Shown: piece by piece, positions 1 to 62,961 of the stretch
Position numbering within the stretch: position 1 is the first letter of the stretch
Layout of the letters: each line of letters starts with the position of its first letter
Assembly (NCBI GenBank): GCA_021806235.1
Contig: JAJZXU010000012.1
Coordinates: 1 to 62,961 of the forward strand
Origin: Thermoplasmata archaeon
GTDB taxonomy: Archaea > Thermoplasmatota > Thermoplasmata > Thermoplasmatales > Thermoplasmataceae
DNA: 62,961 nucleotides
Direction of reading: 5' to 3'
Notes under the pieces: model-generated
Databases searched by the model: none
What the model saw: the letters and a program-made list of their open reading frames with translations, nothing else
Told to the model about the DNA's origin: nothing
Translations under genes and position numbers: made by a program

Positions 1-119
1 AGGAAACGCTGAAGATCAATATGCACAATCTGCGGCAGTACAGTTACCTGAAACGTACGAATCCCAAACTCATAAGGGATTACAGGGAGATATCAGCAAA
101 ATAATTTTGTCCCAAAGCC
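1..119 (+). mobile_element. IS end with transposase C-terminus (partial, cut by window edge)
   Basis: Bases 3-104 read as the last 33 codons of a transposase (ending ...YREISAK, stop TAA 102-104), followed by 15 bases of IS end. The block 1-119 recurs as an exact reverse complement at 62835-62953, after which the two flanks diverge; this fixes 119 as the IS boundary. Only the C-terminus is present, so I cannot assign the IS family. The IS ends 44 bases before the next gene's start. Confidence 0.8.
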
Positions 120-163
120 TATTTTATACAAAAATATATTAATATCTTTGTAATTAATTCATT

Positions 164-460
164 ATGAAATATTATGTTGCAGAAATAGTTTCACAGTATC
201 CTGCGTTAAGAAATTCAGCAGATAAACTTTTTTCGCTTATAAATGTTGATGAAAATAATGAAATAACAGTAAGTTTCAGGGATGTTCGGGGTATAACTCA
301 CTCTTTTGCTGCACAGTATGATACCAATAAGAAGATTTCAAAAAAAAAGATCTCCGAAGTTGATATGAACGAAAACGTAGTTTTAATGTTTAAACTTCTG
401 GGCAAAGAAAGACATATAAACACGATTAAGAGCGATAAGATATACACACTTCACATATAA
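164..460 (+). CDS. STAS-like DUF4325 domain protein
   Basis: A 98-residue protein that fits the STAS-like DUF4325 family: an N-terminal beta/alpha segment, a central strand with the pattern ITVSFRDVRGITHSF (about residues 34-48) and a C-terminal half with alternating helix and strand. Proteins of this family are usually encoded beside a GHKL-type ATPase and are thought to work as a partner-switching pair, like anti-sigma and anti-anti-sigma factors. Such an ATPase gene lies immediately downstream, but here in convergent orientation (634-1425, minus). The start at 164 follows an AT-rich stretch (TATATTAATAT near 136-146), consistent with a short leader. The IS end at 119 is 44 bases upstream, so the native promoter may have been changed. 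The family assignment is from pattern recognition only; the function is inferred. Confidence 0.6.
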   Translation: MKYYVAEIVSQYPALRNSADKLFSLINVDENNEITVSFRDVRGITHSFAAQYDTNKKISKKKISEVDMNENVVLMFKLLGKERHINTIKSDKIYTLHI

Positions 461-633
461 CGCTACAGATATCATTAACTGTTAGATTTTTACATTTTTT
501 TTATCTTAAGAACCTTAAAACTGTGGCATGCCTGAATCAGAGTTGCATGTTATGTAAATTTCATTATAGATATTTTCATGGTGAAACCGGAAAATTCAAA
601 GTCTTTGTCAGTTTTTCTATAAAAAAATAACGG

Positions 634-1425
634 TTAATGATCGGTATAATTATATAAATTTAAAGAATTAAACTCTTCTCTATTTTTAAAAATTATGGCA
701 ATGAATGTTCCGGTCATTGAATTTGATTTGTCAGCTTCGTAAAACTTTATATCTTTGCTTTTAGAATAATATATACCTTTACCTGATGCGATGATTGATT
801 CTGTTTCGTTTTCTAATAATAATTTATTGATAGAACTTAATCCAAATCCATGTTCATTTCCTTTTTTTGTGCTTTGTCCGTTAAGTGCCATTTTTATAGC
901 CTGAGAATCATTTGAAAAATCAATATTAGAGTTTTTAAAACTTCCCGGTATGCCTATTCCGTTGTCATACACACATATTTCAAAACCAAGATTTTTAAAA
1001 TACTGTGCTGAAATATAATTAGTTAATGATTTAGAATGATTCGTTATATTATCAAATAATTCCCCTATGATATAATTGAATACATTTGCATTTTCTATAC
1101 TAAATTTTTGTTTTAAAATATTTTCGAGTTTTTCTGTCATTGTGTATAAATTTTTCTGTGTTAGGGAGGATATTGGTATATATGAGGAATTCGTTATTTG
1201 GTTTAATTTATTATAATTATTGATAATAAAGTCTATGTATTCAGCAGTCGTGTCACTATTTGGTTTTATATATTTAACATTATTGTTGGTTATATAATCA
1301 AAAAGTAAAATTATAAGTATCGGATCTATAAATTTATAAGATGAAAAATCTATTTTACCGTTATTTTTTATACAATTTTTAGTTTTTAAATACTCTTTAT
1401 ACCAAAACATGAGATTTTTTACCAT
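634..1425 (-). CDS. GHKL (HATPase_c) ATP-binding protein with N-terminal STAS-like region
   Basis: 263 residues. The C-terminal half has the GHKL ATPase motifs in order: N-box GELFDNITNHS (about 121-131), G1 box DNGIGIP (154-160) and G2 box GFGL (193-196). The first 70 residues contain KIDFSSYKFIDP followed by a hydrophobic helix, which resembles the STAS-like module seen in this ATPase family. There is no transmembrane or histidine phospho-acceptor domain, so it is not an ordinary sensor kinase; an anti-sigma-like or partner-switch ATPase is a better fit. It converges on the DUF4325 gene at 164-460 with 173 bases between them, an arrangement unlike the usual co-directional pair. Fold confidence is high, role low. 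Confidence 0.75.
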   Translation of the reverse strand: MVKNLMFWYKEYLKTKNCIKNNGKIDFSSYKFIDPILIILLFDYITNNNVKYIKPNSDTTAEYIDFIINNYNKLNQITNSSYIPISSLTQKNLYTMTEKLENILKQKFSIENANVFNYIIGELFDNITNHSKSLTNYISAQYFKNLGFEICVYDNGIGIPGSFKNSNIDFSNDSQAIKMALNGQSTKKGNEHGFGLSSINKLLLENETESIIASGKGIYYSKSKDIKFYEADKSNSMTGTFIAIIFKNREEFNSLNLYNYTDH

Positions 1426-1693
1426 TTAGAGTTAATAATTCTTATGCTCATAAACATATTGCTAGTGTCATGACAATATAGTTATTCTGTATAATATTTT
1501 GAAAGCTTCCTATCCACTTTTGTTTCGTCAAACCCCCACTGTATTTTCTTTCTACTACTATGAAAATTTTTAATTAACATTTTTTTATTCTCTTATTATA
1601 TATTAATATTGTTACATTTTTGATATCCTGAGCTTGAGTTTCTATAGATATTGGTGAACATATTTATAGTGGGTTCAGTTAACCATCAATTAA

Positions 1694-2193
1694 TTATTTC
1701 GGTAAAATATTTTTACCTTTACAATAATCACTAAGCCGTTTTATAGAGGAATTATTTATATCTTCTTTTTTAAATAAAGTTCTAATAGTTTCTTCCAGGG
1801 AAGAATAAAAACAGAAAAAATGTATTGTGTTCAACTCTATACACCTTTCTCCTACAGATTTACATATGGTGTAAGATAATGTATGACTTATATATAGATC
1901 CTTTTTTCATCAATACATTGAAAACTTATTTTATTTTTTGTTCTTGATAGGGACTTTAGTATTCCATCAAATTCAGTTTTTGGGTCTTTCTCATCATGAT
2001 CAAATATCGTGGTTAGTTTAATATCTCTATCATTTTCACTGGCCGGAATGCAAATCTGGCTTAAAAGGTTGATTAATGCCTTCTTTCCATTTTCTGATTT
2101 TATTAGAATATTGGAACGTGAATATGGATTTCCAAGGTCTTTTATTAACATGGATTCATTCATTCTTTTTTTCTCTTTTTTGCCATCATTCAT
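1694..2193 (-). pseudogene. Unrecognised gene, probably frameshifted
   Basis: An ORF of 101 codons starts at 2193 and stops at 1888. Directly after the stop the frame one base over continues openly as SHTLSYTICKSVGERCIELN and on to a stop at 1694-1696, about 65 further codons with normal residue composition. The simplest reading is one gene of about 165 codons broken by a single-base change near 1880. I recognise no family. The N-terminal part is hydrophilic and lysine rich (MNDGKKEKKRMNE). A start at the second methionine (MNESML) is also possible. It may be a remnant or an assembly error. Confidence 0.4.
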
Positions 2194-2299
2194 ATAACTT
2201 TTTATTTCTGAAGAGGATATTTGTTCCTCATAAATTAAAATATTTTTAACAAATTCTAAGTCATGCTATCCCTCTACTAAATACAGTGATTTCAATCAT

Positions 2300-3486
2300 A
2301 ATCCCCTTAAATCCAGTTCAAGTTCGGGAGGGTATTCAGCATTTTCAAGAGCTGGACTGGGCAAAGTTCCTGGTGATATGACGGGGTGGCTCTTTTTCTT
2401 TAATGAATTCTTGACTTATACGGGATTTGCTTTGCTATCCTTCGCAGCTTTTGTTTACCTTTTGGCTCCATCCATAACTGCAATAACATATATCTGGATT
2501 CCAATTGTTCTTATACCGCTTCTATTCACCACTGCATTTGTTTACCGCGGTGTTAAACTTTCACTGAACTATGCTGCATACACTGGATTTATAGAAACAG
2601 CAGTGCTTATAATTGCCGCCATTATAATAATAGTAAAGATCGGTTCTGCCAATACATTAACAGTGATGACTGCTGCCCCAGTTCATAATGATTTTTCCAT
2701 AATAGGGCTTGGTTTATTATTTGGGCTCTATTCATATGGAGGTACAGGTTCTGTCATAGCACTTGGAGAAGAAACCAAACGTCCAAAAACAGTTATTAAA
2801 AAAGCAATTTTGTATGGATGGTTGCTGGTGGTTATACCACTGGCTCTAAATGCTTATGCCCTTACTGTTGGTTGGGGATTAAGCAATATATCTACCTTCG
2901 GAACATCACCGGACCCAGGTGTTATAGAATATTTCCAGTTTCTTGGACCCTATGGGGGATGGATATTCGTTGCAGTTGTAATAAACAGTTTCTTGGATTT
3001 TGGTATAGCGATCAATAATTCTCTCACCAGAATGCTTTACTATCTTTCCAGAGATAGCAATATTCTCCCAAAATACTTGAAAAAAACTCATCCCAAGTAT
3101 GGAACACCAAGTAATGCCATAATTACTGTGGCCATATTCTCTTTCATAATCGCAGTGGTGTCTGGTTTAATTTTTGGCCCATTTACAGGTGCCCTTGTCA
3201 TAGAGGGGCTGCATCTATAGCGTTTATGCTGCAACATGCAATTGCTACGTTAAGCCTACCATTTTATACGCACAGAGAGAAAGTGTTAAGGATATCAACT
3301 CACATATTGATTCCAACTATAGCATTGGGGTTTATCGCCTTTGCAATTTTTAGCACGGTATACCCTGTACCCTCATTTCCTTTCAATCTCCCGGCTTATA
3401 TAATAATTGGTTGGATAGTTATAGGAGCACTCGTTATCTCCATGGTTGGCACACATAAAATGGGTAAAAAAACTCCAACAAGTTAA
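2300..3486 (+). pseudogene. APC-family amino acid permease, N-truncated and frameshifted
   Basis: The sequence encodes most of an amino acid-polyamine-organocation permease. The open frame enters without a start around 2300 and shows SSGGYSAFSRAGLGK before MTGW at 2378, matching the conserved region before the third membrane helix, so about 60 N-terminal residues are missing. Several hydrophobic segments follow, with the family signature ALGEETKRPKT (2761-2793) on a cytoplasmic loop. At about 3205-3220 the frame stops after GALVIEG; the next frame continues as AASIAFMLQHAIATLSLPFY and ends at 3486. One single-base frameshift plus the lost N-terminus mean this copy is not functional as read. 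Confidence 0.8.
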
Positions 3487-3547
3487 GAAATGTGGTTCTT
3501 CCGGCTATATTGCTGTAAGAAGAAATATCATTCCTCCATGGGTATAC

Positions 3548-4156
3548 CTTGACTTCGCCACTTTCGCAGTAAATATATTATAGTGTTGGACATAAGAAAT
3601 TACCCTTTATATCTATTAGGAATGGGCTATCCGCAACGATTTGCTAAACTTAAAGATAGCAAAATGAAGTGTCTGTGACTATAATTAAAATCCCTGAAGG
3701 AATGCTTTGAAATGGGATCACTATGACGCTGGAATGGAAATTTTATAAAAGGAATTTTCCTCACGGATTTTATAATAAATTTGACACAGTTTTTCAGGTC
3801 AGGTGATCATAAGGAGAAGCCACAGGAATCAGAGAAAATAGAGAATCAAAAAAATATATTCCCCAGAAAAATGATGATAGATTTGACATCCGTTTTGAGG
3901 AAAACAGGAAAAGGGCATGGTAAATATAAAACTACTCAGAAAGTGCCTTATTCTATGTGCAAAAACGGTTGTATACCCGAGATTTAACTTCAGATTCTAT
4001 ATAATAAGCAACATTATATCACAGATAACAGAATTATTTGGTGATTTTATCAAAAAATAAAAAAATATGAGGATAAAACACTGAAATTGAGGTGGTAATA
4101 ATGTAAAAAAGTCATTTGACAAATGTCAGTATGGCAAGTTCGTTTGGCGAAGTCAG
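3548..4156. mobile_element. Miniature or remnant IS, family A, copy 1 (609 bp, interrupted)
   Basis: Bounded by CTTGACTTCGCCA at 3548 and TGGCGAAGTCAG at the right end, an inverted terminal repeat with one mismatch. A second copy with the same ends and homologous interior lies at 23127-23461. No intact transposase is present; short broken frames (such as 3781-3987) do not form a protein. Copy 1 is longer than copy 2 mainly because another element (3578-3684) is inserted near its left end and because extra sequence at about 3705-3860 is absent from copy 2. No target duplication is evident for this copy. Confidence 0.7.
3578..3684. mobile_element. 107-bp MITE, family B, copy 1 (nested in family A element)
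   Basis: Starts TTATAGTG and ends ACTATAA. It matches 25143-25249 in reverse complement over its full length with few differences. In family A copy 2 the bases left and right of this block are contiguous, so this is an insertion into an older element. It is too short to encode a protein and must have been moved in trans. Confidence 0.75.
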
Positions 4157-4417
4157 GTTCCAGAAATCGAATGATAATGCAATAGAGGGTACATTATTTT
4201 TTGCCCTTCTGAAAATTCTTGAAGGTGATGGAGGTCCATGCCGGGCAATATTTATTCTTAAGGATAATAAGATTTAAGCACAACCATACCTAACTCCCCC
4301 TATTTTGCATAATAAATATATACACTCCCATAACTGCCTAAGCTTGTCAACGCACAGCAATGTTATATATACTCCTTGGTGTGCACAGTTTATTGCTGCC
4401 ATGGTTCACTGCCATTA

Positions 4418-4430
4418 AGATTATATATGT
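4418..4430 (+). promoter_or_regulatory. TATA box of the MaoC-CitE-CoA-transferase operon
   Basis: The AT run ATTATATATGT centred about 25 bases before the ATG at 4448 has the spacing of an archaeal TATA box driving a leaderless transcript. It supports the internal start at 4448 over the longer frame beginning at 4376, which would place this box inside the coding region. The preceding bases 4157-4417 hold no gene I can support. Confidence 0.55.
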
Positions 4431-4447
4431 ATAACCGTTACTATTCT

Positions 4448-4915
4448 ATGGATGAACGATTTTATGAGGATATATCCATAGGCGATACATACAGAAGTGA
4501 AACCGGAAGAACTATCACGGATAATGATAATATCTGGTTTACCCTGATAACCAATAACAGCAATCAGATACATTTCAACAGGGATTATACCGAAAAGAAC
4601 TATAGCAGCGAGCCCTTTAATGGCAGGTTGGTCGTTAATGGCATGTTCACAATGGCTGTTGTTGTGGGTTTATCTGTAGAATACACCAGCAAGAACGGCT
4701 TTATGCTCGGTATCGATAACGTTAAATTCAAAAAACCTGTTTTTGCAGGGGATACTCTGTATGCAAAAATTGAGGTTATAGAAAAAAGGGAATCAAAATC
4801 CCATCATGGTTTTGGCATCATCGGAATTAAGACAACAGGCATAAACCAGAATTCTGAGGAGATCCTGGAGATGACCCGGCTATTTATGATACCAATGAGG
4901 AATAATAAATGGTGA
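4448..4915 (+). CDS. MaoC-like hotdog acyl-CoA hydratase (itaconyl-/mesaconyl-CoA hydratase candidate)
   Basis: 155 residues, the usual length of a single-hotdog MaoC hydratase. It opens with FYEDISIGD, typical of the family, and carries the helix with NQIHFNRDY (39-47), where His42 sits at the catalytic histidine position. The residue aligned with the usual catalytic aspartate of the D-x4-H pattern appears to be Asn37, which is odd and worth an alignment. The start was chosen for the TATA box about 25 bases upstream and the family N-terminus. It leads an operon with a CitE lyase (5 bases downstream) and a class I CoA-transferase. In the RipABC and Ict-Ich-Ccl pathways this position is filled by the hydratase making citramalyl-CoA from itaconyl-CoA. 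A mesaconyl-CoA or beta-methylmalyl-CoA hydratase is the main alternative. Confidence 0.75.
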   Translation: MDERFYEDISIGDTYRSETGRTITDNDNIWFTLITNNSNQIHFNRDYTEKNYSSEPFNGRLVVNGMFTMAVVVGLSVEYTSKNGFMLGIDNVKFKKPVFAGDTLYAKIEVIEKRESKSHHGFGIIGIKTTGINQNSEEILEMTRLFMIPMRNNKW

Positions 4916-4920
4916 TGTGA

Positions 4921-5742
4921 ATGGTATTAACCAGAACTCAGTTATATGTACCTGCGAACAATGAACGAATGATAAACCACGCAATACATTCTAATGCCGA
5001 TATCATTATTTTTGATCTGGAGGATGCAGTACCGGATGATAAAAAGGATTACGCAAGGAAATATATCATAGACTTTTTAAACAGCAACAGAGTAAACAAA
5101 AAGATAGGAATAAGGATAAACTCGATGGAAACACCATATTTTTACCAGGACATGTATGATATTTATGGGTCAAATTTTAAGCCCGATTACATAATTGTTC
5201 CAAAATCTGAAGATGGCATTAACCATATATACAAATTTCTTGGTATTCCACTAATAGCACTCATTGAGACTCCATCCGGAGTTGAAAACGCAAACAGAAT
5301 TGCCGCTTATGATGGTGTTGTGATGATTTCCTATGCGGCTGGTGACCTATCATTTTCTGCAGGTGGCAATATCAGTGGATATTTAAGTAATGTATATGTA
5401 AAAACAAAAATTGTGCTTGCCGCCAGATCGGCAGGCATAGAGGCGGTAGATAAGGTTTATTTTGACCTTGAAAATTCAGAAGGTTTCAGGTTGGAGGCAG
5501 TAGAAGCAAAATCTCTTGGGTACTCTGGCAAACAGGTAATACACCCATCCCAGATAGATATTGCCAGTGAGGTTTTTTCACCATCCAGGGACGAAATTGA
5601 ATGGGCAAGATCCGTAATTGCTGAATATGGGAAATCAATAAAAACTGGAAAAGGTGCCCTGAGGTTAAATGGAGAACTGATAGATTCAGTACATATACGT
5701 ATGGCAAAAAAAATTCTTGAAGCCTATGAAACTATAAAATGA
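4921..5742 (+). CDS. CitE/HpcH-type acyl-CoA lyase (citramalyl-CoA lyase candidate)
   Basis: 273 residues of the HpcH/HpaI aldolase-CitE family, which cleaves beta-hydroxyacyl-CoA thioesters with a divalent metal. Visible signatures are LTRTQLYVPANNERM at the N-terminus (CoA/phosphate contact), IIFDLEDAVPDDKK (about 30-43), the metal-ligand glutamate in IALIETPSGVENA (about 116-128) and the aspartate in YAAGDLSFSAG (about 139-149), then GYSGKQVIHPSQI near the C-terminus. The start has a GGTGATG ribosome site directly upstream, overlapping the end of the hydratase gene, so the two are co-translated. Between a MaoC hydratase and a CoA-transferase it most likely splits citramalyl-CoA into acetyl-CoA and pyruvate. 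Malyl-CoA or beta-methylmalyl-CoA cleavage cannot be excluded from sequence. Confidence 0.85.
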   Translation: MVLTRTQLYVPANNERMINHAIHSNADIIIFDLEDAVPDDKKDYARKYIIDFLNSNRVNKKIGIRINSMETPYFYQDMYDIYGSNFKPDYIIVPKSEDGINHIYKFLGIPLIALIETPSGVENANRIAAYDGVVMISYAAGDLSFSAGGNISGYLSNVYVKTKIVLAARSAGIEAVDKVYFDLENSEGFRLEAVEAKSLGYSGKQVIHPSQIDIASEVFSPSRDEIEWARSVIAEYGKSIKTGKGALRLNGELIDSVHIRMAKKILEAYETIK

Positions 5743-5761
5743 TACTGGAGTGTTGTATACA

Positions 5762-7165
5762 ATGGAGAGAATATATGGATTTAATGATAAAATAATCTCT
5801 GCAGATGATGCGGTGAACAAATTTTTTAAAAACATTAATTCTATTGCATTCAGCGGAATGGGTGGGCAATCGGTTCCGAAAGAGATACCTGAAGCTATAC
5901 ATAGCAATTTAAACACGAATAATGCAATAACACTGTATACCGGTGGAGGGACAACAAAATCATTTGAAAAATACATGTCAGGGTTAAATATATCCAGAAG
6001 ATATTATTATTTAAGTGACTCTACCGGCAGGTTAAAAGTCAATTCTGGAAAAACTTTTATGATGGACTATTTTGTTTCACAGTATTCAGGGATGTTAAGG
6101 TATAACCAGAATATGATCGATATCGGTGTAATCGAGGCGACTGCGATAAATGGCAATGGTATTGTACCCTCATTATCGCTTGATTCCACTCTGTCAATAA
6201 TAAAAGCCTCCAGGAAAATAATTATAGAAATAAATACATCAAAACCCGATTTATCGGGGTTGCATGATATTTACAGTTTAAGGGAGCACAGCATTATCAG
6301 GATCAAAAATGTAAATGACCGTATCGGTTCAACAACCTTAAAAATAAATTCCAGGAAAATTGCAGGCATCGTTTTGAGTGATAAAAAGGAAGAGCCGGCA
6401 AGTTCATACAGTAAACCCCGGGAAAACCATGAACAAATTTCAGGAAATATATGGGAAATAATAGATAGATTAAATCTTTATAAAAATCCAATACAGGTCG
6501 GTGCAGGTTCTATTGCATCAGATTTGATTGATAATTCCCCGGTAAGCCAGTTAAAACTGTGGTGTGAGATCATACCGTCTAAATGGCATCAGTACATAGG
6601 CAATAAGATAAAAATGGTAAGTGGATCAGCTATATATACACTTCCAGGAGATGAACATTATACCGAAACGTTTTTAAACAATTTTCGGGATTTTAAGGAC
6701 AATATGGTATTAAGGCCTAATGATATAACAAACAGCAAGGAGGTGATATCCAGGCTTAATGTGATTACCATACAGCAGGCTATACAGGTTGATATATATG
6801 GTTCTGCCAATGTATCACACATTGATGGCAATATATATAATGGCGTTGGTGGCTCCGGAGATTTTTGTGGTACTGGCAAATATACTATGGTGGTATTAAA
6901 TTCTGTAACGAAGGATAAAAAGCATTCAACAATTGTTCCATTATTGCCCAATGTAGACATTCCAAGGCAGTATGTTGATTTTGTTGTAACTGAAAATGGC
7001 ATCGCTGATTTAAGGTGGAAAGACCCAAGGGAAAGGGCTGTGGAAATTATTAATAAATGCGCCCATGTGGATTTTAAGGACAGACTACTGAAATATTTTA
7101 ATAAAAATAATTATAAACATATGCCATATAATTTTAATGATGCATCTGAATTTTATGGTGCCTAA
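5762..7165 (+). CDS. Class I acyl-CoA:carboxylate CoA-transferase (Ach1/AarC/RipA family)
   Basis: 467 residues, the normal length for the acetyl-CoA hydrolase/succinyl-CoA:carboxylate CoA-transferase family. The C-terminal domain is diagnostic: DIYGSANVSHIDG, GVGGSGDF and ENGIADLRWKDPRERA. The likely catalytic glutamate is Glu269 in LWCEIIP, matching the position that forms the glutamyl-CoA thioester. The ATG at 5762 was chosen because GGAG lies upstream; a GTG at 5750 is also possible. The gene is third in the operon, 19 bases after the lyase. By context it activates the substrate acid with CoA from succinyl-CoA or acetyl-CoA, as RipA/Ict does for itaconate. It converges with and overlaps the acyl-CoA dehydrogenase gene by 4 bases. 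Confidence 0.85.
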   Translation: MERIYGFNDKIISADDAVNKFFKNINSIAFSGMGGQSVPKEIPEAIHSNLNTNNAITLYTGGGTTKSFEKYMSGLNISRRYYYLSDSTGRLKVNSGKTFMMDYFVSQYSGMLRYNQNMIDIGVIEATAINGNGIVPSLSLDSTLSIIKASRKIIIEINTSKPDLSGLHDIYSLREHSIIRIKNVNDRIGSTTLKINSRKIAGIVLSDKKEEPASSYSKPRENHEQISGNIWEIIDRLNLYKNPIQVGAGSIASDLIDNSPVSQLKLWCEIIPSKWHQYIGNKIKMVSGSAIYTLPGDEHYTETFLNNFRDFKDNMVLRPNDITNSKEVISRLNVITIQQAIQVDIYGSANVSHIDGNIYNGVGGSGDFCGTGKYTMVVLNSVTKDKKHSTIVPLLPNVDIPRQYVDFVVTENGIADLRWKDPRERAVEIINKCAHVDFKDRLLKYFNKNNYKHMPYNFNDASEFYGA

Positions 7166-8340
7166 TAGGATTTTGGCATATTAAGGACATTATGGCCTAA
7201 ATACGAAAGTACAAGGTTATTTGCTATGGGTGCGACCTTATAAAGCCGTGCTTCCCTAAATTTCCTTTCAATGCCTGTATCCACGGCAACGCCATAGCCA
7301 CCGAATGTATCCATTGCCACATTTGCAGCCTGCCATGCATACTCTGATGCTAAATATTTCGCTGAATTTGCCAGTTCACCGATCTTTTTTATATTGCCAT
7401 TATTATCATACAGGTTTGATGCAACATCCCTTAAGGAAGCCACTGATAGCATTTTAGCATACATATCAGCTATGGGAAACTGTACACCCTGGTTCTGCCC
7501 TATTGGCCTGTCAAATACAATTCTATTTGATGCATATTCTGATGATTTTTCAATAAACCACCTCATATCACCGATGCTCTCTGAAGCAATTAATATCCTT
7601 TCCGGGTCCAGTACATGCATTAAATATGAAAAACCCTTATTCTCCTCGCCTATTAACTGTTCTGATGAGACCTCAACATCCTTTAAAAATAGCTGATATG
7701 TCTGGCTGTTAAACATTGTTTTTATCCGGTTAAATTCTATATTCTTCCTTTCTTCAGGGCCTAATAAAAACAGGCTGATCCCGTCAGTTTTTTTAGTTAC
7801 ATTTTCATATTTTCTGGTTCTTGCAACAATCAGGATATAGTCTGATTGCTCTATCCTTGATGTAAATATTTTCTGTCCATTTATAATATATTTATCACCA
7901 TGCTTTTCAGCAAATGTTGATATTTTTGGTGTATTAGAACCGGCATCGGGTTCTGTCAACCCCATGCTTTGCATCCGAATTTTTCCATTTCCCAGGTCCT
8001 TAAATAATCTCCTTTTCTGGTCTTCTGTACCAAATTTTGAAATTAGCCAGCTCATATAATATTGACCGTGAAACGGCTGAGAATTCCCGCCATAGGCGTT
8101 TATCTCCTCCAGGATCAGGGGTGCGTCGGTTATCCCAAGACCTGCACCATCATATTCCTCCGGTACGGGGACCTTAAATAAACCCATTTTTGTAAATTCC
8201 TTTACAAATTCTTCGGGATATTCATGATCTATATCAATATCTGACCAGTATTTTTCACCAAATTTGTTATTCAATTCATTTACTGTATTAATTAAAAGTT
8301 CCTGTTCCTCGCTTAATCTCCTTGGATAATTCAGTACCAT
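7162..8340 (-). CDS. Acyl-CoA dehydrogenase
   Basis: 392 residues, full length for an FAD-dependent acyl-CoA dehydrogenase. The flavin-binding middle domain shows MGLTEPDAGSNTP (126-138) and the C-terminal domain has DTFGGYGV. The usual C-terminal EGT motif with the medium-chain catalytic glutamate is absent (YKVAPIANN instead). A glutamate is present in LDPERILIAS (Glu247), the position of the catalytic base in isovaleryl- and long-chain-type enzymes, so the active site probably uses that residue. It converges on the CoA-transferase gene. An acyl-CoA dehydrogenase also lies in the Pseudomonas itaconate cluster, so oxidation of methylsuccinyl-CoA to an unsaturated C5 acyl-CoA is a reasonable guess; substrate specificity is not visible. 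Confidence 0.9.
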   Translation of the reverse strand: MVLNYPRRLSEEQELLINTVNELNNKFGEKYWSDIDIDHEYPEEFVKEFTKMGLFKVPVPEEYDGAGLGITDAPLILEEINAYGGNSQPFHGQYYMSWLISKFGTEDQKRRLFKDLGNGKIRMQSMGLTEPDAGSNTPKISTFAEKHGDKYIINGQKIFTSRIEQSDYILIVARTRKYENVTKKTDGISLFLLGPEERKNIEFNRIKTMFNSQTYQLFLKDVEVSSEQLIGEENKGFSYLMHVLDPERILIASESIGDMRWFIEKSSEYASNRIVFDRPIGQNQGVQFPIADMYAKMLSVASLRDVASNLYDNNGNIKKIGELANSAKYLASEYAWQAANVAMDTFGGYGVAVDTGIERKFREARLYKVAPIANNLVLSYLGHNVLNMPKSY

Positions 8341-8415
8341 AATAATATATAGTTATGTTAGACTTAATCTTTTTCATAAAAATATCAAAATAAATTTTTT
8401 ATAATGTATAAAAAA

Positions 8416-9798
8416 TTATGCAGAAACTGTTTCCAGTTGCTTTTTAGTGGCCACGGATCCACCTATTACAAGGATTATTCCCGCTATCATTGTTGTTACG
8501 CCTATAAAGGCAAATCCGCCAAAAAAGCCTATTGAAGCAACCCAGAGTGGTAGGAATAGCGCACCGATTGCTCCACCTATGTGGCCCAAACCATCTCCCA
8601 TTGCGAATCCAGATGTTCTGGCTCTTGTTGGGTAGCTTTCGGATGTATAAATATAAGCTATGCCGAGTAAAAACGCAAGTGAGTAGGAAGCCAGGAAACT
8701 ACCAACTATAAGTGCTATATCATTAGCCTTTGTTCCGAATATAATCATGGCAATTAGCCACATAATGGAACCCCCAAACACAATATATTTTCTTTCTATT
8801 TTATCTGAAATAAACCATGATGATATAGCACCAATTGGATACCCGATAGCACCTATGGCTAAATATAATATGGAACTTGCAACAGAAATACCTGTATCCG
8901 ACAGCAGTGTTGCGGCATCACCTAAAAATGCATAGTTTCCGATATACCATAGACCCCACCATAGGCCGAAGACAACCATTCTTAATCTGTAGGGCTTCTG
9001 CCATAAATAGCTGAAGGGGAGTCTGTTTGTTTCTGTTACAATATCCACTTTATTGATATCATTCTCTGTGAGCTCAGGAAGTTTTTCTCCTTTTTTGGCA
9101 AGATAGCTTTCAAAATTGGCGACGATCCCATCAGCCTCCTTTAACCTTCCCTTAGAAACCAGCCATCTTGGGGATCTTGGTAGCTGTGCCCTTAATATAA
9201 CTGCAATTACTGCTATTAAACCGCCTATAAAGAATAATATTCTCCATCCAAATACGTATGGTGGGACCAGTGCAAGTGCAACAAACGGTGTAACTGCCTG
9301 ACCCAGTATCCCAAGGAAGAATGTTATCTGTGCCAGATGTCCCCTTCTATCTGCAGGTGCGAATTCCCCTATATACGCGGGTATCAGGTTAAGATCAGCT
9401 CCCAGGCCAAGACCTGTTATAAATCTAAAAATTATAAGCATATATAAATTAATTGATGCGGCATCACCAAAGGACCCTACTGCCATTAAGATCATTGTTA
9501 CAATAAGCATGGGATATCTACCATATTTATCCGATAAAACACCTATGATAAAAGACCCGAAGACGTAACCAATCAGTCCTATAGACAGGGCTAAAAATAA
9601 ACTTTCTGAACCAGTTAAGTGGAATTGTGGAGCAATGGCTGGCATTGCAAATCCTATATCGGTCACATCATAGAAGGTGAAAAAATACCCGATAGCAATT
9701 ATCGCAAGAAAAGATGAGGGGAGTGGCCATTTATCTATTCTCTGCATTCTTGCAATTATTGATTTTGCTTCATGTTCATTACTACTATCTGCATTCAT
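8416..9798 (-). CDS. MFS transporter, sugar/metabolite-proton symporter type
   Basis: 460 residues with about 12 membrane helices. The first half has the MFS signature GVLSDKYGRYPML in the loop between helices 2 and 3 and RFITGLGLGAD at helix 4; PRSPRWLVSKGR follows helix 6, as in sugar and aromatic-acid symporters. It lies upstream of and co-directional with the acyl-CoA dehydrogenase (75-base gap) and diverges from the class III CoA-transferase gene. By neighbourhood it may import the organic acid processed by this cluster, but MFS sequence alone does not give the substrate. The 40-residue hydrophilic N-terminus is normal for archaeal members. Confidence 0.9.
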   Translation of the reverse strand: MNADSSNEHEAKSIIARMQRIDKWPLPSSFLAIIAIGYFFTFYDVTDIGFAMPAIAPQFHLTGSESLFLALSIGLIGYVFGSFIIGVLSDKYGRYPMLIVTMILMAVGSFGDAASINLYMLIIFRFITGLGLGADLNLIPAYIGEFAPADRRGHLAQITFFLGILGQAVTPFVALALVPPYVFGWRILFFIGGLIAVIAVILRAQLPRSPRWLVSKGRLKEADGIVANFESYLAKKGEKLPELTENDINKVDIVTETNRLPFSYLWQKPYRLRMVVFGLWWGLWYIGNYAFLGDAATLLSDTGISVASSILYLAIGAIGYPIGAISSWFISDKIERKYIVFGGSIMWLIAMIIFGTKANDIALIVGSFLASYSLAFLLGIAYIYTSESYPTRARTSGFAMGDGLGHIGGAIGALFLPLWVASIGFFGGFAFIGVTTMIAGIILVIGGSVATKKQLETVSA

Positions 9799-9944
9799 AA
9801 TAACTAAATACTATGTTATATTAAAATTTATCTATTTTTATTTAAAAGTTTTGGTTATATGCAATATTATTGTTAAACATTTTTATTTTTATGTTGTTTT
9901 TAATACTTTATAAAATGATATGACTATTCTTACATATAACTAAA

Positions 9945-9953
9945 TTTATATAA
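9945..9953 (+). promoter_or_regulatory. TATA box of the class III CoA-transferase gene
   Basis: TTTATATAA ends 22 bases before the ATG at 9976, the spacing expected for a leaderless archaeal transcript. The 177-base divergent region 9799-9975 also serves the MFS gene on the other strand, which has its own AT-rich box TTTTAATATA about 30 bases before its start. Confidence 0.55.
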
Positions 9954-9975
9954 ACTATCTATAAATTAGGGACAT

Positions 9976-11187
9976 ATGAACCACGAAAGCTATTTTGCCG
10001 AAAAACCTTTAAAAGGCTATAGAGTAATAGATTTTACAACAAACATATCAGGCCCAAGTGCAACCACCATACTTTCAGACTTGGGTGCGGAAGTTATTAA
10101 AATTGAAAAGATTATTAATGGTGACGATTCCAGATCGATGGAGCCATCATTCAATGACAAATCTGCATACTTTGTAACAATTAATAGGGGTAAAAACTCG
10201 ATAGCTATAAACCTTAAAGAAAATGATGGGTATAGGGTAATAATTGATCTTATTAAAAATAGCGATATAATTATAGAAAATTTTAGAAGAGATACAGTCG
10301 AGAAACTAAAACTCGATTATGCTACAATTAAAAAGATAAAAATAAATATAATATATGGAAGTTTAAGTTCATATGGAAATACTGGCCCATATTACAATAA
10401 ACCTGGATACGATGCAATTGTTCAGGCTAATAGTGGCATAATGAGTGTGAATGGAAATAAGGGTAGTGACCCGGCCAGAGTAAGCGTATCTCTCCTGGAT
10501 GCAGGTGCAGGCATGTGGCTTGCCATGGGAATAATTATTGCAGTATTAAAAAAGGAAAGGACTGGAAAGGGGTCGTACATTTCAACATCACTGATGGAAA
10601 CCGCACTTTACTGGATGAATTATTATATATCATCATTCCAGGTAACACAACTAATACCTGAAAGAATTGGAAGCGAACACCCATCATTTGCCCCATATGG
10701 TGCATATAAGACCAGTAATGGTTTTATAATGATTGGAATTTCAAACAATAATTTATTCTCTAATTTATGCCATGCACTGGGGCTGGAAGAACTTATGCAT
10801 GATAAAAGATTTGAAAATAATAAATTAAGGGTAGACCATAAAAATGAATTGAACAGGATCATAAATAAAGGGTTGATGAATAATACCAAGGAATACTGGT
10901 ACAATAAACTCTCCGAATGCAATGTTCCATGTTCTATTATAAAAAATGTTAAGGAAGCACTTGAAGATGAGCAGGTTAGGGCATTAAATCTATTTCAAAA
11001 TGTTAATGAATATGATAAAAATATAAAAATTCAATCAATTCCAATTAAATTTGAAGATAAATATTTAAAAATAGAGAAAAATTCCCCATCACTTGGAGAG
11101 GACACGTATAAATTAATGAGAGTGCTCGGGTATGATGATGAGAAAATCAGTTATCTATTAAAGAAGGGAGTTATAAAAAATTTCTAA
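9976..11187 (+). CDS. Class III (CaiB/BaiF family) CoA-transferase
   Basis: 403 residues, the typical length of a family III CoA-transferase, which forms an interlocked dimer and transfers CoA through an aspartyl thioester. The N-terminus LKGYRVIDFTTNISGPSAT and LSDLGAEVIKIE are hallmark regions. Asp175 in SLLDAGAGMW fits the catalytic aspartate (Asp169 in formyl-CoA transferase). Known family members act on carnitine, formate, citramalate, mesaconate and similar acids. With the neighbouring hydratase and lyase genes it could be a second entry point, for example CoA transfer to methylsuccinate, mesaconate or citramalate. It has its own promoter and diverges from the MFS and dehydrogenase genes. 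Confidence 0.9.
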   Translation: MNHESYFAEKPLKGYRVIDFTTNISGPSATTILSDLGAEVIKIEKIINGDDSRSMEPSFNDKSAYFVTINRGKNSIAINLKENDGYRVIIDLIKNSDIIIENFRRDTVEKLKLDYATIKKIKINIIYGSLSSYGNTGPYYNKPGYDAIVQANSGIMSVNGNKGSDPARVSVSLLDAGAGMWLAMGIIIAVLKKERTGKGSYISTSLMETALYWMNYYISSFQVTQLIPERIGSEHPSFAPYGAYKTSNGFIMIGISNNNLFSNLCHALGLEELMHDKRFENNKLRVDHKNELNRIINKGLMNNTKEYWYNKLSECNVPCSIIKNVKEALEDEQVRALNLFQNVNEYDKNIKIQSIPIKFEDKYLKIEKNSPSLGEDTYKLMRVLGYDDEKISYLLKKGVIKNF

Positions 11188-11467
11188 CTTTCCATAATAT
11201 TAGGCACCATGGTTGAAATGTTTGTACAGATTGTAACTAATGATATTTATTAATAACCTTCATTTTTTGATGTACATCCTGAAATTTGATCGCAATAATA
11301 TAAATAAAAGTTCTACTGTGGAGACATTAATTAATTGATTCACAAATTAAACATATGTACGGAAGTATAAAAGAGATATCCGACTCCAAAGAGTTGAATA
11401 GGGGTTTTTAGGAAAATTCTATTAAGTTAAAATCGATAACACACATAAAAATAATAGGGAATCAACT

Positions 11468-12154
11468 ATGGTAATAAATTGGGTTGAGATAGACGGTATA
11501 GGGACTTTATCATTAGCACTTAGCACTGTATTCGCTGTTCTCTTTCCCCAAATAAAGAACCTACTTACTAAACCAAAGATAGAGCTATTAACTCATTATA
11601 TAGAGATAGACATAAAATCTCCAGAATTAATTCAGCAAAAACAGCAAGGAAAATCTATGTATAAGGCTTGTTTATTATTTCTTGATGTAAAAAACAAAGG
11701 AAAATACAAGAGACCAATAAAAACTTGCCATGTTTATGTATACATTGATGGAATTGAGGGTGAACTGCGTTACGAAAACGAGACACATTACGCCTTGCAG
11801 TCATTTGGAGCGATTGATTCTCCCAATCAAAATTTTGACCCAAAAAACTATTCGGAGGATGTTTACCTAAACAAGAAAAATTTTCTATTTGGTCAGTTCA
11901 GACCAATTCCTGCAAACTCTATTGGAAGTTACCTATTGTCCACTACAACTGAGCATAGAAATTTAATAGCTCTTCAAATGTACTCAGAAATGCCACCAAA
12001 CATTAAGAAGGAAATTGGAAAGGATATAGAAATAAAAGTAGTAGCAATAGCTGAAGACTTTAATGGATTATATTTAAGATACGAAAAACAATTAATAATA
12101 ATGTATCAGAACTGGAATGGAATTCAAGTCTTATACCTTGAAAATAAAAAGTAA
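11468..12154 (+). CDS. Hypothetical protein with one N-terminal membrane helix
   Basis: 228 residues, family not recognised. Residues 8-28 (IDGIGTLSLALSTVFAVLFP) form a probable membrane anchor followed by a positively charged segment. The rest (about 35-228) is soluble and rich in beta-strand-like segments, with a repeated pattern of aromatic and hydrophobic residues that could be an Ig-like or jelly-roll fold. There is no signal cleavage site and no catalytic motif that I can see. It stands alone on the plus strand, 280 bases after the CoA-transferase gene, and just before the extremely AT-rich region, so it is probably accessory DNA. Confidence 0.6.
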   Translation: MVINWVEIDGIGTLSLALSTVFAVLFPQIKNLLTKPKIELLTHYIEIDIKSPELIQQKQQGKSMYKACLLFLDVKNKGKYKRPIKTCHVYVYIDGIEGELRYENETHYALQSFGAIDSPNQNFDPKNYSEDVYLNKKNFLFGQFRPIPANSIGSYLLSTTTEHRNLIALQMYSEMPPNIKKEIGKDIEIKVVAIAEDFNGLYLRYEKQLIIMYQNWNGIQVLYLENKK

Positions 12155-12554
12155 TATTAACCGTTTTTCCTGTTCAAACTTTTATAAAGAAGTTAACCTG
12201 CAGAACCATATAAATTTTTGCATGAATTTGAAAATTGCCAGACTTTTAAAAAATTAATTAAGAAATTTACTTTCAAAAAAATTAATATTATTTATTAATT
12301 TTTATAATATAAATATAATTTTTATACGATTAATATTTATAAAATAATATTTAAATATAATTATAATATACATTAAAAATAAATATAAATTATATAATAT
12401 AAAATATTATAATAAATAAATTAAACTATAATATATATTTATAAATTAATATTAACATCTAATAATAAAGTATAACCCAAAAACAGATCATATAATCTCC
12501 ACATCATGACCAGCCAGGTATTCCCTTATTTTCCAGTATATAAATAAAAACGCA

Positions 12555-12572
12555 GTATAACAAACGTTATAC
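12555..12572. repeat. Inverted repeat GTATAAC-AAAC-GTTATAC
   Basis: Perfect 7-bp arms with a 4-base spacer. The same arm recurs at 12663-12669 and within the palindrome at 12790-12803, giving an iteron-like set within 250 bases. It may be a protein-binding site. Confidence 0.6.
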
Positions 12573-12775
12573 GGCATTATTTGGGTATTATGAGATTTTG
12601 ATAGGAAGCCAGTAAAATAAAGGAGGAATTAACAATAATTGGGCTGAAAAGATCATATGCCGGTATAACACACATATTTTTTAATTATACTGCTATAATG
12701 AAGATAAACATAATTTATTAACTATAATGATTATTATATAAGGCAATTTTATAAACGATTTAATGGCATTAAAAT

Positions 12776-12812
12776 AATTTTCAGGTCCATTATACCGGTA
12801 TAACTGAAAATT
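12776..12812. repeat. Nested inverted repeat around palindrome TTATACCGGTATAA
   Basis: Outer arms AATTTTCAG (12776-12784) and CTGAAAATT (12804-12812) are perfect complements and enclose a perfect 14-bp palindrome (12790-12803). A protein-binding or recombination site is plausible; no gene starts within 280 bases. Confidence 0.6.
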
Positions 12813-13097
12813 TTATACTGTATATTTATTGTGATTATGCATAATATCTATTAAATAATATTAATTATATTATATAATTAAAAATTAAATAAAATATATT
12901 AAAATTAATTATTATTTATTTTAAAATAAAATATATTTATATTAAAATATTATATTAAGGATAATAATTATAATAATTTACATAAATATATATTAAATAT
13001 AAGATAATAATTAATTTTTTGAAAGTATTTTTTAATTGTGTATATAGTATAAATAGGATATTAAAATTTTTATACTCTGATTGTATAAAACATCAGT

Positions 13098-13729
13098 ATG
13101 GTGTCTAATAATATCCAGCAACCGTGTGATGATCTTTGGAGTGATTATAATGAATTTTTAAAGGAAATAAGCAAGTATAATGTGCCATTTGGCACGGAAA
13201 CGGAACATTTATTATATGAGGCTTATGCTATAACAGTAAGGCTTTTGACAGTACAGTAATTACATGCAGATCTGCAATAGATACATGTATTTATCTTGCA
13301 TGCATATATAAAAAGAATTCTGGAAATAATGTATATACTTCATTTACAAAAATTGTGCCCAATGAATTTAAGAATAAAAATGGAAATCAAATGGATCACT
13401 TAAATTGGAATAATTTTTCAGCATGTGCATTGAATAATAAACCTACATACCAGCCCATTTTAGACAAAATTAAAGATGTAAGAAAATTAGGGAACTTTGC
13501 AGCACATTTTGGGCAGATGCAGGATAAAGGATTTGAGCAATGGGAGCAAGAAAATCATGACGTTATTAAAGGTATTGTAAAAAAAATACTTAGTGGTCAA
13601 AATGTGGACTATAAAAATGCCCCACCAGGGTACAAACTTTACACCTCAATTAATGATGCATGTTATGCAATTAAAGAATCAATAAAATTTATTGAAAGTG
13701 TTGCTAAAATGTATAATACAGGTCCTTGA
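13098..13729 (+). pseudogene. HEPN-like DUF4145-type protein, frameshifted
   Basis: An ATG at 13098 opens a frame reading MVSNNIQQPCDDLWSDYNE and on to a stop near 13260. The frame one base back takes over near 13240 as AFDSTVITCRSAIDTCIYLA and runs to the stop at 13729. Together they make a protein of about 210 residues of the DUF4145/HEPN type, with the characteristic helix KIKDVRKLGNFAAHFGQ (Arg and His of the HEPN-like motif). HEPN proteins are often RNases or structural partners in defence and toxin-antitoxin systems. The single frameshift may be decay or a sequencing error; no slippery heptamer typical of programmed shifting is visible. Confidence 0.6.
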
Positions 13730-13986
13730 TTTTTACTTAAAGAAATATATTTATTATTCAAACTTTAAGTCCGCTCTAAATTGCATATTAACTAACTATT
13801 TCTAATGAATATGATATATTCATATTTCTAAGAGGGTTTTATAAAAAGTGAACGAAAATTAAATTATAGTTTTTTAAATGCCACTAATTAAATGAAGCGC
13901 TATCGAAATTAGCTTTATAACAACTAACAATTGCCTTAGAATTAACATAAAAAGCTATAAATATAACCAAGCTATATATACAGACA

Positions 13987-14205
13987 ATGAATGACAATTT
14001 AGAGGAGTTCCTTGGAATTACTTCCGAACCTGCAAAAATTGCTATATTAATTATTAGATATTCAGGGGATATCAAATCTACACGTTTGCAGAAATTAGCT
14101 CTTGTAGCTAAGGGCATTCTGGATGGGAAAATTCCTACAAGCCATGGTGCCTACCTGTTTGGAGGATATTCAGATGATATTGACGAAAGCCTTGTCTCGA
14201 AATGA
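13987..14205 (+). CDS. Short hypothetical protein, probably C-truncated
   Basis: 72 residues. The pattern IRYSGDIKSTRLQKLALVAK followed by GAYLFGGYSDDIDESL looks like the N-terminal winged-helix-like part of a longer archaeal family in which a further helical segment follows; here a stop comes at once after SLVSK. The remaining bases downstream give no clear continuation in another frame. It lies 257 bases after the HEPN-like pseudogene on the same strand, so the two may be remains of one accessory module. Function unknown. Confidence 0.4.
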   Translation: MNDNLEEFLGITSEPAKIAILIIRYSGDIKSTRLQKLALVAKGILDGKIPTSHGAYLFGGYSDDIDESLVSK

Positions 14206-14789
14206 AATTCTGGATATAATTTATTGAATATTTTCGATAACTCAGTCCAGTATGCTGACGCTATTCTACCTTCATGCATCATAATGTCCTATAGACTGTC
14301 TTTGGAATCGAATTTGAGTTCTTTTTGAAATGCATTCAGATTCATTTCAGAATAATAACAATATTTTTGCACTTATCCGGAAAATAACCTCTATTTGCAG
14401 TTTTCCTTGCTAATTATAGGAATATTTATTGGCCCTGAACATTATCCTATTGCCTTCATGGTGTTTGAAAAGAGATAATTATACGGAAATTAACGGGGAT
14501 CGGAGTAAGCTATATGGGAAATGGATATCATAGTGCCTGATACCATAGAAATTTTGCTCTCACCATTGTTTTTTAATATTTCATTATCTTTTTTACCCGC
14601 ATAACGTTATTGTATCTATAATATATTATTTTTTATTTAAAATACAGGTTTATTATTACAGAAAATTTAGTTATTTTTCTTTTTATTGTATATTAAACGG
14701 AAAAAACGCCTTATTTAGTAAATAAATTGATAAAATGTTTATTTTTTTGTATAAATTCTTATATACCAATCATAATTACTATTTAATAT
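14206..14789. other. Intergenic, no gene seen
   Basis: 584 bases without a supportable gene or RNA. The last 80 bases are very AT-rich and include AATATA-type boxes before the aminotransferase start at 14790, which probably form its promoter. Confidence 0.5.
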
Positions 14790-16145
14790 ATGGAGAGTTA
14801 TGAAATTAATTTAAAAAATGCTAACCCAACAATAGAAAACACATTTTTAACATGGAATATGCAAAAAAACTGGAACCCTATTAAAATAACAGATGCTAAT
14901 GGTGTTTATTTTACGGATAGTTACGGGAAAAGTTATTTGGATATGTCCTCACAGTTAATGTGTTCTAACCTCGGACATGGCAATAAAAGAATAATTAATT
15001 CCATAAAGAACCAGGCTGAGAAACTGGCATTTATAGCGCCGTCGTTTGATACCGATATAAGGGAAGAAGTTTCAGGGAAACTCAGAACAGTTTTGCCTGA
15101 TAATTTAACAAAATATTTCTATGGCACTTCCGGTACAGAGGCAAACGAAGCTGCAATAAAAATAGCAAGGATGTATATGGCAAAGGAACATAAAAATAAG
15201 ATTATATCGTTTTACAATTCATATCATGGATCAACCCTTGGAAGCCTTCAGTTAACTGGAGATTACAGAAGGAAATTAACAGATTCATATCACAGTGCAT
15301 CCGGTTTTTTAAAAGTAGCACCACCATCCTGTTACCATTGCCCTTTTAATTTAAAATATCCGGAATGCAATATGGCATGTTTAAACAATATTGAATATAC
15401 AATAAAAAATGAGGGAAATATAGCTGCAATTATAATCGAACCGGTAACAGGAACAAACGGGGTTGTTATACCACCGGAGGGTTTTTTGCATGAATTAAGG
15501 AGAATTACAGAGGAAAACAATGTTTTATTAATAGCGGATGAGGTTATGACAGGTTTTTGCAGAACAGGAGAATGGTTTGCAGTAAACCACTGGAAAATAA
15601 AACCTGATATTTTAACAACAGCTAAGGGCATAACCGGAGCATATGCACCATTATCGTTGACAGCTGTTGATAAAAAAATTTCAGATTTCTTTAATGACAA
15701 TATATTTGCGCATGGCCATACGTATGAAGCACACCCGCTGGTGTTAGCAGCAGCCTCGGCAGCGATAGATGAATATAAGGATAAAAATATACTGGAAAAT
15801 GTAAGAAAATTATCAAAATTGTTTTCAGGGCGTTTAAACGAATTGAGGGAAAAACATATATCTGTAGGTGATGTTAGAAGCATAGGCCTTTTCGGTGCTG
15901 TTGAACTGGTAAAGGATAGAAATAATAAAACACCGTTTAACACATCTGATGATAAAATCGAGGGAAAACCAATGATTGTAAATAAAATAGCAAAATATGC
16001 AATGGAACATGGTGTTTATTTAAACACATGGCTCTCACATTTTATTGTTGCACCGCCGCTTATAATAAACGAGGATGAATTAAATTCAGGCTTTGATGTT
16101 ATTGACGATGCCTTAAAAATAAGTGATATGGAGATAAAAATATAA
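14790..16145 (+). CDS. Class III PLP-dependent aminotransferase
   Basis: 451 residues, full length. Fold type I class III features are YGTSGTEANEAAIKIAR (111-127, phosphate-binding), SYHGSTLG (144-151), the PLP-pyridine aspartate Asp250 in LLIADEVMTGF, and Lys279 in TTAKGITG, which forms the Schiff base. A Cys-rich insert CYHCPFNLKYPECNMAC (181-197) is seen in a subgroup that includes taurine- and omega-amino-acid:pyruvate aminotransferases. It probably moves the terminal amino group of a non-alpha amine or amino acid to pyruvate or 2-oxoglutarate; the donor cannot be read from sequence. It stands alone with its own AT-rich promoter and converges with an MFS carrier gene that might transport its substrate. 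Confidence 0.9.
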   Translation: MESYEINLKNANPTIENTFLTWNMQKNWNPIKITDANGVYFTDSYGKSYLDMSSQLMCSNLGHGNKRIINSIKNQAEKLAFIAPSFDTDIREEVSGKLRTVLPDNLTKYFYGTSGTEANEAAIKIARMYMAKEHKNKIISFYNSYHGSTLGSLQLTGDYRRKLTDSYHSASGFLKVAPPSCYHCPFNLKYPECNMACLNNIEYTIKNEGNIAAIIIEPVTGTNGVVIPPEGFLHELRRITEENNVLLIADEVMTGFCRTGEWFAVNHWKIKPDILTTAKGITGAYAPLSLTAVDKKISDFFNDNIFAHGHTYEAHPLVLAAASAAIDEYKDKNILENVRKLSKLFSGRLNELREKHISVGDVRSIGLFGAVELVKDRNNKTPFNTSDDKIEGKPMIVNKIAKYAMEHGVYLNTWLSHFIVAPPLIINEDELNSGFDVIDDALKISDMEIKI

Positions 16146-16468
16146 ATTATCAGTGTACTGTCCCGTAAATGTTTCCTGTATATGCCTTCTGAAAATACAA
16201 TAAAGGAATATAATCCAGGAATGAAGTTAAATAATAGGAAAATAAATTTGCCTGATTGCATAGATTCTTTGATATATGGCAGAATGCTGATATGTAATCA
16301 TTCTTTTATATGTATATCTGTTCTATTTGCTTTTATTGATGTTAATTTAATAAAACAGCATGTTAAAGGTATGTGTACATGTTAATGGGAACCGCATTAT
16401 TGAAATATTGCAGTGGTATTCTGGCATTGTATGCTGAACATAACCATGCCTGATTTTATAGACTTATA
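16146..16468. other. Intergenic between convergent genes
   Basis: 323 bases between two gene ends. A 67-codon frame is present at 16182-16385 but has no homologous look, no ribosome site and poor composition, so I do not call it. Confidence 0.5.
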
Positions 16469-17773
16469 TTAATCCTCTATCATATCTCTGCCACCGCGTT
16501 TGAATGTTTCTGCAGATAGCAAAAGCCCTACAACCATTATTGCCTCTGCAACAAAAAACCATGCTGTCCATGCTATGAAAAGGCTTTTTGTAAGTGTTGA
16601 GGTATAGAGTATTATGCTTATGGCGAAACCACCAAGTATGGCACCCCCATTATAAGCAAAGCCAACTCCTGTTGCCCTGAATGTTTTGCTGAATGTTTCT
16701 GCCAGAAAGGCAGGAAGTGTTGAAAAAATCATGGCCTCGAAAAAAGCCTGTATGCTGAATGCAACAAGATCAATATAGGCACCTCCATGGAAGGCAAAGT
16801 ATGCAGTTGGATATGTTATGGCAATGAAAATTATTGTATATATAAGCATGGCCCTTTTCCTTCCTACAAATATGAGTGCAGTTATGCCACCGATCCAGAC
16901 ACCAAAGAGTGAAAACAGGTTTATATACCCATTATAATAGCCAACTGTTGCATCGGGAATACCTTTATTCAGCATGGCAAGGAGGCCTGGATAAAAACTA
17001 AATGTTATTGAATTTACAAATAAAAGCCCGCCTGTTAGCATGAGTGCAAAGATTAAGGGCCTTCCACCCTTTTTAAACATGCCTATAGCAGGCTCCTTCA
17101 ATATCCCGCCATTCTCTTTCATATCCTGAAAAATAGCGGTCTCCCTGGTTATATACCTGATAATTAGGGTTAAAATTCCAGGTATTATGGTCGTGTAAAA
17201 TAGCACCCTCCATCCTATTATGCCAAAATATGCATTTCCGTAATAGCCTGCCAGTGCAGCGAATACAAATGATACAATGAAGAATCCAGTGCCATATCCA
17301 CTCTGGACAAAGGCACCTACTGGCGATCTTTTTTCCTTTGGGATACTTTCCATGGATAGTGCGGTGCCTCCACCGTATTCAGCACCTGCAAAGAGGCCTT
17401 CTATAAAGAGCATCATATACAGCAGTACAGGTGCTATAATGCCAGCCTGCGAATATGTGGGCAGAAGCCCTTTGGATGCAGCAAATATTGAAAAGCCAAC
17501 TATTGTTATAGTCAACATATTCTTTCTGCCTGTACGGTCACCAATAAAATTCCCGAGGAATAGTGAACCAGCAGGCCTTGCAATTTCTTCCACAGCCAGC
17601 CCCCCAAATGTTGCAATTAATCCATATATTCCGGCTGTGCCTGGAAAGAAAACAGTTGAAATGGTAACAGCAACCAGTGCATATGCTATTGTTGTGTAAC
17701 CATCCATCAGCCATCCCGCATATGCAGATAATACCTGAAGCCATGCATCCTTTTTAAGGCCGTACAGTTCCAT
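16469..17773 (-). CDS. MFS transporter, metabolite:H+ symporter type
   Basis: 434 residues with about 12 membrane helices. The helix 2-3 loop has NFIGDRTGRKNML, the MFS signature, and helix 4-5 has GLFAGAEYGGG, typical of the metabolite:H+ symporter subgroup that carries organic acids, osmolytes or sugars. The start is at 17773, 12-15 bases after a purine-poor AT-rich region, so probably leaderless. It converges with the aminotransferase, and a shared substrate such as an omega-amino acid is possible but unproven. Confidence 0.9.
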   Translation of the reverse strand: MELYGLKKDAWLQVLSAYAGWLMDGYTTIAYALVAVTISTVFFPGTAGIYGLIATFGGLAVEEIARPAGSLFLGNFIGDRTGRKNMLTITIVGFSIFAASKGLLPTYSQAGIIAPVLLYMMLFIEGLFAGAEYGGGTALSMESIPKEKRSPVGAFVQSGYGTGFFIVSFVFAALAGYYGNAYFGIIGWRVLFYTTIIPGILTLIIRYITRETAIFQDMKENGGILKEPAIGMFKKGGRPLIFALMLTGGLLFVNSITFSFYPGLLAMLNKGIPDATVGYYNGYINLFSLFGVWIGGITALIFVGRKRAMLIYTIIFIAITYPTAYFAFHGGAYIDLVAFSIQAFFEAMIFSTLPAFLAETFSKTFRATGVGFAYNGGAILGGFAISIILYTSTLTKSLFIAWTAWFFVAEAIMVVGLLLSAETFKRGGRDMIED

Positions 17774-18332
17774 AGTGCTTTAAGGATATTGCATATATAA
17801 ACTTTAAACATGGATGTTTTTGCCCATCAACTTTGTTGAATGAAATTTTTTGATTATTAAAAAAATACTGCGTGTATATGAGTTTATGAAAATAGAATGA
17901 ATAAATGGGAGGCAGCTATTCCAAAAAGTTGTGAAGATAAGGATTTAAATTGAACTGTTTCCAGGATGATCCATGCATATTTTAAATTATTTATCGGAAT
18001 ATTTTTCTTCCAGAACCCGGCCTCCATATAATTCTTTAGCCCCATTTCCAGTATATCCGGACTTTTTGAGAATTTTTTCATTTCCAGGTGCTGGTGGCGG
18101 CAATACTGTCTCACCGGGTGTTAAAAGAAATTTGCGTTCACCTTCAAACGGATAGCCAGAGTTTTTCAGCAGGGCACAGTAACCTGATGCCTAACTATTC
18201 TCCTGCCCATGCCATAGCAACAAACCAGGATGAACTAAAAGGTCTCTTGATCAGGTTTAAATCGGGATAAAAAACGTATCACCATATAACTGCCCTTATA
18301 TATTTTTAAATAGCAATTATTTATTCCCTATC
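17774..18332. other. Intergenic, possibly with coding relics
   Basis: 559 bases. Short frames on both strands at 17884-18270 include stretches such as GAGGGNTVSPGVKRNL and HAIATNQDELKGLLIRFKSG that look protein-like but lie in different frames. I cannot join them into a known protein. The final 60 bases contain the AT-rich promoter of the next gene. Confidence 0.4.
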
Positions 18333-19289
18333 ATGAATGGCATTGTAAAGCATCAATCAACCTATGGCCTGGGTTTATATTACTCCTATACCAGGGACAG
18401 GTGGTCTTCCCTTAAAGGAAATATGAATATAACGCTTCCAGATAATATTGTATCCTCTGTCATCGCACTGAATGACCGTTTAACTGTGCCTGAAATACAG
18501 GATTATTATTTCCCTCTGGCAGGGCTTCTTCAACTATCGATAGTTAACAACCATAACCTCTACCGTGGCAGGAACTCGTTTATTGGGCTGGATACCGTTA
18601 AAGTTCCATATATAATAGGTGTAACCGGGAGTGTCGCAGTTGGAAAGAGTACAGCATCAAGATTGTTGAAAACATTACTGCTAAAGATTAATCCAGAATA
18701 TAATATATATATAGTTTCTACTGATAATTTTCTTAAAAATAATAAGAAGCTTGAAAATGAACACATATTATCAAGAAAAGGCTTTCCGGAAAGTTATGAG
18801 ATAGATAATTTAATTAATTTCCTGCTGAATATGAAATCAGGGGTACATGATATTGAAATACCTGTTTATTCCCATTTAAAATATGATATAACTGGTGATG
18901 TGCAAAAAATTGAATCCCCCGACATACTGATACTTGAGGGGCTGAACATACTTCAAATAAATGGCAATGCAGGGCATCACGATGTGTATGTTTCAAATTT
19001 CATTGATTTTTCTATATATCTGGATGCCCGGGAAGAATATATAAAGCAGTGGTTTATAGAACGATTTCTTATGCTTATGGATACTGCATTTAAAGATAAG
19101 GATTCCTATTTTAAAAAATTTGCCGGTCTGAATAAAATGGATGCAATAAAAACAGCCTCTGAAATCTGGGATTCCGTAAACGGTATTAATTACCGGAAAA
19201 ATATTATAAAAACAAAATACAGGGCAGACCTTATTATAGAGAAGGGCATGAAGCACGATATTGAAAAAATAATGATGAGGAAGCTTTAA
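18333..19289 (+). CDS. coaA: Type I (CoaA-like) pantothenate kinase
   Basis: 318 residues, close to bacterial CoaA (about 316). It phosphorylates pantothenate with ATP, the first step of CoA synthesis. The P-loop GVTGSVAVGKST (97-108) is nearly identical to the bacterial form, followed by KGFPESYEIDNL, PVYSHLKYDI, the Walker-B-like LILEGLNILQ and VDFS-type FIDFSIYLDA. Most archaea use pantoate kinase and phosphopantothenate synthetase instead, but a type I enzyme has been characterised from Picrophilus torridus, so this gene supports a Thermoplasmatales origin. It is monocistronic with TATATATTTTTAAAT just upstream. Its presence suits a cell with heavy CoA-ester metabolism such as the cluster at 4.4-11.2 kb. 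Confidence 0.95.
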   Translation: MNGIVKHQSTYGLGLYYSYTRDRWSSLKGNMNITLPDNIVSSVIALNDRLTVPEIQDYYFPLAGLLQLSIVNNHNLYRGRNSFIGLDTVKVPYIIGVTGSVAVGKSTASRLLKTLLLKINPEYNIYIVSTDNFLKNNKKLENEHILSRKGFPESYEIDNLINFLLNMKSGVHDIEIPVYSHLKYDITGDVQKIESPDILILEGLNILQINGNAGHHDVYVSNFIDFSIYLDAREEYIKQWFIERFLMLMDTAFKDKDSYFKKFAGLNKMDAIKTASEIWDSVNGINYRKNIIKTKYRADLIIEKGMKHDIEKIMMRKL

Positions 19290-19410
19290 TATTCCTATAT
19301 GTAATTTATTTTATTATAAAAAATGTTTCCTATATTCAATGCCATATGTTCAATATTTACAGCTGGCAGTTCGCATACTTTTATGTGTTTTTACTATAAA
19401 ACATTTAATT

Positions 19411-19681
19411 TTATTCTGGCATAAGCCTTAACTTCAATAAGGAATCCTCAATAAAATATCTCCCATCAATTTTTTTAATAAAATCATATTTTAATAGTTT
19501 TGTTATGTGATTATTCAGTATTGTTGAGAATAAGTATTCAGTCCTTGCAGCAACATAGGCTTTAATGGAAGGCCGGTTATCCAGGTCCGATGATACAGAT
19601 TCCAGTATGGATATATCTATTCCGTGAGTTTGATATTAATTTATCCATTTCAGAATCATAAATGGTTGTATAGAACTTGCA
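19411..19681 (-). pseudogene. C-terminal remnant of an archaeal AAA ATPase
   Basis: The minus strand reads SILESVSSDLDNRPSIKAYV, then YLFSTILNNHITKLLKYDFI, then KIDGRYFIEDSLLKLRLMPE and a stop at 19411-19413. This is the winged-helix tail seen at the end of archaeal AAA ATPases (YFIEDPLLR-type ending). Just upstream, in another frame, KFYTTIYDSEMDKLISNS probably belongs to the same protein, so a frameshift lies near 19625. No ATPase core is present. Confidence 0.55.
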
Positions 19682-19948
19682 TTAATATTTAAAGATGAGT
19701 CTGAACCATACTTTATAAATATCGGGGAAGCCATGAGCATAGAGATAACTGAAATGATCAAAAACCTCAGAGACGGGGATTTCAAAAAAGGTTTAATGAA
19801 CAATAACCCGTAAGCAAGCAGCATAAAAATAGAGTTTTTAGCAAATTTTTATTGTTATCAAAAAATACTTAAATAAAATATAGAGATGTTTAATGTGTAT
19901 TTTTTAAATTAATTTTATAGGTAGTTATGGCAGTATATTAATCAGATG

Positions 19949-22900
19949 TTAAACACGTATTACGTTGCTAAGGTCTTTAAATGTTGCAGCATTAATCGGT
20001 GTTTTAAGTTTCCAGGTTATAGAAACAGGGTTTGTGCCTTCGTGCTTTACATATGTAACAGGGCCAAGGAACTTATATGGTGCAGCAATAAGCTTATTTT
20101 CCTTATACTCCCTAACAAATAAAAATACACTATTATTAATATTATCAGCATTAAAATATCTTATAGCTGTTGGCGATTTGTCTGATGTAGTACTCTGGGA
20201 CTGCCAGTGGAATAACTCATCATTTATAATGTAATCATTATACATAGTTGTCATTGAATAATCTTTTTGATCCTTATTAATAGTAACAAATAAAACATCT
20301 ACATTCATATCTTTAACATAAAAAACTCCTTCGCGGATATTTTCAGGAGACATATAGTTTAAAGCTACAAGAGCCTGATCCCGGGTGTATGAGCAATGAA
20401 CTTTCAATGGCAAATTTTCATGATTTCCAGGACTTGCCTCAATAAAATTAATCCTTGAAAGCCTGTATTCTAGCAATGAAATGATTTCGTTTTTTAGTAT
20501 AGGTGATTTATTCAGACCCAATATGCATTCAATGGAATTAGTATAACCAATTTTCTCAGGAGTCCTTTTCCATATTGTAATCTGAAACATATTAAGCATG
20601 GATATTTCATTTTCTGATAAATTATTATAATTTAATATATTATTATCCTTTAAAATTTTTAAAATAAATTCTACCCATGATTTTGAATCAATATAGCATA
20701 ATTTTTTTAAGCCGGTGGTTATAAGTCCCTCATTTGGCTCATTAAAATCATTTATTATCCCTGCATAATTTAATAGCCTGGAAAAGTTATTGAATTTATA
20801 TACAATATCAGGTTCAATATTATAATAATCAAGGAAATCCTGTATATCAAATTGAGCTTTACTAATATTATATAATTCCTGAATTTTTGCCACAATTCCT
20901 GATCTGTATTTTATAGCTTTGCCTATATTACTTAATATATATTCTTTAGCTTTCTTTTCCATTTCAAGATAGCAACCTGCAGGCAAATCATTAAAATCGT
21001 TATTGATTTCTGACTTTATGTTTTTATTTCTGTCTGTAATTAGTGATAAAAACTTTGATGAAAAATCATATTTTGAATTAGACTCGCCTACAAAATCAAG
21101 CACAGTAAGATATTCTTTGCCCGGTGAAAGCCTTAATCCTCTTCCAAACTGTTGCAAATATACCGTTAAACTTTCTGTGGGCCTTAGAAAAAGCACTGTA
21201 TTAATTTCTGGTATATCTACGCCTTCATTGTAAATATCTACCACAAAAATAAACTTAATATTACCATTAATTAAATTATTTCTGGCATTTTCCCTTTCAG
21301 TAGAAGTAGAATTAGATGAAATTGCTATTGAAGGTATTCCCATTTTATTGAAATAATTAGACATAAATTCTGCATGCCCTATTGAAACGCAGAAACCTAT
21401 GCCTTTGATAAATTCAATATCATCAAGGTAGTACATTACAGAATTATAAATTAGATCAAGGCGGGCATTTGATATATTACCATTTGTATATATTTTAGTT
21501 AATTCTTTAACATCGTATTTGCCATCATGCCACTTCACATTTGATAAATTAACATTATCTGTAACCACAAAATAATGGAATGGGGATAATAACTTTCTAT
21601 CAATAGCTTCGGCCAGGCGAATCTCAGATGTAATATGGTCATCGAAATATTTTAATATATCACGCCCATCCATACGTTCCGGTGTTGCAGTGAGCCCTAT
21701 CATTATTTTTGGATTATAATGATTTATCAATTTCTGATATGATTTAGATGCAGCATGATGGAATTCATCTATAACAATATAGTCATAATAATCGGACGAT
21801 GTGAATGAAGTCAAATCAATAGAATTAAAACTCTGTATAGAAATAAAAAGGTATTCATATGACACTGGTTTATATTTACCAACGTATAAATCTCCAAAAT
21901 TGGGATTCTTTAATACTGCCCTAAATGCCTCTAAGCTCTGTTTTAGTATTTCTTCCCTGTGCGCCACATAAAGAAGTTTTGGGAATCTATTTCCCTGAGC
22001 GTATCTTCTATAATCGAATGCAGCTATCATAGTTTTTCCAGTTCCAGTTGAAGAAACTATTAAATTACGGTAATGGCCCCTTAAAACTCTATCAGCATAT
22101 AATTCATCCAGTATCTCCTGCTGGAATAAATATGGCTGTAATTCAAAATTATATGTGGCCTTGTTATTATTCTGAATTTTTTCATTTTTTATTGCATTCT
22201 GGAATTCTTTATATTCATATTCAGTAAATTCTTTAGAATTCCAGTAGCTATCAAATGTAATTCTAATTTTATCCATTGCTTCCGGCTGATCTTTCTCTGT
22301 AATTTTTAAATTCCACTCAAGCCCACTGGACATAGCTGCATCAGAAAGATTGGACGAACCTATATATGCTGTTGAAAATCCTGTATTCCTGAGAAAAACA
22401 TATGTTTTGGCATGCAATCTTGTTCTTTGTGTATCATATGATATTTTTATTTCAGTATTTTTTAGTTCTCCAAGTTTTTCCATAGCTTTTGGATCTGTTA
22501 CACCAATATATGTTGTTGTGATTATTTTTAGATTTCCACCATGATCTGTAAAATCTTTTAATTCATCAAGAATAAATCTAATACCACTCCATTTAATGAA
22601 AGATACTAACATCAATATCTCATCTGCTGAATGTATTTCCCGCTTTAGTTCCTGATATAACTTTGGTTCTATTTTTGATCCAGTAAATAATGATGATCTT
22701 GAAATTGATGTTAAAGGTTTAACTATACTTACTTTTTCTTTTTTAATTACACCATCTAATTTTTCCGGTGGATTGTCTGTTATAATTTTTCCATTTTCAT
22801 TTGTATAGCATTTAATTATTTCCATTATTTTATTTGCAAACCCCAACTTATTATTTTTTCCCTTAACATTATTTAATACTATTCTAATATTCTCTGAAAT

Positions 22901-23044
22901 ATATGAAAAAAGTAAATTTGAAAAGTCCTCATCATCGTTAACAATGGTTTTAAAAATTTTTAATGCGTTTATATTTTCAATTTTATTTAGTTCGTTATGT
23001 AAATTTTTATTTATTATCTGATCGTAAATACCTTTCTTTAGCAT
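19949..23044 (-). CDS. HKD nuclease - SF2 helicase - DUF3427 fusion protein
   Basis: 1031 residues. Residues about 115-270 form a phospholipase-D-like nuclease domain with H211-x-K213 and GSSN (229-232), one HKD half-site. Residues about 300-660 are an SF2 helicase: Walker A SSTGTGKT (331-338), Walker B/DExH box IDEFHH (425-430), motif III LTATP (451-455), motif VI QQFGRGLRLS. The C-terminus is of the DUF3427 type, including FHWQSQSTTSDKSP. This architecture is found in bacterial and archaeal accessory islands and is generally considered a defence-associated or DNA-processing enzyme acting on foreign DNA. It has no methyltransferase or REase partner here. It is monocistronic, in an accessory region next to IS remnants. 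The domain order is firm, the biological role inferred. Confidence 0.9.
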   Translation of the reverse strand: MLKKGIYDQIINKNLHNELNKIENINALKIFKTIVNDDEDFSNLLFSYISENIRIVLNNVKGKNNKLGFANKIMEIIKCYTNENGKIITDNPPEKLDGVIKKEKVSIVKPLTSISRSSLFTGSKIEPKLYQELKREIHSADEILMLVSFIKWSGIRFILDELKDFTDHGGNLKIITTTYIGVTDPKAMEKLGELKNTEIKISYDTQRTRLHAKTYVFLRNTGFSTAYIGSSNLSDAAMSSGLEWNLKITEKDQPEAMDKIRITFDSYWNSKEFTEYEYKEFQNAIKNEKIQNNNKATYNFELQPYLFQQEILDELYADRVLRGHYRNLIVSSTGTGKTMIAAFDYRRYAQGNRFPKLLYVAHREEILKQSLEAFRAVLKNPNFGDLYVGKYKPVSYEYLFISIQSFNSIDLTSFTSSDYYDYIVIDEFHHAASKSYQKLINHYNPKIMIGLTATPERMDGRDILKYFDDHITSEIRLAEAIDRKLLSPFHYFVVTDNVNLSNVKWHDGKYDVKELTKIYTNGNISNARLDLIYNSVMYYLDDIEFIKGIGFCVSIGHAEFMSNYFNKMGIPSIAISSNSTSTERENARNNLINGNIKFIFVVDIYNEGVDIPEINTVLFLRPTESLTVYLQQFGRGLRLSPGKEYLTVLDFVGESNSKYDFSSKFLSLITDRNKNIKSEINNDFNDLPAGCYLEMEKKAKEYILSNIGKAIKYRSGIVAKIQELYNISKAQFDIQDFLDYYNIEPDIVYKFNNFSRLLNYAGIINDFNEPNEGLITTGLKKLCYIDSKSWVEFILKILKDNNILNYNNLSENEISMLNMFQITIWKRTPEKIGYTNSIECILGLNKSPILKNEIISLLEYRLSRINFIEASPGNHENLPLKVHCSYTRDQALVALNYMSPENIREGVFYVKDMNVDVLFVTINKDQKDYSMTTMYNDYIINDELFHWQSQSTTSDKSPTAIRYFNADNINNSVFLFVREYKENKLIAAPYKFLGPVTYVKHEGTNPVSITWKLKTPINAATFKDLSNVIRV

Positions 23045-23126
23045 GTAGAAAAGTTTACCATTAGTTTGTATATAAATATTTGTGCTTATTTAAATTATAA
23101 TTTTATATTATTGATATATATTATAT

Positions 23127-23461
23127 CTTGACTTCGCCACTTTAGTAGTAAATATATTGATTGAAATACCTGAAGGGGTGCTTTGAACTGAATTTGACAC
23201 CAATTTTGGGGAAAACCGGAAAAAGGGTATAGTAAACATAAAACAGTTCAGAAAGTACCTTATTCCACATGCAAAAACGGTTGTATACCCGGGATCTGGC
23301 TTCAAATTCCACATAATAAATAACATTACACCCCAGATAACTGATTTATTTAGTGATTTCATCAGGGGCTCTGAGGATAAAACACTGAAATTGAGGTGGT
23401 AATAATGTAAAAAACTCATCTGGCAAATAGCAGTATGGCATGTTCGTTTGGCGAAGTCAAG
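23127..23461. mobile_element. Miniature or remnant IS, family A, copy 2 (335 bp)
   Basis: Terminal inverted repeats CTTGACTTCGCCA and TGGCGAAGTCAAG are perfect over 13 bases. It is flanked by TTATAT on both sides (23121-23126 and 23462-23467), a probable 6-bp target duplication. The interior is homologous to 3548-4156 but lacks its inserted 107-bp element. No intact transposase is encoded, so it is non-autonomous. Confidence 0.75.
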
Positions 23462-23709
23462 TTATATATTTTATTAACAATATCGGAAATATATTCATTA
23501 TTGCTGGCTACAGGCATTATATTATTCAATGTTCTTATATTAATCATAATTATATCATGCATGTATAAATTCTATAACCGTTAAAAATCATGTAGGTTAA
23601 ATATCCTATAACAACCAGAAAAGTAGGAATAAAAACATCAAGAAAAAACCCTAAAATACTGAATAATATAAATTCTCTATTTTACTTCCCTGTAAACCTG
23701 AGATAAATA

Positions 23710-24456
23710 TTATTTGCGGGCAATATGCATTAAACTTATGGCAATAAGTACAAAGCCAATAACTATCCAACTAATACTGAGCCCAGAATTACCGGAAGAA
23801 TATAAAACAATGCTGAACATTACGAAAACTACCCCCACAATCAAAGTAAAAATTTTGTTGGAAATAAGTATTAGGCCTATAGCAAGAAGGGCAAAGCCAA
23901 TAATCTCATTACCAACAAAGTCAAAAATCATCAAAAAGAGTCCTGCAATAAAAAAAACAACACCATCAGCAGGTGTTAGTGCTTTTATATAGCTATATAT
24001 GCCACTAATATTATTACTGTCTATTTCATTGTCATTGCCTTCAGGAACATTTTCATTATAATTGTTGTATATAATACCCCATGTATAATTTGACTTTGGA
24101 TATAATTCCCTTATATTTTTCATAATTATATCAGGGAATGGTTGTTTTTCATTTGTGGACTGCAATATAAGTTTCCCTATAACGCTATGGCCATATTTCT
24201 TAATCTCCTTGCCTTCCAGGCTTATTATGTGTACATCTATATTTTTTGTACTCTGTGGGTTGAAATATTTCTCCTTTTCTATTATGGCATTTTCCAGCCT
24301 ACTGTATTCATCTTCTGAAAATTTGCTTTTATTGCTTTCTATATAATACTTTAACTGTACATAGTTATAATAAATGCCTGTGTTATTTATATATTTAATT
24401 AATTCATCACAATTCATACTGTTAAGATCCAAATTGAAATTAACTATTTTAGCCAT
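23710..24456 (-). CDS. Membrane protein with N-terminal soluble domain, unknown function
   Basis: 248 residues. The start at 24456 was preferred to one 12 codons upstream because AAGGAG lies 7 bases before it, a strong ribosome site. Residues 1-150 are soluble; 20-80 look helical (a possible SHOCT-like or coiled segment) and 82-130 form an alpha/beta patch. The C-terminal 90 residues contain four hydrophobic helices with little loop (GVVFFIAGLFLMIFDFVG, IIGFALLAIGLILI and two more), similar to small DUF308-like membrane bundles. No transport or enzyme motif is visible. It is monocistronic between mobile elements. Confidence 0.65.
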   Translation of the reverse strand: MAKIVNFNLDLNSMNCDELIKYINNTGIYYNYVQLKYYIESNKSKFSEDEYSRLENAIIEKEKYFNPQSTKNIDVHIISLEGKEIKKYGHSVIGKLILQSTNEKQPFPDIIMKNIRELYPKSNYTWGIIYNNYNENVPEGNDNEIDSNNISGIYSYIKALTPADGVVFFIAGLFLMIFDFVGNEIIGFALLAIGLILISNKIFTLIVGVVFVMFSIVLYSSGNSGLSISWIVIGFVLIAISLMHIARK

Positions 24457-24643
24457 TTTTATCTCCTTGCGGGAAGTAACATTATTTTGCAATATTTAAA
24501 TTTTTATATTTGGCATTTCCTAATAACCACTCCTTTTTTACCCAACCAGGCATAAAATTTCTTTAACCGAGTTTTTTTGTTAAAAAATAATGGAATTGCC
24601 TTTAATTTTACCTAATTTTTTATATTTTGAGTCAGTTTTTTAT

Positions 24644-24778
24644 CTATTTTTCCATAGCTACCGCTATCTTACCCCTATTTTCCATGGAAACAAGTGTGAA
24701 TAGATTGTAGCCTAAACACATGAACATTGCCTTTACCCTTACCCTTCTTATCATTGTAACAAATACATGGCCACAATG
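24644..24778 (-). mobile_element. Transposase C-terminal fragment
   Basis: The minus strand encodes HCGHVFVTMIRRVRVKAMFM followed by CLGYNLFTLVSMENRGKIAV and a stop at 24644-24646, the conserved C-terminal tail of a DDE transposase (RRKVRVKAMF-type). The upstream part has been replaced by the IS256-type remnant beginning at 24778, so one element seems inserted in, or recombined with, the other. Confidence 0.6.
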
Positions 24779-25306
24779 ATCGTGTACAGAATTCTGTGTA
24801 TTTATAAAGGGTACCTCTCAGTAAACATTTCACTTATTCCATCCCTGCATTTAAAGTAACCGTTCATCTTCCTGAATATATGCTTTGAATTAAACTCTAC
24901 AGATTTAAAATAAAATATTTTCATTGCTGAATCCTGATCAGGGAATGATGATACGGTTTTTATCCTCCTCCTCATTTTCCCTTTCTATTACATTTGTTGA
25001 TTTTAATAACCTTCTAATATTCTCAGGGTAATCATAGAATATGAATAGCTTACCGGTACTCCTCTCTGTATTGCATACTGTACATTGTTATATTCAATAT
25101 TTCATTACCTCTGGTTATCAAAGAGGTATTCACTCCTATTATTTATAGTCACAGACACTTCATTTTGCTATCTTTAAGTTTAGCAAATCGTTGCATATAG
25201 CCCATTCCTAATAGATATAAAGGATAATTTATTATGTCCAACACTATAATAGGTAATTCTACCGGTAACAGGAGGGTTTATATTTACGCAAATGCTATAC
25301 ACGATC
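24778..25306 (-). mobile_element. IS256 (mutator)-type remnant
   Basis: The ends are inverted repeats beginning GATCGTGTA. The minus strand encodes LFIFYDYPENIRRLLKSTNV followed by IEREN, the hallmark of mutator-type transposases just before the C-terminus; after a frameshift it continues FPDQDSAMKIFYFKSVEF and ends at 24812. Most of the transposase is missing. A 107-bp MITE is inserted at 25143-25249. Related pieces lie at 38612-38802 and 42045-42138. Confidence 0.65.
25143..25249. mobile_element. 107-bp MITE, family B, copy 2
   Basis: Begins TTATAGTC and ends ACTATAA, the reverse complement of 3578-3684. Comparison with the uninterrupted relative near 38730-38770 shows that flanking bases join across this block, so it inserted into the IS256-type remnant. 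Confidence 0.75.
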
Positions 25307-25467
25307 TTTGAATTAATATTATCTGAAGTATAAATTAACAGAAAAGATGAAAAAACCATCATTAATACAGTCAATACTGCTACTACGGATTTCTTATTAT
25401 ATATTCATGGATGGTATAATTTGCCTATATTAAAATTTATTATTTTCCTTAATTTAATAAATAATAT

Positions 25468-26778
25468 TTAATCAAGCAAAAATTTCCACAATGGCATAAA
25501 AGAAATTTTTATCTTATTAAATGTTTTAATGCCCTCATAATCCCACGTTATAATTTTTAGATTTTGACAGTGCAATTCTTCTCCAGCCTTTAATATGTTT
25601 TCAATTTCTCTTTTTTTAACTGATTCATATGATGATGAATATGTTACCTGTATCAGTTCATCAATTTTATCATTGGCATTTATAAGAAAATCTACTTCAT
25701 GGTTATAATAATCCTTCCAGTAATAAATTGTTTTATTTGAATTATTAAGTCTCCGGAATAATTCAATGGCAACTATACTTTCCATTTTTTTGCCAATCTG
25801 TTCTGAAAATTTGAATGACAATGCATTATATATTCCTGTATCTATGGGATAAACCTTTTTTAATGATTTATTCTGGCTTCTTTTAGAATAGCTATATTTA
25901 TCTAAGGCTATAAAAAGGTATGAACTGGTCAAATATTTAAAAAAGCGTTCAACAGTCCCTAAACTTATAGTGTATGACCTGCTTATGGACCTTAATGATA
26001 CAGTATCACTTATAGTAGATAATAATTCCAGCGAAATCTGTTCTAGCTGTGGTATATTCCTTATTTTATAACGTTTTGCAACGTCTTTTATAATAATATC
26101 ATTAAAGTAATTTTTAACCAGATCCCTTTTAACGTCCTTATTATCTATAATTGCAACCTCAGGAAATCCACCATATTCAATATATTCATATAGCATATTT
26201 ATTATTTCAAATTTTTTATTAATAATATCGATGTTTGAATTTATATTAAATCCCCTGAAATTTAAAAATTCATAAAATGAAAGTGGGAATATAGTTATAT
26301 CAATATGCCTGCCTGTTATATATGTGGCATATTCATCGCTTAATAATTTCGCTGAAGAACCGGTAACTATACATTTTATATTTTTTGTTTCAACTAAATA
26401 TCTGGCAAAACGTTCCCAGCCATTTGCATTCTGTGCCTCGTCTATTACAGCTATTTTTAAATTGGCTGGATTTACATATTCCTGGTACGCCTGGAATATG
26501 TCCATAAGCATGTTTGAATCTATATTTACAGGCAATCTTGGATCTTCAAGGTTAATTATAAGTGAATCATTGCTGTTGTAGTTATCCTGTATATATTTTA
26601 TGCATATGCTAGATTTCCCTGATCTTCTAATGCCCTTTATAACATTTATTGTGCCTGATTTCAGATTCTCTGCAAGCTTTAAACTATATTCAGGCCGTTC
26701 CTTCAAACTTTTATTGAAATTACCCCATAGATTATAATCACTTAATATTTCGATAAGTCTTGATTTATCCAGATCCAT
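25468..26778 (-). CDS. AAA_14/DUF4143 ATPase
   Basis: 436 residues. The N-terminal ATPase has Walker A GIRRSGKSS (49-57), Walker B IAVIDEAQN (about 108-116) and the sensor-like VTGSSAKLL. The C-terminal DUF4143 part ends with the nuclease-like patch YYWKDYYNHEVDFLI, which resembles the PD-(D/E)xK core DFLI..., a feature common in this large archaeal family. Their role is unclear; they are abundant in mobile and defence regions of archaea. It is monocistronic. A large inverted repeat (26820-26847) lies 41 bases upstream of the start and may be its operator. A second member of the family is encoded at 39011-40327. Confidence 0.85.
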   Translation of the reverse strand: MDLDKSRLIEILSDYNLWGNFNKSLKERPEYSLKLAENLKSGTINVIKGIRRSGKSSICIKYIQDNYNSNDSLIINLEDPRLPVNIDSNMLMDIFQAYQEYVNPANLKIAVIDEAQNANGWERFARYLVETKNIKCIVTGSSAKLLSDEYATYITGRHIDITIFPLSFYEFLNFRGFNINSNIDIINKKFEIINMLYEYIEYGGFPEVAIIDNKDVKRDLVKNYFNDIIIKDVAKRYKIRNIPQLEQISLELLSTISDTVSLRSISRSYTISLGTVERFFKYLTSSYLFIALDKYSYSKRSQNKSLKKVYPIDTGIYNALSFKFSEQIGKKMESIVAIELFRRLNNSNKTIYYWKDYYNHEVDFLINANDKIDELIQVTYSSSYESVKKREIENILKAGEELHCQNLKIITWDYEGIKTFNKIKISFMPLWKFLLD

Positions 26779-26819
26779 ATAACATTATATTTTTGGTATA
26801 TTTAAATATGACTTTTATA

Positions 26820-26847
26820 TGGTTCATTTTCAATTAAAATTGAACCA
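26820..26847. promoter_or_regulatory. Inverted repeat upstream of the DUF4143 ATPase gene
   Basis: Arms TGGTTCA (26820-26826) and TGAACCA (26841-26847) enclose a symmetric AT core. The position just upstream of the likely TATA region (TATTTAAATATG, 26799-26810) fits an operator that represses the ATPase gene. Confidence 0.45.
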
Positions 26848-27593
26848 CACGTGGTACATTTTTAAACAATATGATATCCTGGAATTAGTTCCTGTATTTA
26901 TTGCTTTTAACATTTAAATTGCCCCCCTTTTCCCCAGATGCCATTGATGGTGTTGCCAGATATTTGTACATAATGGCATATACCTTCTTTTATAACTGTA
27001 ATGGTATATTACCTCATCACATGTAGAGAAATAGGGCATTAGTTCCTGTTACGGATCCAATTAGAATTTTTACGCTATTCTGGGTATGCTTAATAAAAAC
27101 TCAAAGGATAGTGATGGATGGGCAAAATACATGGATGTTTATGATCAGATATCCAGTAATTATGTTTCAAACAGGGCTACGGGTGGGGGAATACAGAAAA
27201 AGCCCAGGGAGGTAACTTTTTCTAAATGGATAAGGCGCTTAACTGATGCTGTATTAATAGAATAAAAATTATTAAAGCTTACAAACGATGGTATCTTTAC
27301 ATACATGTTCTTCAATAATCAATTTTCCGGGTCAGATTGAACTAAAAATAATGTAAATATTATCTTAAACTCTTTAGAAGTGAGTGGGATTCCTGATATG
27401 CCCACTGAAAATTGGTACCTTAATTCATGAATTAAAATCCGAAAATAGGGTAAAAGCAAAAAGTAATGGAACTAATATAATATTAATAATGGTTATATTA
27501 ATAACAAACAAAATAATAAAAATGGGGCTAAATCTCCTATAGCAATCTTAGGCTATTCAGAATATTCATATAGCTCTATGATATTGTAATGTT
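26848..27593. other. Decayed DNA with a small ORF at 27086-27265
   Basis: 746 bases with little coding content. The segment TTACGGATCCAATTAGAATT near 27049 is also found, with changes, at 38614 and 42136, always beside IS remnants, so it marks the end of a lost element. A 59-codon frame at 27086-27265 (starts MLNKNSKDSDGWAKYMDVYD) looks protein-like but is unrecognised and may be the tail of a larger gene. The rest I cannot explain. Confidence 0.35.
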
Positions 27594-27740
27594 ATGGCTG
27601 AATGGGATCTACTTATATCAGAAATTTCAACTATGGTAGGATATGAGGTCGAAAAGAAATCCGATGATGAACTTTTAAGTTTTCTTACAGGCCAACTTAT
27701 TGGATTGGGGATAGTAGGTATAAAAAATTCTAAGAACTGA
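27594..27740 (+). pseudogene. Short ORF, probable 5' fragment of an unknown gene
   Basis: 48 codons starting MAEWDLLISEISTMVGYEVE. Composition is protein-like. It overlaps the truncated 3' end of the vapC gene on the other strand at 27675-27740, which suggests that two broken genes meet here at a recombination junction. No family recognised. Confidence 0.3.
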
Positions 27741-27932
27741 CATTTTATTTGTTTTATAATAGTTTGCTTCTTTTTTCGAGATTCTATTTATAATTTTATA
27801 ATTCTTCCACAGAATGTTGCCTATTTCATACCTGGCAAATGGAATTGTTGATCCTGCACTTGGTATTATTAAACTTCCACTCTGAAAGAGACCAAATATT
27901 GCAGAAGCATCCAGCAGGTTATCTTCCTCCAC
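27675..27932 (-). pseudogene. vapC: Truncated VapC PIN-domain toxin
   Basis: 85 codons. The N-terminal half of a PIN ribonuclease is clear: LLDASAIFGLF with the first acidic residue and FARYEIGNILWK with the second. The C-terminal half that should hold the remaining two acidic residues is missing; after NKMSVLRIF the sequence no longer resembles VapC. It overlaps the antitoxin gene by 14 bases as in normal vapBC operons. It should be inactive as a nuclease. Confidence 0.7.
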
Positions 27933-28146
27933 TTTCTCTAATATCTGATACTATTTCATCTAACGTTAATTTTGATATTGTTGGAGGCATATTTTTCATT
28001 TCTGCAATTAACTCCTTATTCCTGGCCTTTTTTATTTCATCCTGCACAGTTTTCCCGATAATTAATGTAGGATTCAATTCGTATTTCCTTATTTCTTTCC
28101 GGTCTTCTACTGGAATTTTTGCAGATATTCTGGTATACTTTTTCAT
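27919..28146 (-). CDS. vapB: VapB-type antitoxin
   Basis: 75 residues, first gene of a vapBC pair. The N-terminus KKYTRISAKIPVEDRKEIRK looks like a ribbon-helix-helix DNA-binding segment, and the C-terminal 35 residues (PPTISKLTLDEIVSDIRESG) are the usual toxin-wrapping tail. The partner VapC is truncated, so this antitoxin may now be unpaired. Start and frame are clear; the symbol is by context. Confidence 0.65.
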   Translation of the reverse strand: MKKYTRISAKIPVEDRKEIRKYELNPTLIIGKTVQDEIKKARNKELIAEMKNMPPTISKLTLDEIVSDIRESGGR

Positions 28147-28611
28147 AGTATTTAATGTATTGCCAATCTGGTTTCAATCAGGATTTATAGAAAATTAAAT
28201 AATATTGCCCTGCAGATAAAGCCATTAATATCCAGTTATTTATCCTGATGATAGGAAAATACGTTCACAATGTGCATATCTATTAAATTTTTAATCCCTG
28301 CAATTCTATAAGATAGATTTGCAATTTAATGCTTATATTATAGCACCTTCATAATTTTTTATTTTATAACTGATATTATAAATATTAAAGTTCAAATTAG
28401 TAGAATATGTGAGAATAAAAATCAGTAATAAATATCATTGAAAATAGTGTATATAAAATTTAATTATAATGTGTAAATAAAAATATTATGAATTTAAAAA
28501 TTAAGAATTATTAAATTTTTTAAAATAATAATTTTTACTTAATTTTGCTGTATTTATAATTCATTATAATACACACCTCATCTAACACGTTAATATAAAA
28601 ATATATTTCTA
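28147..28611. other. Intergenic, strongly AT-rich
   Basis: 465 bases between the vapB start and the end of the three-gene operon. I see no gene or structured RNA. The stretch 28440-28560 is nearly all A/T. Confidence 0.5.
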
Positions 28612-29034
28612 TTATAAATTGTTATTTTTTATTGCGTTTATGAGGGTATTAAAGCAACAATAAGATTTCATCAATGAATTATGATTTATATATAAGTTTA
28701 TACTTTTGCCACCTTTCTTATAATTGGCAGGATTATTAACCCTATGGTCACATATTACTCTGTATTTTGCTAGATATGATATATCTCTTGAATATTTATT
28801 ACTTATTTTCCTTTCAAAATGTACATACGTAAAATCATCAGGTTCATTTGATCTACCATCACCTTGATTATTTTTTTTATAACGCTCAATGGCTACCCAA
28901 TAATTAAAAATTGCCATATACATAGAACTTATAAGCCGCCTAATTTTGACTTCCTCTTTTATACCATCTATATCAATATTATTAAAGAGTAATGATGGAT
29001 CCAATATATTTATTCTATCAATCCCTTTATGCAT
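28612..29034 (-). CDS. Unknown protein, possible HEPN-like, third gene of a three-gene operon
   Basis: 140 residues, helical by composition. The central helices (IRRLISSMYMAIFNYWVAIE) followed by ISYLAKYRVICDHRVNNP resemble the layout of HEPN-fold proteins, where a conserved R-x-D-H-type motif lies in a late helix. This is a weak likeness, not a family match. The gene overlaps the preceding one by 25 bases, so the two are translationally linked. If it is a HEPN nuclease, the operon could be a toxin-antitoxin-like or defence module. Confidence 0.5.
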   Translation of the reverse strand: MHKGIDRINILDPSLLFNNIDIDGIKEEVKIRRLISSMYMAIFNYWVAIERYKKNNQGDGRSNEPDDFTYVHFERKISNKYSRDISYLAKYRVICDHRVNNPANYKKGGKSINLYINHNSLMKSYCCFNTLINAIKNNNL

Positions 29035-29468
29035 GTTATCATAATCCTTTCCTTTGTAAGTTCTATCATAGGTTTTAATTCATTTTCAAGTCTTTCCCAG
29101 CCATCCCAGTTGCATTCTGGAAATTGGATGTCTATATAGGCTGGATCTTCATTATCATATACAACGTCTATAAATGGTCTTCCGTATTCGCAATGTTCAT
29201 TTACAGCATAATTTATTATATATAATAATTCCAGCATCTGATTTGAATTAAATAAATTATTTAAACCGTTGTAATCATCAATATCTGCTATCGAATTTAA
29301 TAAATTAATTATTTCATCCTTTAATGGTATGTTAATGCTTACAGTATCATATATGCCCATATATTGTAATAATTTATCTACGACCTTTTGTAAGATATAT
29401 TTTATCTGTTTATTGTTTTCATTTAAATTCAAAGTACTAGCACTATCGTAATTTTCATAATATAACAT
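29010..29468 (-). CDS. Unknown acidic protein, second gene of a three-gene operon
   Basis: 152 residues, strongly acidic with many Asn and Asp residues. Helical segments dominate the first 110 residues; the stretch PFIDVVYDNEDPAYIDIQFP may be beta. No motif known to me. It follows the first gene after 4 bases and overlaps the third by 25, so all three are surely co-expressed. Confidence 0.5.
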   Translation of the reverse strand: MLYYENYDSASTLNLNENNKQIKYILQKVVDKLLQYMGIYDTVSINIPLKDEIINLLNSIADIDDYNGLNNLFNSNQMLELLYIINYAVNEHCEYGRPFIDVVYDNEDPAYIDIQFPECNWDGWERLENELKPMIELTKERIMITCIKGLIE

Positions 29469-29472
29469 AATA

Positions 29473-30117
29473 TCACCTTATCAATTCTAATACTGTATCT
29501 ATATCATTTAATATATCAAATACAGCATTCTCGTTATATCCTTCTCTTCTATATACAGCTATAACAGACGACATTTTGGGATTCGTTACAAGCTCTTCTA
29601 CGCCTATTTCACTTATATATTGTTCCCTCAGATCCATGTCATAATTGTTTCCGTCTATTAATTTTATAGATCTTAATTTTGTGGATTTCATTGTTTTTAA
29701 TTTTTTTTCAATAGGGTATTCAAGATATCCATTGCTATGAATAGTCAGCCTAACATTGAGCTCATAGGCAAATATCTTATCATATCCTAGATTTAATACA
29801 AAGTTATTTAAATCTTTGAATATTTTACTCCCAATAGTTCCATCATTTATGTTTAGCATATTTACTGTAAATATTCCTCTTACTGTATTATTGCTGTACA
29901 TAATATTTGATATTTCCAGGTTGTATGATTCAACGGCCCCTTCAATTGCAAAAAAGAGTGTTCCAAAGTTGATACCACCAGATGTTGAATTTAAAGATCT
30001 TGTAGGTGCAGTTAATTTCAAATTTTTATTGGTTTTTTGCGATCTCTTAAATATATCAAACACATCTAATTGATCATTAACAATTATTGAACAGGACAAA
30101 TTGAACTTTTCTTTCAT
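29473..30117 (-). CDS. Unknown protein, first gene of a three-gene operon
   Basis: 214 residues. The N-terminus reads FNLSCSIIVNDQLDVFDIFK and the middle section alternates strands, with ISNIMYSNNTVRGIFTVNML as a probable beta-hairpin. There is no signal peptide, membrane helix or catalytic motif that I can name. The operon 30117-28612 has no recognisable partner outside it. A mobile element with 14-bp inverted ends begins 48 bases upstream of the start, so the promoter may be shared with or altered by it. Confidence 0.5.
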   Translation of the reverse strand: MKEKFNLSCSIIVNDQLDVFDIFKRSQKTNKNLKLTAPTRSLNSTSGGINFGTLFFAIEGAVESYNLEISNIMYSNNTVRGIFTVNMLNINDGTIGSKIFKDLNNFVLNLGYDKIFAYELNVRLTIHSNGYLEYPIEKKLKTMKSTKLRSIKLIDGNNYDMDLREQYISEIGVEELVTNPKMSSVIAVYRREGYNENAVFDILNDIDTVLELIR

Positions 30118-30165
30118 TTATATCTATTGCATACTAATTTACGATATATAAACATTATGACATCC

Positions 30166-30451
30166 GCTATGGCGGAAATAAGTGGTTATTCATTTACTTT
30201 TATAATTCATTTATTTTTCATGTTTTTATCCCGATATAGCGTATTATTTATGTTGCCGGCAAGTATTATGCCACTTTCCTGTCAACAGGCTTATAATAGC
30301 TGTTTTTGCCCCGCATATTTACCTTTTTTTATAATCAGTGTCCTGTATACTCTATGTATGAGATATGCATAAACTTCGCTCTCAGGTAGTAGATCACACG
30401 GTCAACGTGAGAGAATTGTATAAATTCCTGGAGGCATATTTCCGCCATAGC
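30166..30451. mobile_element. 286-bp element with 14-bp terminal inverted repeats
   Basis: GCTATGGCGGAAAT at 30166-30179 and its exact complement ATTTCCGCCATAGC at 30438-30451 enclose DNA without a credible gene. A frame at 30127-30372 crosses the left end and is not convincing. The layout is that of a MITE. No target duplication is evident, and no second copy was noticed in this window, so an alternative is a large regulatory hairpin. Confidence 0.5.
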
Positions 30452-30493
30452 TAAAAAGTAAACGTTTATTTATTTTAATAGAGTGTGGGTTAT

Positions 30494-30739
30494 ATGGTTG
30501 GAAATATTCATGAAACCGTAATAGATAGCAAGGGAAGAATAACTCTATCAAAAGAAATTAGAAAGTCTCTTGGCATGCTATCAGGAACGAGAGTAAGAAT
30601 AAGCGTTGAGGATAGCCACATAATTATTGAAAAGGCTATTACACCTGAAGAGTTTATAAACACCATGAAAGGCTTTATAAAGAATAAATCAGAGTTGCCA
30701 GAAATGGATCCTTTAGATCTAAAGAATATATGGAAATAG
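30494..30739 (+). CDS. vapB: AbrB-type VapB antitoxin
   Basis: 81 residues with an N-terminal SpoVT/AbrB swapped-hairpin domain: ETVIDSKGRITLSKEIRKSL is the classic beta-strand-helix pattern. The C-terminal half (EFINTMKGFIKNKSELPEMD) is the flexible toxin-binding part. The ATG at 30494 is preferred to an upstream GTG at 30485 because the AbrB domain starts there. It is followed after 8 bases by its PIN toxin gene and should autoregulate the pair. Confidence 0.8.
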   Translation: MVGNIHETVIDSKGRITLSKEIRKSLGMLSGTRVRISVEDSHIIIEKAITPEEFINTMKGFIKNKSELPEMDPLDLKNIWK

Positions 30740-30747
30740 TGCTGTAA

Positions 30748-31158
30748 TTGGAAACATTTTATATCGATTCAAACTATTGGATATACTGGTTTGGCCAGAG
30801 ATTGCCGGAACACAGATATGTTAACCAGATTATGCAGAGGGCTATCCGGTCTGAAGTAGTCATAAATACTGTAACAATAATGGAGGTTGCACATTATTTT
30901 AGAAGATTTCCTAAAGATGAATTTACAAAAAGAATGCCAGAAATACTTAATTTGTCTACTACCGGTATAATGAACCTTACTATAGAAATTATGGAGGAAT
31001 CTTTATCACTTGTCCTACAATACAGCAATTTCTGACCTGATGCAAGAGACTGTGTAATTATAGCTACTATGAAAGCTGCTGGAACAAATTTACTTATATC
31101 CCACGATGCTGCATTCAGCAGGGTAAAGGACATAAAGGTAATTGATGAAATACCGTAG
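30748..31158 (+). pseudogene. vapC: VapC PIN toxin interrupted by an in-frame TGA
   Basis: Starts with TTG at 30748. The PIN core has Asp7 (FYIDSNYWIYWF) and Glu46 (TIMEVAHYF). A TGA at 31033-31035 stops the frame after YSNF, but the same frame continues as PDARDCVIIATMKAAGTNLL and on to the stop at 31156-31158, giving the missing PIN C-terminus with its two acidic residues. A single base change (for example GGA to TGA) explains it. The toxin is probably inactive unless this is a sequencing error. Confidence 0.8.
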
Positions 31159-31843
31159 ATATAATACCTATTATTTTTAATACAGTAAACAATAAACCGG
31201 ATTATCACAAAAAATTAACGGGAACGTTAAATAAAAGTAGAATTTTATATAACCATATGCCTGGCCAAAAAACCAGTTGATATGAATGTATATTTAAGAT
31301 ACCACCACATATCCTGAGTTAAATAGGCTATTTCAGCGATGTAAAATACAGGAAATAGATAACGTAGTATATCATAATATATACAATAGTTTTGCAAAAT
31401 CTGGGTAAAAAGTAAAGAATTTACGCTATAACCCTATGCCTGCGTGATGTCCAATGAAAACGAATGATAATGGAGCTCTGCTCACTACAAATATCAGGGA
31501 ATTCTCAGATATAATGACAGCAGGTATAATCCTGAAAATAACTATATGAATTACCTGAAGTCAATAATAGGCAACCATAAGGTACAGTTCATAGGTGATG
31601 CTCCCCTTCCTGGACATCCAGGGGCAAAAAAGATGGAGAATGCCGGATGGTTCTTTTATTATGCATCCGGAAAGAATGTTAAAACAATAGGGCAGTGTTC
31701 AAGGGAAATAAAGAAGGTTATTTTTTTCAGGAAAAACTACAAATAGAGGTTATTTTCAGGATAAATGCAAAAGCATTGTAAATTATACAGATTAATTCTT
31801 ATCACCACTAAATATTTATATATAATATACGTATACGTTATAT
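31159..31843. other. Non-coding or decayed DNA, possible transposase relic at 31546-31746
   Basis: 685 bases. A 66-codon frame at 31546-31746 (contains FIGDAPLPGHPGAKKMENAG) looks like part of a real protein; short matching frames lie upstream at 31453-31545 in other frames. It may be a decayed transposase, but I cannot name it. The final 25 bases form the promoter of the next vapBC pair. Confidence 0.35.
31826..31838. promoter_or_regulatory. Palindromic operator/promoter of vapBC
   Basis: TATACGTATA (31826-31835) and ACGTATACGT (31829-31838) are overlapping perfect palindromes six bases before the vapB ATG at 31844. They overlap the expected promoter zone and fit autoregulation by the VapBC complex. 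Confidence 0.45.
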
Positions 31844-32056
31844 ATGGTTAAAATGGTTTCACTCTCAAATAAAGCCTATGAGGAATTAAAAAAACTTAAA
31901 AATGATGACGAATCATTTTCCGATATTGTTTTGAAGCTTATACAGAAAAAAGATATAAAAAAATTTGAGGGCATTTTAAAAGATAATTCTAAACTAACGG
32001 CAATTGAGAAGCAAATAGACAATGATAGAACAAACAATGCAGGTAGATACCGGTGA
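31844..32056 (+). CDS. vapB: VapB antitoxin
   Basis: 70 residues. The N-terminus VKMVSLSNKAYEELKKLKND is the DUF217-like/VapB DNA-binding pattern common in archaea, followed by an acidic tail. It overlaps the toxin gene by 4 bases (GTGA), a typical translational coupling. This is one of two intact-looking vapBC pairs in the window. Confidence 0.8.
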   Translation: MVKMVSLSNKAYEELKKLKNDDESFSDIVLKLIQKKDIKKFEGILKDNSKLTAIEKQIDNDRTNNAGRYR

Positions 32057-32421
32057 TCGTTTTAGATACAAATGTTGTTATTGAGTATTTAAGGGGCAAC
32101 CACCATGTTACTGGCACTGTTAATGAATACCTTGACGGGAAAGATGCATCTATAACATACATAAATGCCTATGAATTATTGAAATACAAAATAAATAATA
32201 ATGTAATTTATGATTTTATTAACAGCATAGATATCATATATCCCGATAAGGACTCCATAACCCGATCTTCAGGAATATTTATAAATTTAAGGTCCAGGGG
32301 AAAAATGATAAACGAAAATGATATTTTAATCGCCGGAATAGCATTAACTGGCAATAACAAATTCATTACAATGGATCATGATTTTGAGAAGATCGAAAGT
32401 AAAAATATAATTATAATCTAA
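32053..32421 (+). CDS. vapC: VapC PIN-domain toxin ribonuclease
   Basis: 122 residues starting with GTG at 32053. PIN-domain acidic residues are all present: Asp5 in IVLDTNVVIEYL, Glu41 in INAYELLKY, Asp90 in NENDILIAGIAL and Asp108/Asp110 in FITMDHDF. It should be a Mg-dependent endoribonuclease held inactive by the VapB encoded just upstream. The length is slightly below the usual 130 but the fold is complete. Confidence 0.85.
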   Translation: MIVLDTNVVIEYLRGNHHVTGTVNEYLDGKDASITYINAYELLKYKINNNVIYDFINSIDIIYPDKDSITRSSGIFINLRSRGKMINENDILIAGIALTGNNKFITMDHDFEKIESKNIIII

Positions 32422-32660
32422 TATTCCTGCGGTTCAGATATTTTACTGCATCAATTGACATTCCCCGTTTAATGGCAATGATTCTATCATCATGCTGGAG
32501 ATATTCTTCCTGTATTTCAGTGCGAACCCTGTGATGTGTTTGCAACCGCATGGTGTCCTACCTTTCCATCTACAATGTATGGGTTTATAATGTACCGTGT
32601 GTAGCTCCTGCCATCACCCTTCCTGGTGCCAACATCCATATACTCTATCAATACTTAACA
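32411..32660 (-). pseudogene. Unrecognised coding relic
   Basis: The minus strand reads EYMDVGTRKGDGRSYTRYII, then a stop after NTSQGSH; a shifted frame continues EIQEEYLQHDDRIIAIKRGM to a stop at 32411-32413, overlapping the end of vapC. Composition is protein-like in both parts, so a frameshifted gene or gene end is likely. I do not recognise it. Confidence 0.35.
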
Positions 32661-33176
32661 GTATATATCTCCCTGTAAAATCATGTGCATTTTAATGAAA
32701 CAGTAAACGGTCACCAGTACCGTAAAATACAGAGAATTTATGCAATTTTATGGTCAAAATTTCCTGGAACTTCCGTTATACTGGTACTTAATTGCATAAA
32801 TTCACAACAGTATTCCTTATCTGCAGACCTTTCACACTACTCTTCTTTCATTTAAATGGTTTGGGTATTTATTGTGTTCATCCACGTAACTCTTTACTGC
32901 AGGCATGAGTACGCCAGTGTTCTTAATGCCTCCACACATCAGAATAATATAATGCAGTTCCGTGTCTTCATGCCACCACGTATACACACAGTAACTAAAA
33001 TAATGTCCAGCAGGATAAACAGGCAATTCCACAAAATTTAATCCCGAAACTCAAGTTGTAGAGTCGTAATTTTCAATGCACATGATAGATTGCTGTGAAA
33101 TTGCCAGGTAACGAAGCTATGCAGGTACAGTTGTTAAAAGGCGTAATACTTATATTACAGTTTAGTATTACAAATT
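32661..33176. other. Non-coding DNA with a 14-bp inverted repeat
   Basis: 516 bases. GAATTTATGCAATT (32734-32747) pairs perfectly with AATTGCATAAATTC (32790-32803), a strong potential hairpin with a 42-base loop. A 66-codon minus frame at 32832-33032 has a protein-like look (AGHYFSYCVYTWWHEDTELH) but no recognised relative; it may be a transposase relic. Confidence 0.4.
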
Positions 33177-33425
33177 ATGGAAATCATAACGTCTAGAATT
33201 GATAAGAAAACAAAAGAAAAAATGAAGGAATTATCATACATCAACTGGAGTGCCGTCATAAGGGAATCAGTTACCGCCAGGATAAAGGAAGAGGAATCGC
33301 GGAAACACACAATTGACAGGAGTGTAATAGCGGAAGGTATGGCCATAGCGTCAGGGATACGTAAATCATCAACGGGGTGGAATTCAACAGAGGAGATAAG
33401 GAAATGGAGAGACCGGGCAATATAA
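33177..33425 (+). CDS. vapB: VapB ribbon-helix-helix antitoxin
   Basis: 82 residues. The first 45 residues (EIITSRIDKKTKEKMKELSY and NWSAVIRESVTARIKEEE) are a ribbon-helix-helix domain. The C-terminal tail contains EGMAIASGIRKSSTGWNSTE, a toxin-binding motif common in archaeal VapB. It overlaps the toxin gene by 22 bases. The start follows an AT-rich box with inverted TAATACT/AGTATTA motifs (33145-33175) that may be the operator. Confidence 0.8.
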   Translation: MEIITSRIDKKTKEKMKELSYINWSAVIRESVTARIKEEESRKHTIDRSVIAEGMAIASGIRKSSTGWNSTEEIRKWRDRAI

Positions 33426-33832
33426 TACTTGATGCTTCGGTAATCGTAAAGTGGTTTGTGGACGAGGAATTTACTGATAAGTCCCTGCAGATACTCGACG
33501 ATTACATCAAGGGCAAAATAACGGTATACTCTATTCAATTAATGCCATATGAGGTATCCAACGCTTTGCGATATAATCCGGCGATTGGAAAAGAAGAGCT
33601 TATTCGGGTAGGGCTTGCACTGAGGAAATTTCAGATTGCACTATACCCTATCCTCGACGGCCTGTATGAATCTGCAATTAACATTGCAATAGATTCTGGT
33701 ACCACGGTATATGACGCAGCTTATCTCTCCTTAGCAATCGAGATGAACGCCCCTTTGTACACTGCGGATCAAAAGTTCATGAATAAACTGGGAGAACGCT
33801 ATCGCGTGGTTCACATATCTTCTTATAAATAG
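33404..33832 (+). CDS. vapC: VapC PIN-domain toxin ribonuclease
   Basis: 142 residues from the ATG at 33404, which is preceded by GAGGAGATAAG as ribosome site; a longer frame from 33377 is less likely. The acidic residues of the PIN site are Asp10 (IILDASVIVKW), Glu50 (MPYEVSNAL), Asp104 (TVYDAAYLSLA) and Asp122 (YTADQKF). It is complete and probably an active RNase neutralised by its VapB. Confidence 0.9.
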   Translation: MERPGNIILDASVIVKWFVDEEFTDKSLQILDDYIKGKITVYSIQLMPYEVSNALRYNPAIGKEELIRVGLALRKFQIALYPILDGLYESAINIAIDSGTTVYDAAYLSLAIEMNAPLYTADQKFMNKLGERYRVVHISSYK

Positions 33833-34452
33833 GGGTAAACATCGCTTCTCGAATCAATGACCCGCAGGAATATGATGGTCAAAAGTAGGAAGGTAGAATA
33901 AGTGTAATTTCTATCCCGCCTTTTTATCTATCGTGAGCTAGAAAAGCCCCTGGCACAGAAGAGTCAATCAAAATCTAAAAGTATTTTGATGCCATATGCA
34001 ATTATCTTCCGTTGACTTTTCCTAAAACCCTTCTTTTGGTTCCTTTGTACCAGATATCCCCTTTATGTTTTTGTACACGTGTTTGATCCGTAAATCTATG
34101 AATTTCTGACTCTGCAGTAGGAATCTTTATTCACGCCATGGCAATCAAATTCCCTGATCACACCGGGAAATGAAGTTATTAGGAAACGTCCGTTATAAAA
34201 TAGGTAATTAGAACCACTAATAGAATACTATTTATAATTTCCAATCTAGATAATAAATTTTTAAAGGTACTTTTATTGTTTCTGAGATTATTTATTGATT
34301 CATTGCAGGTAATTGAGTTAAAGCCAATCAATCCCCTTTATTTAAACACACATGGAATTTATATCCATTGTAAATTTTGGCAAAATTAATTATGCAACTT
34401 ACCTGTACATATCAACATAATTATATAGTAAATAATTATTAAAGAATACGAA
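33833..34452. other. Intergenic, no gene seen
   Basis: 620 bases between vapC and the nucleotidyltransferase gene. No supportable ORF, RNA or repeat. The last 60 bases are AT-rich and probably hold the next promoter. Confidence 0.5.
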
Positions 34453-35277
34453 ATGAAAAAAAATAATAGTGCCCTAATGGATTTGCATATCAAGGCTGCC
34501 AACGAATTTTGTTCGAGGCTTAAATTAAACAGAGATGTTGAGGGTATAGTTCTTTTAGGTGGTGCAGCAAGGGGATTTGTTGATGAGTATTCAGACCTGG
34601 ACATAGCCATATTTTTCAAAAATTCCTTTAATGAAGTAAGACCTGGTGAGCAGGATTACCATGGAATTGATTTAGATGTTATGCTTTTTGACTTTAATGT
34701 GTCATCCCAGGCTAAGTGGTCCCATGCACAGAGGCAGGCATTTAGTGAGGGAAAAATTCTTTTTGACCGCAATGGCCTTGTTTCAGGTACAATCAAAAAC
34801 AAATTAATATACACAGAAACGGAAAGGAGAAATGATATGCTTGATCTAATTATGAAACTTAGATGGCATGGATTCGGGGGCAATAATTTATCAATGCCAC
34901 ATGATTATTCCATCGACCTGCCATACAATCTTATGGGTGAAAGGGGATGCATTCCATGTGCCCACGATCTTCTAAATGAGGCTATAGACTTATTTTTGCA
35001 GCTGCTTTTTGTTTTTAACGGTACTTTTATACCGGACAATAAATGGAGGCTTATGAACTCATACAGCTTAAAGTGGTTGCCATCCAGTTACAGTGATAAA
35101 ATTGATGAACTTATAATATGCAGGAAAACAAGTGAATCCGAATTATCAAGAAGGGCCAATATATTAAATAGGTTTATCGCTGAACTTTTCCTAAAGATCA
35201 ATGAGAGGAAGGAAATACCGGACAATGGGTACGAAATATTCCTTAAGACAAGTGGAGAATACGATCCCAGGCAATGA
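34453..35277 (+). CDS. Nucleotidyltransferase-fold protein (aminoglycoside-adenylyltransferase-like)
   Basis: 274 residues. The NTP_transf_2 motif GGAARGFVDEYSDLDIAIF (36-54) has Asp48 and Asp50, and the third carboxylate is in GIDLDVMLF (Asp73/Asp75), so the catalytic triad is complete. The C-terminal 160 residues are helical, as in DUF4037 or streptomycin adenylyltransferase-like proteins. It could adenylylate a small molecule or protein; antibiotic resistance is not implied by the fold alone. A GNAT acetyltransferase gene, now broken, follows after 6 bases; the two look like an operon of group-transfer enzymes. Confidence 0.75.
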   Translation: MKKNNSALMDLHIKAANEFCSRLKLNRDVEGIVLLGGAARGFVDEYSDLDIAIFFKNSFNEVRPGEQDYHGIDLDVMLFDFNVSSQAKWSHAQRQAFSEGKILFDRNGLVSGTIKNKLIYTETERRNDMLDLIMKLRWHGFGGNNLSMPHDYSIDLPYNLMGERGCIPCAHDLLNEAIDLFLQLLFVFNGTFIPDNKWRLMNSYSLKWLPSSYSDKIDELIICRKTSESELSRRANILNRFIAELFLKINERKEIPDNGYEIFLKTSGEYDPRQ

Positions 35278-35283
35278 TTAAAC

Positions 35284-35745
35284 ATGATAGAAATAAGGCC
35301 ATTAAATGGCCATGATTATGATATTATACTTTCTATGATTCGGAGAGGGCGGGAGCTTGGTTTTTTCTCACCAGGTGCCCCAGTTACAAGGCAATCGTTT
35401 AAAAAGTATATTGCAAATGGATGTTATTAAAATTACAACTTTTATGTTGCAGTTGAGGCTGGTGTGCCTGTTGGCTATATAGATTTTTACACTTTTGGGG
35501 GCATTGGAAACATACTGGGCATTTATGTTGATGAGAAAAGGAGGCTTACGAATATTGGATCGGAACTGCTTAAACATGCACTTAAAATTTTGAAAAATCT
35601 TGGATGCCACAGGGCAAAAGCAATAGTGTATAGCTATAATAAACTATCATTAGAATTCTTCAAGGCAAATTTATTCACGGAAGCTGCTAAATTCCCTGAT
35701 GATGAATTCCACAGGGATGTGGTTATAATGGCAACACCCCTTTAA
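35284..35745 (+). pseudogene. GNAT acetyltransferase interrupted by an in-frame TAA
   Basis: ATG at 35284 opens MIEIRPLNGHDYDIILSMIR, a GNAT N-terminus; a TAA at 35428-35430 interrupts it after ANGCY, and the same frame continues as NYNFYVAVEAGVPVGYIDFY with the acetyl-CoA-binding segment GIYVDEKRRLTNIGSELLKH (the R/Q-x-x-G-x-G/A loop) to 35745. A total of 153 codons matches a normal GNAT. One base change explains the stop. An initiation inside at 35464 would give only the second half. Confidence 0.75.
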
Positions 35746-35760
35746 TAGGTGCAATCTGTG

Positions 35761-36999
35761 TTATTTGCTATTTTCATTGCCAAGCATAGCAACAATGTGG
35801 CTGGTCTTTTTAATTCTTTTAATGCTTCCCTGGAATATTTCAGGCACCCGCATGCTATCTATTGAGATTCCAAGGGTAGCCAGTTCAAGAAACATAGGAT
35901 TTTTAGTCATAAACATAGATGCAATGCCAGTTACCCCAAGAGCCAGATCTATAACCATCTTTGTTTTTTTAACTCCCGGCTTTTGCATAGTAGTGGAATC
36001 AAGCGATTGAACGGATTCCTTTACTTCATCTACAGCCTGGGCAATAGCCTGTTGCCTATCTTCAAATACTAATTCTCCCCTCCCCTCTACCTTCTGGTCT
36101 ACATCATAGAGAACCTGCCTCAATTTTTTGCCATCTGCACGAAGTGCTGTATCCAGTTCTCGCGGCAGGCAGATTTTATATTTATCTAATATTGCTCTTC
36201 CAACGTCCGTGGGAAAATCAAGAAATTTTCTTTTATCTGGCTGTAGGCCGGGAAGTTTATTTTTGATGGCATTTAACTCTTTTTTAATCATGTTGCGATC
36301 AATTGGAGTTATGCCATCCAGTGAACAAAATACCGGATCAGCCAGAAAGGTTGAGTAATAATATGCCCATCTGTAGGCTGTAACCGGGTCTTCCTTTCCC
36401 TTCTCAACTATCCCATTGTAAGTATTATGGTATCCCAGAGCACCAATCTGTGATAACATATTAATTCCTGTGTGTTCCATCTCTTTGCCTGCCTGATTGA
36501 CAAAACGATTCCACTCAATGTTTTTTGACAGTGATCCAAGCCTTCCAGAGAATAAGGATTTGCTGTTGCTATAATAATCCTGATAAGATGGAGATATTGC
36601 AGATAGATAACCATAATTCCTTATCTCTGCCGAGGGAGCTACCTCAATAATTGGATCAAGGTAATCTAAATTCTTATATTCTAAGGGATTTGAATCAAGA
36701 ACGATGCTTACGCGCTTCTTCCCCTTCAGTTCCAGAAGTGCCGAAAGATCAATGCCAAGCTTCTCCTTCATAAGAGATTCTTCCCTGTAGGGTGGAAGGC
36801 TAATTATTACATTGTCCATATATGGAATTAATGTATATACTGGCCGCCCAAATATATAATAACCATAGACTCCGTTCAGGTTCAGCTCCGGATAAAATTC
36901 CTTAATGCCAACACTTTCCTCTTTAGAGGTGGATATAAGAATTTTTGATGCTTTATCCTTCTCGTGTTCCTCCTTTTCCTTTAACTCATTGGTATCCAT
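35761..36999 (-). CDS. Unknown 412-residue protein
   Basis: I recognise no family. The start at 36999 was chosen because GGTGG lies 4 bases upstream; a start 13 codons earlier would lack this. The first 30 residues are highly charged (ELKEKEEHEKDKASK). The middle has mixed alpha/beta character (VYTLIPYMDNVIISLPPY, RVSIVLDSNP), and about residues 350-385 form one or two hydrophobic helices (VIDLALGVTGIASMFM, FLELATLGISID) that may insert in a membrane. It converges on the GNAT pseudogene. A long AT-rich upstream region contains its promoter. Confidence 0.55.
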   Translation of the reverse strand: MDTNELKEKEEHEKDKASKILISTSKEESVGIKEFYPELNLNGVYGYYIFGRPVYTLIPYMDNVIISLPPYREESLMKEKLGIDLSALLELKGKKRVSIVLDSNPLEYKNLDYLDPIIEVAPSAEIRNYGYLSAISPSYQDYYSNSKSLFSGRLGSLSKNIEWNRFVNQAGKEMEHTGINMLSQIGALGYHNTYNGIVEKGKEDPVTAYRWAYYYSTFLADPVFCSLDGITPIDRNMIKKELNAIKNKLPGLQPDKRKFLDFPTDVGRAILDKYKICLPRELDTALRADGKKLRQVLYDVDQKVEGRGELVFEDRQQAIAQAVDEVKESVQSLDSTTMQKPGVKKTKMVIDLALGVTGIASMFMTKNPMFLELATLGISIDSMRVPEIFQGSIKRIKKTSHIVAMLGNENSK

Positions 37000-37432
37000 T
37001 TTACCACCCTGCATAAAATAAATAAAGCCAAGCCCCACATTTTATAAAGGTTAAACTTTATAAACATTTTTGTATTATATCTATATAGTATATTTAAATT
37101 TTTGTGCATAACTTAAGTATGATATATTATACTATTTGCTTAAAATAATATGATATTACACATTTTAACAACTGGCAATATTCTTTATGTATCCCGGGTC
37201 TTCCCCAATCTCTATGTTTTGTGCTGCTATAAGATTATATGCTATTGCCTTCATCGCATATCCAGTATCCTATAAGTATATTTCTTATTCCCCGTATCAG
37301 GCGAAACTATTTTGCCCATGATATGCATAATCAGATATGCTTAGCCTGCATATTCCAAAATTATTCATCCATTTATAATATTGAACAACCACCATGCATT
37401 TTAGAAAATATGTGGGACTCTATATTTAAATA
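37000..37432. other. Intergenic, no gene seen
   Basis: 433 bases. The stretch 37040-37160 is AT-rich and carries the likely promoter of the 412-residue gene. A plus frame at 37239-37613 is antisense to the next gene and is not credible. Confidence 0.5.
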
Positions 37433-38533
37433 TTATACCTTAATGACAGGTATTTCCATTTCATCTGGAAGAAGCCCACTGTGCTCACCAAGCATGGAAT
37501 ATTTCTCCTGGTTTAGCGGAAAATGGTATATATCGTTATTTTTTGATATTGCTATCATGCCTGGCAGGTTATTTGCCACTTCATCACTTACATGGCCAAG
37601 AAGGCCATTATAAAATTTTTCTGATTTTTTAACTATTAATAAATCTTTATAGTGGTTATTTATATATTCCTCCAGTTCTTTATTGTATTCCAGGAATAGT
37701 GCCCTTGACTCACCTGTAGGCGGCAATGTTGAAAGGCTGCAAAGGCCGGAATCGTTGCCAGGGTTTATTGTATTTCTAACCTTAATATGCCCGTGATCCG
37801 CAGTTATAATAAAATCGTAATCATCATATTTTTTTATTATCGAATAAATTTCAGACAGAATATATCCTGCAGACCCTATTGTATAATTATTGTAAGGCCC
37901 AAGCTCGTGGGATATTTCATCTATATCAGGTACATAATATGAAACAAAATCATAGTTCTTTTTCAAATTTTCTTCAAGCACATAAAAACTGTGAAAAATG
38001 TTGGAATATGAATTTATTCCAGTATTTCCATAGAGAAGGTTGATAAATGAAGTATGTTCTATAGATGCTGGCATAATGTTAATAGTAGAATAACCCGCCA
38101 TAGAAAGTGCGGTAATTTTAGATTCATAATTAAATATTGTAGATATTGGATATGCCCTTTCCATGGAATCCCTGACATAGGATGCTGCCGATGTGTACTC
38201 AGGTATATTTATTATTGCCCCCAGCCGTTTTACATAGATCTCATATCCTATTATGCCGTGCTCTCCAGGAAACCTATTTAAAAATATTGATGAAAGTGCA
38301 TTTGATGTTGTTGATGGGAAAACTGAGGTTGCCTTTTTAACATCCCCAAAGGAAATACCAGTTTTAGTATATACATTCCAGCCAAGGCCATCAAGCACAA
38401 TAAGGCACAGTTTTTTATGTTTATAATTCAGGCCAATGCCTTTCGATGTTGTTTTCAGGTTGAAATGGCTGAATATATCGCTTGATAGATTTACCAGTGA
38501 GTTTTCGGCAGGCAAAACAAAATTTTTATACAT
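37433..38533 (-). CDS. Alkaline-phosphatase-superfamily phosphodiesterase/pyrophosphatase
   Basis: 366 residues of the type I phosphodiesterase/nucleotide pyrophosphatase branch. Metal and nucleophile sites are visible: LIVLDGLGWN (first Asp), FPSTTSNAL with the nucleophilic Thr, YYVPDIDEISHELGP (Asp and His ligands), FIITADHGH (Asp-His pair) and a late GEHSG His. No signal peptide is seen, so it is probably cytoplasmic. Substrates in this branch vary from nucleotide sugars to phosphonates; nothing here decides. It is monocistronic with an AT-rich promoter just upstream of 38533. Confidence 0.85.
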   Translation of the reverse strand: MYKNFVLPAENSLVNLSSDIFSHFNLKTTSKGIGLNYKHKKLCLIVLDGLGWNVYTKTGISFGDVKKATSVFPSTTSNALSSIFLNRFPGEHGIIGYEIYVKRLGAIINIPEYTSAASYVRDSMERAYPISTIFNYESKITALSMAGYSTINIMPASIEHTSFINLLYGNTGINSYSNIFHSFYVLEENLKKNYDFVSYYVPDIDEISHELGPYNNYTIGSAGYILSEIYSIIKKYDDYDFIITADHGHIKVRNTINPGNDSGLCSLSTLPPTGESRALFLEYNKELEEYINNHYKDLLIVKKSEKFYNGLLGHVSDEVANNLPGMIAISKNNDIYHFPLNQEKYSMLGEHSGLLPDEMEIPVIKV

Positions 38534-38611
38534 AAATTATAAAGACTATATAACATATTATCATTTCGATAGTATATTAAAAATGATGAAAATTTTAAGA
38601 TGCCTGTATGT

Positions 38612-38802
38612 TACGGGTCCAATTAGAATTAGACAGTTTGATAATGGAGAAATGTTTAAATGGTGAAAGAGCAGTTTATTGTTATATTCCACATTTCCTT
38701 ACCTCCTTGTTGTATTCAGGGGGGGCATTTACTCCTGTTATTTAATAGATTATTCTATTGATAACAGGGGATTTATATTTACACAAAATTACACACACGA
38801 TC
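38612..38802. mobile_element. IS remnant related to the 24.8-25.3 kb IS256-type element
   Basis: Begins with TTACGGGTCCAATTAGAATT (shared with 27049 and 42136) and ends CACACGATC, the IS256-type terminal motif. Bases 38690-38800 align with 25095-25306 but without the 107-bp MITE, giving an empty-site view. The rest of the gap 38534-39010 holds no gene. Confidence 0.5.
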
Positions 38803-39010
38803 GCATGAACAGAAAAATTTTGTAATTTTCATATATTTTTATTCATTAAAATATTTGTTTCATCCAAAACTATAAAAACAACCGTTCAGTAGGGGCACAG
38901 GTTTGTTATATCCACGAATGAAAATTCATGAAACTGTTGAAGCTACACATTTCCATAACGAAATGCTGAAAATCCAGAGTTCATAAAATTTAAAATGAAA
39001 ATAAAATATT

Positions 39011-40327
39011 TCAATTCAATCTATTCCTGGAACTTATCAGGTATAAAAATACTGATACAGGAATTGAAACCTTATCATTACTCATAGCAGGCAGATCATT
39101 TCCTGTAAGTAAATAGCCTTTATCATAGTGTAATCTATTTATCTTTTTATTTCCTGATTTAACCTCTATGCCAATATTTTTGTAAACAAAATCAACCTCC
39201 TTTCCATTTTTTGTTTCTAAATAATAAATGTCATTAAATGAATTATATAAATGCATTCCAACTATACCTTCAAGAATTTTGGATTCCTCATTTTCACGGA
39301 ATTGCGACTCGCCAGAAACATAAAACTTCACAACCCTGTAAATAAATGGATCTGTAAAATATATTTTTTTATTGCTTCTGTACATTATTTTTCCGTTTAA
39401 TTTCTTATAAAATATTTTAATAATAAATAATCCTTCCATTATTTCAAGATAGTTTGCTACTGTTTTATGCGAACCAATTGATGTGTTTTGCGCAATAGAA
39501 TTTGCCGACAGCCTGGATGAATAACCTGTTATTATCTGATCCATTATGGCCTTAAAATATTTCTGACTTTTTTCAAGTTTAGAAATATCACTTAATAATG
39601 CATCTTTATATATTTCAAATAACTGGCTTAAAGGATCACTGTTTTCAAGTAAATATGATGGCCATAAGAACCCCCCACTTAATAAATAATTGTTTAACGC
39701 AGTGTTTAAATTATCTATATATGGTATTAAATTTTGAGCAGCTTTATAAAAATTTTCCATGTCTTCCAGATTTATTTCAATGTTAGAATCGATTTTATCA
39801 TAAAATAAATCAAAATATTCCCTAAACTGCATTGGCAAAAATACAATTTTTAATATATCTCTACCAGGAAACGTTTCCTTTAACAACGAAATTGAGGAGG
39901 AACCGGTTAAATAAATTCTTTTGTCTTTTAAGTAGCCAGAATTAAACAACCCAAGTATTAAGGTATTCCAGTCTTTAACAAAACTAATCTCATCAAGAAA
40001 GATGTATCTTGTGTTTTTTTTATCAGATTGTCCATCAAAAAATGTTAATGCATTTTTAATCTCTTCTTTACTGTCAATAAAATCACAGGTTAAATAGAAA
40101 ATGTTTCTTGGATTAATATTTTTATTTATTAATAAATCCATTATTATTAATTTAATGTATGTTGTTTTACCAACCTGCCTTGGCCCCAGTAAAATGATAT
40201 TTTCATTTTTAAAATTATAAACATGCTCAAGTTTTGTTTCTAAGGCTTTTTTAACTTTATCGTCTTTAAAAATCTCTGATTTATCTTTCCACCATGGATT
40301 CTGCATGGTTATAGTAATTAAGTCCAT
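39011..40327 (-). CDS. AAA_14/DUF4143 ATPase
   Basis: 438 residues from the ATG at 40327. Walker A is LLGPRQVGKTT (about 47-57), Walker B IFLDEISF, then a TGSSSISLL sensor. The C-terminal DUF4143 region ends with YYLETKNGKEVDFVY and IGIEVKSG, i.e. a D...E-x-K nuclease-like core. An upstream start at 40378 would place two operator-like inverted repeats inside the gene, so 40327 (or the ATG seven codons later, before NPWWKD) is preferred. It is paralogous in type, not closely in sequence, to the ATPase at 25468-26778. Confidence 0.85.
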   Translation of the reverse strand: MDLITITMQNPWWKDKSEIFKDDKVKKALETKLEHVYNFKNENIILLGPRQVGKTTYIKLIIMDLLINKNINPRNIFYLTCDFIDSKEEIKNALTFFDGQSDKKNTRYIFLDEISFVKDWNTLILGLFNSGYLKDKRIYLTGSSSISLLKETFPGRDILKIVFLPMQFREYFDLFYDKIDSNIEINLEDMENFYKAAQNLIPYIDNLNTALNNYLLSGGFLWPSYLLENSDPLSQLFEIYKDALLSDISKLEKSQKYFKAIMDQIITGYSSRLSANSIAQNTSIGSHKTVANYLEIMEGLFIIKIFYKKLNGKIMYRSNKKIYFTDPFIYRVVKFYVSGESQFRENEESKILEGIVGMHLYNSFNDIYYLETKNGKEVDFVYKNIGIEVKSGNKKINRLHYDKGYLLTGNDLPAMSNDKVSIPVSVFLYLISSRNRLN

Positions 40328-40405
40328 ATTTGGTAATATACTACCAAATATTATTAAGTTTTTGGTAGTAAGTACCAAGTTTATAGGAATATTTGGTAAT
40401 GAATA
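40326..40405 (-). promoter_or_regulatory. Tandem operators TTGGTA-n-TACCAA before the ATPase gene
   Basis: ATATTTGGTA and TACCAAATAT (40326-40351) form a perfect 10-bp inverted repeat touching the start codon. TTGGTA-GTAAG-TACCAA (40362-40378) is a second copy and an imperfect third, TGGT...ACCA, follows near 40393-40408. Three helically spaced sites suggest tight repression, possibly by the ATPase product or an unlinked regulator. Confidence 0.55.
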
Positions 40406-40414
40406 ACCAGAATA

Positions 40415-40438
40415 TGATTAAACTTAATGGTTTAATCA
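40415..40438. repeat. Inverted repeat TGATTAAAC / GTTTAATCA
   Basis: A perfect 9-bp inverted repeat with a 6-base spacer in the 309-base region between the ATPase promoter and the end of the MFS gene. It could be a regulatory site or a hairpin; no T-run follows in a direction useful as a terminator. Confidence 0.4.
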
Positions 40439-40636
40439 CATTTTTCTGGGGCTCTACATTATTTCATGATTCCAGGTATATAATAGAAATGGGAATGTAT
40501 GATTAGAGACTATTGATAATAAAATAGATACATTGGCTAAAACAATATAATTATATGGTAAACTAGAGGAAATATTAAAGATCTGGATACTTTTCATCAC
40601 AAATAATTATATAAAATTATAATTAAATATTATAAA

Positions 40637-41968
40637 TTATTTTTCGCCCGTCATATGCTTATTTGCCATACTGGAATCCAGGCCTGATAGGCTTTTAGAC
40701 TGTGTTTCGAATCCTTTTACCTGCCATAAAACAGTCATTCCCAGTGATAATACAAATATAGCCATCACAGTAATAGCCGGTATGATAAATGGTAGTGCTG
40801 TATATGTTAATAACACCATCACCAGACCAGCACCAACCCATACAGAAAATCTTACCAGTGAAACATATGTCCCTCTATGGCGTGTGGGAAACAGTTCTGG
40901 TTCCAGCATTCCCCTTGCTGCCCATGTTAGTTCGCCGGGAATAAATAATAATGCCATTAAGACAATTAATAATAATCCAGTTGAACTGTGTGTAATTGCC
41001 TCAAATCCCCATAATAATGCCCACAGGCCTACTAATATTCCATATGAAAATATTGTGAATAATTTTCTGCTGATCCTGTCAACAAAGAAAATGCCAAATA
41101 CTATTCCAGCAACAACCATTGTTAAACCACCAATAACCGGTATTTCTGATGCTATAGTATATGTGAAGTAACTGTAACCTACACCGTAGGCAAAGTAAAG
41201 AAAAGCAACATCCTGGGCAATGCCAATCACAATTAAAATTAAGAAACGCATTGGAAGGCTGATTCCGGCTTTTACCGGTTCAGCTGTTCCATCCTGATCC
41301 TGCCACGCATTTTCTATATCTGTAACACCGTGAACTGCACGCCATGGTGAGGTTTCCTTCATATAAAGCCATGAAATCCCCATCGCCGCAATAGGGGCAA
41401 CAAATAAGAGTGATATTGCAGTTTTGCTTACAAATGATGAAAAATGCAATAATACCGGTATAAATGTAACAGCAACACCAACATTTCCAAAATTTTGAAC
41501 TATTACAAGGGATTTGCCCCTTATTTTAGCAGGGACCGATTCAACAATCATTGATAGTATTGGTGTTTCTAAACCAATTGCCGCCATTCCAACTAAAATA
41601 AATGATATTATTAATGCAATTAAATCACTGGAAAAAAACACAAAAATTGCTATTCCAGTTACAATCATAGCGGATGTAACCATGAATGACCCTTTTCTTC
41701 CAATATGGTCTGCCAAAGTACCGGCGAGCAGTGCTCCAACCCCTCCAGCAATATAAGGCAAACTCAAACCCAAAAATAAATATTTTGAGGGGAGGATACC
41801 CCCAATAACAGAAACGGGACCATAACTCTCTGCAACACCATAGACAAGCATGCCCATAGCAAGTGCAACTAATACCGCATAGGGAACTTTATTTTTTTCT
41901 CCGGTTTTACCGGAATCAACACTATAGCCAGCTTCTCCTTTTTTTTCTGACTTGGAATCTGCTTCCAT
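40637..41968 (-). CDS. MFS transporter
   Basis: 443 residues, about 12 membrane helices. The first 35 residues are charged and cytoplasmic. The MFS signature GTLADHIGRKGSFM lies between helices 2 and 3. ARGMLEPELFPTRHRGTYVS in the second half matches the sugar/metabolite symporter pattern (PTRHRG-type). It is monocistronic and substrate is unknown. A leaderless start at 41968 is likely, since no ribosome site precedes it. Confidence 0.9.
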   Translation of the reverse strand: MEADSKSEKKGEAGYSVDSGKTGEKNKVPYAVLVALAMGMLVYGVAESYGPVSVIGGILPSKYLFLGLSLPYIAGGVGALLAGTLADHIGRKGSFMVTSAMIVTGIAIFVFFSSDLIALIISFILVGMAAIGLETPILSMIVESVPAKIRGKSLVIVQNFGNVGVAVTFIPVLLHFSSFVSKTAISLLFVAPIAAMGISWLYMKETSPWRAVHGVTDIENAWQDQDGTAEPVKAGISLPMRFLILIVIGIAQDVAFLYFAYGVGYSYFTYTIASEIPVIGGLTMVVAGIVFGIFFVDRISRKLFTIFSYGILVGLWALLWGFEAITHSSTGLLLIVLMALLFIPGELTWAARGMLEPELFPTRHRGTYVSLVRFSVWVGAGLVMVLLTYTALPFIIPAITVMAIFVLSLGMTVLWQVKGFETQSKSLSGLDSSMANKHMTGEK

Positions 41969-42044
41969 TATCTCCTATTCAAAAACATAATATATATTTA
42001 TCGATAGTTATATAGTCGTAATGTCAGAATTATTTTATTTTATG

Positions 42045-42138
42045 GTCGTGTACATTATTTTGTGTATTTGTAAAGGGTATTTATAAGTGAACGTTCTCCT
42101 TATCCCACCCCTGCATTTAAAGTAACCATTCATGTTGC
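42045..42138 (-). mobile_element. IS256-type right-end fragment
   Basis: The minus strand encodes NMNGYFKCRGGIRRTFTYKY, homologous to the tail of the IS256-type remnant at 24812-24900, followed by the terminal motif GTACACGAC. Only the last 30 codons and the end remain. Confidence 0.6.
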
Positions 42139-42154
42139 GGACTCAATTATAATT

Positions 42155-42502
42155 AGACAGTTTGATTCAGCTTCAAAACTTCAATCCTACGGTGGAAAGG
42201 CACCGAATATGAGTGGCTCAGGAGGGAAGGATTATGCAACAGGGCTCTCCATGATAAGAAACTCCCATCTTTCCAATACTGTTTATGAGAGTGCCAGATC
42301 AGTGGTAAATCATGATAATGGGGAATTCGTAATGATATACGAAAGAGAGAGAAAAAAGGGAAAGAATAAGAAACAGGTATACATTATTGTCTCCAGAAGA
42401 TTGCTTCAGCACATATATTCTATTATGAAGAATAAGAAGCCATATAAGGTAAGATTGCCCAATACAGGAGGTGGAAAAGGTTCTACTGCAACATCCAGTT
42501 AG
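42155..42502 (+). pseudogene. IS110-family transposase, C-terminal fragment
   Basis: The open frame enters at 42155 with RQFDSASKLQSYGGKAPNMS and SGGKDYATGLSMIRNSHLSN, the Transposase_20 domain of IS110/IS116/IS902 transposases with its A-Y-x-G and S-G motifs. It ends at 42502 after a Lys/Gly-rich tail. The N-terminal DEDD nuclease domain is absent, so it is inactive. It lies just beyond the old end of the CRISPR array. Confidence 0.75.
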
Positions 42503-42607
42503 GTTAATTCGTACTCTTATTAAAAGTCATTTCTTTAACATCACAAATTAACATCAAATAGATAATCTAATATAGGTGGAGGAATTTTGTCTTAGTTTTC
42601 CAGATCA

Positions 42608-42705
42608 CTTTTCAATCCTATTAAGGTTCTATTTTAACGAAGTTCTAACTTTCAACCTTATTAAGGTTCTATTCTCTTTCAATCCCATTCGGGTTCCATT
42701 TTAAC
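42608..42705 (-). CRISPR. Three vestigial CRISPR repeats of a different variant
   Basis: Units at 42608-42638, 42649-42673 (truncated) and 42676-42705 share both ends with the main repeat (CTTTCAAT and ATTTTAAC) but have a different core (CCTATTAAGGTTCT, and CCCATTCGGGTTCC in the third). The gaps between them are 10 and 2 bases, far shorter than a normal spacer. They lie 245 bases beyond the leader-distal end of the array. They look like the decayed tail of an older array. Confidence 0.7.
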
Positions 42706-42949
42706 TCGCTTTTAATAATACGTATTATCAATAAAAACTTTACTATGAATTTCTTTAAAAAATTAACAAACTTGGTTCTCTACACAACATTTTGAAAAAT
42801 AATTTACCCAATCATCACCTAGCAATTTTGCCTGTTCCAATACCGTGAGTGTAGCTTTTTCCTGTTTGTCTGGAGGATATTCATATTTTCTCAGAATCTT
42901 TTTTACTGTGACCCTCAGTTTGGCCTGTACACTCTCCGTAACAAAAATT
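42706..42949. other. Trailer DNA beyond the array
   Basis: 244 bases between the vestigial repeats and the first full repeat. No gene, repeat or leader-like promoter was seen. Confidence 0.4.
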
Positions 42950-44171
42950 CTTTCAATTCCTACATGGAATTATTTTAACTTGATCCTGGCTATCATCATT
43001 CCAGGCCTGGCACTCTTCTTTCAATTCCTACATGGAATTATTTTAACGGAAAAGAAGAGACTGATAGCAATCCGGGAAAAATCCTTTCAATTCCTACATG
43101 GAATTATTTTAACTGATTCATTAAAGTGAGTATTTTGCCCGTGCTTACCCTTTCAATTCCTACATGGAATTATTTTAACTTTTTTTCATAAGATAATTTT
43201 AGTTCGGTATATTCCTTTCAATTCCTACATGGAATTATTTTAACTAGTAGGATTAGTGATATCAGTAGTCAGTATAGGTCTCTTTCAATTCCTACATGGA
43301 ATTATTTTAACCGGCATATCCATAGAAATTACTGAAAATTTCCTGTTTCTTTCAATTCCTACATGGAATTATTTTAACTTTTTGTCAGATCAGATGTAAA
43401 TACTGATAAATATTTCTTTCAATTCCTACATGGAATTATTTTAACACACTAAAATCATCGTCAAAAAATACAGTAGATATACCTTTCAATTCCTACATGG
43501 AATTATTTTAACATAGATTTATTTAATTCAGGAAATGAATATATAAGGCTTTCAATTCCTACATGGAATTATTTTAACTAATACAGATGTATCTATAAAA
43601 ATTTATATGGCTAACTTTCAATTCCTACATGGAATTATTTTAACATACAGGCTTCGGATATACAGTAGAGGTAAAAAAACTTTCAATTCCTACATGGAAT
43701 TATTTTAACTCAAAAGGTTGTACGCGGATCCGCGTGGGTCACCGTCTTTCAATTCCTACATGGAATTATTTTAACAACCCGCCCCTCAGCCACAACGGTT
43801 GTGTTGAATATCTTTCAATTCCTACATGGAATTATTTTAACTATAACAATATTATGGATAGTGAGAGTACAGTTGTGCCTTTCAATTCCTACATGGAATT
43901 ATTTTAACCGGCTCAATTTCTGAGGCTGCACCGTCCCTTTCATCCTTTCAATTCCTACATGGAATTATTTTAACAAATATTGATATTTCAAAATATATTA
44001 GTGATGAAATCTTTCAATTCCTACATGGAATTATTTTAACAATAAAACTGAAACTGTTCAGGGACTATTATTGAGCTTTCAATTCCTACATGGAATTATT
44101 TTAACTAGAAAAGATGACGAATATATGAGTTTATTACTGAACTTTCAATTCCTACATGGAATTATTTTAAC

Positions 44172-47100
44172 TGAAATGTAAAATCTGTGATTATGAAACT
44201 GAAAGTACTTTCAATTCCTACATGGAATTATTTTAACTTGTCGCATACAAATTAGCTCCGGAACGGGCAAAAATCTTTCAATTCCTACATGGAATTATTT
44301 TAACTTTTCCCTCAGGGAATGAGAAGACTGCGGCTCCGCTGACTTTCAATTCCTACATGGAATTATTTTAACTGCGCGTTTATACAATTATCTAATTCAG
44401 AAAGACATCTTTCAATTCCTACATGGAATTATTTTAACTTATTTACAACAACTGTTAATGCACCTGCACCTCCACCTTTCAATTCCTACATGGAATTATT
44501 TTAACGAATTTTATCATCATGTAAAAACAGTCCATATAACCTTTCAATTCCTACATGGAATTATTTTAACTTATACAGGCTTCAGATAATCATTAGAGGT
44601 AAAATACTTTCAATTCCTACATGGAATTATTTTAACAAATACTATTTCTACAAATGATAAAGGAATATCATACTTTCAATTCCTACATGGAATTATTTTA
44701 ACTTTTTCCCAACGATGTAGTAGAGATAAAACTTTACAGCTTTCAATTCCTACATGGAATTATTTTAACTCTGTAAATCAGGACAATCTGTTAGTTTCAG
44801 GCGTGCTTTCAATTCCTACATGGAATTATTTTAACTTGTAATCGGAAAGATGGGTGTCTGGAACGGTGATATCTTTCAATTCCTACATGGAATTATTTTA
44901 ACTTGATAATGACAGCCGAATATATTCAAACTGAATCAAGCTTTCAATTCCTACATGGAATTATTTTAACTATGAAATGTCAGATATGTGATTATGAATC
45001 TGAAAATACTTTCAATTCCTACATGGAATTATTTTAACCCCCCGAACCAGGTTCTCCAACCCTGGAAGATTATTCCTTTCAATTCCTACATGGAATTATT
45101 TTAACCAGGTGTGGTGGACGGTACTGCAATCGGCTCAACGATCTTTCAATTCCTACATGGAATTATTTTAACCAGTTATATAACTGTTTATGAAAATAAA
45201 TATAACGCTTTCAATTCCTACATGGAATTATTTTAACGAGGAAGGGAATTGAGCGATATATGTGCCTGTTCCCCTTTCAATTCCTACATGGAATTATTTT
45301 AACTGAACAGTCCGATAAATTACTATTGATTGGTTATTCCTTTCAATTCCTACATGGAATTATTTTAACTGTGGAACTGATTCCGATATCGTTCTCTGTA
45401 AGTTCTTTCAATTCCTACATGGAATTATTTTAACGATAGTTCTCAGATTGTAAGAGGATATAAGGAAAAAAACTTTCAATTCCTACATGGAATTATTTTA
45501 ACTTCGAGGTAAATTTGACATAATCGCTTGGAGAAAATCCTTTCAATTCCTACATGGAATTATTTTAACATTAGATTAGGATGAAAATCATAAAAATGCT
45601 TTTTTACTTTCAATTCCTACATGGAATTATTTTAACAGTGACATCTTTCTGAATTCCTGAGACGGCTGATTCAACTTTCAATTCCTACATGGAATTATTT
45701 TAACTAATCAGGTAAATGAGGTTGCCTTAAAATCTTACCGCTTTCAATTCCTACATGGAATTATTTTAACTACCTGGTCGGAAATAAAATAATAATATCA
45801 GGTACCCTTTCAATTCCTACATGGAATTATTTTAACTGAAAATCGATTTTGCGCGGCTGATTATTGTGTCGATCTTTCAATTCCTACATGGAATTATTTT
45901 AACATGCCCCGGGGACCGTGAAACCGTACATTCCTGAGAGCTTTCAATTCCTACATGGAATTATTTTAACATACAAAATGTCGGGAATTAGGTGTATTGC
46001 GGGTTTCTTTCAATTCCTACATGGAATTATTTTAACGTTTTATAATTGTTCAGGGATTATTATTGAGTGGATGCTTTCAATTCCTACATGGAATTATTTT
46101 AACTTATACAATTAATAGATCATCAGTAGAGGGAAAAGAAAACTTTCAATTCCTACATGGAATTATTTTAACTTATATATACCTGTTAGAATAAAACTGA
46201 GATTATTCCTTTCAATTCCTACATGGAATTATTTTAACTTGGAAAGTATCAGTGGGAATTAATACTTCTTATCGTCTTTCAATTCCTACATGGAATTATT
46301 TTAACATTCGGTCAGCACAAAGGACATTTTGAGATTATTCCTTTCAATTCCTACATGGAATTATTTTAACCGTAAAAGTCAGTTGATTGCAGCTTACTCA
46401 TCGAATCTGCTTTCAATTCCTACATGGAATTATTTTAACAGAATTCATGAAATTCGTAAATCCGGTTGTAAGAGACTTTCAATTCCTACATGGAATTATT
46501 TTAACACGCACCAGGCTTGCCGACTTTCACCTGCTTGAAAAACTTTCAATTCCTACATGGAATTATTTTAACACATTTTCACGGTTCATCAGGGCATCCA
46601 GATTCCCGCTTTCAATTCCTACATGGAATTATTTTAACTAAAAGAGTATTTGTAACAGAAGCTGTTTCAATCGACTTTCAATTCCTACATGGAATTATTT
46701 TAACTACAAAGCATACATCCGTTACATCAACATATAATAACTTTCAATTCCTACATGGAATTATTTTAACGAGAGGGAAAGGCTAAATCAGATTGAGAAA
46801 AGTAACTTTCAATTCCTACATGGAATTATTTTAACATGGGAATCGTGTTTTTAATAATGGTACTGTTACTTGCTTTCAATTCCTACATGGAATTATTTTA
46901 ACTAGTAGGATTAGTGATATCAATCATCAGTCTAAGTTTCTTTCAATTCCTACATGGAATTATTTTAACTTATATAATTAATAGATAATGAATAGAAGTG
47001 AAAAAACTTTCAATTCCTACATGGAATTATTTTAACTTTAATAGCCTATATAAATGGCAACAAAAATTTTACTTTCAATTCCTACATGGAATTATTTTAA

Positions 47101-47899
47101 CTAAAATTAAATCATGTGATAAACGGTTACCGGTTCTGCTTTCAATTCCTACATGGAATTATTTTAACTTTTTTGTTAAATCAGATATAAATATCGATAA
47201 ATATTCTTTCAATTCCTACATGGAATTATTTTAACTTTTTAGTACGTGGAAAATAAACTATTTCATCGTACTTTCAATTCCTACATGGAATTATTTTAAC
47301 CTGTTCAGGGACTGTTATTTTATGAATTGAATAAAAACCTTTCAATTCCTACATGGAATTATTTTAACCATTCACTGTTTATCAGACTATCATAATCCCG
47401 CCAGGCCTTTCAATTCCTACATGGAATTATTTTAACTTCCAGTGGGAAAAGTCGGTGTGTGGAACGCTGACTTCTTTCAATTCCTACATGGAATTATTTT
47501 AACGAACACAAATTATTAAACAGTATCTCAACAAATGATGCCTTTCAATTCCTACATGGAATTATTTTAACTTTTCAGTGCCCCCTCGACTGCGGAAAAC
47601 AGTCAACTTTCAATTCCTACATGGAATTATTTTAACTCGAAGTTCAGGTCGAATATAGTGCCCGCAAGCTCCTTTCAATTCCTACATGGAATTATTTTAA
47701 CATAAATATTATTATCACATTATTAATATAAATGTCCTTTCAATTCCTACATGGAATTATTTTAACCCTGTTCGGTCATCTGTTTGTCGCGTACAAATTA
47801 GCTCCTTTCAATTCCTACATGGAATTATTTTAACGTGAATATACAGTAAGTCCACCGTCAGGCAAACGCCTTTCAATTCCTACATGGAATTATTTTAAC
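44172..47899. repeat. Tandem duplication in the array, unit 1 (56 spacer-repeat units)
   Basis: 3,728 bases starting with the spacer TGAAATGTAAAATCTGTGAT... and ending with the repeat after spacer GTGAATATACAGTAAG. Every spacer recurs in the same order at +3,728. No difference was seen by eye. Confidence 0.9.
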
Positions 47900-50800
47900 T
47901 GAAATGTAAAATCTGTGATTATGAAACTGAAAGTACTTTCAATTCCTACATGGAATTATTTTAACTTGTCGCATACAAATTAGCTCCGGAACGGGCAAAA
48001 ATCTTTCAATTCCTACATGGAATTATTTTAACTTTTCCCTCAGGGAATGAGAAGACTGCGGCTCCGCTGACTTTCAATTCCTACATGGAATTATTTTAAC
48101 TGCGCGTTTATACAATTATCTAATTCAGAAAGACATCTTTCAATTCCTACATGGAATTATTTTAACTTATTTACAACAACTGTTAATGCACCTGCACCTC
48201 CACCTTTCAATTCCTACATGGAATTATTTTAACGAATTTTATCATCATGTAAAAACAGTCCATATAACCTTTCAATTCCTACATGGAATTATTTTAACTT
48301 ATACAGGCTTCAGATAATCATTAGAGGTAAAATACTTTCAATTCCTACATGGAATTATTTTAACAAATACTATTTCTACAAATGATAAAGGAATATCATA
48401 CTTTCAATTCCTACATGGAATTATTTTAACTTTTTCCCAACGATGTAGTAGAGATAAAACTTTACAGCTTTCAATTCCTACATGGAATTATTTTAACTCT
48501 GTAAATCAGGACAATCTGTTAGTTTCAGGCGTGCTTTCAATTCCTACATGGAATTATTTTAACTTGTAATCGGAAAGATGGGTGTCTGGAACGGTGATAT
48601 CTTTCAATTCCTACATGGAATTATTTTAACTTGATAATGACAGCCGAATATATTCAAACTGAATCAAGCTTTCAATTCCTACATGGAATTATTTTAACTA
48701 TGAAATGTCAGATATGTGATTATGAATCTGAAAATACTTTCAATTCCTACATGGAATTATTTTAACCCCCCGAACCAGGTTCTCCAACCCTGGAAGATTA
48801 TTCCTTTCAATTCCTACATGGAATTATTTTAACCAGGTGTGGTGGACGGTACTGCAATCGGCTCAACGATCTTTCAATTCCTACATGGAATTATTTTAAC
48901 CAGTTATATAACTGTTTATGAAAATAAATATAACGCTTTCAATTCCTACATGGAATTATTTTAACGAGGAAGGGAATTGAGCGATATATGTGCCTGTTCC
49001 CCTTTCAATTCCTACATGGAATTATTTTAACTGAACAGTCCGATAAATTACTATTGATTGGTTATTCCTTTCAATTCCTACATGGAATTATTTTAACTGT
49101 GGAACTGATTCCGATATCGTTCTCTGTAAGTTCTTTCAATTCCTACATGGAATTATTTTAACGATAGTTCTCAGATTGTAAGAGGATATAAGGAAAAAAA
49201 CTTTCAATTCCTACATGGAATTATTTTAACTTCGAGGTAAATTTGACATAATCGCTTGGAGAAAATCCTTTCAATTCCTACATGGAATTATTTTAACATT
49301 AGATTAGGATGAAAATCATAAAAATGCTTTTTTACTTTCAATTCCTACATGGAATTATTTTAACAGTGACATCTTTCTGAATTCCTGAGACGGCTGATTC
49401 AACTTTCAATTCCTACATGGAATTATTTTAACTAATCAGGTAAATGAGGTTGCCTTAAAATCTTACCGCTTTCAATTCCTACATGGAATTATTTTAACTA
49501 CCTGGTCGGAAATAAAATAATAATATCAGGTACCCTTTCAATTCCTACATGGAATTATTTTAACTGAAAATCGATTTTGCGCGGCTGATTATTGTGTCGA
49601 TCTTTCAATTCCTACATGGAATTATTTTAACATGCCCCGGGGACCGTGAAACCGTACATTCCTGAGAGCTTTCAATTCCTACATGGAATTATTTTAACAT
49701 ACAAAATGTCGGGAATTAGGTGTATTGCGGGTTTCTTTCAATTCCTACATGGAATTATTTTAACGTTTTATAATTGTTCAGGGATTATTATTGAGTGGAT
49801 GCTTTCAATTCCTACATGGAATTATTTTAACTTATACAATTAATAGATCATCAGTAGAGGGAAAAGAAAACTTTCAATTCCTACATGGAATTATTTTAAC
49901 TTATATATACCTGTTAGAATAAAACTGAGATTATTCCTTTCAATTCCTACATGGAATTATTTTAACTTGGAAAGTATCAGTGGGAATTAATACTTCTTAT
50001 CGTCTTTCAATTCCTACATGGAATTATTTTAACATTCGGTCAGCACAAAGGACATTTTGAGATTATTCCTTTCAATTCCTACATGGAATTATTTTAACCG
50101 TAAAAGTCAGTTGATTGCAGCTTACTCATCGAATCTGCTTTCAATTCCTACATGGAATTATTTTAACAGAATTCATGAAATTCGTAAATCCGGTTGTAAG
50201 AGACTTTCAATTCCTACATGGAATTATTTTAACACGCACCAGGCTTGCCGACTTTCACCTGCTTGAAAAACTTTCAATTCCTACATGGAATTATTTTAAC
50301 ACATTTTCACGGTTCATCAGGGCATCCAGATTCCCGCTTTCAATTCCTACATGGAATTATTTTAACTAAAAGAGTATTTGTAACAGAAGCTGTTTCAATC
50401 GACTTTCAATTCCTACATGGAATTATTTTAACTACAAAGCATACATCCGTTACATCAACATATAATAACTTTCAATTCCTACATGGAATTATTTTAACGA
50501 GAGGGAAAGGCTAAATCAGATTGAGAAAAGTAACTTTCAATTCCTACATGGAATTATTTTAACATGGGAATCGTGTTTTTAATAATGGTACTGTTACTTG
50601 CTTTCAATTCCTACATGGAATTATTTTAACTAGTAGGATTAGTGATATCAATCATCAGTCTAAGTTTCTTTCAATTCCTACATGGAATTATTTTAACTTA
50701 TATAATTAATAGATAATGAATAGAAGTGAAAAAACTTTCAATTCCTACATGGAATTATTTTAACTTTAATAGCCTATATAAATGGCAACAAAAATTTTAC

Positions 50801-51627
50801 TTTCAATTCCTACATGGAATTATTTTAACTAAAATTAAATCATGTGATAAACGGTTACCGGTTCTGCTTTCAATTCCTACATGGAATTATTTTAACTTTT
50901 TTGTTAAATCAGATATAAATATCGATAAATATTCTTTCAATTCCTACATGGAATTATTTTAACTTTTTAGTACGTGGAAAATAAACTATTTCATCGTACT
51001 TTCAATTCCTACATGGAATTATTTTAACCTGTTCAGGGACTGTTATTTTATGAATTGAATAAAAACCTTTCAATTCCTACATGGAATTATTTTAACCATT
51101 CACTGTTTATCAGACTATCATAATCCCGCCAGGCCTTTCAATTCCTACATGGAATTATTTTAACTTCCAGTGGGAAAAGTCGGTGTGTGGAACGCTGACT
51201 TCTTTCAATTCCTACATGGAATTATTTTAACGAACACAAATTATTAAACAGTATCTCAACAAATGATGCCTTTCAATTCCTACATGGAATTATTTTAACT
51301 TTTCAGTGCCCCCTCGACTGCGGAAAACAGTCAACTTTCAATTCCTACATGGAATTATTTTAACTCGAAGTTCAGGTCGAATATAGTGCCCGCAAGCTCC
51401 TTTCAATTCCTACATGGAATTATTTTAACATAAATATTATTATCACATTATTAATATAAATGTCCTTTCAATTCCTACATGGAATTATTTTAACCCTGTT
51501 CGGTCATCTGTTTGTCGCGTACAAATTAGCTCCTTTCAATTCCTACATGGAATTATTTTAACGTGAATATACAGTAAGTCCACCGTCAGGCAAACGCCTT
51601 TCAATTCCTACATGGAATTATTTTAAC
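47900..51627. repeat. Tandem duplication in the array, unit 2
   Basis: Identical in order and, as far as I can see, in sequence to 44172-47899. Unequal recombination between identical repeats would create this, as would an assembly error. The next spacer (from 51628) is new. Confidence 0.9.
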
Positions 51628-54600
51628 ATGCCTTTGAATTTCCATTCGGATATATAGATATCTGCTTTCAATTCCTACATGGAATTATTTTAACGTGTGG
51701 CAATACTGGCAGGCCAGGAGGCTGTGGACAAACTTTCAATTCCTACATGGAATTATTTTAACAAATGGTGACCCGCGTGGAAACGCGTACAACCTTCCTT
51801 TCAATTCCTACATGGAATTATTTTAACATTATGAGATATATTATTTGAAAGGTGATAATTAACTTTCAATTCCTACATGGAATTATTTTAACCAGAATAT
51901 TGAAATCGTAAAAAAAGGTGAATAAAAACTTTCAATTCCTACATGGAATTATTTTAACTCAGATGGCATCTGATATTAGCGGTTTAAAAAATACTTTCAA
52001 TTCCTACATGGAATTATTTTAACTATAAAGTAGTGTAATAAATGATCCTACATGCTTTCCGCCTTTCAATTCCTACATGGAATTATTTTAACTGAATTTC
52101 CTAAACCTGTTAATCCCGTTGTGAGGCCTTTCAATTCCTACATGGAATTATTTTAACAATTTTAAAAAATTTTAAAAAAATTCAAATAAATAACTTTCAA
52201 TTCCTACATGGAATTATTTTAACTTGTTCTTTCCTGTTCTTTCCTCATCTGCCTATATTTCCTTTCAATTCCTACATGGAATTATTTTAACTTCTTTTAC
52301 TATTATCTGACCACTTTTATTTTTATACTTTCAATTCCTACATGGAATTATTTTAACCATAAGTGTCCCTCTAAAACGCTCACATGGTGTGTCTTTCAAT
52401 TCCTACATGGAATTATTTTAACTAGAAAAGATGACGAATATATGAGTTTATTACTGACCTTTCAATTCCTACATGGAATTATTTTAACTATCGACTTATC
52501 AACAACGCTTGCCGTCGATGTAGCGGCCTTTCAATTCCTACATGGAATTATTTTAACATGTTTTACCGGCAGTAAAAAAATTTTATGAATCGCTTTCAAT
52601 TCCTACATGGAATTATTTTAACATAGAACTAATTCCATACATATCGCTGATTTTATTCTTTCAATTCCTACATGGAATTATTTTAACTTTCAGTTCTGTA
52701 TATTCAGGTAAATCTAATTTCTGAATCTTTCAATTCCTACATGGAATTATTTTAACCTATGTATATTCAAATGAAGTATTAGAACTGTATGTCTTTCAAT
52801 TCCTACATGGAATTATTTTAACAAGACCACAATAGCCTATATCCTAAAATCTTGCATCTTTCAATTCCTACATGGAATTATTTTAACGAGTATAAACCTA
52901 TTGCAGGACGCATTTTTAGCAGCTTTCAATTCCTACATGGAATTATTTTAACGGGATAAAATTTTTATCAGGGGGGTACAGCTCAGTGCTTTCAATTCCT
53001 ACATGGAATTATTTTAACTTATGGCTGATCTGAGAAGCCGGAATACTGTCTAAACTTTCAATTCCTACATGGAATTATTTTAACTTTCATGCAGGATTTT
53101 CAGAATATCGCAAAAAATCCTTTCAATTCCTACATGGAATTATTTTAACCAGATTTGGAACGAAAAACGTGAAGGTGTTATAAAACTTTCAATTCCTACA
53201 TGGAATTATTTTAACTTTTTTTATGATCAAAAATACTTACATTGTTAGAAGACTTTCAATTCCTACATGGAATTATTTTAACTAAGGATATCCTTCTCAG
53301 AGGCAGGCACCTGTTTATCTTTCAATTCCTACATGGAATTATTTTAACTGAGCCAGATTACAAGCGGTTCTCCAACGGGCACAACTTTCAATTCCTACAT
53401 GGAATTATTTTAACCTGATAGCGGTCTACGTATTTTAAGGTGAGAAAATGTCACTTTCAATTCCTACATGGAATTATTTTAACGCATACAGTTCAAGGGA
53501 TTTGTATGCCGCGTCGATCTTTCAATTCCTACATGGAATTATTTTAACCTGCCAGGGACTGTTATTTTATGAATTGAATAAAATTCTTTCAATTCCTACA
53601 TGGAATTATTTTAACTGTCAGAAAAACCTTTAATAATGATCCTGATCCTGCTTTCAATTCCTACATGGAATTATTTTAACGATTTTCTCAGTTTTTCTGT
53701 CAGCTATTCTGAGATCCTTTCAATTCCTACATGGAATTATTTTAACAATAATAGCAATTCTAACAGATAAGTCTCAGGAAACTCCTTTCAATTCCTACAT
53801 GGAATTATTTTAACTATCCATAAATTTCAGAATCATATAGATGAACTTCTCTTTCAATTCCTACATGGAATTATTTTAACTATTTATGGTTGTCCCCCAT
53901 GCATTATCTACATTTATCTTTCAATTCCTACATGGAATTATTTTAACTTGACGGTCCGCGTATCGACATACAGCAATCGAATTTCTTTCAATTCCTACAT
54001 GGAATTATTTTAACTAGAAATAACATTAGAACCACTGAGCGAGTTTACAACCTTTCAATTCCTACATGGAATTATTTTAACCACAGGAATCGTCCTGATA
54101 GCGGTCTATGTGTTCTGCTTTCAATTCCTACATGGAATTATTTTAACTGGTCAGGTGTATCAGGCTGGGTCGGAAAGTATCAGCTTTCAATTCCTACATG
54201 GAATTATTTTAACTTTTGACTGTAACGGATAATTAAAGTCGAAATATATCTTTCAATTCCTACATGGAATTATTTTAACTTTTTATTAAATATAACCAAT
54301 AATTTTTTAGTACGCTTTCAATTCCTACATGGAATTATTTTAACCCGGATAATAATCAGATAGTTGAAAGGCAGGAATCTTTCAATTCCTACATGGAATT
54401 ATTTTAACTAATGAATTCTGATACAACCCTGAGAAGTGATTATCTTTCAATTCCTACATGGAATTATTTTAACGAAGTTCAATCAAAAAACACTTTTACA
54501 GTTATCATGCTTTCAATTCCTACATGGAATTATTTTAACTATTCGACCTGAACTTCGACCTGATCGTAATGATTCCTTTCAATTCCTACATGGAATTATT

Positions 54601-54805
54601 TTAACTAGTCATGGAGTACTTGAGTACAGTCTCCGCGTAGAGACCTTTCAATTCCTACATGGAATTATTTTAACTATATGATTAAAATGTCATCGAATAA
54701 AAACATAATACTTTCAATTCCTACATGGAATTATTTTAACGATTTCTATCTGTATTCGAATGAGGTGTTAGGATTCTTTCAATTCCTACATGGAATTATT
54801 TTAAC

Positions 54806-54972
54806 CCATTTTACAATATTAAGAATAACATTGCAATTAACTATATTAATTTTTAAATTTTAAAAATGTTTTAATTTTAAAAATTTTTAAAAAAATATCT
54901 ATTATATAAAAAACTTTCTATTATTTTTCAGCCCATGTATTTAAATAAATACAAAAGTTGGGCATTCCAGAT
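54806..54972 (-). promoter_or_regulatory. CRISPR leader
   Basis: 167 AT-rich bases between cas2 and the youngest repeat. It contains the inverted repeat TGTATTTA-AA-TAAATACA (54936-54953) and long A/T tracts. Position, composition and orientation fit a leader with the array promoter and the integration signals for Cas1-Cas2. Confidence 0.75.
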
Positions 54973-55236
54973 TTATATTATGTTAGAAAATTCTTTTTTT
55001 GGTTTTCCAATAATGTACGAATCCAAATATTTATCTGAATCCATAGAATAAATTTTAATAAAATCATATTCTGGATCTGTATGTTTATTTATAAATGCTT
55101 TTATTCTAATCAATTGCGATTCTGTTATTTCGCCTTCAAATACTGAATTTTGCACCCAGTTTACAAATCTTTTAAGAAATTTCCTTATCGTATTTATCCT
55201 ATATACATTTATATCATAAACTATTATAACATACAT
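54973..55236 (-). CDS. cas2: CRISPR-associated endoribonuclease-fold protein Cas2
   Basis: 87 residues, normal size. The N-terminus YVIIVYDINVYRINTIRKFL has the conserved Asp8 of the ferredoxin-like fold, and NWVQNSVFEGEITESQLIRI is the second hallmark (Q-x-S-V-F-E-G). Cas2 dimers bridge two Cas1 dimers in the spacer integrase. The start has GGTGG 5 bases upstream and only one base separates it from cas1. It is the last gene of the operon, directly before the leader. Confidence 0.95.
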   Translation of the reverse strand: MYVIIVYDINVYRINTIRKFLKRFVNWVQNSVFEGEITESQLIRIKAFINKHTDPEYDFIKIYSMDSDKYLDSYIIGKPKKEFSNII

Positions 55237-55237
55237 T

Positions 55238-56221
55238 TTACCACCATATGATAAAGGGTTTATATGTATTTATACCAAGTAAGTGTTTTTCAAGTTTATA
55301 TATCTCTAATCTTATTAACTCCTGATAGCTTACATTCTTTTTTAAACTTCTGTGTAATATGTGTTCATTTAATTTTTGCTCATAATATGTTAAATAAAGT
55401 TTCTTTCCCTTTTCATTCAAAAAAGTTTTTCCCAAATCAGAATCGAAATGTGTTTCATTAATTATTTTTTTATTTACCAAAAATAAAAATAATCTATGTG
55501 ATATAATTGGTTTAAATATTTCAGATATATCAAGGGAAAGTGAAAACCGTCTCTCTGATGGTTCATGCAAAAATGATATTGTGGGATTTAGGTGTGTATT
55601 ATATATTTCTGTGAGAACGGAAGCATAAACCAAACTATTGCCAAAAGAGATCAATGAATTTGAAATATTTGTTGGTGGCCTTCTTTCCCTTTTTATGATT
55701 TTATATTTATCATCTAAAATTGAATCTAATGCATTAAAATATGCATTATGTCCTCTTCCTTCTACCCCCATTAATTCACTAATTGACTTTGACGCTTCTA
55801 TATTATTTATTTCTTTTTTTATTAGTTCCATATTCTTATATATAGAATCATTTTTATATGAAGATAAAATTCTATTAAAGTTATGCAATGCACCGGAAAC
55901 AAAGGATCGTGCAATTTCCATTCTTAGGTCTAAATTTATATAGTATTTTGTCTGCCTTATAATTATATCGCCCGATACGTCTTTTTCCTTTGGCCATAAT
56001 GTCGCCTCATAGTTCCCATAATAACCAAAAAAATGTACTGGAATTCCAAATTTGGAAATGCTAGATATAAATCCTGATGATAATGATAGAGGCTTGTGCG
56101 CATATATTGCCCTTACATTTTCTATTGGTATTGCATTTTTTCCGCTAGAATTTTTTATTATTATCGTTCCGCCATCGATATTTATATCACCTTCATGTAT
56201 TATATGGTAATCTGTTTTCAT
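55238..56221 (-). CDS. cas1: CRISPR integrase Cas1
   Basis: 327 residues from the ATG at 56221, preceded by the ribosome site GGTGTTAAAA; a GTG three codons upstream is the alternative. The metal-binding residues are Glu154 in LMGVEGRGHNAYF, His219 in SFLHEPSERRFS and Asp231 with Glu234 in LSLDISEIFKP. With Cas2 it inserts new spacers at the leader end. The gene overlaps or abuts the end of cas4 and is followed by cas2 after 1 base. Confidence 0.97.
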   Translation of the reverse strand: MKTDYHIIHEGDINIDGGTIIIKNSSGKNAIPIENVRAIYAHKPLSLSSGFISSISKFGIPVHFFGYYGNYEATLWPKEKDVSGDIIIRQTKYYINLDLRMEIARSFVSGALHNFNRILSSYKNDSIYKNMELIKKEINNIEASKSISELMGVEGRGHNAYFNALDSILDDKYKIIKRERRPPTNISNSLISFGNSLVYASVLTEIYNTHLNPTISFLHEPSERRFSLSLDISEIFKPIISHRLFLFLVNKKIINETHFDSDLGKTFLNEKGKKLYLTYYEQKLNEHILHRSLKKNVSYQELIRLEIYKLEKHLLGINTYKPFIIWW

Positions 56222-56223
56222 TT

Positions 56224-56727
56224 TTAACACCAGCAGAAATCAAAATATGCACATGATTTGCAGTAGTTTTTATGTTCCGGCAGTGGCATTTTATTATTAA
56301 CCACCTTATTTATGCCATTAAGTATATCATTAATCATGTTCTTGCCATCGTCATCTAAATATATTTTCTTATGCCTGTTTGTTTCCGGATAATCTAAGAA
56401 ACCTATTGCATTAATTCCAAGGCTATCAAAATTAGATAAATAATATAATACTTGGGCAATATGTGCTTTTTCAAGTTTGTTTGATTTCTTTATTTCGTGC
56501 ACTTCCAATGTATTATCTTTGCGTATAAAATCCAATTTTATATTTAGAAAATCCACCTCTTTTTTTTCATTTTTATATGTGTTTTTATGTATCTCTTTTC
56601 CAATTTTTACATTTTCATTCCCGGATTCCATATATATGTGATGATAAAATAACCACAGTTTTGTTTTACATACTACATAATACGAGACCTCCACCCCAGT
56701 AAACATTTCATTTCTATCTGAAAGCAT
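56224..56727 (-). CDS. cas4: CRISPR-associated exonuclease Cas4
   Basis: 167 residues, the short Cas4 type of I-B systems. The RecB-like nuclease core shows His47, Asp66 and the E-x-K of VHEIKKSNKLEKAHIAQVLY (Glu78, Lys80). The four iron-sulfur cysteines are Cys20 (YYVVCKTKLW) and Cys156, Cys159 and Cys165 in YCKSCAYFDFCWC. Cas4 trims prespacers and selects the PAM side. The gene starts 3 bases after the end of cas3 and its end overlaps the cas1 start region. Confidence 0.95.
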   Translation of the reverse strand: MLSDRNEMFTGVEVSYYVVCKTKLWLFYHHIYMESGNENVKIGKEIHKNTYKNEKKEVDFLNIKLDFIRKDNTLEVHEIKKSNKLEKAHIAQVLYYLSNFDSLGINAIGFLDYPETNRHKKIYLDDDGKNMINDILNGINKVVNNKMPLPEHKNYCKSCAYFDFCWC

Positions 56728-56730
56728 TAT

Positions 56731-58923
56731 TTATATAATATTTCCATCAATATTAATTTTTTCATAGTTTACACCACAGGAACTATTATAATCAAAATCA
56801 AAATAATACATATTGTTATTGTCATTAAAATTTTTTATATGGGCTTTTGTTTTATAGGTGTACGGAATATTTACAGAATAGGATAAATATTTTCTCCAAC
56901 CGTCATAATATGATTTTTGAAATTCATTGTAAATATCATTATAATATTTAGATGGTATGGCAAGTATTTTCGGGTAGTCTGAACATCTTATTAAATTATG
57001 CCTATCCGCAATAAGTTCTGAAATATTTAATTTATAAACACTTTTAACTTTATTCCTTATATCATTTAAGTAACTTTCTACTTCATTATATTTTTTTTCA
57101 AGTGCATCTCTATAATCATCATTATATGTATAATTAATAATATCTTTTGCTTCCTTATTGCTTATATATTTATAATTTTTAAAAAAATTGTATGAAGCTT
57201 CGACATATTTTTTGTCGTATATATATTCTGAGTTCTCTTCCCATTTGTATATGTATATCTGTGCATTTTCCTTTTTTCCATATCTATTTACCCTGCCAAA
57301 CCTCTGTATTAATGAGTCTGGTGGTGCAGATTCTGTTATCAATGCATCATAATCTATGTCAAGACTTACTTCTGCAATCTGAGTGCATACAGCTATTATT
57401 TTTTTACTATTTGATATTTCACTCATTTTATCCTGCCTATCTTTATATATAAATTGACTGTGGAAAAGCACAATTTCTATGCCGTTTATTCCATCTTGCG
57501 CCATTTGAAATATTTTTTTTGCTGTTCCTATTGTGTTTACTATAATAAGTATTTTATCAAACGACTTTATTAATTCCTTTAATTTGGAAATACATAATAA
57601 AATATTTTCACCCATAACTGTAATTTTACTTTTATATTTATGCACAAAATCAAATTTTTTATAAGAAAATTTAACCCCTGATTTTTGCTTTATAAAATCT
57701 ATGAGTGATTCTGGAATTGTAGCACTCATAATTAATATATTACTGTTAAATTTAGAAATTTCACTTATAAATTTTACGATGTGTGAGGTTGTCCTATAAT
57801 CATATGCGTGTATTTCATCAAATATGATGCCAGAAATATATGAGTTAAATAATATACTATCCCATCTATTTATGTTATATAGTGAATACAGTATTTGATC
57901 AACGGTTGAAACCATTACAGGCATAAAAAATGTTTTTGAATAAAGTTTCGAAAAATCATCATTTTTACCTGGATCACTAGGATCCATAATTAAATCAGAT
58001 GTGCTATGTAAAATGCCAACACTATTAAATATTTTTTTTAGCCTGAAATAAACTTCATTGCTCGTATTCATTGTTGGGAGTATATAAAATATCTTATTGC
58101 TATTATTTTTTGCCCATAACAGTGAGGCTTCTGTTTTACCACTTCCAGTTGTACTTTCAATAATCGTACTCCCCTTAACTGTTTTTGTATATTCCTGCAG
58201 GGCATTAAGGCCCTTAAAATTTTCCTTGGATTTTAAATATTCATAAATCTTATTACCATAATTTATAAAAAAATTAATTTTGTTTCCTGAACTGGATGAC
58301 CAGTCACAGAAATGCAAAATGTTTTCCATCAGTGCATATATTATTCTAAGTTGTTCCCTGTCATTTTTATTTAAATTTTCGATGCTATGATGAATGTTTT
58401 TTATTATAAAACTATTGTAATCTTTTGGTTCTACATTTTTGTTAAAATATATTTTTTTATTTAAAACACTGTTTATTTTATTTTCTGTAAATTTAATAAA
58501 ATCAGTATCATCGCATAGATTTAAATTTGACAGATTTGAGTTTTTTTTAAATAAATTGCTGCCAAGCATTGAATGATGCGATAATGCACACAGTGATGCC
58601 ATGTTTATATTAAATATTGGATTATTATAATTATAGTATAATTTAATAGCCGATATTAGTGCATGGGGCAACGCCTTTTTATTTATATCTTCATTCATTT
58701 TTTCCTGAAATGACAGGTCATGTTTTCCATAATCATGGAATAAAACAGAGATAAAACTATTTTCCCAGAAAATTTCTGGATTTACATTAATATTTTTTAT
58801 GCCATTATCTATGATATTATCAATTTTATCTTTTAATATATTATAGTTATATATACACTGTTCAGTATGTTCTGTTAATGCCTGTTTATTTGATTTTGCT
58901 ATTATTTTATCGCAGTATGACAT
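56731..58923 (-). CDS. cas3: Cas3 HD nuclease-helicase
   Basis: 730 residues from the ATG at 58923, which has GGAG 6 bases before it; a start five codons earlier is possible. Positions here count from that earlier start. The HD domain has EHTEQ (His24), LFHDYGKHD (His68-Asp69), PHALIS (His92) and LSHHS (121-122). The helicase has Walker A STTGSGKTE (262-270), DEIH (374-377), the MSATIPE motif and QRFGRVNRYG. It unwinds and degrades target DNA recruited by Cascade. The gene overlaps cas5 by 17 bases. Confidence 0.97.
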   Translation of the reverse strand: MSYCDKIIAKSNKQALTEHTEQCIYNYNILKDKIDNIIDNGIKNINVNPEIFWENSFISVLFHDYGKHDLSFQEKMNEDINKKALPHALISAIKLYYNYNNPIFNINMASLCALSHHSMLGSNLFKKNSNLSNLNLCDDTDFIKFTENKINSVLNKKIYFNKNVEPKDYNSFIIKNIHHSIENLNKNDREQLRIIYALMENILHFCDWSSSSGNKINFFINYGNKIYEYLKSKENFKGLNALQEYTKTVKGSTIIESTTGSGKTEASLLWAKNNSNKIFYILPTMNTSNEVYFRLKKIFNSVGILHSTSDLIMDPSDPGKNDDFSKLYSKTFFMPVMVSTVDQILYSLYNINRWDSILFNSYISGIIFDEIHAYDYRTTSHIVKFISEISKFNSNILIMSATIPESLIDFIKQKSGVKFSYKKFDFVHKYKSKITVMGENILLCISKLKELIKSFDKILIIVNTIGTAKKIFQMAQDGINGIEIVLFHSQFIYKDRQDKMSEISNSKKIIAVCTQIAEVSLDIDYDALITESAPPDSLIQRFGRVNRYGKKENAQIYIYKWEENSEYIYDKKYVEASYNFFKNYKYISNKEAKDIINYTYNDDYRDALEKKYNEVESYLNDIRNKVKSVYKLNISELIADRHNLIRCSDYPKILAIPSKYYNDIYNEFQKSYYDGWRKYLSYSVNIPYTYKTKAHIKNFNDNNNMYYFDFDYNSSCGVNYEKINIDGNII

Positions 58924-59611
58924 CCAGATCTCCATCATTTATAGCAGTGAATTCCTTATTTATGTTAATTGAAATTTTGATATCCCCTATAAACGTTATA
59001 TCATAAAAATTAATAGGTACTCTATAATCTTTTTCTAAAGAAAATGCTGATGGCACATGGTAATTCGTAAATGGTGTTATGTTCCCATTATTTACATCTT
59101 CTATATCGAAATCATCTATTTTAAACGGAATAACAGTATTTGATATTGTTATTTTTCCATTTTTGAGCAATTCTTTATTTATTATTTCAACATTTTTTAT
59201 ATTTATAATTTCTGATGCTTTCCCAAGATATAATGCAAAAACAGGATTTTTTAAATACTCATAAATTTTATGCAATAATTTATTTTCTGTATAAACATAT
59301 ATAATATAATTGTTTTCATAATTCATTTGTCTCTGTAACTGGCTTATTTCCGGGTATTTTTCTCCCTTAAACTTATATAATGTAATAAGATCATAGTATC
59401 TTGACAGTGTTTTACCTGTTATTCCAACCATTATATTACTGTACATATAATGTATATAGCTACTTGACCTTTCGATCCCCATCGCAGCGGCCATCATTCC
59501 TATTATATGTGTTTTCATTGGTAATGGAAATGTATCATGCACTGTCATGTGTAATGGAATCCTAAAAGAATTTGAAAGCCCATGAGCGTTAATCTTTATT
59601 AATTCTGCCAT
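58907..59611 (-). CDS. cas5: Cascade subunit Cas5 (type I-B)
   Basis: 234 residues, RAMP fold. The N-terminus KINAHGLSNSFRIPLHMTVH and DTFPLPMKTHIIGMMAAAMG is the Cas5 signature in which the first part binds the crRNA 5' handle and the second forms the G-rich helix. The start has AGGTAATATTA before it and lies within the last 23 bases of cas7. It is the backbone subunit capping the 5' end of crRNA in Cascade. Confidence 0.92.
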   Translation of the reverse strand: MAELIKINAHGLSNSFRIPLHMTVHDTFPLPMKTHIIGMMAAAMGIERSSSYIHYMYSNIMVGITGKTLSRYYDLITLYKFKGEKYPEISQLQRQMNYENNYIIYVYTENKLLHKIYEYLKNPVFALYLGKASEIINIKNVEIINKELLKNGKITISNTVIPFKIDDFDIEDVNNGNITPFTNYHVPSAFSLEKDYRVPINFYDITFIGDIKISININKEFTAINDGDLDVILR

Positions 59612-60506
59612 TAATATTACCTATTTCCATATTATCTATATCGCTGTATATTTTATCAAATGCATCACTTACATCTCCGGAATAATAATCCAATTCCCTT
59701 AGTTTATCAATATTATTAATAAATGAATCTACCCCAATTATCCTACTTTTTTTAATCTCGTTTGATGATTTTATGCCATCTTTTAATAAGTCTATATTTA
59801 TATTGTAATCTTCATCAATAGATATATAATCTAGAAGGCTTGGTTTTTTAATAATCTGTGATTGATATATAAAAAATTTCGGAGATGCATCTGATAAAAG
59901 CCTGCTCTGTTTTCCACCACCCCATAGATACTGATAGCTTCTAACAACTGCTTTTATTCTATCTCTCCTCTGGACAATATCAAGTTCCCTGTCATCAAAG
60001 ATACCCACACGATCTGCTTCAATTAAAATTGTATATGTATACCAGTTTGCCGACATTTCCGTTTCATAGAATCTATTTGGTTTATTTATTTCATTATTGT
60101 TTTGAAGTCCTAAATCCCTTTCAAAATTGTATGGGAAGAGTGAAATTGCCGGTGATACGCGAACTGGGCTAATTCTAGATATTGCAGTATTTCCCTTGCC
60201 ACCTGTTTTCATATAGCCATACACATCGTCATCTATATATTTATATGGATCACATTCCGTTGGTATTGGCTGTTTGTCATTTTTAATTTCTTCTGGTTTT
60301 TTGTTTGAAATTGCATAGCCAAACGATTTTAGCTGGTTTCTGCTCATTCTTCTTAATGCTTGGCCACTTATATACGATCGCATAGACGAATCGGGTAGCC
60401 TGATTTTTTTTATCGTTGAAATAATATCCTCATTCCAGCCACTGTTCAAATTGCCATCAATTTTAATTAAACTACTCAATGTTATACAATTTATTTTATC
60501 ATTCAT
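59589..60506 (-). CDS. cas7: Cascade backbone subunit Cas7 (Cst2/DevR family)
   Basis: 305 residues from the ATG at 60506, which has AGGTGTTAAAA just before it, a site nearly identical to that of cas1. NCITLSSLIKIDGNLNSG and SSMRSYISGQALRRMSRNQL are characteristic of the Cst2/DevR branch of Cas7. Several copies coat the crRNA in Cascade. The gene overlaps cas8 by 8 bases and cas5 by 23 bases, so the Cascade genes are translationally coupled. Confidence 0.93.
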   Translation of the reverse strand: MNDKINCITLSSLIKIDGNLNSGWNEDIISTIKKIRLPDSSMRSYISGQALRRMSRNQLKSFGYAISNKKPEEIKNDKQPIPTECDPYKYIDDDVYGYMKTGGKGNTAISRISPVRVSPAISLFPYNFERDLGLQNNNEINKPNRFYETEMSANWYTYTILIEADRVGIFDDRELDIVQRRDRIKAVVRSYQYLWGGGKQSRLLSDASPKFFIYQSQIIKKPSLLDYISIDEDYNINIDLLKDGIKSSNEIKKSRIIGVDSFINNIDKLRELDYYSGDVSDAFDKIYSDIDNMEIGNINGRINKD

Positions 60507-62055
60507 TTTTAACACCTATATTTTCATTTTTTTTATTTTCATTTTTAAAAAATTCTTGGTGTGCAAATATGGATATAAGAGACTTTATATCCTGCCAATT
60601 ACTGTTATTAATATTTTTTAGGAAATCAATGTTTATAAATAAATCCTTTATTTTAAATGTTGCCCCGTCAAAGAAATTAAGAAGTTGTGTTGTACTTGTG
60701 CATTCTCTTAATGAATAAAGCATATCTTTGTCTGCGGGATTATCCTCGTCTCCTCTACAATATTTCCCTATTGAAACACCTATACCATAGCATTTTTTAA
60801 TTAAATTTTCATCCATTTTTATCGCCTCCTTATTATATATTATTAAAAATTTATTTAAATCTTTCTTATATTTATCCACATTTTGCTTTATATTTTCATA
60901 GTAGAACTCTTCTACCGCTCTATTTACGTCCTCAAAAAATATTATCCTTCTGGATATCTCGTTTTTATAATAATCTACCGTTGAACTGTTAATATATATA
61001 TTAAATTTGTTTAAAAATTGCGGTAATATAATACTTTCTTTATTAAATTGATTTATTAAATTAAATAATTGATACGTATCACTATAAGTGTAAACATTTG
61101 TTATTAGGTTCTTCTTCGCATGACCCAAAAACCACGATGTATTTATAATTGATTTCTTAAGCCCTTCTGGTGTATCATTATCAATATCTAATTTTAGGTC
61201 ATTGTTTAATTTGTCATTTAAATAATAAATCAATTCAATAAATGGCTGGAATGTGCCTGAAGCTTTTATCTTGCTGAAGTTTGTGTAATCGCTTATAGCG
61301 GCCGTACCTGTAATGCTTGTTATATAATTCCATATATTGTTTTTATTTGAATTAATAACAGGGAAAGAGAAAAAAATTTCACTATCTGTAATTACAAACG
61401 GCATATACCTGTAAACAACAAAACATGATAATGCACATGCTATACATATATTAAGGCTTCTTTGCATGTTGCTATTAAAATTTCTATACTTGGTTAAGCT
61501 TGCAGTAAATGGATAATAGTTTTTGTTTATTTTGTCGGTTTCCAAGCATTGATCGCAAAAATCACATTTATTTTTATTTTTAAATTTTGATAAATTCATA
61601 AGGGGAAATTCTGTTTGCTGCCTATATATTCTTGCATCTTTATTTAGTTTTTTTAATTTTTCATCATATTCTGTCTTTTGATCATTGTCCAAACTATTAA
61701 TATCGATCTTTACCCTTTTGCTTGCGCCAATAGGTGTTGGGTAAACACCTTTGATAAAAAAATTCATCAGTGCTGAAAGGCTTAATCTGTCTATTAATTC
61801 CAGTTTATTATCGTTATTTAACAGAAAATCTTTATTTTTTCTCCTTATATAATTATTTTCAAGTCTATTTACAATACATTGAAAAAATTTTTTTAAATCA
61901 TCATAATTTTCATATGAAAACGATAATTCATTATTGTTACAATATACATTAAAGCTTTTCGGATCAATAGTTTCGTCGTCTATATATTTAAAAATAAGTA
62001 GGGAACCATTATATATAAGTGGATCGGTTGATTTTCCAAAATAAATTTTATTCAT
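60499..62055 (-). CDS. cas8b1: Cascade large subunit Cas8b1 (Cst1, CXXC-CXXC)
   Basis: 518 residues from the ATG at 62055, with GGAGGG a dozen bases upstream; an earlier start at 62085 would lie inside cas6. The family mark is two cysteine pairs: CDFCDQC and CIACALSC, which presumably bind zinc. Cst1 defines the Tneap variant of type I-B. The subunit recognises the PAM and starts R-loop formation. The sequence is otherwise poorly conserved and Asn/Lys-rich like the rest of the locus. Confidence 0.9.
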   Translation of the reverse strand: MNKIYFGKSTDPLIYNGSLLIFKYIDDETIDPKSFNVYCNNNELSFSYENYDDLKKFFQCIVNRLENNYIRRKNKDFLLNNDNKLELIDRLSLSALMNFFIKGVYPTPIGASKRVKIDINSLDNDQKTEYDEKLKKLNKDARIYRQQTEFPLMNLSKFKNKNKCDFCDQCLETDKINKNYYPFTASLTKYRNFNSNMQRSLNICIACALSCFVVYRYMPFVITDSEIFFSFPVINSNKNNIWNYITSITGTAAISDYTNFSKIKASGTFQPFIELIYYLNDKLNNDLKLDIDNDTPEGLKKSIINTSWFLGHAKKNLITNVYTYSDTYQLFNLINQFNKESIILPQFLNKFNIYINSSTVDYYKNEISRRIIFFEDVNRAVEEFYYENIKQNVDKYKKDLNKFLIIYNKEAIKMDENLIKKCYGIGVSIGKYCRGDEDNPADKDMLYSLRECTSTTQLLNFFDGATFKIKDLFINIDFLKNINNSNWQDIKSLISIFAHQEFFKNENKKNENIGVKNE

Positions 62056-62788
62056 TAGTAACGCCCTCCAGAAGGCCAAAACCAAATTTTAATTTTGACC
62101 CTATACCAATATCATTGATAAATTCCTTTACCTTCGAGTTTGTATTAAGTTCTAATTTTCCAGCAGTGCATAAATATCTCTGATTTTTAATTTTAATATA
62201 TTTAGAATAAAAATCTTTTGAGTTTAAATTTACATTTATATAATCAACAGAATCTCCAGTGAAAAATTCATATCTGCTTTTTATACTTTTTATTAATGTA
62301 TCTTTCCATAGTTCTATATCAGCTTCTGTACTTTTATTATCTATATAAACATATTGGTATTTATCTTTAAAAAGCTGATTTTTTAATTTTAATATTATTG
62401 GGCTAACTGTCTGAAACCTGTTTATGTTTTCAAGATTTTGCTCATAAATCCTCATATTTACAACTGAATATTTTGTATATGTTTTATTGTTTGTTATTGA
62501 AATCAATGGCTTTTTTAAAAATCCCTTAATAGACTTTAATATAAATTCTTTATCTGGAGACGATATGAAAAGTATTCCGCGTTTTATATATAAATTATTA
62601 TTTTTTATATATGAATGACCCAGTATATTGCTAAAATTAAATATATGGTGAGGATCATCATGAAACTCTTTTGAAAGTGCCCGGTCCACATTTTCTAAAT
62701 TTTCCAATATAATGCCCCTAAGTGATTCATTATAATTAAATCCTAGGGGTGAATTTGAAAAATTATATAGATTAAGCTCCAGTCTCAT
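62048..62788 (-). CDS. cas6: crRNA-processing endonuclease Cas6
   Basis: 246 residues. The C-terminal glycine-rich loop GIGSKLKFGFGLLE (about 226-239) is the Cas6 hallmark, and the first strand MRLELNLYNFSNSPLGFNYN fits the N-terminal ferredoxin fold. It cuts the repeat RNA 8 bases upstream of each spacer, leaving the ATTGAAAG handle. It is the first gene of the operon; the start at 62788 follows the TATA box at leaderless distance. The end overlaps the cas8 start by 8 bases. Confidence 0.92.
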   Translation of the reverse strand: MRLELNLYNFSNSPLGFNYNESLRGIILENLENVDRALSKEFHDDPHHIFNFSNILGHSYIKNNNLYIKRGILFISSPDKEFILKSIKGFLKKPLISITNNKTYTKYSVVNMRIYEQNLENINRFQTVSPIILKLKNQLFKDKYQYVYIDNKSTEADIELWKDTLIKSIKSRYEFFTGDSVDYINVNLNSKDFYSKYIKIKNQRYLCTAGKLELNTNSKVKEFINDIGIGSKLKFGFGLLEGVTNE

Positions 62789-62808
62789 TATAAAATATAA
62801 TGTTAAAG

Positions 62809-62820
62809 TTATATTTAAAT
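62809..62820 (-). promoter_or_regulatory. TATA box of the cas operon
   Basis: On the minus strand ATTTAAATATAA lies about 21-32 bases before the cas6 ATG, the spacing of a leaderless archaeal promoter. The IS end begins 15 bases further upstream (62835), so distal control elements have been replaced by IS DNA. Confidence 0.55.
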
Positions 62821-62834
62821 TTATAGTATGTTTC

Positions 62835-62961
62835 GGCTTTGGGACAAAATTATTTTGCTGATATCTCCCTGTAATCCCTTATGAGTTTGGGATTCGTACG
62901 TTTCAGGTAACTGTACTGCCGCAGATTGTGCATATTGATCTTCAGCGTTTCCTCTGTCTTC
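62835..62961 (-). mobile_element. IS end with transposase C-terminus (partial, inverted copy)
   Basis: Reverse complement of 1-119 plus eight further bases at the window edge. The coding part (minus, 62961-62850) ends ...YREISAK like the left copy. The boundary at 62835 is set by divergence from the left flank. It points inward to the cas operon and ends 46 bases before the cas6 start. Confidence 0.8.

What the first reader, a model, noticed from the sequence alone, without database searches (positions are those of the whole stretch)
44172..51627. Perfect tandem duplication of 56 spacer-repeat units in one CRISPR array
Two consecutive blocks of 3,728 bp carry the same 56 spacers in the same order, and I saw no sequence difference. 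In a natural array this would be one very recent unequal crossover between identical repeats and would show how whole spacer blocks are copied. It could also be a mis-assembly of an array with read-through repeats.
Basis: seen in the sequence. Interest (0 to 1): 0.8.

Follow-up and report, generated by a model that had tools for sequence, protein, structure and literature searches.

The report
Doubled spacer block in CRISPR array
A long archaeal immune-memory array carries the same run of 56 virus-memory units twice in a row, letter for letter; this is probably a genuine copying accident of a known kind, but the genome was pieced together from short reads, so the doubling was inferred by software and no single read shows it.

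Summary
Confirmed. The array at 42950-54805 (type I-B, Ferroplasma) has 179 identical 30-bp repeats and 178 spacers, 122 of them distinct. Spacers 19-74 recur as 75-130 in the same order with no mismatch over 3,728 bp. The match stops exactly at the repeat edges. Contig ends in this 37-contig genome share exact 127-bp overlaps, none longer, and contigs break inside the 16S and 23S rRNA genes. That is the signature of a short-read, k=127 de Bruijn, metagenome-like assembly. At k=127 the duplication is a simple loop, and its only independent evidence is 96 junction 127-mers (47774-47869, spacer 74|repeat|spacer 19). The 3,758-bp exact repeat is 2.3 times the next longest in the genome. The junction was therefore probably in the reads, but two head-to-tail copies were inferred by the assembler. 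Best reading: a real tandem duplication by exchange between two 30-bp repeats, a known CRISPR process of unusual size. Two copies, chromosomal linkage and fixation are unproven. Zero differences do not make it 'very recent'; ages up to about 10^5-10^6 generations fit. In 22 control arrays the largest duplicated block was 2 units. Raw reads would settle it.

The parts
42950..54805 (-). CRISPR array: 179 identical 30-bp repeats (crRNA sense GTTAAAATAATTCCATGTAGGAATTGAAAG), 178 spacers, 122 distinct; oldest end left, leader end right
   Evidence: orientation from the repeat 3' end ATTGAAAG, and from the leader and cas2-cas1 lying on the right
44172..47899 (-). Block copy A: spacers 19-74 with their following repeats (56 units)
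47900..51627 (-). Block copy B: spacers 75-130, identical to copy A
47774..47995 (.). Novel junction spacer 74 | repeat 47870-47899 | spacer 19'. The 96 127-mers starting at 47774-47869 are the only sequence unique to the duplicated state
44142..44171 (-). Repeat between spacers 18 and 19: one inferred partner of the exchange
51598..51627 (-). Repeat between spacers 130 (=74) and 131: the other inferred partner of the exchange
54806..54972 (-). Leader, A+T-rich, between the array and cas2
   Evidence: sequence; position inferred
54973..55236 (-). cas2 (87 aa)
55238..56230 (-). cas1 (type I-B)
   Evidence: TIGR03641, 1.3e-122; 69% to F. acidarmanus Fer1
56224..56727 (-). cas4
56731..58938 (-). 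cas3 (HD + helicase)
58907..59611 (-). cas5b
59589..60515 (-). cas7b
60499..62085 (-). cas8b
   Evidence: PDLC01582, 4.7e-34; no NCBIfam or Pfam hit
62048..62788 (-). cas6

Best explanation
This is a tandem duplication of 56 spacer-repeat units in the type I-B array of a Ferroplasma population. It was made by one exchange between the 30-bp repeat before spacer 19 and the 30-bp repeat after spacer 74, on sister chromosomes or by misalignment at a replication fork, turning an ancestral 122-spacer array into 178. The order, the identity and the boundaries are shown. The exchange is inferred, with only 30 bp of homology and no extension into the spacers. The adjacency 74|repeat|19 was probably in the reads. 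That there are exactly two copies, in one chromosome, in most cells, is the assembler's inference from a loop and is not shown. It is probably neutral or mildly dosage-altering, and should be unstable because 3.7-kb direct repeats recombine.
For: 56 spacers repeat in order with 0 of 3,728 mismatches, and the match ends exactly at repeat edges. A contig path in a de Bruijn graph needs its 96 junction 127-mers to be present in the graph, hence normally in reads. The array crosses the contig with no other branch or break, suggesting a fairly clonal locus. In a published benchmark SPAdes returned 2 copies of a tandem repeat longer than its insert size when the truth was 2, and mostly failed (0 copies) when the truth was 3-5 and the motif exceeded the insert (PMC6052550, Tables 5-6). 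Block duplications in CRISPR arrays are established and ascribed to recombination or replication misalignment between repeats (PMC8047081; PMC4390879; PMC7708916). If any pair of repeats in a 123-repeat ancestral array recombined with equal chance, blocks of 56 or more would be 30% of events.
Against: No read or mate is available. The block is 2.3 times longer than any other exact repeat in the genome, and the assembly is a short-read type. Fitted CRISPR deletion blocks are short (geometric, mean 2.7; PMC11472070); under that law a block of 56 or more has probability 9e-12. Among 22 arrays from relatives and other carriers of a similar cas1 the largest duplicated block was 2 units. No second strain with this array was found.
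Confidence: 0.62

Rival explanations
1. Assembly artefact: one block exists. A false or trace junction (chimeric reads at the 30-bp repeat, or a join through the 30-bp overlap) created a loop, and the assembler walked it twice.
For: Contig ends overlap by exactly 127 bp and contigs break inside single rRNA genes, so this is a short-read assembly, probably from a metagenome. Another contig end, C8 right, also runs back into its own sequence. At k=33 or less the array is a tangle of false paths; 894 branch positions at k=33. 56 units is far outside the usual size range.
Against: At k=127 there is a single clean loop and no other branch in 179 repeats. Random chimeras would give many different junctions, each rare, and would be trimmed. 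De Bruijn assemblers usually collapse repeats rather than expand them.
Confidence: 0.2
2. The junction is real but the physical state differs: three or more copies, a mixture of cells with one and two blocks, or an excised circle of the 56-unit block.
For: All these states give the same k=127 graph. 3.7-kb direct repeats would be expected to expand and collapse (established knowledge). The assembly looks population-derived.
Against: The SPAdes benchmark favours two copies when a long motif is resolved at all. The contig continues into unique sequence on both sides. No circle formed from a CRISPR block is known to me.
Confidence: 0.16
3. Two strains' arrays with different spacer order were stitched together, so the second block comes from another strain.
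For: Natural acid-mine populations have highly variable CRISPR loci and recombining Ferroplasma (PMC2704941).
Against: Zero differences in 3,728 bp, no strain branches inside the array, and the order 74-then-19 would itself need a rearranged array.
Confidence: 0.02

Closest known systems
Spacer-block duplications in CRISPR arrays (reviewed in PMC8047081; Sulfolobales, PMC4390879)
   Same: Contiguous spacer-repeat units repeated in order, boundaries in repeats, interior of the array, ascribed to recombination or misalignment between repeats
   Different: Here the block is 56 units and perfect. The evidence is one short-read draft assembly; no related strain shows the one-block state
Tandem DVR duplications in Mycobacterium tuberculosis (PMC7708916)
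   Same: Tandem repeat of several repeat-spacer units, recognised by a spacer having two successors and by doubled read counts
   Different: Those span 1 to about 8 units and were checked from reads; here 56 units and no reads
Duplications reconstructed by SpacerPlacer in CRISPRCasdb (PMC11472070)
   Same: Duplications are the main complex event (86% of duplication candidates; candidates are 3% of spacers)
   Different: Fitted blocks for deletions are short (geometric, mean 2.7 spacers); 56 units lies far outside that law
Simple tandem-repeat loop in a de Bruijn assembly (PMC6052550)
   Same: One entry, one exit and a return edge; found here at k=127
   Different: The published simulated cases have motifs of 500 bp or less; here 3,728 bp

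Membership tests
Type I-B CRISPR-Cas system | cas8b signature protein | tested here: met
   PDLC01582 Cas8b 4.7e-34; NCBIfam and Pfam silent
Type I-B CRISPR-Cas system | cas3, cas5b, cas6, cas7b effector and processing genes in one operon | tested here: met
Type I-B CRISPR-Cas system | cas4-cas1-cas2 adaptation genes beside a leader and array | tested here: met
Type I-B CRISPR-Cas system | interference activity and PAM | not testable with these tools
   no protospacer found in viral contigs
Tandem spacer-block duplication by recombination between repeats | same spacers, same order, head to tail | tested here: met
Tandem spacer-block duplication by recombination between repeats | block boundaries fall within repeats | tested here: met
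   exact match is 3,728 + 30 bp
Tandem spacer-block duplication by recombination between repeats | novel junction present in molecules, with doubled block depth | not testable with these tools
   no reads held; needs raw data
Tandem spacer-block duplication by recombination between repeats | sister strain with a single block | tested here: inconclusive
   no genome in the genus shares the array; only one genome per species is held
Tandem spacer-block duplication by recombination between repeats | block size within the usual range (descriptive, not strictly defining) | tested here: inconclusive
   56 units is outside it: fitted mean 2.7 for deletions, maximum of 2 in 22 control arrays; but no size limit defines the class
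De Bruijn short-read assembly loop | contig ends overlap by exactly k | tested here: met
   23 overlaps of exactly 127 bp, four of 126, none longer
De Bruijn short-read assembly loop | one entry, one exit, one return edge at that k | tested here: met
   branching only at 44142=47870 and 47773=51501
De Bruijn short-read assembly loop | no long reads spanning the block | tested here: inconclusive
   contigs break inside rRNA genes and at a 363-bp shared stretch, yet exact repeats of 1.0-1.6 kb were carried inside contigs

The most novel reading that the evidence does not exclude
The 56-unit tandem duplication is real and carried by most cells. It arose by long-range unequal exchange between sister arrays, a route distinct from the short local slippage (mean about 2.7 units) that dominates known array changes, so large CRISPR arrays can double half their memory in one step.
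Probability: 0.35. Interest if true: 0.5.

Novelty: new member of a known kind. Interest (0 to 1): 0.3.

Why it matters
If the reads confirm it, a one-step copy of 56 spacers would show that array change is not limited to short slippage, and would give a defined junction for measuring how fast such blocks expand and collapse. If they do not, it is a warning that array lengths and duplications taken from short-read assemblies can be decided by loop handling in the assembler; here 96 k-mers carry the entire claim.

Tried and rejected
Independent re-acquisition of the spacers: rejected, 56 in identical order. A second copy of the array elsewhere in the genome: none, all 179 repeats are on C20 (one search count, scan of all contigs). 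Protospacers in viral contigs, to see what the array targets: six patterns were tried; five gave nothing and the single hit (L164) has G+C 50% and only an 18-bp match, so it is chance. The repeat core was absent from viral contigs. Extended homology at the junction: none beyond 30 bp. Megablast self-comparison missed the block, so exact k-mer matching was used. Papers naming the source or how it was sequenced: not identified. Searches for papers on unequal crossing or large or segmental duplication of spacer blocks returned none. The script stopped with an error after its first two results; the age bound was recomputed.

Full report
WHAT IS THERE. The window is a whole contig (C20, 62,961 bp) of a 1.93-Mb, 37-contig genome. 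Its cas1 is 69% identical to that of Ferroplasma acidarmanus Fer1, a 1,935,211-bp record, and the genome search places a closed 1,935,211-bp genome in the same genus as the window, so this is a Ferroplasma genome. The array spans 42950-54805 with 179 repeats, all identical, and 178 spacers of 34-39 bp, of which 122 are distinct. On the right lie an A+T-rich leader of about 170 bp and an operon reading leftwards: cas6-cas8b-cas7b-cas5b-cas3-cas4-cas1-cas2. This is a complete type I-B set. The array is therefore read on the minus strand; spacer 178 is the newest and spacer 1 the oldest (inference from leader position).

THE DUPLICATION. Spacers 19-74 and 75-130 are identical in sequence and order. 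The two 3,728-bp blocks have no mismatch, and the exact match extends over one extra 30-bp repeat and no further. Independent acquisition is excluded by the order. The boundaries are what an exchange between the repeat before spacer 19 and the repeat after spacer 74 would leave, but they are also what any false join through the repeat would leave.

HOW THE SEQUENCE WAS MADE. I fetched the whole genome in stretches and put its contigs together. Contig ends share exact overlaps of 127 bp, 23 cases plus four of 126, and none longer. The single 16S gene is cut at model position 930 and the 23S gene at 1546 and 2680. This is what a k=127 de Bruijn assembly of short reads gives, most likely from a mixed community, where conserved rRNA branches the graph. 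One contig has a run of ten N. The 3,758-bp exact repeat is far longer than the next ones: 1,641, 1,296, 1,018 and 1,001 bp. Some of those were carried inside contigs, so I cannot exclude a library with longer range; but breaks at a 363-bp shared stretch argue against useful long reads.

WHAT THE GRAPH SAYS. Built from the contig at k=127, the array has branch points only at 44142=47870 and 47773=51501: one entry, one exit, one return edge. Everything that separates 'two blocks' from 'one block' is 96 127-mers starting at 47774-47869, over the junction spacer 74 | repeat | spacer 19. Such k-mers must have been in the graph, so reads probably held that junction. How often the loop is walked is decided by the assembler. 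In a published test SPAdes restored two copies of motifs longer than the insert when two were true, and mostly returned none when three to five were true (PMC6052550). That favours two copies here, if the assembler was SPAdes, which is itself an inference.

IS THE SIZE PLAUSIBLE? Duplications are a known class of array change: 3% of spacers are duplication candidates, 86% of those simple duplications (PMC11472070). They are inferred to come from recombination or replication misalignment between repeats (PMC8047081; PMC4390879). In M. tuberculosis they reach about eight units and are recognised by exactly the two read-level signs proposed below (PMC7708916). The fitted length law for deletions, geometric with mean 2.7, would give 56 or more with probability 9e-12. 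If instead any two repeats of a 123-repeat array could recombine with equal chance, 30% of events would be that long. So, if real, this block argues for long-range exchange and against local slippage. In the 22 other arrays examined, from relatives and other carriers of a similar cas1, six had at least one duplicated spacer, but the longest duplicated block was two units.

AGE. With no difference in 3,728 bp, the 95% upper bound on time since copying or homogenisation is about 2x10^5, 8x10^5 or 4x10^6 generations for assumed rates of 2x10^-9, 5x10^-10 or 10^-10 per base per generation. 'Very recent' is not required by the data. The event came after spacer 130 was acquired; at most 48 spacers were added afterwards.

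FUNCTION. Nothing suggests a new mechanism. Doubling would double template dosage for 56 crRNAs that lie far from the leader. No target was found for any tested spacer. The most likely status is a neutral, unstable rearrangement (inference).

VERDICT. Observation confirmed; interpretation partly supported; a new, unusually large member of a known kind if real (0.62), with an assembly artefact (0.2) and other physical states of the same junction (0.16) as the live rivals. Raw reads decide it.

Noticed in passing
window 51695-51732 (spacer 132); G000:C28:35925-35962 (L130:15925-15962): Spacer 132 is a perfect 38/38 match to a chromosomal gene of the same genome that looks like a thiolase: a self-targeting spacer, two units leader-side of the second block. 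In crRNA sense the flank on the PAM side is ...TTAAA; the PAM of this system is unknown.
   Followed up: partly
window 44106-44141 and 52423-52458 (spacers 18 and 143): Two spacers, 125 units apart, differ only at the last base, which is the PAM-proximal first base in crRNA sense. This could be re-acquisition from a virus variant changed at that base, or an old duplication with one mutation.
   Followed up: partly
spacer pairs 5/60, 19/31, 66/160, 7/64, 11/25: Related but non-identical spacers keep the same PAM-proximal register (exactly in three pairs, within one base in two), suggesting that the same protospacer sites were sampled again from diverged relatives of the same virus.
   Followed up: partly
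window 42609-42705: Three degenerate copies of a different CRISPR-type repeat (e.g. CTTTTCAATCCTATTAAGGTTCTATTTTAAC), close to the repeat of a 133-repeat array in a congener (G004), lie about 245 bp beyond the old end of the array: probably the relic of an older array type.
   Followed up: partly
window 42950-54805: All 179 repeats are identical, including the trailer-end ones, which are usually degenerate; the true old end may have been lost or the array homogenised.
   Followed up: no
L161:7596-11458 (G055): Control array in which spacers 24-25 recur as 32-33 and spacer 18 is repeated as 19 (zero-based count): a small-scale example of the same kind of duplication.
   Followed up: no
G000:C8 right end (198554): This contig end runs 1,947 bp past a 127-mer and then returns to it: another unresolved loop in the same assembly.
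   Followed up: no
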